The notes under the pieces are model-generated. The model was not told where the DNA came from. It saw only the letters and a program-made list of their open reading frames with translations, and did no database searches. A program made the position numbers and the translations under genes. This document shows positions 1 to 34,728 of a stretch of 34,728 bases of DNA, one piece after another. The DNA is from a virus. The stretch lies in the IMG/VR virus record IMGVR_UViG_3300048785_000071, positions 1-34,728 of that record; one strand, 5' to 3'. How positions within the stretch are numbered: the stretch's first letter is position 1; the number at the start of each line of letters is the position of its first letter.

Positions 1-123
1 TAGCCAGATATGGCCGCGTTCTAATGCCGTCTTGCCATACTCTAACCTTTTCCCAGAAGCGCATATAGCCTCTCTTTGCTCCTCAGATAAGAAGGTGGTG
101 GCACGGTGCTGAGGAGCAGTCAC
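1..123 (-). CDS. Partial hypothetical protein (N-terminal 41 codons)
   Basis: An open frame enters at a GTG (123-121) and stays open to the left edge of the window, so only the N-terminus is visible. A purine-rich AAGGTGGGA lies just upstream and could serve as ribosome binding site. The visible peptide is hydrophilic and helix-prone (contains LSEEQREAICASGKRLEYG), which looks like real protein. It would be the next gene of the leftward operon. An alternative start in another frame is the ATG at 64-62, which has a good AGAGAGG site and is also open to the edge; only one of the two is likely real. No function can be assigned. Confidence 0.4.
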   Translation of the reverse strand, partial: MTAPQHRATTFLSEEQREAICASGKRLEYGKTALERGHIWL

Positions 124-183
124 CGTCCCACCTTCACAGGCATGGAGTAGACCCAACCTTATGGCGCTGGGCACACCTGTAAC

Positions 184-330
184 TCAGTACAAGGTGACGT
201 GAGCCACCCAGAAAGCATATAGACCCACGACAATCCACGCTGTGCAGATTGCCATTAAGACCACACAGACAACCCAGGGAATGAACGAGAATGAGTAATC
301 CTTGTGGGGCTTCGTTTTGTTATGGTTCAC
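184..330 (-). CDS. 48-aa single-helix membrane protein
   Basis: Starts with GTG at 330-328, with AGAGGA eight bases upstream, and overlaps the 3' end of the preceding gene by 11 bp, so it is probably translationally coupled. The first about 16 residues are polar and basic (MNHNKTKPHKDY). The rest is one long hydrophobic, Trp/Val/Ile-rich stretch (about residues 17-45), consistent with a single transmembrane helix, N-in by the positive-inside rule. Function is unknown; such microproteins are common in phage early operons and may alter the host membrane. Position, RBS and composition support a real gene. Confidence 0.55.
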   Translation of the reverse strand: MNHNKTKPHKDYSFSFIPWVVCVVLMAICTAWIVVGLYAFWVAHVTLY

Positions 331-1024
331 GGGTGCGTCCTCTCGTCAAGTTCGCTATGTACCGATCCATCATTGATCGTTCGGCTTGCTGTGCAATATC
401 CGATACGGATGGCATTGGTACATGCATCGCGGCAATCCGTGCAGCCACGTCGGTAGCAAACATTTGCGGACCTTCCACAGTCAGGGCAGGTGGCTGCATC
501 AGAGCGTCTGCTGCCTGCTGTATCAAGCGAGGGTAATTCCAATCGGGACTGGGCCATCGGGAGCCGCTGCCACCACTGGCGCTACTATGATCACCACCGC
601 TGCCACCGTGACACCAATGAATGAAATCAGCGCCGACCTTACCATTACGCATGAAACGGTCTGCCAATTCACCCACGATGTAATTCCATAACTCTTTTTG
701 GGCGCCAAAATCACACTTGCCCTGGGCACGGGCCATAACATCGGCAACATCATACATTGGGTCATAGGCCTTGGTTTCCACCATTCCACCGGGCATAGCG
801 CTACCAGATAGGGGCGCGCTGCCAGTATTAATAATCCAGCGCGGTAGTCGCCCGTGATTTACACTTACCTCGGATCGCATAACTTCATCACGATTTATTT
901 GGCTCAACTCGTGCCAACATGAACTGCAAGCAAAAGAGGTTCCGCCAATTTGTGGCCTAAAACACGCTACGCACAGTTTATGGCCTTCCTGATCGTAAGG
1001 TACACCGCGGGTAAAGTCTGGCAT
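320..1024 (-). CDS. Zinc-ribbon-bearing hypothetical protein, 234 aa
   Basis: The N-terminus has a four-cysteine pattern, C18-V-A-C21 and C33-S-S-C36, typical of a small zinc ribbon. A middle region (about 60-130) looks folded; a Gly/Ser-rich linker follows (about 138-155), then a mixed C-terminal part. It sits in the leftward operon and its stop codon overlaps the GTG start of the next microprotein gene. I do not recognise the family. A zinc ribbon suggests nucleic-acid or protein binding, but that is inference. The start ATG (1024-1022) is the first in frame; a few bases separate it from the upstream gene. Confidence 0.75.
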   Translation of the reverse strand: MPDFTRGVPYDQEGHKLCVACFRPQIGGTSFACSSCWHELSQINRDEVMRSEVSVNHGRLPRWIINTGSAPLSGSAMPGGMVETKAYDPMYDVADVMARAQGKCDFGAQKELWNYIVGELADRFMRNGKVGADFIHWCHGGSGGDHSSASGGSGSRWPSPDWNYPRLIQQAADALMQPPALTVEGPQMFATDVAARIAAMHVPMPSVSDIAQQAERSMMDRYIANLTRGRTREP

Positions 1025-1028
1025 GGTT

Positions 1029-1208
1029 TTAATCCTTCTTGGCTAGCTTGCGGAACGGCTCCATAGCCGGCATCTTGGCTCGTATCAAGGCGCTGCACAC
1101 CTTAGGCAGCACGCCACCGTTCTCTAGGAACGGGAACTCGTCGCACTCGCAAGGCACGCCCGACCACGGACAAGCGTTGATATGCGTATAAAGGGGAATG
1201 TCAGTCAT
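1029..1208 (-). CDS. Hypothetical protein, 59 aa
   Basis: The chosen start is ATG at 1208-1206 because GGAGGAAC lies nine bases upstream; a longer in-frame version would begin inside the tRNA gene and lacks a site. The protein has three cysteines in its first half (CPWSGVPCEC), possibly metal-binding, and a basic C-terminus (FRKLAKKD). Its start overlaps the end of the open frame that runs through the tRNA at 1260-1336. No family is recognised. Confidence 0.6.
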   Translation of the reverse strand: MTDIPLYTHINACPWSGVPCECDEFPFLENGGVLPKVCSALIRAKMPAMEPFRKLAKKD

Positions 1209-1398
1209 TGCGACAAGTTCCTCCACAATCCTCACGACATTCATTGCACGGATAGGTATTGGCGCTCCCTGATGGATTTGAACCACCGTTTCCTGCCTGA
1301 GGGGGCCGGCGTCCTGGGCCGCTAGACGAAGGGAGCATGGGTGTAGGTATCCCTAAAATAGAGCGCATGAAGTCTGAGCTTGGCATCTTGTCAACCAT
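1201..1398 (-). CDS. Possible 65-aa ORF running through a tRNA gene
   Basis: An ATG at 1398-1396 in the spacer between the two tRNA genes has a perfect AGGAG six bases upstream. Its frame reads straight through the downstream tRNA (1260-1336) and ends with four cysteines (CNECREDCGGTC), the stop overlapping the ATG of the next gene. The good RBS and coupled stop argue for translation. The tRNA-derived middle (PSSSGPGRRPPQAGN) is the usual product of reading a tRNA-Glu gene as protein and argues for chance. Both could be true if the transcript is either processed or translated. Listed with low confidence. Confidence 0.3.
   Translation of the reverse strand: MVDKMPSSDFMRSILGIPTPMLPSSSGPGRRPPQAGNGGSNPSGSANTYPCNECREDCGGTCRND
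1260..1336 (-). tRNA. tRNA-Glu-like gene (CUC), copy 1, 8-nt anticodon loop
   Basis: The minus strand folds into a cloverleaf: acceptor GCTCCCT paired perfectly with AGGGAGC, discriminator G and an encoded CCA. D arm (GTCT...AGGAC) and T arm (GGTGG, loop TTCAAAT) closely resemble bacterial tRNA-Glu. The anticodon arm is odd: stem CCGGC/GCAGG has one G-A mismatch and encloses an eight-base loop CCCCTCAG. Read from the 3' side the anticodon is CUC (Glu, codon GAG), but base 33 is C rather than the near-universal U and one extra C is present. At 77 nt it is one longer than E. coli tRNA-Glu. Confidence 0.75.
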
Positions 1399-1415
1399 AT
1401 CAAACTCCTGCGAAT

Positions 1416-1492
1416 TGGCGCTGCCGGCTGGATTTGAACCAACGTTTCCTGCCTGAGGGGGCTGGCGTCCTAGGCCGCTAGACGAAGGCAGC
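1416..1492 (-). tRNA. tRNA-Glu-like gene (CUC), copy 2, 8-nt anticodon loop
   Basis: Second copy, about 90% identical to the one at 1260-1336, with the same CCCCTCAG loop and encoded CCA. Two differences are compensatory: acceptor pair 4-69 is G-C here and C-G in copy 1, and T-stem pair 50-64 is U-G here and G-U in copy 1. This covariation shows selection on the folded RNA. Weak points are a U-C mismatch at 7-66 and an A-A mismatch in the anticodon stem. It lies first in transcription order, just after a strong hairpin. Confidence 0.72.
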
Positions 1493-1497
1493 TTGGT

Positions 1498-1520
1498 CAC
1501 CGGGGGATTGTCCCCCGGTG
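1498..1520 (-). other. Perfect 10-bp GC-rich stem-loop upstream of the tRNA pair
   Basis: CACCGGGGGA, loop TTG, then TCCCCCGGTG form a perfect 10-bp hairpin between the gene at 1535-1843 and the first tRNA. No T-run follows on the minus strand, so it is not a classical terminator. A processing or mRNA 3'-end-stabilising element that separates mRNA from tRNA precursor is more likely. Confidence 0.5.
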
Positions 1521-1534
1521 TAGTATGTTATCGC

Positions 1535-1843
1535 CTAGACGCGGTTCTGCGTCAGGTAGTCCACGCCGTTGGTATTCACGATACCGTGGCGGCGCGTAGC
1601 CTTGAGCGCCTTGATGCTCTTACGCATCACATTGCGCTCCTTGGCGGTCAGGTCCGTGCCCTCTTCGCTCTTGCGAATGGCGCGGCGCAGACAATCCACC
1701 ACGTCCTGCACCGGATTGGAACCGGCGCGATAGTTGGTGACAGCCGTTGTCCGATTGCCCGTCGGCGCAGCAGCCGCAGGGGTATCGGCCTTCAACGCAG
1801 CAAGCAACGCTTCCGCTGCCGCGATAACCTTGGCACTAGCCAT
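1535..1843 (-). CDS. Hypothetical protein, 102 aa
   Basis: The start ATG (1843-1841) is fixed by AAAGGAGGC seven bases upstream; the longer in-frame version lacks a site. The N-terminus is a short Ala-rich helix (AAAEALLAALKA), then a Pro/Ala linker, then a charged, likely helical region (about 45-85) rich in Arg, Lys and Glu, with a C-terminal tail (GVDYLTQNRV). This resembles a small basic DNA- or RNA-binding protein, but I do not recognise the family. It is preceded by two palindromes and followed by a strong hairpin, so it may be expressed as its own unit within the leftward transcript. Confidence 0.65.
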   Translation of the reverse strand: MASAKVIAAAEALLAALKADTPAAAAPTGNRTTAVTNYRAGSNPVQDVVDCLRRAIRKSEEGTDLTAKERNVMRKSIKALKATRRHGIVNTNGVDYLTQNRV

Positions 1844-1857
1844 TTGTAGCCTCCTTT

Positions 1858-1898
1858 GCTTGTACAAGCATGGAACGTGTGAACCGGGGTGGTTCACA
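1858..1898. promoter_or_regulatory. Two palindromes in the 5' leader of the 1535-1843 gene
   Basis: GCTTGTACAAGC (1858-1869) is a perfect 12-bp palindrome. TGTGAACC, a five-base loop GGGGT and GGTTCACA (1878-1898) form a perfect 8-bp hairpin. Both sit just upstream of the ribosome binding site in a 100-bp gap between genes. They could be a protein operator, an mRNA structure controlling translation, or a weak transcription stop after the peptidase gene. No clear -10/-35 pair is seen. Confidence 0.4.
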
Positions 1899-1944
1899 AT
1901 GCGCTCCGTACTGCCCCCCGCTACAGGGGCAGGGTCGGAAAGCA

Positions 1945-3366
1945 TTAAGATATATTAGCCACACCAACTGCTTCGATTATTTCGTCGCTTAGTCCAGAGT
2001 AGTCGTAGCCCATTTGCTCCAGTATGTCTGCAACAACGTCTGGGTTACAACGCACCAACTCAACCATCTTCTTAAACACATCGCTTGTCATCGGTTCTTC
2101 GTCATCGTCGTCAACAACGACAGGGGGAGCATCTAGCTTAATACCAGGACGACCGGCAATCTTGCCGCGTAATACATCAGCAAGTTTCTTTCGTTCCTCG
2201 GCATCGTCATGGCTGGCAGCAGCCACAGACCCGTGGTTGATGATAGCAGCATCATCAGCACCCGGCGTTGCACCTGTACCCACTTGCTTGCCAGTGGCGG
2301 TGCCACTGATCAAGACCATAGACCGGCCTGTACCATTATGCTTTGGCGGAGTATAGCCGGCTTCTCCGCCATAGTTAAAACCCCATTCATCGTCGGCATC
2401 GGTAGGATCGAGAACGGCGTAATACTTTTGTCCACCCCGATAGAAATACTCTCTACCGGTGCCATCCGTTTCCTTATACAGCAGCACACGATCTTTGTCA
2501 TAGTTGTAATTCGTGCCGCCGCTATAGACGTAGCTCTTGTATGCCTTCTCACCGGGCTTGCGAATGTCGTCCAGCTTGGACGCATCCAATGTCATAAGCG
2601 CATCACGCAACTTGAAGATGAAATCAATGTCCAGTCGTTCCAGGCGAGTATGGGCGCCGGTGTAACCAACCGACAGATTGGTACATTCACCAATCAGATC
2701 GACGTAGCTCGCCGTATCCGTGTACGAGCCAGTGTCGTCCGATTTGTAACCCATATTCAGCTGCGCGGCCAATGACTTAGAGAACGCTTCGGAACAGCAC
2801 CGGGCACTCTGTTGGTGGGTGATGATGCTGTCCTTGCCCTTGCGATCCAGCGCAATGGCAAACTTGATGCCAGTTAAGTCCTTGGCATAGTTCTTGGCAA
2901 TATGGGATGAACCCTTCCTGCCAATCTCCTCGGCACGATGGAACAGATACAGACCAGGACGCTCGGCCAGTATCATCTGCTGCATGAGCCACACGCCGGC
3001 ACCGTCGTCAGCACCTAAGCAGTTTGCGTCGTCCTTTTCCGCCACGCCAATCTCATTCTTGTCGAACCCGATCCTGAGCATACCCTTGTTGCTATGAACC
3101 GTGTCGGTGTGGCAGGACCACATGAGTGGGCTTTCACCAATTTGCTTCCAGTAGTTGCCAAACCCATCCACCTTCATACCAAGGGGGAAGATAAAGCGAT
3201 TGATAAACCGCTTCTCGGTTCGGCAACCATGCGGGCGCTTGTAGGTGTGCATACCCAGCAGCGTTTCATATGCCGCTCGGCTCTCAAGGCTGCGTTCGAG
3301 CGTTACTCGCCGCAAGTCGTCCGCGGTTTTCTGCTCCTGCTGGTTCATTTGAAATTGTTCGGTCAC
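1945..3366 (-). CDS. Zinc metallopeptidase of the M20/M28/M42 type, 473 aa
   Basis: The N-terminal half carries the metal ligands of a co-catalytic zinc exopeptidase: SCHTDTVH (H86, D88), CLGADDGAG (D120/D121, bridging Asp), FHRAEEIG (E146 catalytic, E147 ligand), an Asp near 173 (ALDRKG) and GAHTRLE (H239). In the family these residues bind two zinc ions and hydrolyse peptide bonds at a free terminus. About 220 residues follow that do not belong to the usual domain: a Tyr/Gly-rich part, then an acidic stretch (VVVDDDDEEP) and an acidic C-terminal helix. The start is GTG with GAGGAGC upstream and overlaps the previous gene by 4 bp (GTGA). The target (host peptide, phage protein or scavenging) cannot be told. 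Confidence 0.78.
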   Translation of the reverse strand: MTEQFQMNQQEQKTADDLRRVTLERSLESRAAYETLLGMHTYKRPHGCRTEKRFINRFIFPLGMKVDGFGNYWKQIGESPLMWSCHTDTVHSNKGMLRIGFDKNEIGVAEKDDANCLGADDGAGVWLMQQMILAERPGLYLFHRAEEIGRKGSSHIAKNYAKDLTGIKFAIALDRKGKDSIITHQQSARCCSEAFSKSLAAQLNMGYKSDDTGSYTDTASYVDLIGECTNLSVGYTGAHTRLERLDIDFIFKLRDALMTLDASKLDDIRKPGEKAYKSYVYSGGTNYNYDKDRVLLYKETDGTGREYFYRGGQKYYAVLDPTDADDEWGFNYGGEAGYTPPKHNGTGRSMVLISGTATGKQVGTGATPGADDAAIINHGSVAAASHDDAEERKKLADVLRGKIAGRPGIKLDAPPVVVDDDDEEPMTSDVFKKMVELVRCNPDVVADILEQMGYDYSGLSDEIIEAVGVANIS

Positions 3367-5006
3367 GGGTGCTCCTCAGGGGTTGAGAGTGAAGCTATTA
3401 GCATATCAATCGCTTCGTCTGCCGCTGCATCTGTTACAGTAGCGGGCGCTTTCCTAGTTCGTTTAGCTGGCTTGGCCGGCTCCGCAGCCCTGGCACACTC
3501 CAAGCAGATCGTCTGGCCCACAGCTTTATTATAAGCCGAATGGGTCTTATGGCACGTGGTACACTCGAAACCAGCGTGCCTAACAGCCTGTTTGCTCCAG
3601 AACGCTCCATCAGCCATGACCACCTTCTGGCTTGGAATATATCGATCGCCGGTATATTGGCAGACGAAAGTATTTGCAAGCGCCCAATTTTGGGAATAAT
3701 ACGTCAATTTTCCCTTATCGTCTATGCGAACTGGCACTCGCGCTTGGTGCGGGTATCGCTTGCCATTACCTGGACAGGTAAATCCGTTTTGTCGGAACGC
3801 ACGGTCAGACCATATAGCGCCATCGGCCAGCACAACCCTGGGCATGCGTTCATTGTCATAATAGCGACGGTCCAGAGCACACATGAACGCACGTTCTTCA
3901 ATACAATCATCGCACCAATGCTGGTAGTCACCTGATGCACCACCGCTATAAACCCGCATAGTTGGGTGTTCTTCCTCGCAACGGGAACATGTACCAGACC
4001 CGTCGTCTTGTGAACCGTCAGGCATATAACGACCGCCAGACAATCCGCTGGTGGCATTGGCAGGATATGTGCCGACCTCTTGTCGCACGATCATTAGGTG
4101 AGTTTTCATATCCTTGATCGCTAGCGCGCCCTGACCACTACGGTCGCCTTGATCAATATAGGGCACGATGAACTGCTTTTTGAATGGCTTACGAAGCAGC
4201 TTGGCGCCAGCAGGTGCCTTGAATGTATAGCCTTGCTGCATCAACATGGTCTTGAGGCGTACCTCGTCACCGTAACACCGTGAATGGGTTTTATGTGCAG
4301 GCCACACCACGGAACGGGCTATAACTTTGGACTTAGGGTTATCGTCATCGGTAAGCAGATACGCAATCTGCAAATCACCAGCGGCATAGGTGCGGCAGGC
4401 GTGATAGTCGTCAGGCCACAAGCCTTTGTTCGGATACCCCCAGCCATTGTCGCGTCGGTAAGCCGCAGACGACATACAGCTAGCCGGACCACGCTCATAG
4501 ACCGACTGTATTTCGTCCTCGGTGGCGGCGAAGAACACCTTTTTGGGTTCATAGCTGCTGGCATATTCCTTCGCCAGCTTAGAGCCGCGCACTCCATATG
4601 TGCTTAAGATTTCGGAGAAGTATTTCTCCAGATACCGGCCAGGCTTGATCCAGGTACGAATGTTGTCCATACCCTTTTCTACGCTTTCGGTATAGGCAAT
4701 CATGCCCGGCTCTTTCTTTGAGATATGCGGGTAGTGCTTTTCATGGATAGCGCGAGCGGATATACACCTCCACCAGTCGTGCGAGGTCCAGGGAAGCGGC
4801 TGATACCTGCCGCTGATAAATTTGTTGCTCTCACGCTCTTGCCAATGCGTGTCTGTGACCCGCTTGACCCGATACTTACGGCCACTGGCAGCCAATTCCT
4901 TGGCCGCTGCTGATGCTTCGGCACCAGTGTCAAAGGCTACAGGAGCTTCATCATGGCTATTCACCACAAACGCACCCGTTTCAACGTCAATTATATGATA
5001 AGCCAT
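3363..5006 (-). CDS. Cysteine-rich protein with duplicated zinc module, 547 aa
   Basis: Residues 1-330 form an unknown folded region. The C-terminal 200 residues have repeated cysteine pairs: CSRC (340-343), CDDC (365-368), single Cys in FTC (411) and FVC (449), CTTC (482-485) and CLEC (501-504). Two stretches are clearly duplicated: RVVLADGAIWSDRAF (390-404) and KVVMADGAFWSKQAV (461-475), each followed by a Cys. This suggests tandem LIM- or treble-clef-like zinc modules. The C-terminal tail is Lys/Ala/Pro-rich, then acidic. A strong GAGGAGC site precedes the ATG. Function is unknown; its 4-bp overlap with the metallopeptidase gene suggests linked roles, which is inference. Confidence 0.75.
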   Translation of the reverse strand: MAYHIIDVETGAFVVNSHDEAPVAFDTGAEASAAAKELAASGRKYRVKRVTDTHWQERESNKFISGRYQPLPWTSHDWWRCISARAIHEKHYPHISKKEPGMIAYTESVEKGMDNIRTWIKPGRYLEKYFSEILSTYGVRGSKLAKEYASSYEPKKVFFAATEDEIQSVYERGPASCMSSAAYRRDNGWGYPNKGLWPDDYHACRTYAAGDLQIAYLLTDDDNPKSKVIARSVVWPAHKTHSRCYGDEVRLKTMLMQQGYTFKAPAGAKLLRKPFKKQFIVPYIDQGDRSGQGALAIKDMKTHLMIVRQEVGTYPANATSGLSGGRYMPDGSQDDGSGTCSRCEEEHPTMRVYSGGASGDYQHWCDDCIEERAFMCALDRRYYDNERMPRVVLADGAIWSDRAFRQNGFTCPGNGKRYPHQARVPVRIDDKGKLTYYSQNWALANTFVCQYTGDRYIPSQKVVMADGAFWSKQAVRHAGFECTTCHKTHSAYNKAVGQTICLECARAAEPAKPAKRTRKAPATVTDAAADEAIDMLIASLSTPEEHP

Positions 5007-5007
5007 T

Positions 5008-5412
5008 TCATGCTCCTCGTTGATCTGGTAGAGTGGTTATGACAATATCGCCCCAGTCCACTTTGCCATATCTGCCTACAGCCGGTGGGACCGTGCGAAC
5101 ATAGATGCTTTCTTCTGGATCGACGTCATGGCCATCTATTGCAACTTTGTCCTTCCAGAACCCATATGCAGCCTCTGGGCTGGTGGCGCGTAAAAACATG
5201 GTGTGGTCGTTGCCATCGTCACCGTTGTGATAGATGTAGTACAGCTTGAGCAACTCGGGTGGCGCTGCACCTTTGGTCATGTTTCTTACATGATCAATGG
5301 CGATCTTGTATTCATCCACAATCCGTTGAGGCTGCATTATGCCAACATCAGGCAACGCGGCGACCATAGCCAATATTTGCTCATACCGTTTCACCTTGTC
5401 AGCGTCAGTCAT
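5008..5412 (-). CDS. Hypothetical protein, 134 aa
   Basis: Acidic, mixed helix/strand protein beginning MTDADKVKRYEQ. The middle is aromatic-rich (KLYYIYHNGDDGNDH) and the C-terminus Gly/Tyr/Val-rich (VDWGDIVITTLPDQ). One base separates its stop from the ATG of the gene downstream, and its start overlaps the end of the upstream gene by 8 bp, so it belongs to the coupled leftward operon. No family is recognised and no catalytic motif is evident. Confidence 0.65.
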   Translation of the reverse strand: MTDADKVKRYEQILAMVAALPDVGIMQPQRIVDEYKIAIDHVRNMTKGAAPPELLKLYYIYHNGDDGNDHTMFLRATSPEAAYGFWKDKVAIDGHDVDPEESIYVRTVPPAVGRYGKVDWGDIVITTLPDQRGA

Positions 5413-5572
5413 TTATGAACTCCAGCAATTTGGCCTTTAACAACTCAAGCCGATTATTATACGCGGTACCCTCTGGGAACGAACCATCGCCGCTCCAATC
5501 CACGCACAACTCCCCTTGGGCTGTGTCAATGGCTTCTCGAAGGTCTGCGATTTCTTGCATCGTGAAGGTCAT
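5405..5572 (-). CDS. Hypothetical protein, 55 aa
   Basis: Small acidic, helical protein (MTFTMQEIADLREAID ... LELLKAKLLEFIND). The ATG at 5572-5570 overlaps the stop of the upstream gene as ATGA, with AGGAAG six bases ahead, and its stop lies inside the start of the downstream gene. The tight coupling on both sides supports reality. Function is unknown. Confidence 0.6.
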   Translation of the reverse strand: MTFTMQEIADLREAIDTAQGELCVDWSGDGSFPEGTAYNNRLELLKAKLLEFIND

Positions 5573-5904
5573 GGCTTCCTCCGGCCTAGTACCGCTTCCA
5601 AATCATCCAGTATGCGGCCGACCTTAGCGCGTGTCTCAGGCGATGCCAAGATCATAGCATCAGCGAAAGCCACTCGCGCTTTCGGTGCCTGTGGGACATA
5701 GGCTGCATTGCGTATCTGCAACCGTTTTTCCTTCTCACCGAATATGAACCGGAACTCGTCCAGCTCGGCATCGCTAAGGGCGCTGAATTTCTCCAGGTCA
5801 TGCTCAAGCTGTACCTCTTTGAGCATCTGCTCGGCATGTGCCGTTGTCGGTGGAAGCCGGACTGGCTTGCGCCTGTCCTTGAGCATGATGATTTCTGCTG
5901 TCAT
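5569..5904 (-). CDS. Hypothetical protein, 111 aa
   Basis: I start this gene at ATG 5904-5902, which overlaps the stop of a 25-codon microgene as ATGA; a longer in-frame version would cover that microgene and lacks better support. The protein is strongly helical and charged: residues about 24-65 (AHAEQMLKEVQLEHDLEKF onward) look like a coiled coil or helical hairpin, followed by a basic helix (EKEKRLQIRNA) and a final helix ending GRRKP. It may be an oligomeric adaptor. No family is recognised. Confidence 0.6.
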   Translation of the reverse strand: MTAEIIMLKDRRKPVRLPPTTAHAEQMLKEVQLEHDLEKFSALSDAELDEFRFIFGEKEKRLQIRNAAYVPQAPKARVAFADAMILASPETRAKVGRILDDLEAVLGRRKP

Positions 5905-5978
5905 AGTGGCACCATTGTCCATAGTGAAAACCACACGTCTGCCGTAAATCCAAGGGCAAAATACCATGCCGCTGTCAT
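5901..5978 (-). CDS. 25-aa hydrophobic microprotein
   Basis: A 26-codon frame starts with an ATG overlapping the previous stop (ATGA, with GAGGAC upstream) and ends with a TGA overlapping the next ATG. The peptide (MTAAWYFALGFTADVWFSL followed by WTMVPL) is aromatic and hydrophobic, possibly one membrane helix. The exact overlaps at both ends match the rest of this operon, which is why I list it. An alternative is that it is only a leader that couples translation of the downstream gene. Confidence 0.4.
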   Translation of the reverse strand: MTAAWYFALGFTADVWFSLWTMVPL

Positions 5979-6358
5979 GGCAGTTCGTCCTCGTAAACGT
6001 CCACCAGCGCGATGGAAACAACATCAGAAGTCAACCAACCACGGCTTGAATTGCTGTCAATAGCTTGTATGCTGCTCGTATAGAGCATTGGCACCCTTTG
6101 AAGTGCTGGGTTTATTGCGTAAGTGACACGCCACCGTTTCACCTTCGCGCGGGCATTGATTAAATCAAATGACCTATTTACAGTGGCCGTTCCATAAGCA
6201 CCAGCGCATTCCCCCGTTATAGGATATGACCGAAGCAGCTCACGCACGCCATCGGTTATCAGCACAGCCAGTGGGCCTGATCTGGCCCGGCTATCTGTGC
6301 ATATAACGCGAACCGCGGCGCCAGAGCGAGTGGTGATTGGCCTGGTAAGGTCTAGCAT
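5975..6358 (-). CDS. Hypothetical protein, 127 aa
   Basis: The start is ATG at 6358-6356 with GGAGGGA five bases ahead (MLDLTRPITTRSG); an upstream in-frame ATG four codons earlier lies in the SD itself. The beginning resembles beta-rich phage proteins that open with a short strand, then a Thr/Gly turn and a hydrophobic strand (AAVRVICTD, GPLAVLITDG). No enzyme motif is visible. The start overlaps the stop of the secreted protein gene upstream by 7 bp. Function is unknown. Confidence 0.65.
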   Translation of the reverse strand: MLDLTRPITTRSGAAVRVICTDSRARSGPLAVLITDGVRELLRSYPITGECAGAYGTATVNRSFDLINARAKVKRWRVTYAINPALQRVPMLYTSSIQAIDSNSSRGWLTSDVVSIALVDVYEDELP

Positions 6359-6600
6359 ACGTCCCTCCAATTCCCATGTTCATCAAACTTAGTGCAGCCA
6401 CGCTCCCACGACGGCACACTCGGTGGACCATTCCACTCAATGTGGTCGCCTGTGGGCTGCGAAATGGTGGCACCAGCCCCATTACTCTGTCGAAGCTGGT
6501 GCCTGTGGTCAGTTGCAACGTGGCGGCCCGTTAGTCCGCCTGCATGGCCAAATGGCCCTGTCGCAACCAAAACCACAAATGCTATTGTTAACCGTTTCAT
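6352..6600 (-). CDS. Small exported protein with signal peptide, 82 aa
   Basis: The N-terminus MKRLTIAFVVLVATGPFGHAGG has basic residues, a hydrophobic core and an Ala-X-Ala-like cleavage zone near residue 20 (GHA), a typical Sec signal. The mature part of about 60 residues is polar, His/Trp/Gly-rich and has two cysteines (C69 and the last residue, C82), which may form a disulfide in the periplasm. The ATG overlaps the preceding stop as ATGA. Phage periplasmic proteins may act in superinfection exclusion or lysis control, but nothing specific is visible here. Confidence 0.6.
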   Translation of the reverse strand: MKRLTIAFVVLVATGPFGHAGGLTGRHVATDHRHQLRQSNGAGATISQPTGDHIEWNGPPSVPSWERGCTKFDEHGNWRDVC

Positions 6601-6692
6601 GGCTTCAACCTCGGGCCAAGGAACAGGCCAACTGCGATGGACAGAAAGATTGCTATGCCCACCAGTTCAAACACGAAGAATGCGTTTCTCAT
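6597..6692 (-). CDS. 31-aa single-helix membrane protein
   Basis: Starts at an ATG overlapping the previous stop (TCATGA) with GGGAG upstream and ends in ATGA with the next gene. The peptide MRNAFFVFELVGIAIFLSI followed by AVGLFLGPRLKP is one transmembrane helix flanked by basic residues at both ends. It lies directly before the exported protein gene, so the two may work in the envelope together, which is inference. Function is unknown. Confidence 0.55.
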   Translation of the reverse strand: MRNAFFVFELVGIAIFLSIAVGLFLGPRLKP

Positions 6693-6901
6693 GACAACTC
6701 CCATGAACTTTCTTCGTCACCGTTGCACTCAGTATCGCCTAAACGTATGCCACGGTTTCGGACCAATCTTTCTAACGATACCCGGTGTGTCGTATCCAGC
6801 AGTTTCTCGATGCGCTTTTCAGCAGCATCAACGCTTTTGGCCTCAACAATCAGCTGTGCCGTTTCTACTCCTGAACGGCTAATGCAGACTGACACCTTCA
6901 T
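6689..6901 (-). CDS. Hypothetical protein, 70 aa
   Basis: Small protein (MKVSVCISRSGVETAQLIVE ...) with a beta-strand start and a central amphipathic helix (SVDAAEKRIEKLLD), then a basic strand and acidic tail. The fold may be a small alpha-beta unit. ATG overlaps the upstream stop and its own stop overlaps the next ATG. No family is recognised. Confidence 0.6.
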   Translation of the reverse strand: MKVSVCISRSGVETAQLIVEAKSVDAAEKRIEKLLDTTHRVSLERLVRNRGIRLGDTECNGDEESSWELS

Positions 6902-7077
6902 GACGCCACCGCACGCATGTGGCGCGTGTCCCAGTCTGGAAGGGTCATGCGGCTGTTACCGCGCTTGACCTCGACAGTGGCCCTGGCGCCATTCTTTGAC
7001 AGCCACTTGACCACGCCCATTATTGTCTTGTTGGAGAGCGTGAGTACCACCGTGTCACCTTCTTGGATAGCAATCAT
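6898..7077 (-). CDS. Small beta-rich hypothetical protein, 59 aa
   Basis: MIAIQEGDTVVLTLSNKTIM begins a pattern of short strands with basic residues (VVKWLSKNGARATVEVKRG), reminiscent of small SH3-like or KOW-like barrels that bind nucleic acid or protein. That fold suggestion is inference from residue pattern only. It is coupled by ATGA overlaps to genes on both sides; AGGTGACACGG and similar are internal, and no strong separate SD is seen, so translation probably depends on the upstream gene. Confidence 0.6.
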   Translation of the reverse strand: MIAIQEGDTVVLTLSNKTIMGVVKWLSKNGARATVEVKRGNSRMTLPDWDTRHMRAVAS

Positions 7078-7388
7078 GACTTGGCCCTTTTTAGACGGTT
7101 TCGAGTCTGTGCATTATGGTCTAGGTGCTTACGACCAAAATGCATTCTATGAAGCCCATGTCGGCTTTTCGCAAAGCAGGGCCGTTCGGCTCGTTTAATT
7201 AGGGCGAGCGCGGCAGGTTTACGACGCCTGCGACTACGGCCAAGCGCAGGGCACTCCAGTATGCGACGCTCTAACCTGCTGATGTAAGCAATGATCTTCT
7301 TGTCATTGTCCGAGAGCCTCTTGATGCTCTTGGTGTTCAGGCTAGTTGCTTCACTCAGCATGCCGATCATGTCTTGTATCGTCGTCAT
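7074..7388 (-). CDS. Basic hypothetical protein, 104 aa
   Basis: The start ATG (7388-7386) follows a perfect GAGGAGC that sits in the loop of a small hairpin shared with the gene at 7779-8117. The N-terminal half is helical (MTTIQDMIGMLSEATSLN, then SDNDKKIIAYISRLERRIL) and may be a coiled coil. The C-terminal half is very basic (GRSRRRRKP and many His/Arg/Lys), as in nucleic-acid-binding tails. No family is recognised. Its stop overlaps the next start as ATGA. Confidence 0.6.
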   Translation of the reverse strand: MTTIQDMIGMLSEATSLNTKSIKRLSDNDKKIIAYISRLERRILECPALGRSRRRRKPAALALIKRAERPCFAKSRHGLHRMHFGRKHLDHNAQTRNRLKRAKS

Positions 7389-7390
7389 TT

Positions 7391-7409
7391 TGTGCTCCTC
7401 AGCACTGGG
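7391..7409 (-). promoter_or_regulatory. Ribosome binding site in a hairpin loop, copy 1
   Basis: The minus strand reads CCCAGTGCTGAGGAGCACA. GTGCT and AGCAC pair as a 5-bp stem and leave GAGG, the Shine-Dalgarno core, in a tetraloop, three bases before the ATG region of the gene ending at 7074. The identical 19 bases occur at 8120-8138 before another gene. A translational operator or an RBS-exposing structure is plausible. Confidence 0.45.
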
Positions 7410-7575
7410 TTCAGCTTCTCGAATAACGCTCCCCAACTGATCAGTCCGGATATGATGCCTCGGGGACTGCAACGCCAAGCTCATTGGTATAACAGTGGCG
7501 TAGCTACCTGTATTCCAGCTTATCGAACTAACGGTCCAGACGCAACTAACCGGTTAAACCGTTAGGGCTATAAGC

Positions 7576-7782
7576 CTACGAGTACGTTACCTCGATTGGC
7601 TGGCGAGGAACGTAGTTGTCCTCGGCGTCCAGCGTGTCACCGTTATACCGTCCATTGTATGGACGATCAGTGAGCAGCCCAGCTGAGGACAGCTCATTGC
7701 GGGAATATGTGGCGATAAGGCCACCTGTGGTGAATTTGACTGGTCTGCGGTGGCTGCGCCAACCGCTGTTATGTTGTGTCAT
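7576..7782 (-). CDS. Hypothetical protein, 68 aa
   Basis: The start is placed at ATG 7782-7780, which overlaps the stop of the upstream gene as ATGA; a longer frame would overlap that gene more. The protein (MTQHNSGWRSHRRPVKF ...) is polar, with Tyr/Asn/Arg-rich middle (TDRPYNGRYNGDTLD), suggesting little hydrophobic core. A 190-bp gap follows before the next gene; it holds a weak imperfect hairpin (7546-7564) and the leader with the hairpin RBS. Function is unknown. Confidence 0.55.
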   Translation of the reverse strand: MTQHNSGWRSHRRPVKFTTGGLIATYSRNELSSAGLLTDRPYNGRYNGDTLDAEDNYVPRQPIEVTYS

Positions 7783-8117
7783 AGTGGCCTCGCCGGCTTG
7801 AGGAAGCTGGGGGCAACCGTTGGGGCATAACGGGTGAGCAGCCACTTGCTGCCTGTGACAGCCAGCAAAGTCTTATAGCTGCTCTCGCTCTCAAGGCCAT
7901 TCTTGATGAAGTCCCGAATGGCCTTGATGTACTGGTTGGTCAGGTCACGCGGATCAATGCCCAGAAGCTCCAGCATCGACGGATCGTGCGGGGCAACGGC
8001 ATCAGAGGCCAGATTGACCACTGGAAGGTGCTCCAGCGTGCGCTGGCGCTTGGTGCTCTCTGCCTGTCCCACTATGGGACGTGGCTGACTATAACGTGGA
8101 AGCTGTGAACCGATCAT
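7779..8117 (-). CDS. Hypothetical protein, 112 aa
   Basis: The ATG at 8117 follows GAGGAGCACACA inside the repeated hairpin leader. The N-terminal 45 residues are polar and Pro/Arg-rich. The C-terminal half is helical: LELLGIDPRDLTNQYIKAI then RDFIKNGLESESSYKTLLAV, with a tail rich in Pro and Arg. It is the second gene of the leftward operon counted from the control region, so it is probably expressed early. No family is recognised. Confidence 0.62.
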   Translation of the reverse strand: MIGSQLPRYSQPRPIVGQAESTKRQRTLEHLPVVNLASDAVAPHDPSMLELLGIDPRDLTNQYIKAIRDFIKNGLESESSYKTLLAVTGSKWLLTRYAPTVAPSFLKPARPL

Positions 8118-8119
8118 TG

Positions 8120-8138
8120 TGTGCTCCTCAGCACTGGG
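8120..8138 (-). promoter_or_regulatory. Ribosome binding site in a hairpin loop, copy 2
   Basis: Identical over 19 bases to 7391-7409: GTGCT/AGCAC stem with GAGG in the loop, ahead of the ATG at 8117. A related but stem-less GAGGAGCACC precedes the metallopeptidase gene at 3366. Confidence 0.45.
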
Positions 8139-8148
8139 GTTTAACGAT

Positions 8149-8170
8149 CTAGCGCACCGTAATGCGCTAG
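8149..8170 (-). other. Perfect 8-bp stem-loop between first two leftward genes
   Basis: CTAGCGCA, a six-base loop and TGCGCTAG form a perfect stem between the stop of the 8181-8357 gene and the hairpin RBS of the next gene. No T-run follows, so it may attenuate transcription weakly or protect a processed mRNA end. Confidence 0.4.
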
Positions 8171-8180
8171 GGCTTCAAAC

Positions 8181-8357
8181 TCAATGGCTTTCGTAGTCAT
8201 TGGAGCGTGGGAAATTATAAGGATATTCCCGATAGTGCTCCAAGATGACGCAATGAGCGTGGAAAGCAGCGCAACCCACTGTTCCTGCGTGGGAATTGCT
8301 GATTTCAGCTAACCACTGACCGAAGCTCAGTAGAAGGGACTTCAAAAGGGATTTCAT
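8181..8357 (-). CDS. Hypothetical protein, 58 aa, first gene of the leftward operon
   Basis: ATG at 8357-8355 with CAGGAGACG upstream, the first gene reading left from the control region. The N-terminus MKSLLKSLLLSFGQWLAEIS is an amphipathic or short hydrophobic helix, followed by a His/Cys/Tyr-rich part (CAAFHAHCVILEHYREYPYN). The two cysteines and histidines could bind metal. Function is unknown. A second tiny frame that starts within its end (19 codons) is not listed because it lacks a ribosome binding site. Confidence 0.55.
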   Translation of the reverse strand: MKSLLKSLLLSFGQWLAEISNSHAGTVGCAAFHAHCVILEHYREYPYNFPRSNDYESH

Positions 8358-8458
8358 GGTCGTCTCCTGTGGCCATACGCGGCGCGCCGCCGTTTTTCGG
8401 CCTCGCCCCTGCCGCGTCGGGCGCGCTCCTGCCTGGGAATGGCTCGATATCCTGGTTT

Positions 8459-8489
8459 ATCCTACCTTATGAAACAGATTAGGGGTCAA
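8459..8489 (-). promoter_or_regulatory. Weak candidate leftward promoter
   Basis: On the minus strand TTGACC (8489-8484) and TAGGAT (8464-8459) are 19 bp apart, in the right position to drive the leftward operon (leader of about 90 bases). The match to a sigma70 promoter is modest and the spacing long. The -35 overlaps the edge of the first 12-bp repeat cluster, which would fit repression by a repeat-binding protein. Confidence 0.3.
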
Positions 8490-8510
8490 AATGGTGGGGA
8501 AAATGGTGGA
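8488..8510 (+). repeat. 12-bp repeat cluster A (two copies of ATGGTGG)
   Basis: Contains two ATGGTGG cores with GGAAA between them, in plus orientation. It is the shortest of three clusters of the unit GGAAAATGGTGG. Confidence 0.8.
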
Positions 8511-8541
8511 TTTTGGACGGGGTTTGAGGGTGGAATGGTGT

Positions 8542-8643
8542 AATACTTACATATTAAGAGCACAACCAAATATGTCCTTTTAAGATATATACCGTCACAC
8601 CGTGCAACCTTCAGTAGGTAATAAAGCTTAATATGTAAGTATT
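8542..8643. repeat. 17-bp perfect inverted repeat
   Basis: AATACTTACATATTAAG at 8542-8558 recurs as its exact reverse complement at 8627-8643, separated by 68 bp. It lies between repeat clusters A and B. It could form a long-looped hairpin or bind a dimeric protein at two sites. Confidence 0.8.
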
Positions 8644-8672
8644 TGCCTTTTCAAACGATGGGGCTACTAAAA

Positions 8673-8717
8673 CCCACCATTTTCCCCACCATTTTCCCCA
8701 CCATTTTCCCCACCATT
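8673..8717 (-). repeat. 12-bp repeat cluster B (four tandem units, inverted)
   Basis: Three full units CCACCATTTTCC and most of a fourth lie head to tail without spacers, in the opposite orientation to clusters A and C. With cluster C (8807-8850) it can pair almost perfectly over about 44 bp, giving a cruciform around an AT-rich 89-bp centre. Confidence 0.85.
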
Positions 8718-8806
8718 ATTGTAATCATGTAATGACTGGTATTATTGAATATATAATATTTGATCATGTTTTGTTCTCCTTCCAACTTGATGCCTCCTAG
8801 AGCAAC

Positions 8807-8850
8807 ATGGTGGGGAAAATGGTGGGGAAAATGGTGGGGAAAATGGTGGG
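8807..8850 (+). repeat. 12-bp repeat cluster C (four tandem units)
   Basis: Four ATGGTGG cores in GGAAAATGGTGG units, exact reverse complement of cluster B. Exact conservation among ten cores in three clusters implies binding by a specific protein or very recent duplication. Confidence 0.85.
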
Positions 8851-8910
8851 TTCAAACGGCTGTGTCTTTTCCGATTTTCGTGATATTAACATACTAAGGA
8901 CTTTTCCTTA

Positions 8911-9055
8911 ATGGTATCAAGGTGTTAAATTATTAGAGGCCAATTAATATTATCGTATAAATATACAATATTAACGGTACAACCTGATTACCAATATACC
9001 AATGAAATCAATGAGTTAATCTTCCGGTGGGGAGTTCAATGATATCAAGGGGTTA
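8911..9055 (+). repeat. Two 17-bp operator-like direct repeats
   Basis: ATGGTATCAAGGTGTTA (8911-8927) and ATGATATCAAGGGGTTA (9039-9055) match at 15 of 17 positions. The second lies directly ahead of the TATAAT at 9064. A looser third copy (CGGTATCAGGGTAA, about 9077-9090) lies around the expected transcription start. The arrangement resembles repressor or activator sites at the rightward promoter. Confidence 0.5.
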
Positions 9056-9063
9056 CACGGAGG

Positions 9064-9069
9064 TATAAT
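9064..9069 (+). promoter_or_regulatory. Rightward promoter -10 element
   Basis: A perfect TATAAT lies about 115 bp ahead of the ATG at 9186. No good TTGACA is found 16-18 bp upstream; the repeat ATGATATCAAGGGGTTA occupies that place, so the promoter may need an activator or be controlled by a repressor there. Confidence 0.5.
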
Positions 9070-9152
9070 CGCTCGACGGTATCAGGGTAACACCTTCACA
9101 CCTTACCATCGCGCGATGGCTGGGGCGTTGCCCGATGCGGCATGGGTGCGAC

Positions 9153-9170
9153 GGCCGGCGCTTTCCGGCC
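9153..9170 (+). other. Leader hairpin just before the RBS of the 9186 gene
   Basis: GGCCGG, loop CGCTTT and CCGGCC pair perfectly and end three bases before the AGGAG of the next gene. It may expose the ribosome site or protect the mRNA 5' region. Confidence 0.45.
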
Positions 9171-9185
9171 ACATAGGAGAATAAA

Positions 9186-9380
9186 ATGGCGAAACCCCTT
9201 CAAATTGATATCAAGGGCGATGTAATGACCGTCACCATCGACGTTTCAAAGGCGGCATACGATGAAGCGCTTGCCTCTACATCGGGCAAGACTAAACTGG
9301 TCAGTTCCACGCATGGGTTCACTGGTGTTCAGACCCCCGGCGGCATCTGCCAATTGGCGCTGAACCTCACCCACAAGTAA
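9186..9380 (+). CDS. Hypothetical protein, 64 aa, single-gene transcription unit
   Basis: ATG with an excellent ATAGGAG eight bases ahead. The protein begins with two or three beta strands (LQIDIKGDVMTVTIDVS), then a short helix (AYDEALAST), then more strands ending LALNLTHK. The gene is alone between a TATAAT promoter and a strong terminator, and a 12-base sequence (GGCGTTGCCCGA) flanks it on both sides. That layout suggests a strongly or independently expressed early product, perhaps a host-takeover protein. I do not recognise the family; small single-sheet proteins of this size are frequent in phages. Confidence 0.75.
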   Translation: MAKPLQIDIKGDVMTVTIDVSKAAYDEALASTSGKTKLVSSTHGFTGVQTPGGICQLALNLTHK

Positions 9381-9396
9381 CACTAGGCGTTGCCCG

Positions 9397-9435
9397 AGGC
9401 CGCTAGGGAAACCGTTTTTCCTAGCGGCCTTTTCA
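9397..9435 (+). terminator. Rho-independent terminator
   Basis: AGGCCGCTAG pairs perfectly with CTAGCGGCCT across a short A/T-containing loop, and the 3' side runs into TTTTCATT. It closes the single-gene unit 9186-9380. Confidence 0.9.
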
Positions 9436-9579
9436 TTGGCTTATTGTTGCGAATGCGACGCAATAGCACCTCCCCCCACGCTGGACAGGCCGCCCGCCCT
9501 AATCTACAAATAGACCCCTTTGGAAATACCTCGGGGTCAAAAACCGAACCTTTAACTACTCGTTAACACTTGGCGAGGT

Positions 9580-9930
9580 ATGAAGGTGACACGGAAGCGC
9601 GCTACCCAGGCCCGCCCAAGTGAAGGTGAAACGGTGTCACCACTAGAGATTACCCCGCCGCCTACAGTGGAATTCCCCAAGGGGATCAAGCTGATACGCG
9701 CCGAAGTTACACAGGCACCGACAAAGGATTATCAGATTTTGTGCTGTGTGTGGGAAGTCCACGGACGGCCTAAGTATAGTCATGTCCGCGCCCCGGCGAT
9801 GATTGTGCTCAACGATCCTCACTATTGGGAAGACGTTCTGCACCAATTAGCGGCGGCTATACAGAACCCACCGGTGTGGCCGCACCAGACCGAAGTACTC
9901 AAGGACTATGTCAGCGCCCCTAAAGTATGA
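9580..9930 (+). CDS. Hypothetical protein, 116 aa
   Basis: ATG preceded by GGCGAGG. After a basic N-terminus (MKVTRKRATQARP) and a Pro-rich linker, the core (about 30-110) has alternating strands and one helix (EDVLHQLAAAIQ). No enzyme motif is visible. The 200 bases upstream hold the preceding terminator and no clear promoter, so transcription may come from read-through or an unrecognised phage promoter. Function is unknown. Confidence 0.65.
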   Translation: MKVTRKRATQARPSEGETVSPLEITPPPTVEFPKGIKLIRAEVTQAPTKDYQILCCVWEVHGRPKYSHVRAPAMIVLNDPHYWEDVLHQLAAAIQNPPVWPHQTEVLKDYVSAPKV

Positions 9931-9954
9931 CGGCTTCAAAAGAAAGTCCTGCCT

Positions 9955-10215
9955 ATGCCTCAAGCATTTGACGATAATGGCAAGCGAACCCCGTACGGCT
10001 ACGCGGCCATAGCGGTCATGGCCTGCATCTGGTTCGGCGTGTCAGTCTGGTTGCCGGGCCTCGGCATCCTGGTTGCCGGCATCCACGCAGTGTGCATCGT
10101 CGGTGACCTCTTGATGAACGGCAATCCAAACTCGGACCTGCTCGGGCCTAACCTGGGTGGAGCGTTGCTCGCTGGCGCCGGCGCCTGGTATGGGCTCGCG
10201 CTCCATGCCGCTTGA
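9955..10215 (+). CDS. Membrane protein with two or three helices, 86 aa
   Basis: Polar N-terminus (MPQAFDDNGKRTPYG), then hydrophobic segments about 16-33 and 35-52 and a Gly/Ala-rich helix at about 65-84 (GGALLAGAGAWYGLALHAA). The Gly/Ala richness fits tightly packed helices, as in small holins or membrane-remodelling phage proteins, but its place far from the lysis genes argues against a primary holin. The RBS is weak. Confidence 0.6.
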   Translation: MPQAFDDNGKRTPYGYAAIAVMACIWFGVSVWLPGLGILVAGIHAVCIVGDLLMNGNPNSDLLGPNLGGALLAGAGAWYGLALHAA

Positions 10216-10247
10216 CACATAAGCGGCTGCGATGTTAAGGAAAAGCT

Positions 10248-10529
10248 ATGGAACTCATTCTGAAACTGCGAACCGCAGCCATTAGGGCCACGTCGCCGGA
10301 AGGTCGGGACACCTTCCACCTGTTCGCGTCCAACTTGGAGCGCGCGGTCACGGACTTTGCCATGGCCCCCACCGAAAACAACCTGATCGCCTTGAATGGC
10401 GCCTGGTCCATAGCCGAGCGCGTCGCCAAGACCATTCCGCCTGAGGGCGGCCCGGCCCCGCTCAGTGGGAGCCCTGATGCTCCTACTTGGGACACGGGTC
10501 GGGTTGAGCTAGAACGAAAGGCAGCCTGA
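10248..10529 (+). CDS. Hypothetical helical protein, 93 aa
   Basis: ATG with AAGGAAAA upstream. The first 65 residues are helical and balanced in charge (MELILKLRTAAIRATSPEGR, then LFASNLERAVTDFAM, NLIALNGAWSIAERV). The C-terminal 25 residues are Pro/Gly-rich and probably disordered. The stop overlaps the next ATG as TGATG. Function is unknown. Confidence 0.65.
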   Translation: MELILKLRTAAIRATSPEGRDTFHLFASNLERAVTDFAMAPTENNLIALNGAWSIAERVAKTIPPEGGPAPLSGSPDAPTWDTGRVELERKAA

Positions 10530-10783
10530 TGGCCAACGCCCGCATAGTTGCCGGGACTGGGTTCACTGGGGCAGCCGTGGCCGGCCTCAAAACGATTAAC
10601 GTGGTGTCGTCGCATCCGACTGGCACGACGGGCATCGGTGCGGCAGGACAGCAGCTCAAGGGGCTCTCGCAGGTGGGGCCGACCGGCCACAAGCCAAACA
10701 TCGAGCCGATGTACTTGCTGGCGCCGACCGGCACCAAAGGGATACCAACCATCGTTATCGCAGGGTTCACGGGGGCGGCATGA
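10529..10783 (+). CDS. Gly/Thr-rich hypothetical protein, 84 aa
   Basis: Low-complexity composition dominated by Gly, Thr, Ala and Ile, with GFTGAA near both ends and several PTG turns (HPTGTTGIG, GPTGHK, APTGTKG). Strands alternate with Gly turns, which suggests a small beta structure. The PTG turns recall the collagen-like genes of the late region, but triplet periodicity is absent, so it is not collagen-like. ATG and TGA overlap neighbours on both sides. Function is unknown. Confidence 0.6.
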   Translation: MANARIVAGTGFTGAAVAGLKTINVVSSHPTGTTGIGAAGQQLKGLSQVGPTGHKPNIEPMYLLAPTGTKGIPTIVIAGFTGAA

Positions 10784-10881
10784 GGTCCACGGTACCGCAT
10801 GACGTGAGCTGGTCTGTCATGATCTCGTTCAGCATTGGACTGTTTGTTCTTGGCTTGATACTGGGGGTTTTATGGCTGTGA
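10780..10881 (+). CDS. 33-aa single-helix membrane protein
   Basis: ATG overlaps the preceding stop (ATGA) with a G-rich site upstream. Twelve polar residues are followed by one hydrophobic helix (SVMISFSIGLFVLGLILGV). Its end overlaps the start of the Acb2-like gene by 10 bp. Function is unknown; coupling to the next gene is likely. Confidence 0.5.
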   Translation: MRSTVPHDVSWSVMISFSIGLFVLGLILGVLWL

Positions 10882-11096
10882 TGCACGCGTCAACATTCGA
10901 ATATCTTAAACCGACGCAAGAGCAGATTGACCACATGTCACAACTGCGGCAGGCGGCCAAGGCTTATGCTGAATGTCTAGATACCTTTTTGATAGACGGA
11001 CCTGATAAGTCGTTTATCATGCGAAACCACCGGACGAATGCCATGTGGGCAAACGTCGCCGTCACCCGTAAAGCAGATGGAACCCCCAGAGGATAA
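10872..11096 (+). CDS. Acb2-like cyclic-nucleotide sponge (anti-CBASS candidate), 74 aa
   Basis: The pattern matches the small helical hairpin family that includes the phage anti-CBASS protein Acb2: an N-terminal FEYLKPTQEQI, a first long helix (IDHMSQLRQAAKAYAECLDT), a turn with PDKS, then a second helix ending NAMWANVAVTR. In the family, members bind cyclic di- and trinucleotide signals and so block CBASS (and partly Thoeris-type) defence. The length is typical. The usual loop before helix two in homologues is rich in Arg/Glu around Ser; here it reads GPDKSFIMRNHR. Recognition rests on pattern memory, so the call is a strong candidate, not proof. Confidence 0.6.
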   Translation: MAVMHASTFEYLKPTQEQIDHMSQLRQAAKAYAECLDTFLIDGPDKSFIMRNHRTNAMWANVAVTRKADGTPRG

Positions 11097-11097
11097 T

Positions 11098-11283
11098 ATG
11101 GCCAAACCCCAAGGCTTCCCTAATGAAATGCTAGTTCACCGCGAGGACGCCGGCGACGGCACCAAGTACTTCGTAGCCGACCCAGAGCTACGCGCACACG
11201 CGGACCTGGATGACGAAGTCGAGGTCGCCATCTATACTCTGCACCGGGTGGACAAGTTGTCCGCCAAACTGGTGATGAAGTAA
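11098..11283 (+). CDS. Hypothetical acidic protein, 61 aa
   Basis: ATG with AGAGGATAAT upstream, directly after the Acb2-like gene. The protein is acidic (VADPELRAHADLDDEVEVAI) with strands near both ends. A longer in-frame start would overlap the upstream gene and has no site. It could be a partner in counter-defence because of position only. Family unknown. Confidence 0.6.
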   Translation: MAKPQGFPNEMLVHREDAGDGTKYFVADPELRAHADLDDEVEVAIYTLHRVDKLSAKLVMK

Positions 11284-11295
11284 CCAATGAATAAG

Positions 11296-11343
11296 ACATG
11301 CACCTTATTGTGTGGCCGGGCCCGGTGGGGCATAGGTGCATGT
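11296..11343 (+). other. Perfect 10-bp inverted repeat upstream of HNH gene 1
   Basis: ACATGCACCT and AGGTGCATGT enclose 28 bases with a GC-rich core (GGCCGGGCCCGG). It may be a termination/attenuation hairpin or the trace of insertion of the endonuclease gene. The other HNH gene (21544) is also preceded by a perfect 10-bp stem. Confidence 0.5.
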
Positions 11344-11395
11344 AAGTCGTTCGCGCGTTGCGCCGCAGGGGGTACAGCTCCACTGGGCCTACATT

Positions 11396-11827
11396 ATGGC
11401 ATATAAAAACCCCGAAGAAGGAAAGGCTTATCACGCGGCGTGGTATCAGCGTAACCGTGAAAAAAGATTGGCCCAGGGGTTAGCTTGGCGTCTTGCTAAC
11501 AAGGAGAGAATAAAAGATACTGATAAAAAATGGCGAGCAGCTAACCCCCTAAAAGTGCGTGCCTGGTGGCGTCAAAAAGTCTACAATCTAACTCCGGAAG
11601 ATTTTAATGAACTATTGGCAGCCCAGAATGGCTGCTGTGCTGCGTGTTTATCCCCCGATCCAGGCCACAAATATGGGTGGCAAATAGATCACAATCACAA
11701 GACAGGAAAAGTCCGAGCTATTTTGTGTCGGCCGTGCAACCTAGCTCTTGGCCATGCGGGCGAACTACCGTCCCGATTACGTGCGCTTGCCTCGTATATT
11801 GAAATTCACACCCCCGGTGCCCCATGA
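11396..11827 (+). CDS. Endonuclease VII-type HNH protein, 143 aa
   Basis: The C-terminal half carries the recombination endonuclease VII pattern: CAAC (first zinc pair), IDHNHKTGKVRAILCRPCN (catalytic DH-H with second zinc pair CRPC) and NLALGHAGE. The family cleaves branched or double-stranded DNA using one metal ion. The N-terminal half is basic and Arg/Trp-rich (AAWYQRNREKRLAQG), suited to DNA binding. ATG 11396 is chosen over an upstream start because the family opens here. It may be a free-standing homing endonuclease rather than a Holliday-junction resolvase. The local base composition is slightly more AT-rich than its neighbours, fitting recent entry. Confidence 0.85.
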   Translation: MAYKNPEEGKAYHAAWYQRNREKRLAQGLAWRLANKERIKDTDKKWRAANPLKVRAWWRQKVYNLTPEDFNELLAAQNGCCAACLSPDPGHKYGWQIDHNHKTGKVRAILCRPCNLALGHAGELPSRLRALASYIEIHTPGAP

Positions 11828-12447
11828 CTGACCTGTTGCCATCCGAAGAAATTCCAAAAGTTCTCGTGCCATACTGCGTGCGGCTCGCGGACGAAGGCGT
11901 GCCATATCGGGCGATTGCCCGGGCTATGAGGCAGACGGCCGACGCCGTGCGGGATGCGGTTCGCACCGCGGTGCTCACCGGGTCCATCGCCTACTACCCA
12001 AAGGAAGACTGGCCGCCCGGCGCCCACCGCGACACGCGGACCCCGCTCTGGGTGAAGGACAATTACGTGCAGGAGCAGGAGCTGGTATTCTCCTGCGTGC
12101 GCCTGTTCAAGGTGACAAAGTTGCAAGGTGCCCTCCTGGCTGTGTTGATCAATCGAACCGAGGTCACCAAGGACACGATGCACCAGGTGATCGAGAGCCG
12201 GCGATCTTCGCTCAAGGAAGAGACCGACCCCAAGATGGTCGACGTGGTTATCTGCCACTTGCGTAAGCGCCTCAAGCCATTTAACCTGACCATCCACACT
12301 CTGTGGGCCCGCGGGTACTACATGGAGCCGGCCCAGCGCCAGCATATGTTGAACCTGTTGACGCTGTATATTTCCGGCGAGAAACACCCGGACGAGTTGA
12401 AAAAAATGCCAATGGATATAACCAATGCCCACACCGCTGTTAAATGA
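11824..12447 (+). CDS. Two-domain DNA-binding regulator (HTH plus OmpR-like winged helix), 207 aa
   Basis: N-terminal region has a helix-turn-helix-like segment (EGVPYRAIARAMRQTADAVR, about 24-43). Residues about 85-165 follow the pattern of the OmpR/PhoB effector domain: LQGALLAVLINR, then a helix, VDVVICHLRKRLKPF (recognition-helix pattern VDVxIxxLRKKL) and IHTLWARGYYME (wing hairpin, compare IxTVRGxGYxL). There is no receiver domain. So it is probably a transcription factor, perhaps the switch to late genes, which is inference. ATG overlaps the HNH gene stop (ATGA). Confidence 0.65.
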   Translation: MTDLLPSEEIPKVLVPYCVRLADEGVPYRAIARAMRQTADAVRDAVRTAVLTGSIAYYPKEDWPPGAHRDTRTPLWVKDNYVQEQELVFSCVRLFKVTKLQGALLAVLINRTEVTKDTMHQVIESRRSSLKEETDPKMVDVVICHLRKRLKPFNLTIHTLWARGYYMEPAQRQHMLNLLTLYISGEKHPDELKKMPMDITNAHTAVK

Positions 12448-12790
12448 AATGATGATCATCGACGCTCTCCAGGCGCCGGTAAACATCACGACTATAGGGC
12501 AGCTGCAAGCCCAGGCCATCCTGGCCACCGTTGACAGCTATGATCGGCACCTGGAGCGGCAGCCGTTTGTCGATGGCATGTCTACGGCGTTCGCGCTGCA
12601 CTCCGCGGCCGGCCGGCTCCAGACCCTGATCTCGATCCAGAACCTGATTAAAATTGGCGCCCAGGTGCCCGAGAAGCTGGAAAGTGCAATAAAAGAGTTG
12701 ACAGACCTGGCGGCAAAACACCGGGACATGTTGAAAAAACACATGGAATTAGTGGTCCAGTGCCCTTGGGAAGACGATAAAATTCACTAA
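12425..12790 (+). CDS. Hypothetical helical protein, 121 aa
   Basis: Overlaps the end of the regulator gene by 23 bp; a later internal ATG (MMIIDALQ) is an alternative start. The protein is nearly all helical: ITTIGQLQAQAILATVDSYD, then a second region, then AIKELTDLAAKHRDMLKKH ending QCPWEDDKIH. Family unknown. Position between a regulator and the holin suggests late or lysis timing. Confidence 0.65.
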   Translation: MPTPLLNEMMIIDALQAPVNITTIGQLQAQAILATVDSYDRHLERQPFVDGMSTAFALHSAAGRLQTLISIQNLIKIGAQVPEKLESAIKELTDLAAKHRDMLKKHMELVVQCPWEDDKIH

Positions 12791-12838
12791 TTATTCATGG
12801 TTCCTCTTTACCTTATGTAAATCAGACACGGGGCACTT

Positions 12839-13222
12839 ATGCCATTTGTAGCAGCACGGGGTAGCGAAGTGGAAGAGGGCCAGGGGATTATTAGCTGGAT
12901 AGGCCATACTCTATCCGGTGCTGCCCTCTTAGGTTCTATTGTCGGATGGTTTCCGGGGGTAGCGGCCGTGGTCGCGTTGCTCTGGTACGGCATTCAAATC
13001 TACGAAAGCAAGACATATCAGGGTTGGAAAAGAGGGCGCCTCCTCCGCAAGATTGCAAAAGCCAAAATAGAGTTTGACCGGTTGATCGCTTTGGAGCTGG
13101 TGGCACACCCGGTAAATGTGGGGCAAGTTCAACTGGCACAGGCCACAGCAGAAAGCGTGGTCGTCCGTGCGGCGAAAGTTGCACAGCAAGTTGTTGAGGC
13201 GGCTAAACCAGAGGATAAATAG
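12839..13222 (+). CDS. Putative holin, 127 aa
   Basis: Short polar start, then hydrophobic segments about 18-36 and 38-54 joined by a Gly-Trp-Phe-Pro turn (GSIVGWFPGVAAVVALLWYG), followed by IQIYESKTYQGWKRG and a charged, helical C-terminus ending KPEDK. Two hydrophobic segments with the IYES motif and a charged tail are typical of phage holins that assemble lethal inner-membrane holes. No endolysin is visible in the window, so the lysis assignment rests on pattern alone. Confidence 0.6.
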   Translation: MPFVAARGSEVEEGQGIISWIGHTLSGAALLGSIVGWFPGVAAVVALLWYGIQIYESKTYQGWKRGRLLRKIAKAKIEFDRLIALELVAHPVNVGQVQLAQATAESVVVRAAKVAQQVVEAAKPEDK

Positions 13223-13353
13223 TGCGTCACTTTCTTTTCGGAAACGAGACCGCGCTGGAGTTGATCGGCTGGCACATTGCCGTGTTTCTCTCGTTTGCCG
13301 CGGGCTACTCGTTATCGTACTTTATCGGACACCACTTTAAGAGGCCATTATGA
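13222..13353 (+). CDS. 43-aa membrane protein near holin
   Basis: GTG start overlaps the holin stop (TAGTG) with AGAGGATAAA upstream. One hydrophobic helix (about 15-36: LIGWHIAVFLSFAAGYSLSY) is flanked by polar residues and a basic tail (GHHFKRPL). It could be an antiholin, a small spanin or another lysis accessory; there is no lipobox. Its stop overlaps the next ATG. Confidence 0.55.
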   Translation: MRHFLFGNETALELIGWHIAVFLSFAAGYSLSYFIGHHFKRPL

Positions 13354-13475
13354 CTGTGTGTGCAACTGCTAAGCGGCGCCGGCGCCAGGCCCGGCTGTTG
13401 AACGGTCGCAAGGTGAACCGGTTGGACTTCAAGCGGAAACTAATGGCTCAGTCGCGCGTTAATAGGAAAGCGTAG
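13350..13475 (+). CDS. 41-aa highly basic protein
   Basis: ATG overlaps the previous stop (ATGA), with AAGAGGCC upstream. About one third of residues are Arg or Lys (KRRRRQARLLNGRKVNRLDF ...). Such a peptide likely binds nucleic acid or is packaged; function unknown. Confidence 0.5.
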   Translation: MTVCATAKRRRRQARLLNGRKVNRLDFKRKLMAQSRVNRKA

Positions 13476-13497
13476 CAACAAACTGGGGAGTATTCTT

Positions 13498-13797
13498 ATG
13501 ACCGTTACTGTAAAGCCTGTTCTCGATCTATCTCAACCAAAAGACCCCGCGGGGCCGCAAGTCATTACGACTGATCCGGGTTCGCAGGCACCAGTGTTTA
13601 GGCCGGCGCCCGAGCATCCGGAAACGCCTGTGGTTATGAACCCACAGCACCCGCCGCAGAATATTCGCGGTGACGCGCATGGCGCCGCCGGCAATGACCC
13701 GGGCACGCAAGCGCCCAGGGTAGATGACAGTGGCTTGGACAAGTCGGATCACGCAGGGCCGACAGTCGAGCCAAAGGTCCAAACCCAACGGAGGTAA
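13498..13797 (+). CDS. Disordered Pro-rich protein, 99 aa
   Basis: ATG with GGGGAG upstream. The sequence is dominated by Pro, Asp, Gly, Gln and Thr with no hydrophobic core (DPAGPQVITTDPGSQAPV; NDPGTQAPRVDDSG). The motif DPG(S/T)QAP occurs twice. It is probably intrinsically disordered and could be a linker or minor virion decoration. Family unknown. Confidence 0.6.
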   Translation: MTVTVKPVLDLSQPKDPAGPQVITTDPGSQAPVFRPAPEHPETPVVMNPQHPPQNIRGDAHGAAGNDPGTQAPRVDDSGLDKSDHAGPTVEPKVQTQRR

Positions 13798-13801
13798 AGC
13801 T

Positions 13802-13942
13802 ATGGGCTTAATTCTGTTGATCCTGATCCTGATCCTCTTGTTCGGAGGTGGCGGGTTCTACGCTGGCGGACCTTACCGGTACGGCGGCGGCGGGATTGGC
13901 TTCATCCTGGTGATCGTCCTGATCGTGATGCTATTACGATGA
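13802..13942 (+). CDS. DUF3309-like small membrane protein, 46 aa
   Basis: Two short hydrophobic helices (MGLILLILILILLFGGGG and GFILVIVLIVMLLR) flank a Gly/Tyr/Pro centre (YAGGPYRYGGGG). This is the pattern of DUF3309 proteins, common in Alpha- and Betaproteobacteria and some of their phages; the role is unknown. Strong GGAGG precedes the ATG; the stop overlaps the next ATG. Confidence 0.7.
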   Translation: MGLILLILILILLFGGGGFYAGGPYRYGGGGIGFILVIVLIVMLLR

Positions 13943-14070
13943 TCATCTGGCAAACAATGCGCGATGCCGCTGTCATGCGGCATCGCCTAGTCAACATTAT
14001 CTTTGAAGGTTCAAACCCGGACAAGTGGCCTCTACACGAGTTCATAATCAAGTGCGTGTACGGGCGCTAA
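13939..14070 (+). CDS. Hypothetical protein, 43 aa
   Basis: ATG overlaps the DUF3309-like stop (ATGA). The peptide (MIIWQTMRDAAVMRHRLVNI ...) is mixed, basic and helical at the start. It ends two bases from the stop of the convergent terminase gene, with no terminator between. Function unknown. Confidence 0.45.
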   Translation: MIIWQTMRDAAVMRHRLVNIIFEGSNPDKWPLHEFIIKCVYGR

Positions 14071-14072
14071 CG

Positions 14073-15545
14073 CTATGTCCAAGCTGCGGCTGAAATTGTG
14101 GGGCCTGCTGGTCGAGTTCGACCCCGCAACCTTCTGGCGATTTCACCCATTAGCCCGCCTCCAACGACGAGAGAAGCGTATTGCAAGCAGTCGGCTACGT
14201 GGGAATATCCCTCTTTATCGTTCTTCTCGGGCACGACCCGGAGCGCCCCGGCCTTCGTCTTGGTGAAGCGATAGCCACCTGACATAGCGCGTATCAACAT
14301 TGGGCAGCCTTGGCGGTTCACCATGAGGGTCGGACCGCCGTTTGTCTGTCTTCCCAATAAGGCTTCAACCGCGCGCAGCCTTGGTTCAATATCGTTCGTA
14401 ACCGCGGGGAACGCTGGTAATCCCAGGCGCTTGAGGGCGTCGAAGCAGCTTTCCTCGGAAATGTTTCCTTTGGCCACCCCGGCCGGGTCTCCAACCATGG
14501 CGACCTTATAGCCGACGTACTTGTTCGATAGCAGTCGAGGGCGCAGGCTTTGGTTGACATGTTTTTCCAAACCTATGTTTGTGCCGGGAACTTCCTCATG
14601 AACGATCAGCCGGCCCATGTGATCGGCTTGACAAATCAATGACCACGGGTTGCGGCCAAAATCTTGTGCTACCACAATGGGGTAGCCCGGGATCAGCATC
14701 GTGTCGTTCACAACGTGGAAGTCTGAACGCCAGCTTTCCTTGAAGACGGCCATGCCGGACGGGTCATCGCCGTACTGCGCGTGGACATAGCGCTTAACCC
14801 AGTCGCTGTCCTCGCCGTACATTTCAACGAAGCGTTCGTAGTATTTGCGGCCCTGCGCCAAGCGATCTGGATGATCAATAGGCAGCAGGATAGTTCGTTC
14901 ATTCTGCACGAGATAGTTTAAATTCTCGGCGTTGGGCGACAATCCCGAAGGCTGAATGTAGACCTGCCAATCCGCATTCGGGTTCTCCATGAATGTATGC
15001 CAAGGAGACATTTCCGTAGGCATGTTCGTATCCGCGATCAGACCATGCCACGTAGGCGTACCTTGAGCGCCCGATGGATATCGGCCTAGGCGGCCAGTAA
15101 TTGGCGCGACAACGTCCAGGTTCATTTCGATGCATTCGGACAACCAGGCTCCTGTCAGTTGCATGGACAGCAAACGCGCTTGATCCGCGGCGTCTTCGAG
15201 AGGAATGAATATCCACTCGGAGCGTACGTCGCCAAAGTTCAGGTGGAAGGTATTCTCGGAAACTTTCCATTCGCCCAGGCCGCCCAGCCACGAGCGGCAG
15301 TCCTTGAGCACGGTGTCCTTCAACTGTTTGAGGGTTTGACGGACAATGGCGTGGCGGGTGTACCGCAGGCCATCGCCGGCCTGAGCCTGCTGCATGGACC
15401 GGCGCGCTAGCTCCATCACACAGGAAGTCGTCTTACCAGAGCCCACGGGCCCAGCAATTAGCCGTCCGAAGGCTTCGGACTTCTGGAAGGCCGCGCAGGT
15501 AGGCGGTGCTGTGTACTCAATGCCCATTTGGATGCCGCTGTCCAT
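14073..15545 (-). CDS. terL: Terminase large subunit (packaging ATPase/nuclease), 490 aa
   Basis: Residues 31-40 form the Walker A loop (AGPVGSGKTT) and WLSECIE (134-140) the Walker B region with catalytic Glu. The C-terminal nuclease has the three acidic sites of the RNase H-like fold: D295 (AQDFGRNP), D353 (VGDPAG) and D452 (HVADCLQYA). The enzyme drives DNA into the prohead and cuts concatemers. Length is normal. The first ATG (15545) has GGCAGG upstream; a second ATG (15527) is possible. It lies on the minus strand in a small inverted block, opposite to portal and capsid genes. Ends with Ser/Ala-rich tail. Confidence 0.95.
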   Translation of the reverse strand: MDSGIQMGIEYTAPPTCAAFQKSEAFGRLIAGPVGSGKTTSCVMELARRSMQQAQAGDGLRYTRHAIVRQTLKQLKDTVLKDCRSWLGGLGEWKVSENTFHLNFGDVRSEWIFIPLEDAADQARLLSMQLTGAWLSECIEMNLDVVAPITGRLGRYPSGAQGTPTWHGLIADTNMPTEMSPWHTFMENPNADWQVYIQPSGLSPNAENLNYLVQNERTILLPIDHPDRLAQGRKYYERFVEMYGEDSDWVKRYVHAQYGDDPSGMAVFKESWRSDFHVVNDTMLIPGYPIVVAQDFGRNPWSLICQADHMGRLIVHEEVPGTNIGLEKHVNQSLRPRLLSNKYVGYKVAMVGDPAGVAKGNISEESCFDALKRLGLPAFPAVTNDIEPRLRAVEALLGRQTNGGPTLMVNRQGCPMLIRAMSGGYRFTKTKAGALRVVPEKNDKEGYSHVADCLQYASLVVGGGLMGEIARRLRGRTRPAGPTISAAAWT

Positions 15546-15627
15546 CTGTATAGCCTGCCCGATAAGTCAGCCATACGCAGAACCAGAAGCTGGCTTGTAG
15601 ACCCAGAGCCCAAAGCATATCGCGCAT
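15517..15627 (-). CDS. 36-aa membrane microprotein
   Basis: ATG with GGAAAATAAT ahead starts inside the overlap with the exonuclease gene and the frame ends within the 5' end of terL. The peptide has one hydrophobic aromatic segment (LWALGLQASFWFCVWLTYRA) and a polar tail. If real, terL may start at its second ATG. Function unknown. Confidence 0.4.
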   Translation of the reverse strand: MRDMLWALGLQASFWFCVWLTYRAGYTDGQRHPNGH

Positions 15628-15628
15628 A

Positions 15629-16399
15629 TTATTTTCCGTGTTTGTCGGGGACTTTCTCACCCAGCTTGATGACGGCTCCTTGGAACCAGGAGCCGCAGTT
15701 ACCGCAATGATAGCGGCGATACTTGCGCTTCCTGCTGACCGCAAACCCGCGGCGATGAATATGAGTGGACCGGCATGTTGGGCACCCTACTGCATCTTCG
15801 TAGATAGTAAGATCGGGGTGATTTGTCATGTAGGGTTTCAGCTTTTCGTAGACCCGTTCGAGTAGCACGATATCGCGGGCGTTGTATTCTTTCATCGTCT
15901 TCCATGCAGACTTTTCTCCACGCATACAGCGGGACCACAGATCGAACCCAGTGTGCGGCAGCTTGCGCCCGACCCCGAGGTATTGGCCCAGGTCGTTCAG
16001 CTTGTTGCTGTCAAACTGGAAGAACCGGCGTGCGGCTTTAAGAGTATCAATCGACTTGTAAGGAGACGGCGGTCGCAGGCCCTGGGTGATGAAGCGAGCA
16101 TTGCTCTTACGGATATCAAATCTGTCACCATTGTGGGCGATGAGAACGTCCGCTTCATCAAAGAGATCGTGGAGGTCTTCGATGAGGTGCTTGTCATTCT
16201 CCTTGTCCTTTTTGAACAGCGGATAGTCGGGCAGCGCGTGAATGTGAATTTTGTCGCTCCCTTGCCACTTGTATGCAAAAGACAACATGTACCACGGGGT
16301 CTTCACGTCGATGATTGATGTTTCCCATAGCTTGCCCCAGAACCAGCCTAGGGATGGGGCAGTCTCGATATCGAAGAACGCGACTTTAGGCTGGCTCAT
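15629..16399 (-). CDS. DEDDy-type 3'-5' exonuclease with zinc ribbon, 256 aa
   Basis: An RNase H-like exonuclease: FFDIET (D10, E12), AHNGDRFD (D95) and YNARD (Y172, D176) supply the DEDDy metal ligands that remove nucleotides from a 3' end. The C-terminus holds a zinc ribbon, C206-P-T-C209 and C232-G-N-C235, within a basic stretch (SRKRKYRRY) likely to contact DNA. It resembles the YprB-like nuclease group. It overlaps the small-terminase candidate by 14 bp and lies in the packaging operon, so a role in processing DNA ends or recombination during packaging is plausible but inferred. Confidence 0.85.
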   Translation of the reverse strand: MSQPKVAFFDIETAPSLGWFWGKLWETSIIDVKTPWYMLSFAYKWQGSDKIHIHALPDYPLFKKDKENDKHLIEDLHDLFDEADVLIAHNGDRFDIRKSNARFITQGLRPPSPYKSIDTLKAARRFFQFDSNKLNDLGQYLGVGRKLPHTGFDLWSRCMRGEKSAWKTMKEYNARDIVLLERVYEKLKPYMTNHPDLTIYEDAVGCPTCRSTHIHRRGFAVSRKRKYRRYHCGNCGSWFQGAVIKLGEKVPDKHGK

Positions 16400-16934
16400 T
16401 GGTTTTTTCTTTCAATAAGAGTGGCACCGCGGGGGTTACGTCTTTTTCAAACTTGAGCTTCGTATCTTCTCCTAGGTTAATAACAATAGAAAATTTCTCG
16501 CCGGGGTTTGAGGCTGCCTGGGCTTCGCTGCTATCCACGCCGGCCACTTTAGCGAGCAGCTTGCCAGCTTCAACTACTTTGCCGAGGTCTTCATCGTTCT
16601 TTACCATTCTCGCGGTTATGGTTGGCATGGCGTATTCAAACGACGCCGCGGCTTGGATTTTCAACCGGTCAGTAGTTGACTTGGCTGAATGCCATTCAAT
16701 GGTGAGCTGTTCTAGGGCGCGCTTGAAAAATTCGTTCTCTTTAATCCTGCCATATTGCTCTTGGGTGATTTTGTGCGCGGCAAGCGTGGCCGGCAGTTCT
16801 CTGAGATTGAGGATCAGGTCGCGGGCAAGCGCGGCTAGGTCGGAAAGGTTTAGGCCATTGGACGATAACGTGGCCGGGAGCGCCGCCCGTATAACTTCGT
16901 CCAGGCGCTCGCTTTCGTCAATATGATCGATCAT
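16386..16934 (-). CDS. Putative terminase small subunit, 182 aa
   Basis: Position first in the leftward packaging block, ahead of exonuclease and TerL, plus an all-helical composition, suggest the DNA-recognition subunit. A possible helix-turn-helix-like start (SDLAALARDLILNLRELPAT, then HKITQEQYGRIKEN) precedes a long helix that could form the oligomer core, and a C-terminal strand/acidic part follows. ATG 16934 is preferred over an in-frame ATG 13 codons upstream because it has a weak GGAT site. Sequence identity with known TerS proteins is usually low, so this stays tentative. Confidence 0.5.
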   Translation of the reverse strand: MIDHIDESERLDEVIRAALPATLSSNGLNLSDLAALARDLILNLRELPATLAAHKITQEQYGRIKENEFFKRALEQLTIEWHSAKSTTDRLKIQAAASFEYAMPTITARMVKNDEDLGKVVEAGKLLAKVAGVDSSEAQAASNPGEKFSIVINLGEDTKLKFEKDVTPAVPLLLKEKTNEPA

Positions 16935-17017
16935 GGCCAAATCCGTACACCAGGTCGGTATTAAATGCAACATCGCAATTGTTAAGGCATTATTAGCGCG
17001 TTCCGGTTAGGTTCACG

Positions 17018-19333
17018 GTGCAATCCTTTTCAGCCGGACAAGGCATGAGCGACCTCGGACAAAGCGGCGTACTCCAAGTTATCCCACCGGCTGCGCTGGA
17101 GCAACAGCTCCAGGAGCGGGCTACGGCGTCCGCGCAGGACAATGCCCCTCCAGAGCCAGAAATACCCCAGTTAGCTGGCTATATCAAGGGTCAATTCGAG
17201 ATAATGCGGAACCACCGGAACACGGCGTCCGGGTGGTCTGAGCGCCTATTGGTTGCCCTCCGCACGTTCAATGGCCAGTACGATGCCTCCAAATTGGCCG
17301 AAATTGCCAAGTTCGGCGGGTCACAGGTGTACGCCCGCCTGATCGCCCAAAAATGCCGTGCCGCCAGTTCGCTGCTCCGGGATATTTATTTAGGCCAGGA
17401 CCAGCCCTGGTCTGTCAAGCCGCCGTCCGATCCCGTCGTGCCGCCGCAAATCATCCAGAGTATTGACCAGATGATGCAGTCCGAGCAGCAGCTCGTGCAG
17501 CAGCATAAGGGGCAGCCCCCGAACCCGGCCGACGTTAAGCAGCGCCGTGACGCGTTGGTAGAGGCGGCCAAGGACGCGGCCAAGAAAAAAGCGACCCAGC
17601 AGGCCCGAGATAGCGACGAAAAAATTGAAGGGCTGCTGCGCGATGGTGGCTTCTATCATGCTCTCGCGGAGTTCCTGGTAGACCTGCCGATATTCCCGTT
17701 CGCGTGCATAAAAGGCCCGGTTGTAAAGGTCGTTCCTGAGGTCGTGTGGCCGCCCAACGGAGGCGCTCCCACAGTCCAACAGAAGCCAAAGCTGACCTGG
17801 AACCGCGTGTCGCCGTTCGATTTGTGGTGGACACCGGGTGTCGCGGACATTGAAAATGCAAACACCATCGAAAAGCTACGTATCACCCGAGCCGAGATTA
17901 ATGATCTGCTCGATTTGCCAGGGTATAATGAGGATGAAATCCGAGCTGTCTTGGATGAATATGGGCGTGGAGGCCTATACGATAACTGGGACACGACCGA
18001 TGCAGAACGGGCAACTTTAGAGAGCCGCGAGAACCCGGCCTGGAACCGGTCCGGCATGCTCTCCATGATGGAGTTCAACGGCAATGTTCAGGGACGCGTT
18101 TTGCAAGAGTATGGTTTGGCTGTCCCGGACGAGTTACGGGACTACAATGTTCAAGCGTGGGTCATTGGCACGCATGTCATTAAGGCGCATTTGTCGCCAT
18201 CCCCGCGACAGCGCCATCCGTACTTTATTACATCATTCGAGAAGGTGCCGGGTACCCCCATTGGTAACGGATTGACCGATTTGCTGACCGATCTACAGGA
18301 GGTGGCAAACGCCACTTTACGTAGTCTTGTCAATAACTTAAGCATAGCCTCGGGCCCGCAAGTCGTGATCAACGACGACCGCGTGTCGCCGGACGAGAAC
18401 ACTGATGATCTATATCCGTGGAAGCGCTGGCACGCGCGCAACGACCCGGTGGGTAATAATGCCCAGGTTCCTGTTTCGTTCTTTATGCCAACCTCGAACG
18501 CACAGCAGCTCCAGTCTGTGTTCGAGTTCTGCGTTGGCCTGGCCGATGACGTTTCGGCCATTCCGAAGTATGTTGGTGGGCAGGGTGCCGCCGGCGGCGC
18601 CGGCCGAACCGCATCCGGGCTGGCTATGCTCATGGGCAATGCCTCGAAGATTTTGCAGAGCGTGAGCGCTAATATTGACCGGGACGTGCTGGAGCCCGCG
18701 CTCCTGCAACTGTCCGACTTGATCATGTTGACCGATACAACCGGATTGCTGACCGGCGAGGAGAAGATTAGTGTCCAGGGCGTCAATGTTGCGATCCAAC
18801 GCGAGACTTTGCGACAGCGCCAGATTGAGTTCTTGTCTGCCACGATCAACCCAGTTGATCAGAAGATCGTCGGGCTCAAGGGCCGCGCCAGTGTGCTGCG
18901 GTCAGTCTCTAGTACCATCGGATTGGACGGCGAGCAGATCGTGCCGAGTGAGCAAGAGATTGAGCAGATGGACGCTGCTGAGAAGCAGCAACAGGCCAGC
19001 GGCGGCGATATGACCCAACAGGTCGAGCAAGGTGTCCATAAGGGCGTCGAATTGGGCGTGCAGCGTATTGCGACCGAATTGACCGCCGGCGCGCTGGCCG
19101 CCCGCGCCCAGATGCCAGAAGGGCCGCCCGTGCATATTGGTACGCCTGAGGGCAACGGTGGCCAGGATGGGCAAACGAATAACCCAGGAATGGACTTGAA
19201 CCGCGCCGCCGCGCAGGGCCAGGGAAATAGACCTGGACAGCCGGCCGGCCATGGGCTAGGCCCTCAATCGGCAACCTTGGTTGGCAACCAGCCCGGGCCC
19301 GGAGCTAAACCTATTTCCCCAGGTGTAGGGTAA
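17018..19333 (+). CDS. Portal protein, 771 aa
   Basis: Length, position beside the terminase and features fit the large podovirus-type portal, the dodecameric ring through which DNA enters. Seen: a helical clip/stem region, RNTASGWSERLLVAL near residue 70, repeated Gln/Ala-rich helices at about 150-200 and a core with KVVPEVVWPP and NRVSPFDLWWTPG. The C-terminal 110 residues are Gln/Gly/Pro-rich and probably a disordered tail. Start is GTG 17018 or ATG 17045; the latter has a weaker but acceptable context. Only 84 bp separates it from the divergent packaging block. Confidence 0.9.
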   Translation: MQSFSAGQGMSDLGQSGVLQVIPPAALEQQLQERATASAQDNAPPEPEIPQLAGYIKGQFEIMRNHRNTASGWSERLLVALRTFNGQYDASKLAEIAKFGGSQVYARLIAQKCRAASSLLRDIYLGQDQPWSVKPPSDPVVPPQIIQSIDQMMQSEQQLVQQHKGQPPNPADVKQRRDALVEAAKDAAKKKATQQARDSDEKIEGLLRDGGFYHALAEFLVDLPIFPFACIKGPVVKVVPEVVWPPNGGAPTVQQKPKLTWNRVSPFDLWWTPGVADIENANTIEKLRITRAEINDLLDLPGYNEDEIRAVLDEYGRGGLYDNWDTTDAERATLESRENPAWNRSGMLSMMEFNGNVQGRVLQEYGLAVPDELRDYNVQAWVIGTHVIKAHLSPSPRQRHPYFITSFEKVPGTPIGNGLTDLLTDLQEVANATLRSLVNNLSIASGPQVVINDDRVSPDENTDDLYPWKRWHARNDPVGNNAQVPVSFFMPTSNAQQLQSVFEFCVGLADDVSAIPKYVGGQGAAGGAGRTASGLAMLMGNASKILQSVSANIDRDVLEPALLQLSDLIMLTDTTGLLTGEEKISVQGVNVAIQRETLRQRQIEFLSATINPVDQKIVGLKGRASVLRSVSSTIGLDGEQIVPSEQEIEQMDAAEKQQQASGGDMTQQVEQGVHKGVELGVQRIATELTAGALAARAQMPEGPPVHIGTPEGNGGQDGQTNNPGMDLNRAAAQGQGNRPGQPAGHGLGPQSATLVGNQPGPGAKPISPGVG

Positions 19334-19339
19334 GTCCTT

Positions 19340-20149
19340 ATGAATGCTCACTTTTTAAGCGGGCTCCCGCGTAGCGGCAGCACGCTACTCGCTGCGATCC
19401 TCCAGCAGAACCCGTTTTTGCAAACGTCAATAATTTCGCCCATATATGGGATTGTCAATGCCGTGCAACGTGCGACCGCGGCTAACCAGGAAACGTCCGT
19501 GTTTGTAACCGATGCGGACCGCGCGAACATGATTACCGGTTTATTTTCTGCGTACTACCCGGAAGACCCAAGAATTACTGCGATAGACAGCAATCGCGCC
19601 TGGACCGGAAAATTGCCATTACTAGTCCAGTTGTTTCCAGATTGCCGCTTGATCTGTTGTGTGCGGCAGCCGGCGTGGATTATGGACAGCGTTGAAAAAC
19701 TGTTACGTAAATATCCGTTACAAGTGAGCGGGTTGTTCAAATTTGACGCCAATATGAACGTATTTGATCGTGCTGATATGTTGGCGGCTTCTAACGGGAT
19801 GATCGGGTATCCACTGAATTCATTGAAAGAGGCATACTACGGGCCCTATGCGGACCGTTTAATGTTGGTGGATTATGATGGGCTCGCTGCTAATCCCGCG
19901 CGTGTTATTAGCGCTATTTACGAATGGTTATCCCTCCCCGCGCTAAAACATGACTTCGACAACGTGCAGCCGATACCCGGGGCGTCTGAGTTCGACGCTA
20001 GACTTGGTACTCCTGGTCTCCACGCAGTAGGCAAGCGAGTTCGTAAAATCCCTCGGGAAACTTCCTTGCCGCCCGAACTATTTGCCCGGTTTGCTCCTCC
20101 CTTCTGGTTTAAGCCAAATGGCCGGTCGAAAGTTATCCTAGAGAATTAA
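19340..20149 (+). CDS. Sulfotransferase, 269 aa
   Basis: Starts with the 5'-phosphosulfate-binding loop GLPRSGSTLL (8-17), the classical PAPS site, and contains RLICCVRQPAWIMDS (103-117), in which Arg109 and Ser117 fit the 3'-phosphate site. The family moves sulfuryl from PAPS to hydroxyls of sugars, peptides or lipids. The C-terminal part (EFDARLGTPGLHAVGKRVRK) also follows sulfotransferase patterns. It sits six bases after portal and before two collagen-like genes, so a virion-fibre sugar or threonine is the tempting acceptor, by inference. Host glycans are an alternative. Confidence 0.82.
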   Translation: MNAHFLSGLPRSGSTLLAAILQQNPFLQTSIISPIYGIVNAVQRATAANQETSVFVTDADRANMITGLFSAYYPEDPRITAIDSNRAWTGKLPLLVQLFPDCRLICCVRQPAWIMDSVEKLLRKYPLQVSGLFKFDANMNVFDRADMLAASNGMIGYPLNSLKEAYYGPYADRLMLVDYDGLAANPARVISAIYEWLSLPALKHDFDNVQPIPGASEFDARLGTPGLHAVGKRVRKIPRETSLPPELFARFAPPFWFKPNGRSKVILEN

Positions 20150-20209
20150 GGAACGATCAACGAATTCTAGCGTACCGATATCACGCAGGCAGCCTCGAAG
20201 GGGTCATCT

Positions 20210-20779
20210 ATGTCAACTATTCCCGCGGTCACCAATCCGGATCGAAACCAGATTGGCAATATTCTCGCCCAGGTCGTTGCCGCAGTTAATGCCGGTAACA
20301 TTGGTGGCCCAACCGGTTTGACCGGTCCGACTGGCCCAACTGGTTCAGCAACAGGTTTTACGGGCCCGACAGGCCCTACCGGCGTCACTGGTCCAACCGG
20401 TTCGTTTGGCGGCCCGCAAGGTCCGGCCGGCGCGCAGGGTGCGACTGGTAACACTGGTCCGACGGGTCCGACGGGTGCAAACCCGGCTGGTCCGGCTGGC
20501 CCCGCCGGTGCCACTGGTCAGGCTGGTGGCCCGACTGGTCCGACTGGCACGACTGGCGCTACCGGCCCCGCCGGTAGCTCTGGCCCCACGGGCACCACGG
20601 GCACCACGACAGGGCCTACCGGTGCAACTGGTCAAGGTGTAACTGGTGCCACGGGTGCGACCGGTAACACTGGTCCGACCGGGACCACGGTGACATTGTT
20701 CATCCCGCCGCTCGCGGACCCGTATGTGGTCAACCAGGTGTGGAACAACAGTGGCGTACTGACTATCTCGAACGGGTAA
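20210..20779 (+). CDS. Collagen-like fibre protein 1, 189 aa
   Basis: An N-terminal helical domain of 30 residues ([20 protein letters not shown]) leads into about 120 residues of Gly-X-Y triplets, chiefly GPT, GAT and GNT. Then comes a short C-terminal domain ([20 protein letters not shown]) ending LTISNG. Such repeats form collagen triple helices in phage fibres without hydroxyproline. N-terminal helix and C-terminal cap probably trimerise the protein. Threonine in the Y position is abundant and is a possible glycosylation site, as in the Bacillus BclA filament. No clear separate promoter is seen. Confidence 0.85.
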
Positions 20780-20788
20780 AGGTTGAGC

Positions 20789-21475
20789 ATGGCCAAGTAT
20801 GTAAATCCGCTGACCCCGGCACCTAAGCCGCCGCAGTCGTATGATGACAACGAAATTCCAGCGGTGCTGGAGGAAGTCGTTGAGCTGATCAACAATGCCA
20901 ACGTTTATGGCCCGGCCGGCGCAACCGGTTTGAAGGGTCCTACGGCAGCGGCCGCGGGTAGCTCGACAGGTCCAACTGGGATAATTGGTGCCGGCGCTCA
21001 TGGCCCTTCACAGGGTCAAACTGGTCCGACGGGTTGTACAGGCCCACAGGGTCCCGGTCTCACTATTAATGCAAGCACTGGTGTTTCTGGTACCTCTCCT
21101 ACAGGTCCATCAGGTACCACCCATACCGGCGCGACTGGTCCGACTGGCACGACAGGTCCATTTGTCGGATTGCCCGGTCTTTCACCAACTGGCTTTACCG
21201 GCCCTACTGGCATCACCGGCGCGACGGGCATTGGGCCGTTTGGTAAGACTGGTCCGACTTCGGCCACAGGCTCCACGGGCATCACCGGCGTCACCGGTCC
21301 CGCGGGCTACAACAAAAATCCGGCCACGTTTACAAAGTTCGTTGTGCTCAAGGTGGACCCGCATATTCTCGGTGCGGTATATCGCGTTCATGATCCTGGA
21401 CCAACGGGCACGACCGGCGCTACTGGCTTCGGTTATGCCGGCATGACTGGCCCGCTCCGAATTTCCAACGGATAA
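20789..21475 (+). CDS. Collagen-like fibre protein 2, 228 aa
   Basis: ATG 20789 with AAAGG six bases upstream is chosen over the TTG at 20783. Architecture parallels the previous gene: N-terminal helical region ([18 protein letters not shown]), broken Gly-X-Y triplets with more interruptions, a C-terminal domain ([20 protein letters not shown]) and a terminal LRISNG. The shared ends mark the two as paralogues. They lie in tandem between a sulfotransferase and the glycosyltransferase genes, and probably form fibre or head decorations, which is inference. Confidence 0.82.
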
Positions 21476-21490
21476 CAGTTGACACGAAAT

Positions 21491-21517
21491 GAGCTATAGG
21501 CTAAAAACCTATAGCTC
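21491..21517 (+). other. Perfect 10-bp stem-loop upstream of HNH gene 2
   Basis: GAGCTATAGG, loop CTAAAAA and CCTATAGCTC. No T-run follows, so it is not an obvious terminator on the plus strand; it may trim the fibre mRNA or mark the entry of the HNH gene. Confidence 0.55.
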
Positions 21518-21543
21518 AAACCCCGATCCCCTTCGGAGTGTCA

Positions 21544-21924
21544 ATGCCGTCTAGTCCAGAATATTCAAAGGCGTGGCGTAAACGTAATAAGGCACGTTGC
21601 GCGGAGTATTCACGCAAAAATCGTCCGCGGTACCAGCAATGGCGCGACGACAATAAGCTACGCATAAAAAATCTCAATCAGATTAGGTTATATGGCATCA
21701 CGCTAGAACAGCGGGATGCTATTTTTATGTCCCAAAATTACAAATGCGCTGCGTGTGGTAGTGATGCGGCGGGCACGCGAAAGGGCTGGACTACAGATCA
21801 CGACCACGATACCGGAAAAGTTAGGGGAATTTTATGCCAACCTTGTAATTTGATCGCTGGTCATGCGGTAGACAGCCCTAAGCACCTGCGGCTCGTTGCA
21901 GATTATCTGGAGAAGTACAAGTGA
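21544..21924 (+). CDS. Endonuclease VII-type HNH protein, 126 aa
   Basis: Second member of the family found at 11396-11827. It has CAAC (zinc), TTDHDHDTGKVRGILCQPCN (catalytic DH-H and zinc CQPC), then NLIAGHAVD. The basic N-terminus (MPSSPEYSKAWRKRNKARC) is shorter. ATG 21544 with CGGAG upstream is preferred. It lies inside a late-gene/glycosylation insert, typical for free-standing homing endonucleases that spread neighbouring DNA. Its stop overlaps the next gene start. Confidence 0.85.
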   Translation: MPSSPEYSKAWRKRNKARCAEYSRKNRPRYQQWRDDNKLRIKNLNQIRLYGITLEQRDAIFMSQNYKCAACGSDAAGTRKGWTTDHDHDTGKVRGILCQPCNLIAGHAVDSPKHLRLVADYLEKYK

Positions 21925-23924
21925 AATTAATGCTCAATTGTATTGTTAAGAACGAAGCTGACCGAATTGAGCGAATGCTCAAGAGTGTGGCCCCCCATAT
22001 TGATAGCTATGCCATTGTTGACACAGGAAGCACCGATGACACCATACAAAAGATTGAAGGGTTCTTCGCCGCGGCATCAATTCCCGGCGAGATCACGCAC
22101 GCTCCATTCGTTAACTTTGAGCAGGCCCGGAATGCCGCTCTCGCTCTCGCGCGAAAATCGCCGCTTTCTTGGGACTATCTGCTCCTGTGTGACGCGGATA
22201 TGGAGCTGGTTGTCGAGGACAAAAATTTCAAAAAACAACTAGGCAGCGGCATGGCCTATAACGTCGTGCAGAAGGGTGGCACGCTGTCCTACCACAATGC
22301 GCGCTTCGTCAGCCGTGCTGCCACTGGAAACTATGTAGGTGTGACGCACGAATATCTTGACGTGACCACGGCTGGCGAGGTGCATGGAATTTACTTTCAA
22401 GATCATGCAGATGGCTCTAATCGCAAGAATAAGTCCGTACGAGATATTCGACTGTTGAAGGAAGCAATAAAGACGGACCCAAACAATGGTAGATCGTGGT
22501 TCTATCTTGCTCAGTCTTATAAGGATGCGGGCCAACCGGAGAAGGCTGCGAAGGCTTATCGCAAAAGGATTGAACTCGGGGGATGGGACGAGGAAATCTG
22601 GAATGCTAGCTTTAACCTCGCTAATACGCTCCGCGAGAGTGGAAATGATAGTGGCTTTGTGGCCGAAATGTTGGGGGCATACAATTTTCGTCCCAGTCGT
22701 GCGGAAACCCTCTATGCACTAGCTAACTACTACAGAACTAAAGGTATGAATTATGCCGCGCTCCTAGTTGCCGAAGAGGGGTTACGCATCAAGCGTCCCG
22801 GCGATCTGTTGTTTGTGAATGACTATGTCTACACCATTGGGCTGCGCGAAGAGTTCGCTATCGTAGCGTACTACGATAAGGCTCGCCGCGAGCGTGGGTT
22901 TGATATGTGCAACTATGTTGCACTGTCTAAGGACGCCAGCGATTTCTCCCGAGAGCAAGCGCGCGGCAATCTGTTTCATTATATCCGGCCCCTGTCTGAG
23001 AGAATGTCGTCATTCTCCACCCGCCGGATTGCGTTCACCCCGCCGGATGGATACACCGCGATGAACCCGTCTATAGCGGTGGCTAATGGACAAATTTGTG
23101 TGCTGGTGCGAACTGTCAACTACACGATGGACGAGCAAGGGCGGTACCTGATCAAAAGCACAAACGGCGAAGCGAACTCAACCAACCCGATCAACACCCG
23201 TAATTTTTTGGTATCATTGAAAGATAACTTTGAGGTCAATCAACACGCAGAGGTTAAGGCCCATTTGCCGAAGCCGGCATATGATCTGGTAACCGGGTTT
23301 GAAGACATGCGGTTGTTCAGCTGGAATAACAGCTGGTGGATTAACGCTTGTGTGCGGGAACAGAACCACGAGGGCTGGTGTGAGCAATGGTTGGCCAGGA
23401 TTGACGTTGGCAAAACAAATGCCCCCGGAACGTTTGTTACCTGCGCCACACTCACCGATGCTCGGGCCATGCTGCCGGCGCACCGCCAGCACGAGAAGAA
23501 CTGGATGCCGTGGGTTGACGGCAATGATTTAGAGTTTGCTTATCGTCTGGGTGTCACTGTGCGCCCTAACGGTGTTGAAAAATCGCGCACGCCCATCAAC
23601 ATTGCGGCTGACGCGATCAGTGGAAGTTCACAGGTGATCCCATTTAAGTGCGGCTTCCTGTCAGTCGTGCATGAGGCCCGCGTGCATCCACACAACGGCA
23701 AGCGCTACTATCAGCACCGGTTCGTGTGGTACGACAAGTCAAAGACAGTTCAGCGGATCACCAAGCCGTTCTACTTTCACGATAAAGTGATCGAGTTTGT
23801 GGCCGGGCTCGCGTGGCACCCGAACGGTCAGAGCATCATGATTTCGTACGGCCGCGAGGACAAGGAAGCCTGGATTGCGACCGTGGACGCCAACGAGCTA
23901 TCGGAGTTTATCTGGCATGACTAG
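21921..23924 (+). CDS. Fusion: GT2 glycosyltransferase, TPR region, beta-propeller, 667 aa
   Basis: Domain 1 (about 1-170): GT2 fold, with NCIVKNEADRIERMLKS, VDTGSTDDT (36-ish) and the metal/nucleotide-sugar DxD (CDADM, 90-94). Domain 2 (about 175-300): TPR-like helices (RSWFYLAQSYKDAGQPEKAA). Domain 3 (about 350-667): blade-like repeats with GFEDMRLF (459-466), EKNWMPW (525-531), HEARVHP and IEFVAGLAW, as in the five-bladed GH43/GH130-type propellers. So one chain could transfer a sugar and bind or cleave a glycan. ATG overlaps the HNH stop (GTGA). The fusion organisation is known in some bacteria; acceptor unknown. Confidence 0.8.
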   Translation: MKLMLNCIVKNEADRIERMLKSVAPHIDSYAIVDTGSTDDTIQKIEGFFAAASIPGEITHAPFVNFEQARNAALALARKSPLSWDYLLLCDADMELVVEDKNFKKQLGSGMAYNVVQKGGTLSYHNARFVSRAATGNYVGVTHEYLDVTTAGEVHGIYFQDHADGSNRKNKSVRDIRLLKEAIKTDPNNGRSWFYLAQSYKDAGQPEKAAKAYRKRIELGGWDEEIWNASFNLANTLRESGNDSGFVAEMLGAYNFRPSRAETLYALANYYRTKGMNYAALLVAEEGLRIKRPGDLLFVNDYVYTIGLREEFAIVAYYDKARRERGFDMCNYVALSKDASDFSREQARGNLFHYIRPLSERMSSFSTRRIAFTPPDGYTAMNPSIAVANGQICVLVRTVNYTMDEQGRYLIKSTNGEANSTNPINTRNFLVSLKDNFEVNQHAEVKAHLPKPAYDLVTGFEDMRLFSWNNSWWINACVREQNHEGWCEQWLARIDVGKTNAPGTFVTCATLTDARAMLPAHRQHEKNWMPWVDGNDLEFAYRLGVTVRPNGVEKSRTPINIAADAISGSSQVIPFKCGFLSVVHEARVHPHNGKRYYQHRFVWYDKSKTVQRITKPFYFHDKVIEFVAGLAWHPNGQSIMISYGREDKEAWIATVDANELSEFIWHD

Positions 23925-24579
23925 AATTCGCGTCGTCACCGGCTTTGTACCCATCGAAGGGCATCCCCGCCCAATGTCCGAGTACAGTGAGTTGGGTAAG
24001 GGGCTGCGCGCTATCCGCGCGCCGTTCAAGGCGTTCTACAACACGGTTGAAGACTGTTGGCTGTACAAGGACTTGCAGAAGGCCGGCGCTTTTCATTTGA
24101 CGCACTCTATGGGGGACAACCCGGCCAAGAACACACTTGCCTACCATATCGTTCAGCACCAGAAGACGGCGTGGCTGGGCGCGGCGTCCCTCGTAGACCC
24201 GAGCGCCACAACCTTCGTGTGGATTGACTACGGCATCCTGCACGTACCGGGCGTGACCGTGGACGTGATCAACAACTTCCTCGGGCAGGTGAAAGACGAC
24301 GATTTTGCCATCCCGGGATGCTGGGGTCCTGATCGGCCGTCCGACGACAGCAATCCGTCCTGGCGGTTCTGCGGGGGCTTGATGGTCGTGCCCCGCAAGT
24401 ACCTGCGCCGGTTCTCCAACGAGTTCATGGACCGCACTATGCGGAACATCAACCTCAAGCGAAACGTGACCTGGGAAGTGAACGACCTGGCGCGCGTGGA
24501 GAAGTATGGCAGCCTGCCGATCCGCTGGTACCAGGCGGACCACAATGAAACGATGTTCACCAACTACGCGAGGGCATGA
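23917..24579 (+). CDS. Putative glycosyltransferase-like protein A (HtrL/YibB-like), 220 aa
   Basis: ATG 23917 overlaps the GT2 fusion stop by 8 bp. The sequence (RVVTGFVPIEGHPRP ...) has a WIDYGIL motif (about 98-104) that recalls the acidic motif of the HtrL/YibB group of putative glycosyltransferases, and FRF/CGGLMVVPRKY further on. It is a paralogue of the next gene: both begin with a VTGxVP or VTAYVP strand, share ED(C)WLYK, HIVQHQ(K/R)TAW and W(I/L)DYG. Sugar transfer is inference from family likeness and operon context. Confidence 0.6.
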   Translation: MTRIRVVTGFVPIEGHPRPMSEYSELGKGLRAIRAPFKAFYNTVEDCWLYKDLQKAGAFHLTHSMGDNPAKNTLAYHIVQHQKTAWLGAASLVDPSATTFVWIDYGILHVPGVTVDVINNFLGQVKDDDFAIPGCWGPDRPSDDSNPSWRFCGGLMVVPRKYLRRFSNEFMDRTMRNINLKRNVTWEVNDLARVEKYGSLPIRWYQADHNETMFTNYARA

Positions 24580-25280
24580 TGATCGTCAAAGCCGTCACGG
24601 CCTACGTGCCGCTCGAAGTGAAGCACCTGACGCGCCAGCAATACACGGCGCTCGGGAATGGTCTTGTTTCGGCGCTCGGGGACAAGATCAAGGTGTTCTA
24701 CGATTATCCGCTAGAGGATTGCTGGCTGTATAGGTACATGAAAGAGCATGTTATGCCTGACTTGCCGCCGGCAACGGAGGTACCGTCTGACAGGTACGCC
24801 ACGCCGCGGCATATGGTCTTGTCCAACATTGTGCAACACCAGCGCACCGCGTGGGCCATGATAGCCGCCGCTGCGGACCCGCGGGTAGACGTATGGGTGT
24901 GGCTCGACTACGGCGTGCTCAAGCAGGGCGCGTGGACTGGTAAGCCGGTGACCGAGGAGATCATTGCCACATTCATAAGCCGCATCGAAGCCATGGAGAG
25001 AATGAACTACATTCCGTTCCCCGGTATCTGGGAGAAAGGTGTGCCATCCGACACCGGTGCAAACTGGCGGTTTGTTGGATCGACCCACATATGGCCGTCA
25101 AGATACCTGCCGGCCATTGATCGTTCATACAATTGGGAGTGCAGGAGATTTATTCAACGTACCAGCACGGTTCCTATTGACTTGCCAATCTGGGCCTATA
25201 CAGAGTTGAACTCTGGTCTCCCGTTTAGGCAATATGCCGCCAACCACGATGCCACTCAATTCACAGGATTTGTCCCATGA
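24576..25280 (+). CDS. Putative glycosyltransferase-like protein B (paralogue of A), 234 aa
   Basis: Begins MMIVKAVTAYVPLEVKHL and keeps the marks of the previous protein: EDCWLYRYMK, NIVQHQRTAW, WLDYGVL and NWRFVGSTHIW. The two differ in the C-terminal third, which may reflect different acceptors or donors. The ATGATG start overlaps the previous stop by 4 bp, and its stop overlaps the next ATG by 4 bp. Function is inferred, as for A. Confidence 0.6.
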   Translation: MMIVKAVTAYVPLEVKHLTRQQYTALGNGLVSALGDKIKVFYDYPLEDCWLYRYMKEHVMPDLPPATEVPSDRYATPRHMVLSNIVQHQRTAWAMIAAAADPRVDVWVWLDYGVLKQGAWTGKPVTEEIIATFISRIEAMERMNYIPFPGIWEKGVPSDTGANWRFVGSTHIWPSRYLPAIDRSYNWECRRFIQRTSTVPIDLPIWAYTELNSGLPFRQYAANHDATQFTGFVP

Positions 25281-25888
25281 CCCCACTGTGCGAGCTAGCT
25301 AAGAAACACGCTACGGATAAAGGCGGCGATCATTATCTCGCCGGCGACACCTGCCACACATACACGGTGGCGTACTGGGACCTGTTCAAGGATAAGCAGG
25401 AGAGCATTTTGCGCCTGCTGGAGATTGGAATTAACTACGGCTCCAGCCTGCGAATGTGGGAGGAGTTCTTTCCGAACGCTGACGTGTACGGGTTGGACAG
25501 CAACTATTCCTGCCTGGTTAACGCGGGTCGCATTCATAGTCTGGGATGCGACCAGAACAATCCGGCCCAGTTGCGCCAGTCCCTGGAGAAGTGGGAGAAC
25601 CCGCTGTTCGACGTTATCATTGACGACGGCTCGCACGAACTGGAGCATCAGATCACGTCTGCAAAGACCCTCCTGCCGTTTCTCAAGACTGGTGGGGTCT
25701 ACATCATTGAAGACGTGACGCTGGACTGTCAGCCCGAGAGCGTGATGGATCACGTCCCCATGCCGCCGGGCTATCGGTGGGAAGCCATCGCGTGCCCGAA
25801 TGGCCTGGGCAAGGCTCATTGCTGGGACGAGTGTGACAAGTGCCACGGTACGATGCCCGAATTCTTGATCGTGATCCATCGTGAGTAG
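25277..25888 (+). CDS. SAM-dependent methyltransferase, 203 aa
   Basis: Class I fold: motif I LLEIGINYGSS (47-57), the ribose-binding acidic residue at VYGLD (70-ish), and FDVIIDDGSHELEHQ (motif IV region), then GGVYIIEDV. Resembles the Methyltransf_24/cephalosporin-hydroxylase-like group that methylates sugars and small molecules (as in macrolide sugar O-methylation). C-terminus has CPNGLG, CWDEC and KC cysteines, perhaps zinc-binding. Next to an epimerase and glycosyltransferases, it likely methylates a sugar, by inference. Confidence 0.78.
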   Translation: MTPLCELAKKHATDKGGDHYLAGDTCHTYTVAYWDLFKDKQESILRLLEIGINYGSSLRMWEEFFPNADVYGLDSNYSCLVNAGRIHSLGCDQNNPAQLRQSLEKWENPLFDVIIDDGSHELEHQITSAKTLLPFLKTGGVYIIEDVTLDCQPESVMDHVPMPPGYRWEAIACPNGLGKAHCWDECDKCHGTMPEFLIVIHRE

Positions 25889-26888
25889 GATATTCATCAC
25901 TGGGGTGGCTGGGTTTTTAGGCAGCCACCTCGCAGACGTAATGCTGGCTGACGGACACGAGGTTGTCGGGATCGACAACATGATCGGCGGTGAGTTGGAT
26001 AATGTCCCGGCTGGTGTAGAGTTTCACCAGATCGACTGCAACGACTTCTCCGACGTGAAGGAAAGGATACGAGGATGCGACATAGTGTATCATTGCGCGG
26101 CGACAGCGTACGAAGGCTTGAGCGTGTTCTCACCGCATGTTGTGACACAGAATATAGTCGGGGCGAGTGTATCCGTAATTTCCGCCGCCATATCGAATTC
26201 TGTGAAGCGTATAGTGATCTGTTCGTCTATGGCGCGTTACGGGGGAACCCAAATGCCGCCGTTTATCGAGAGCATGCGGTGCAGGCCGCAAGACCCGTAC
26301 GGGATCGGAAAGCTGGCCGTAGAGCAGTTTTTAAGAAACCTGTGCGAAACGCACGGCGTTGAGTATGTCATTGCGGTACCCCACAACATAATTGGGCCCC
26401 GCCAAAAGTATGATGACCCGTACCGCAACGTAGCCTCGATTATGATGAACCTCATGATGCAGGGGCGGCAGCCTGTAATCTATGGCGATGGCACCCAAGA
26501 GCGATGCTTCTCCTACATTGACGATTGCTTGTTCTGTCTCAAGGCAATGGCGTTCCAGGAAAACGTGGTTGGCGAGGTGATCAATATTGGGCCCGACGAG
26601 GGTGTGGTGACAATCAACGAGTTGGCCCAGACGATTGCAAATCTAGTCCGGTTCAAGTTGGTTCCTGTCTACATGCCAGGTCGCCCGCAAGAAGTTAAAT
26701 ACGCGCACTGTTCGTCGTATAAGGCCCGCCGGCTCCTGGGCTATGAAACCAAGACTTCCTTAACCAAGGGTCTTTTGAACATGGTGGAAGCAATTGACGT
26801 GCGCGGGTATCGACCATTCAAGTATCACTTGGACTTAGAGATTATCTCGGACAAGACCCCCCGGACGTGGAAAGACCGCCTCTTTTAA
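25881..26888 (+). CDS. NAD-dependent sugar epimerase/dehydratase, 335 aa
   Basis: Extended SDR: GVAGFLGSH (G8, G11, G14) binds NAD(P) through a Rossmann fold, GIDNM ends strand two, CSSMARYG supplies the serine, and Y140-G-I-G-K144 the catalytic pair. The family converts nucleotide sugars (UDP-glucose 4-epimerase, GDP-mannose dehydratase type). C-terminal substrate domain (VPVYMPGRPQEVKYAHCSSY) is normal and length is complete. GTG start overlaps the methyltransferase end by 8 bp. It probably makes the sugar donor for the neighbouring transferases, an inference. Confidence 0.88.
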   Translation: MSRIFITGVAGFLGSHLADVMLADGHEVVGIDNMIGGELDNVPAGVEFHQIDCNDFSDVKERIRGCDIVYHCAATAYEGLSVFSPHVVTQNIVGASVSVISAAISNSVKRIVICSSMARYGGTQMPPFIESMRCRPQDPYGIGKLAVEQFLRNLCETHGVEYVIAVPHNIIGPRQKYDDPYRNVASIMMNLMMQGRQPVIYGDGTQERCFSYIDDCLFCLKAMAFQENVVGEVINIGPDEGVVTINELAQTIANLVRFKLVPVYMPGRPQEVKYAHCSSYKARRLLGYETKTSLTKGLLNMVEAIDVRGYRPFKYHLDLEIISDKTPRTWKDRLF

Positions 26889-26951
26889 CAGCTTATTAGT
26901 TTTTCAGGGGTTATCCTCTCGGAGACAGTTTCATCCAGCGGGAGAGATACC

Positions 26952-27179
26952 ATGTCCGTCGATACCCAGAAGAAAGAGAAGCAGCATAACGTCGAGTTCG
27001 CCAAGGGTGGCAACACCCATATGTTTGGCGCGCAGAAGGTTGGCGCCCAAAAGTCGGGCGTGACCGAGACCGACGCCGGCGCTGGCTCTGGCGAGAAGTT
27101 TGCCAGCGGCGGCAAGACCAAGATGCACGGCTTTGCCGGCGCGCAGGCGGCTACGGCGGGCATTACGGGAGCCCGCTAA
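26952..27179 (+). CDS. Hypothetical Gly/Lys-rich protein with internal repeat, 75 aa
   Basis: ATG with GGGAGAG upstream, 63 bp after the epimerase gene. Two related segments are seen: KGGNTHMFGAQKVGAQKSG and GGKTKMHGFAGAQAATAG. Highly polar, no hydrophobic core; small proteins of this kind stand beside scaffold and capsid genes in several podovirus-like phages and may be head-associated, which I recall only loosely. Function unknown. Confidence 0.6.
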   Translation: MSVDTQKKEKQHNVEFAKGGNTHMFGAQKVGAQKSGVTETDAGAGSGEKFASGGKTKMHGFAGAQAATAGITGAR

Positions 27180-27421
27180 TGCCGAGCGTTCGTATGGGGA
27201 AAACGGCGGTACGGGGCCCAACGGCCCAGTCCCGACCCTCTTTTGTTCTGGGGTCTCGCCCGCCCAGTTTACGGGCCCAGCCCCCGGGATCGTTAACCAT
27301 TAAGCCCCAGCCGGGCAGCACGACCCAGTACGGCAAGCAGGCAGGACAGCCCAACTTCGGTAAACAGCCAACGCCGCCTCCTTTCGGCTTCGGCAATACC
27401 GCGCTAACGGGAGAGAGCTGA
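27179..27421 (+). CDS. Hypothetical Pro/Gly/Ser-rich protein, 80 aa
   Basis: ATG overlaps the previous stop (TAATG). Basic, low-complexity sequence (VRMGKTAVRGPTAQSRPSFV ... KQPTPPPFGFGNT) without a hydrophobic core, probably disordered. Part of a run of four small genes before the scaffold, perhaps minor head proteins. Function unknown. Confidence 0.55.
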   Translation: MPSVRMGKTAVRGPTAQSRPSFVLGSRPPSLRAQPPGSLTIKPQPGSTTQYGKQAGQPNFGKQPTPPPFGFGNTALTGES

Positions 27422-27651
27422 TGTTCAAGAAACACATGACCCCGCTAGGTAAGGGTGGCCAGATGGTCAAGAACGCTGGCAAAGGTGCCAGCGAGCAGCA
27501 ACTGCCGTCGCGCAGCGCTATGCAGACCTTAACTTCTGGCGACCCAGCCGCGCGCACCATGCAAGACTACGCCAAAGCGACGCCGACCATCGGCGCCCCG
27601 ACGGCTCCCGGTGATTATGGTGGTGGCGGCAGTTACGGAGGCGGCAACTAA
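27421..27651 (+). CDS. Hypothetical Gly-rich protein, 76 aa
   Basis: ATG overlaps the previous stop (TGATG). Starts MFKKHMTPLGKGGQMVKNAG; ends in a Tyr/Gly run (YGGGGSYGGGN). Basic and flexible; possibly a head-associated or scaffold-linked protein. Function unknown. Confidence 0.55.
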   Translation: MFKKHMTPLGKGGQMVKNAGKGASEQQLPSRSAMQTLTSGDPAARTMQDYAKATPTIGAPTAPGDYGGGGSYGGGN

Positions 27652-27654
27652 CAA

Positions 27655-27897
27655 ATGTCCTTACCCCCCAAGGACTTAACAGAAACAGCACTACGGCTAC
27701 GAAATTCCAACCCCGAGGGGTGGGACAATTTTGTGGCTTCATTTGCTGCCTATACCGACCATGTCGTTCTCGATGTAACCGCGGCCGGGTCGGACAACGT
27801 CTTGGTTTTGCAGGGGCAAGCGCGGCAATGCCTGCACCTGCTGCGTGTTTTTAGAGAGTGCGACAAACAGAAGCCCAAACCGCCCGTACCGCAATAG
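27655..27897 (+). CDS. Hypothetical protein, 80 aa
   Basis: Compact alpha-beta pattern (TALRLRNSNPEGWDNFVASF, then HVVLDVTAAGSDNVLVLQG, then helix ARQCLHLLRVFREC). Similar small proteins in the capsid module of other phages lie just before the scaffold gene; the name is not known to me. RBS is distant (GGAGG about 12 bases up). C-terminal tail is Pro-rich. Confidence 0.6.
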   Translation: MSLPPKDLTETALRLRNSNPEGWDNFVASFAAYTDHVVLDVTAAGSDNVLVLQGQARQCLHLLRVFRECDKQKPKPPVPQ

Positions 27898-27920
27898 CCG
27901 TACGCGCCTAGGAGAATGTC

Positions 27921-29045
27921 ATGCCTATCGAAGTCGAACGTAACGCCACGCCTGCCCCCATCGCCCCCGAAGATACCAGCGTTTTAATCCCAAAATCGGT
28001 CAAAGAGGCTGCCGCTAAGGCGGAAGCTTATTACAAGACCGAGCCGACCGCGGAGGAAGTGGCCGCGGCCGCTGCCGAAGCCGCGCGCACCGCGGAGGCC
28101 GAAGCGGCCGCCGACGAGGTTAAACCCAAGCCTATTCGGGCTAAAAAGCCAGCAAAACCAGAGGGTTCCGCGTCTGTGGAACCGGTCAAACAACCGGACA
28201 TTCAGGCTGACCAGCAGCTAGCTGAGGGTGATAACTGGGAGCACCGGTATCGGTCCATGAAGGGCCGTTATGATGCAGCGCAGCAAACCATTGGCTCCAT
28301 GCAGGAGCAAATGTCCCAGCTCGGGGACGAGCTGATGCGGACCCAGACGCTCTTACAGGGTCGTCAACCGCAGCAACAGCAGCGCCAGCAGTCGCCGGCG
28401 CCGGCCGCCAAGCTGATCACCCAGGAGGACGAGCAGGCTTTTGGGTCAGAACTCATTGACCTCGCGCGCCGCGCGGCCCAGGAAACCGTGGGTCCTGAGC
28501 TGGATGCGCTCAAGAACCAGAACGCCAGGCTAACCCAGCAAGCCCGCCAAGACGCCAAAATGCGGGTTGGACAGCTGTTGGATAGGGATATTCCTAACTG
28601 GCGAGAAATAAATGCTGATCCTCGCTTTTTAAATTGGCTCCGTTTACGGGACGTTTACTCGGGTCAGGTTAGAAAGGCGATGTTGGATGCAGCGTACCAG
28701 GCGGCGAACGGCCCCCAGGTCAAAGCATTCTTCGATGGCTTCATCAGAGATGAAGCAGTCACGGGCAATGAGGATTTAGCCCCGCAGCCAGAGCGGCAGT
28801 CGGAAACACCGGCCGCCCCTCAGAGACAAGCAGCGGTCCCGCTATCATCACTCGCAGCTCCTGGCAGGGCGAAGCCGGCCCCTGGTGCTACACTGGGACC
28901 CGCGGACAAGCCAACTTTCACTCGCGCCCAAATTGCGAAGTTCTATTCCCAGCCGGTACGACAATCTTATGTCGGACGTGAGAAAGAACGTACAGCAGAT
29001 GAAGCACTCATTTTTGCTGCACAACGAGAAGGGCGTGTCCGCTAA
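27921..29045 (+). CDS. Capsid scaffolding protein, 374 aa
   Basis: ATG with AGGAGAATG upstream. It has the composition of a scaffold: Ala/Glu-rich helical N-terminus (about 30-70), Pro/Lys linkers, a long coiled-coil region (about 110-215, WEHRYRSMKGRYDAAQ onward) with Gln-rich linker, a helical domain (about 240-280) and a basic C-terminus (about 330-374) that would dock to coat protein. It directly precedes the major capsid gene. Scaffold is needed to build the procapsid and leaves before or during DNA packaging. Confidence 0.8.
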   Translation: MPIEVERNATPAPIAPEDTSVLIPKSVKEAAAKAEAYYKTEPTAEEVAAAAAEAARTAEAEAAADEVKPKPIRAKKPAKPEGSASVEPVKQPDIQADQQLAEGDNWEHRYRSMKGRYDAAQQTIGSMQEQMSQLGDELMRTQTLLQGRQPQQQQRQQSPAPAAKLITQEDEQAFGSELIDLARRAAQETVGPELDALKNQNARLTQQARQDAKMRVGQLLDRDIPNWREINADPRFLNWLRLRDVYSGQVRKAMLDAAYQAANGPQVKAFFDGFIRDEAVTGNEDLAPQPERQSETPAAPQRQAAVPLSSLAAPGRAKPAPGATLGPADKPTFTRAQIAKFYSQPVRQSYVGREKERTADEALIFAAQREGRVR

Positions 29046-29077
29046 TCCGGGGGCATAAGTCACGTTAAGGACGTGCT

Positions 29078-29098
29078 GGCCCCTACCAACAGGGGGCC
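29078..29098 (+). promoter_or_regulatory. Hairpin covering the capsid-gene ribosome site
   Basis: GGCCCCT, loop ACCAAC and AGGGGGCC pair with one extra G, and AGGGGG is the probable Shine-Dalgarno of the capsid gene at 29102. The site would be masked when folded, so capsid translation may depend on ribosomes leaving scaffold or on helicase activity. Confidence 0.4.
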
Positions 29099-29101
29099 TC
29101 T

Positions 29102-30112
29102 ATGCCTATTCCGAGTTCAGGTTTTCCCGGCGCAACCGCAGGCACTACGCCCGCGATTTATCCGGTAGGTTCTTCGGGCAACAACCTCCAGGCTACGGGA
29201 TTTATCCCGGAAATCTGGTCGGGTAAGCTCATCGAAAAGTTCTATGCCAGCACCGTGCTGGCCGCGATCTCGAACACCGATTACGAGGGCGAGATCAAGA
29301 ACAAGGGCGACCGCGTCAAAATCCGCACGAAGCCCACGATCTCGATCCACAACTACGATGCTGACGGCTTGCTGGGCCTCGACCGCCCGACTGCCGGCAC
29401 TGTCGAGTTGTATATCGGCAACGGCAAGTACTTCTCGCTGATCCTGGACGACGTGATGGAAATTCAGAGCGATCTGAACGTTCTGTCAATGTGGTCCGAC
29501 GACGCAGCGCAGCAGCTGAAAATCACCGTGGACCAGGACGTTCTCGGTGGCATCTATGGCGGCATGGCTGCTCAAAACCAGGGTACTACGGCCGGTGTCA
29601 TCACCGCGTCGCTGAACCTGGGCATCCAAGGCTCTCCGCTCACCGTGGTTTCCAAGAACCCGACGGGCGGCCAGATCGAACTCTTGGACGTTCTGATGCG
29701 TATGGGACAGGTCCTGGACGAGCAGAATATCCCGGAAGTCGGCCGCTGGGTCGTGTTGCCGGCTTGGGCCGGTCGCCAGATCAAGCAGTCGGAACTGCGC
29801 CAGGCTTATCTGTCTGGTGACAGCGTCTCGATGCTGCGAAATGGCCGGTTGGGCATGATCGACCGGTTCACGTTGTACATCAGCAACTTGCTGCCGAACA
29901 ACACCAGTCAGCCGGCGAACTTCAACTCTGGCGAATGGCCGATCTACGCGGGCCACGCGCACGGACTGACTTTTGCCAGCCAGATCAGCAAGGTCGAAAC
30001 CTTGCGGTCCGAGCTGACCTTCGGTCAAATCTTGCGCGGCTTGCAGGTCTACGGTTATCAGATCGTGGACGGCAAAGCGCTGGTTCAGGCTCAGGTCACT
30101 CCGGGCAACTAA
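29102..30112 (+). CDS. Major capsid protein (HK97 fold), 336 aa
   Basis: Follows the scaffold and has the coat pattern: N-arm with Pro/Gly/Thr, an E-loop-like region (KGDRVKIRTKPTISIHNYDA), spine helix (LKITVDQDVLGGIYGGM), VVLPAWAGRQIKQSELRQAY and a P-loop-like end (GLQVYGYQIVDGKALVQAQV). Length fits single-domain coats of podovirus-like phages. The codon use is GC-biased as in highly expressed genes. It is followed by a strong terminator. Confidence 0.9.
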   Translation: MPIPSSGFPGATAGTTPAIYPVGSSGNNLQATGFIPEIWSGKLIEKFYASTVLAAISNTDYEGEIKNKGDRVKIRTKPTISIHNYDADGLLGLDRPTAGTVELYIGNGKYFSLILDDVMEIQSDLNVLSMWSDDAAQQLKITVDQDVLGGIYGGMAAQNQGTTAGVITASLNLGIQGSPLTVVSKNPTGGQIELLDVLMRMGQVLDEQNIPEVGRWVVLPAWAGRQIKQSELRQAYLSGDSVSMLRNGRLGMIDRFTLYISNLLPNNTSQPANFNSGEWPIYAGHAHGLTFASQISKVETLRSELTFGQILRGLQVYGYQIVDGKALVQAQVTPGN

Positions 30113-30135
30113 TAGCCCTGAGTAAGCACTAAATA

Positions 30136-30165
30136 AGGGCCCGGGGTAATTCCCGGGCCTTTCGT
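30136..30165 (+). terminator. Rho-independent terminator after capsid gene
   Basis: GGCCCGGG pairs with CCCGGGCC across GTAATT, extended by weaker pairs, followed by TTTCGTTATT. It would limit transcription from the capsid gene into the adaptor and tail genes. Confidence 0.9.
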
Positions 30166-30221
30166 TATTCAATCGTTAACTCAAAAACAGTATGGTGCGG
30201 AGACAACCTTGGGGGTTTTCC

Positions 30222-30647
30222 GTGGCTGACAGAGATAGCAATCAATCCCAGGCGCTGGATACGGTTCAGGACTATATCACAGAAGCGCGGATACTCCTGC
30301 AAGATATTATAAGTCCGCCTCGATATGAGGACACGTCGCTATTGTCGGCGCTCAATCTCATGTTGTTGGAAGCGCGCCGCATTCGTGCTGACCTGTTTAT
30401 AGGGAAGCACGGTACGAGGGTTCCATACTTCGCCACCGTAGACGACACGCAAGTGGACATTGAGCCGGCGTTTCGGCTCGCTTTCTTGTATGGCATGGTA
30501 GGCCACGCGCTCCAGCGCGATCAGGAAGATATCGAGGATCAACGGGCATCTGCGTTTTTGGGCGCGTTCAATTCAATTTTGAACGGACAAGCCGCTTCGA
30601 CCATGATCACGCCCCCGGCCGGCGGCGCTCCTAGGAGGGCTGCGTAA
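30222..30647 (+). CDS. Head-tail adaptor protein (SU10-adaptor-like), 141 aa
   Basis: Start GTG 30222 has GGGGG upstream; an ATG ten codons earlier is possible. Helical N-terminal half (VQDYITEARILLQDIIS, then LLSALNLMLLEARRIRADLF) with DTQVDIEPAFRLAFLYGMVG, matches the connector fold of podovirus-like adaptors that link portal to the tail. The C-terminal Pro/Gly/Ala tail is disordered. Position just after coat fits. Confidence 0.7.
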   Translation: MADRDSNQSQALDTVQDYITEARILLQDIISPPRYEDTSLLSALNLMLLEARRIRADLFIGKHGTRVPYFATVDDTQVDIEPAFRLAFLYGMVGHALQRDQEDIEDQRASAFLGAFNSILNGQAASTMITPPAGGAPRRAA

Positions 30648-31342
30648 TGGCTATTAACAACGAGGATATGACCCGACTGATGAACCAGGCGCGTATCAAG
30701 TTGATTGGCGCGTCTGATGCCGGCATCAAGAATGAACTGTTTGAAGTCTTCACCGAGTTCTTCGATATTTCGTCTTGCTGGACTGAGCAAGTTGATATTG
30801 ATGCGTTGGCCAATCAAGCGGACTATGACATATCGGTTAGCGAAGGACAGGTTATTCGCCTGGGCGGCGCTGCGGCCAGCTCGCTGTATTCTACTTCGGC
30901 TGCACTCGAAGCAGCCGAGGCGCTCAACAACGGACAGTCATTGGGCTTTCACCCGCAGACTGCCTTCATGCCGGACTTTGGCACGTTGCATCTGATCAAT
31001 CCGCCTAGTTCTCCGCAGGCCATGCGCGTCACGGTAATCAAGAACGTTGTCTTACCGACCACGCGCGACGCGGTGCCTATTGCTCCGGTCTGGGTCTTGC
31101 CGGTTTACAGCCGATACATCTTGGCTGGTGTTTTGGGGAATATGATGAACCACCCCCAAAAGAGTTATTCAAGTGACACTTTGGGTACATATAATTTGAA
31201 ACGGTTCCAGGAAGGTATCTCGCGCGCCCGTGTTGCGGCTATGCGGGGCAACACGTTTGGCGCCCAGGCTTGGTCGTTTCCGCAAGGGTTCAAAACGCGA
31301 AGCCAAAAGAGTTTCACGAGTATGGGTAGCGGTGGGGCATAA
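30647..31342 (+). CDS. Putative tail/connector protein, 231 aa
   Basis: ATG overlaps the adaptor stop (TAATG). The N-terminal 45 residues are helical (MAINNEDMTRLMNQARIKLI), followed by strand-rich sequences (DYDISVSEGQVIRLG; MRVTVIKNVVLPTTRDAV) and a C-terminal helical part with Gly/Ser tail. Probably the next ring of the short-tail machinery (nozzle or stopper), by position. No named family is recognised. Confidence 0.55.
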   Translation: MAINNEDMTRLMNQARIKLIGASDAGIKNELFEVFTEFFDISSCWTEQVDIDALANQADYDISVSEGQVIRLGGAAASSLYSTSAALEAAEALNNGQSLGFHPQTAFMPDFGTLHLINPPSSPQAMRVTVIKNVVLPTTRDAVPIAPVWVLPVYSRYILAGVLGNMMNHPQKSYSSDTLGTYNLKRFQEGISRARVAAMRGNTFGAQAWSFPQGFKTRSQKSFTSMGSGGA

Positions 31343-31344
31343 AC

Positions 31345-31716
31345 ATGGCACAGACTTCTGCGCGCGTTGATATGGAAATTACGAACAATGCTACCTGGAA
31401 TGATGCGATCATTTTCGGTGTAGCGGGTGATACGTCGTGGAATTTTTCCGGACAGAACTTTCGCCTAGATGTAAAGGGAAATAAGGATCAGCCGGCGGCG
31501 CTGCTCACAATATCGACAGGCCTCGCCACTATCGTCGTTGACGATATCAATCAACGTATTCTCCACTTCAATGTGCAGGATACCGTGATAGCCGCGGCGC
31601 TCGTGCCGGGGGATTATGTCTATGATCTTGTCATGTATGACTTTTCCGCTCCACCTATTCGAGTTCAGCTCATGAGTGGAAAACTCAAGGTTATCCAGGG
31701 CATAACGGGGAATTAA
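31345..31716 (+). CDS. Virion beta-sandwich protein, 123 aa
   Basis: All-beta pattern with ARVDMEITNNATWND, FRLDVKGNKDQPAALLTIST, IVVDDINQRILHFN and YDLVMYDFSAPPIRVQLMSG. It resembles BppU-like or Ig-like N-terminal domains in tail and fibre proteins that dock fibres to the tail. Its position just before a collagen-like fibre gene fits a fibre-anchor. Family recognition is approximate. Confidence 0.6.
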   Translation: MAQTSARVDMEITNNATWNDAIIFGVAGDTSWNFSGQNFRLDVKGNKDQPAALLTISTGLATIVVDDINQRILHFNVQDTVIAAALVPGDYVYDLVMYDFSAPPIRVQLMSGKLKVIQGITGN

Positions 31717-31719
31717 GCC

Positions 31720-32694
31720 ATGACGGTTACTCGCATTGGCATCGGAGCCCCGGCCGACGTTATCCCCGTTGCCGTGGTTACGCATAATGTACCTTCGCCG
31801 GTATCCGCGATGCCTGTTGTTGTGGTGAATGGTCCTTCTGGTGCAACAGGACCCGCGGGCGGCCCAACTGGTTCAACAGGTCCAACCGGACGTACTGGGC
31901 CGACTGGAATATCGCCTACTGGCGCTACAGGGCCGACGGGTGTAACTGGTTATGCTGATACGGGCCCAACTGGTCCCACGGGGAAAACCGGTCCTCCTGG
32001 TAATGTGGGAAGCACTGGCGCAGTCAGCACCGTGCCCGGGCCAACTGGTTCTTCGGGGCCAACTGGTTTGCCAGGTACCGCTAGCGGCACTGGCGCGACG
32101 GGGCCAACAGGCATCACCGGGCCAACTGGGATAACCGGCTCAGCCGGCGTGGCTACAAACACTGGTGCGACTGGTCCTACAGGTGTGCAAGGGAACGCCG
32201 GGGTAACGGGTAATACCGGGCCTATCAGCACCGCGGCTAGCACAGTAACGGGCCCTACCGGGAATACGGGCCCAACAGGATTACAGGGGGCGCCTAGCAC
32301 TGTCACTGGGCCGACGGGTATCCCTGGTCTAGCTACTTCTACTGGTGCCACCGGCCCAACCGGCGTGCCGTCCATCCCGCAGAACTCGCAGAGCGTAAAT
32401 TACACTACCGTGCTGTCTGATGCCGAGGGCCATATATTTCATCCTAGCTCCGACACCACGGCGCGGACTTGGACAATCGCTGCGAACTCCAGTGTGGCTT
32501 ATCCTATTGGTACGGCGATCACGTTTGTGAACCAAACGCTCGCTGGCGTTCTAACGATAAACTGCGCCGATACTATGTATTTTGCCGGATCACCAACCAC
32601 TTCTGGCGGAAGAACATTGACCGCGATTGGTATCGCTACGGCCCTCAAAGTGGCTTCAACGGTGTGGATTATTACAGGGACGAACTTGACCTAA
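31720..32694 (+). CDS. Collagen-like fibre protein 3, 324 aa
   Basis: N-terminal 40 residues are a beta/Pro start ([19 protein letters not shown]), then about 180 residues of Gly-X-Y triplets with many GPT, interrupted by ST(V)TGPTG spacers, then a C-terminal beta domain of 100 residues ([18 protein letters not shown] ... [10 protein letters not shown]) that could cap the trimer and bind the receptor. ATG follows GGGGAATTAAG. This is likely a tail-fibre shaft-and-tip. Confidence 0.83.
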
Positions 32695-33374
32695 TGGCCA
32701 TGCAGCAAACATTGTTTGAAAAGGGTGTCAAGGTAGTTCCTGGCACGCAAACCTTTACGCCAGGATCAGGAAATTTTACCGTTCCCTTGTTCAATACGTT
32801 CACGATTGAAGTCTGGGGCGCCGGTGGTGGCGGCGGCGGATTTTCTACTCTTGCACCCTATGCTCCGATCAATGGTACCGCCGGTGGTGGTTCTTCTATT
32901 GGGTCCTTATCGGCCGGCGGCGGCGGTGGACCAAACGGACAAACAGGGGGCAGCAGTGGTGGCGCAAGCGGCGGAACTACTAATACAGCTGGTGCCGCTG
33001 GTGGTACTGCTTCCGGTACTCACGGTGTTACCGGAACATTTGTTAGCGGCGGCGGTGGTGCCGGTGCCAATGGCGGCGGCGGTGGCGGCGCGCAAACGGC
33101 AACGATTGGGCAATCATGGTCGGGTACTGGTGGCACTGTGCCTGGTGGCGGCGGCTCTGGGGCTGCTTACAATTTTAGCTTTAGCAGCGGCGGCGGCGGT
33201 AGTGCCGGCGGCGGCGGTGGCGGTGGTTATTCCATAAGGACATATGCGGCCGGTGGCGCATTGGCATACCAAGATGTTTTATCATACACAGTGGGCAGTC
33301 CCGGCAGTGGAGCCGGGGCTTATCTCTCTGGCGGCAACGGCGCTAATGGTATAATTAAATTAACGTGGACTTGA
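32694..33374 (+). CDS. Glycine-rich tail adhesin, 226 aa
   Basis: The start overlaps the previous stop (TAATGG). A conserved beta motif (FTVPLFNTFTIEVWGAGGGG) opens a Gly-rich region of about 160 residues (runs of 4-8 Gly with Ala/Ser/Thr) that can fold as polyglycine II helices, as in adhesins of phages such as S16 and in Gly_rich_2 domains. The C-terminus (YTVGSPGSGAGAYLSGGNGA, then IIKLTWT) closes the fold. It is probably the exposed receptor-binding tip. Confidence 0.72.
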   Translation: MAMQQTLFEKGVKVVPGTQTFTPGSGNFTVPLFNTFTIEVWGAGGGGGGFSTLAPYAPINGTAGGGSSIGSLSAGGGGGPNGQTGGSSGGASGGTTNTAGAAGGTASGTHGVTGTFVSGGGGAGANGGGGGGAQTATIGQSWSGTGGTVPGGGGSGAAYNFSFSSGGGGSAGGGGGGGYSIRTYAAGGALAYQDVLSYTVGSPGSGAGAYLSGGNGANGIIKLTWT

Positions 33375-33377
33375 GCT

Positions 33378-33598
33378 ATGAGCAACGATAACATGTATAA
33401 ATACCCCGGCACAGAGCACTATTCTCTGTTGCCGGACGGAATTATAGACCCCGGTGCGGTCTCAACAGACGAAGTCATTCGGATTTCGGGCAACGATCAG
33501 GTGATTTTTGCCAAGACCGTGGTCGAGGAACCAATCAGAGTAGCGTATTCAAAAGACGGCTACGACATACGTGTGCTGCCAAGAGATAGGACTGTGTG

Positions 33599-33599
<1 letters not shown>
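33378..33599 (+). CDS. Hypothetical virion protein, 73 aa
   Basis: Small beta-rich protein ([20 protein letters not shown] ... [18 protein letters not shown] ... [12 protein letters not shown]). Weak RBS. Stop overlaps the next ATG (TGATG), and it sits between two fibre genes, so it is likely a fibre accessory or chaperone. No family recognised. Confidence 0.5.

Positions 33600-34728
<1,129 letters not shown>

Follow-up and report, generated by a model that had tools for sequence, protein, structure and literature searches.

The window analysed here, a stretch of 34,728 bp, is one IMG/VR record (IMGVR_UViG_3300048785_000071) of an uncultured phage contig, and the same phage is represented by a longer contig (G001; 66,176 bp), in which position 1 of the window corresponds to position 31992. 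The nearest isolates are the Rhizobium phages RHph_TM, with a terminase identity of 50%, and a DNA similarity search against phages or plasmids gave nothing significant. We focused on an intergenic region between two divergent operons. The leftward operon opens with a 58-aa ORF (8181-8357, minus strand) and continues in G001 to PolA, a SNF2 helicase and a primase-helicase, and the rightward early operon opens with a 64-aa ORF (9186-9380, plus strand), which has homologues in the related genomes G002, G003, G004 and G005; to the right of the region come the genes for terminase, portal and capsid. The PolA gene in G001 is in two parts, separated by an intervening gene for 148 aa (G001 30346-30792) that appears HNH-like by eye. 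Endonuclease VII-like genes are present at two sites in the window (11336-11827 and 21538-21924), as is a pair of minus-strand tRNA-like genes (1263-1336 and 1419-1492), which are 90% alike and one of which has an odd anticodon call. Long collagen-like GPTG repeats occur in several genes (20210-21475, 31720-32694 and 33907-34728), and both ends of the G001 contig fall in such a repeat.

A word count in the window revealed ten ATGGTGG cores in three blocks of the intergenic region, with a 12-bp period inside each block. Cluster A (8488-8512, plus strand) consists of two units at 8491 and 8503, cluster B (8671-8717, minus strand) of four at 8674, 8686, 8698 and 8710, and cluster C (8804-8852, plus strand) of four at 8807, 8819, 8831 and 8843. 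A preliminary description of this DNA had reported cores in numbers of 2, 4 and 4 and in the orientations plus, minus and plus, in AT-rich DNA between divergent operons, and all of this was reproduced exactly, with the region having a GC content of 44.7% compared with 55.3% in the whole window. The exact 12-bp repeat that it described was found as seven full copies of the unit ATGGTGGGGAAA (one in A and three each in B and C), whereas the final unit of every block ends after the core. The complementarity of clusters B and C was also confirmed, although it is slightly longer than the approximately 44 bp described, with two 46-nt arms (8671-8716 and 8807-8852) being 100% complementary and having 90 nt between them. 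The word AATGGTGG is present in 11 copies in the window compared with 1.4 expected, a number reached by none of 100 shuffles, and 9 of the 11 fall within 8490-8849; similarly, the word count of the repeat region was reached by none of 200 region-level shuffles. As for the suggestion to look for the 12-mer elsewhere in the genome, all eight copies of AAAATGGTGG in the 66-kb G001 are confined to the repeat region. The region thus contains tandem short direct repeats, by which iteron origins are characterized.

Other elements and base composition of the intergenic region

The AT-rich spacer between clusters B and C (8718-8805), with a GC content of 30.7%, is a candidate unwinding element, and the 60-mer with the lowest GC content in the 66-kb G001 (20%) starts at window position 8715, between the same clusters. 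An A/T-rich segment beside the repeats, which is another characteristic of iteron origins, is therefore indicated by the base composition. The spacer includes ATGTAATGACTGGTATTATTGAATA (8727-8751, plus strand), for which the same sequence is present in G002 and inside which lies an extended -10-like element, TGGTATTAT (8737-8745, plus strand), that is missing from the related locus L015. It also includes ATGTTTTGTTCTC (8766-8778, plus strand), which is invariant across the window, G002 and L015. Between clusters A and B, a 17-nt perfect inverted repeat (8542-8558 and 8627-8643; 8542-8643 overall) encloses a GGTTGCACGGTGTGACGGT box (8591-8609, minus strand), at the position of which G002 and L015 have other words. 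Boxes of a tandem 8-bp motif, GGTNNNAN x2, are found as GGTGGAATGGTGTAA (8529-8543), GGTATCAAGGTGTTAA (8913-8928) and GGTATCAGGGTAACA (9078-9092), all on the plus strand, the last being accompanied by a minus-strand box at 9087-9102 and preceded by a candidate -10 sequence, TATAAT (9064-9069). The rightward transcript has a leader box, TGCCCGATGCGGCATGGG (9129-9146, plus strand), that is kept in G002 and L015, and the leftward transcript has a related one, GCCCGACGCGGCA (8410-8422, minus strand). We also noticed GCCCGAYGCGGCA, or a sequence closely resembling it, ahead of genes to the left and to the right (9124-9146, 9386-9408 and 8410-8422), and this recurrent type of leader box is present in G002 and L015 too. 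A sigma-70 scan gave one site, with shuffles giving more, and a terminator scan gave none.

Comparison of ten genomes indicated that the region is the 500-bp segment with the lowest GC content in eight of them (G001-G007 and G009). The preliminary description had proposed a GC-skew switch as a check, and the outcome was mixed: in six of the ten, the minimum of the detrended cumulative GC skew is located within about 2.1 kb of the region (offsets of -1.1 kb in G001, +1.15 kb in G002, +0.7 kb in G003, +1.3 kb in G007, -2.1 kb in G009 and -0.7 kb in W01), but not in the other four, in which the minimum is 4.3 kb off (G008) or far away (G004, G005 and G006). The probability of such proximity by chance is about 7% per genome by our own arithmetic, to be read with the genomes being related and gene orientation also switching here. 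In a two-factor fit of the skew, nine of the ten genomes had a larger coefficient for the side of the origin than for the gene strand. Regarding other compositional features, GANTC is nearly absent from the whole contigs of G001, G002, G005, G006 and W01 (1, 1, 1, 1 and 0 sites, respectively, compared with about 250 expected from the base composition, as worked out by hand), and G003, G004 and G007-G009 have 29-90 sites. This near absence points to CcrM-bearing alphaproteobacterial hosts, and the hosts are probably Alphaproteobacteria.

The equivalent region in related phages

A terminase search yielded 37 loci as the source of relatives, and when three neighbouring proteins were used to look for additional close relatives, only G001, G002 and L015 emerged. 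In G002, in which the terminase is 96% identical, three blocks of four, four and two to three copies are kept in the alternating plus, minus and plus order relative to the flanking genes, despite the fact that much of the other intergenic sequence differs from that of the window. L015, with a terminase identity of 91%, carries opposed blocks of a variant unit, ATGGTGGAAA; the exact block plan is shared by the window and G002 only. Alignment of the three regions left islands that correspond to the blocks, a ACCGTCACACCGTGCAACC-like box, ATGTTTTGTTCTC and the leader boxes on both sides. In both relatives, the arms are imperfectly complementary to each other and tandem copies of the unit are retained. 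Absence of the repeats from all relatives, which the preliminary description had named as evidence against its reading, was thus not observed, given the layout in G002 and the variant in L015. Two viral hits, L010 and L011, each had one copy and no array and look like chance matches.

Several relatives have different words at the same place. When word overrepresentation was scored for each region (k = 8, 200 shuffles), AAATGTCC was found in nine copies in G005, AGCATTTC in seven in G006, AATGATCC in five in G007, ATTCGCCA in eight in G008 and GCTAATAA in five in L015, none of these being matched in the 200 shuffles. G009 and L042 have CATAATCC in common, in four copies (1% of shuffles), AAATGCC in G004 is suggestive only, and TGCATAATATGC was noted in G014, outside the shuffle-scored set. 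Several of these words recur at a spacing of 8-9 bp, and most are present in opposed orientations. A significant clustered word was absent from the equivalent region of G003, W01, L029 and L031, and a single word common to all distant relatives was not above shuffles. The unusual part is that clustered words are present at a conserved divergent early intergenic region, with the word differing by phage. We tentatively suggest that the position of an origin might be fixed while one phage after another substitutes a different iteron word, each lineage having a private initiator-iteron pair. If so, the family would provide a natural series for learning how an origin is selected by a DUF927 primase-helicase or by a protein acting as its partner, and such private pairs would possibly be a barrier against co-infecting relatives.

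The tandem GGTNNNAN motif is, on the other hand, family-wide. In 14 equivalent regions, 39 were found compared with 0.49 expected and 5 in the largest shuffle, an enrichment that is somewhat optimistic because the pattern was shaped partly on the same sequences. Its density is at least 17-fold that of the remaining genome where the motif is present, and none was found in the regions of G004, W01 and L031.

Candidate proteins and the function of the repeats

We lean, with the balance of probability slightly on this side, towards the three blocks being iterons, with a bidirectional origin of replication situated where the divergent early promoters lie. Such an origin is the most economical reading and is of a kind already known. 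A phage-encoded initiator would bind the tandem 12-bp units as arrays, the A/T-rich spacer, on either side of which arrays B and C are opposed, would open, the primase-helicase would load and prime bidirectionally, and extension would be carried out by the phage PolA. This is favoured by the layout kept in G002 despite differing intergenic DNA, together with the opposed blocks in L015, and by the fact that the 60-mer GC minimum of the genome falls between inverted arrays, with a skew minimum nearby. It is also favoured by the replication genes of the phage, which encode PolA, a SNF2 helicase and a DUF927 primase-helicase of 992 aa that has initiator helicases with iteron-binding activity among its relatives. 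In the satellite phage P4, ori and crr carry 8-bp repeats in alternating orientation. The difference in the word among relatives would be expected if initiator-iteron pairs diverge, and we counted it for an origin. Against it, we counted the discordant skew minima in G004, G005 and G006 and at 4.3 kb in G008, and the lack of a significant clustered word in G003, L029, L031 and W01. Origin function, the binding of a protein to the repeats and the identity of the binder are what we infer here.

The primase-helicase gene (G001 19513-22488) is at the end of the leftward operon, and the protein consists of an AEP-like primase, which was recognized by eye with no Pfam match, a DUF927 helicase (PF06048, 8.3e-20) and a C-terminal domain. 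The helicase part matches a staphylococcal pathogenicity-island protein (PDB 8tch, 2.9e-8) and an SCC helicase (PDB 5dgk, 1.4e-6). An AlphaFold model of the protein was unreliable (pLDDT 35). A homologue over nearly the whole length is annotated as a putative integrase in L058 (MN988472.1 42239-45322). Between G001 and G002, identity is 95% in the primase, 44% in the helicase and 55% in the C-terminal part, although both phages have the same 12-bp units, and this was counted against an origin. Because the helicase and C-terminal part have diverged beside an unchanged word, the C-terminal domain may not read the repeats; another protein may be the reader, or the contacts may be preserved. Along the two genes (G001 19513-22488 and G002 41873-44824), the identity is 95% over residues 1-380 and 44-66% past about residue 400, a sharp change that, as judged from the alignment, would be a module exchange. 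The repeats (G001 40482-40840) are about 18 kb from this gene, whereas SaPI and SCC origins adjoin theirs, and the gap was also counted against an origin.

The main rival is a multi-site operator, in which a phage regulator, either a 207-aa protein of the OmpR type or some other early gene product, would bind the units as an oligomer, and the opposed clusters B and C would clamp or loop a promoter between them to switch the divergent early operons. We consider this rather unlikely, but it is the alternative that survives best. Divergent early operons are indeed present on either side, the extended -10-like TGGTATTAT in the B-C spacer is unchanged in G002, and an OmpR-type protein, as an operator array would call for, is encoded by the phage: the 207-aa candidate regulator (11824-12447, plus strand) combines a helix-turn-helix at its N terminus with a winged helix of the OmpR type (Trans_reg_C), is without a receiver domain and is conserved family-wide. 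Its identity is 89% and 82% in the two phages that carry the 12-bp word or the variant of it, compared with 34-49% in the other phages. Its recognition helix is, however, nearly invariant across the family, so that it should read a family-wide motif like GGTNNNAN x2 rather than a changing word; the fit of this helix to the family-wide GGT motif is better, as far as can be told from the protein sequences. OmpR-type half-sites are usually spaced at 10-11 bp, whereas the units here are at 12 bp and the GGT motif at 8 bp. Furthermore, the extended -10 is lost in L015, and an operator does not require the 60-mer GC minimum of the genome to lie between its arrays. Of the two readings in the preliminary description, iterons of an origin and a multi-site repressor, the former has gained support from the layout, the lowest-GC 60-mer, the skew and DUF927, and the repressor retains the -10-like box and the OmpR-type protein. 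An origin with iterons and a multi-site operator can coexist.

Other alternatives are less likely. It is very improbable that the opposed arrays work through DNA or RNA structure, with the 46-nt arms forming a cruciform or a transcript fold that would serve as a signal; although the single strand folds at z = -11.7 and pRN1 has an origin that consists of a large stem-loop and lacks iterons (PMC4234260), the arms in G002 and L015 are imperfect complements that nevertheless keep the tandem copies of the unit, and block A plays no part in the hairpin. Sites for a host protein such as DnaA or MraZ, or a parS-type partition array, are likewise highly improbable: TGGGGAAAA departs from the DnaA box at a single base and two TTATCCACC are present in G002, but the DnaA box (TTWTNCACA) is absent from the region of the ten genomes and L015, the 19-mer turned up only as 11 single copies, with no array, when 84,980 prokaryote species were scanned with one genome each, and no ParA/ParB gene was identified among the scanned proteins. 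The 11 bacterial and archaeal copies were taken as chance. A CtrA-like TTAA-N7-TTAA box was not found in the region of the window, nor were the DnaA boxes of a DnaA-dependent origin.

If the preferred reading, an origin with iterons, is right, the origin of an uncultured phage family has been located, and its relatives form a series in which the primase-helicases are homologous but the candidate iteron words differ. The specificity of these initiator helicases would then become testable by sequence and simple binding tests, and plasmids for use in the hosts might be given a short replicon.

Comparison with known systems

Mycobacteriophage L5 stoperators and phage operator arrays have asymmetric short sites in both orientations, whereas the exact sites here are limited to one genome region and no repressor or integrase was identified. 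The PLE of Vibrio cholerae has a RepA_N initiator and iterons in a noncoding region (PMC7145576). The likeness is that of a phage-related noncoding origin in which the iteron is one of several types of repeat (PMC7145576), whereas no RepA_N protein was identified in the phage, and the repeat unit and candidate initiator are unrelated.

In the SaPI/SCC systems (SaPIBov1 Rep and Cch, with DUF927; SaPI5 Rep and Cch2), the iterons are the landing site of the helicase (PMC7581432), and the phage helicase is homologous by sequence and has DUF927. It differs in being fused to a primase, in being accompanied by a PolA of the phage's own and in its gene being distant from the repeats, rather than beside the origin. 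In P4, the winged helix of the alpha protein binds the origin repeats (PMC4234260), and the type 1 repeats in the P4 record, GGTGAACA, are 8 bp long and in alternating orientation in ori and crr. The unit of this phage is, in contrast, 12 bp at an exact 12-bp period, its primase is AEP-like rather than Toprim, and a separate crr was not found. The likeness to P4 ori1/crr lies in short repeats, alternating clusters, a second repeat family and a primase-helicase (PMC4234260), and the family-wide GGTNNNAN motif is similar to the P4 repeat.
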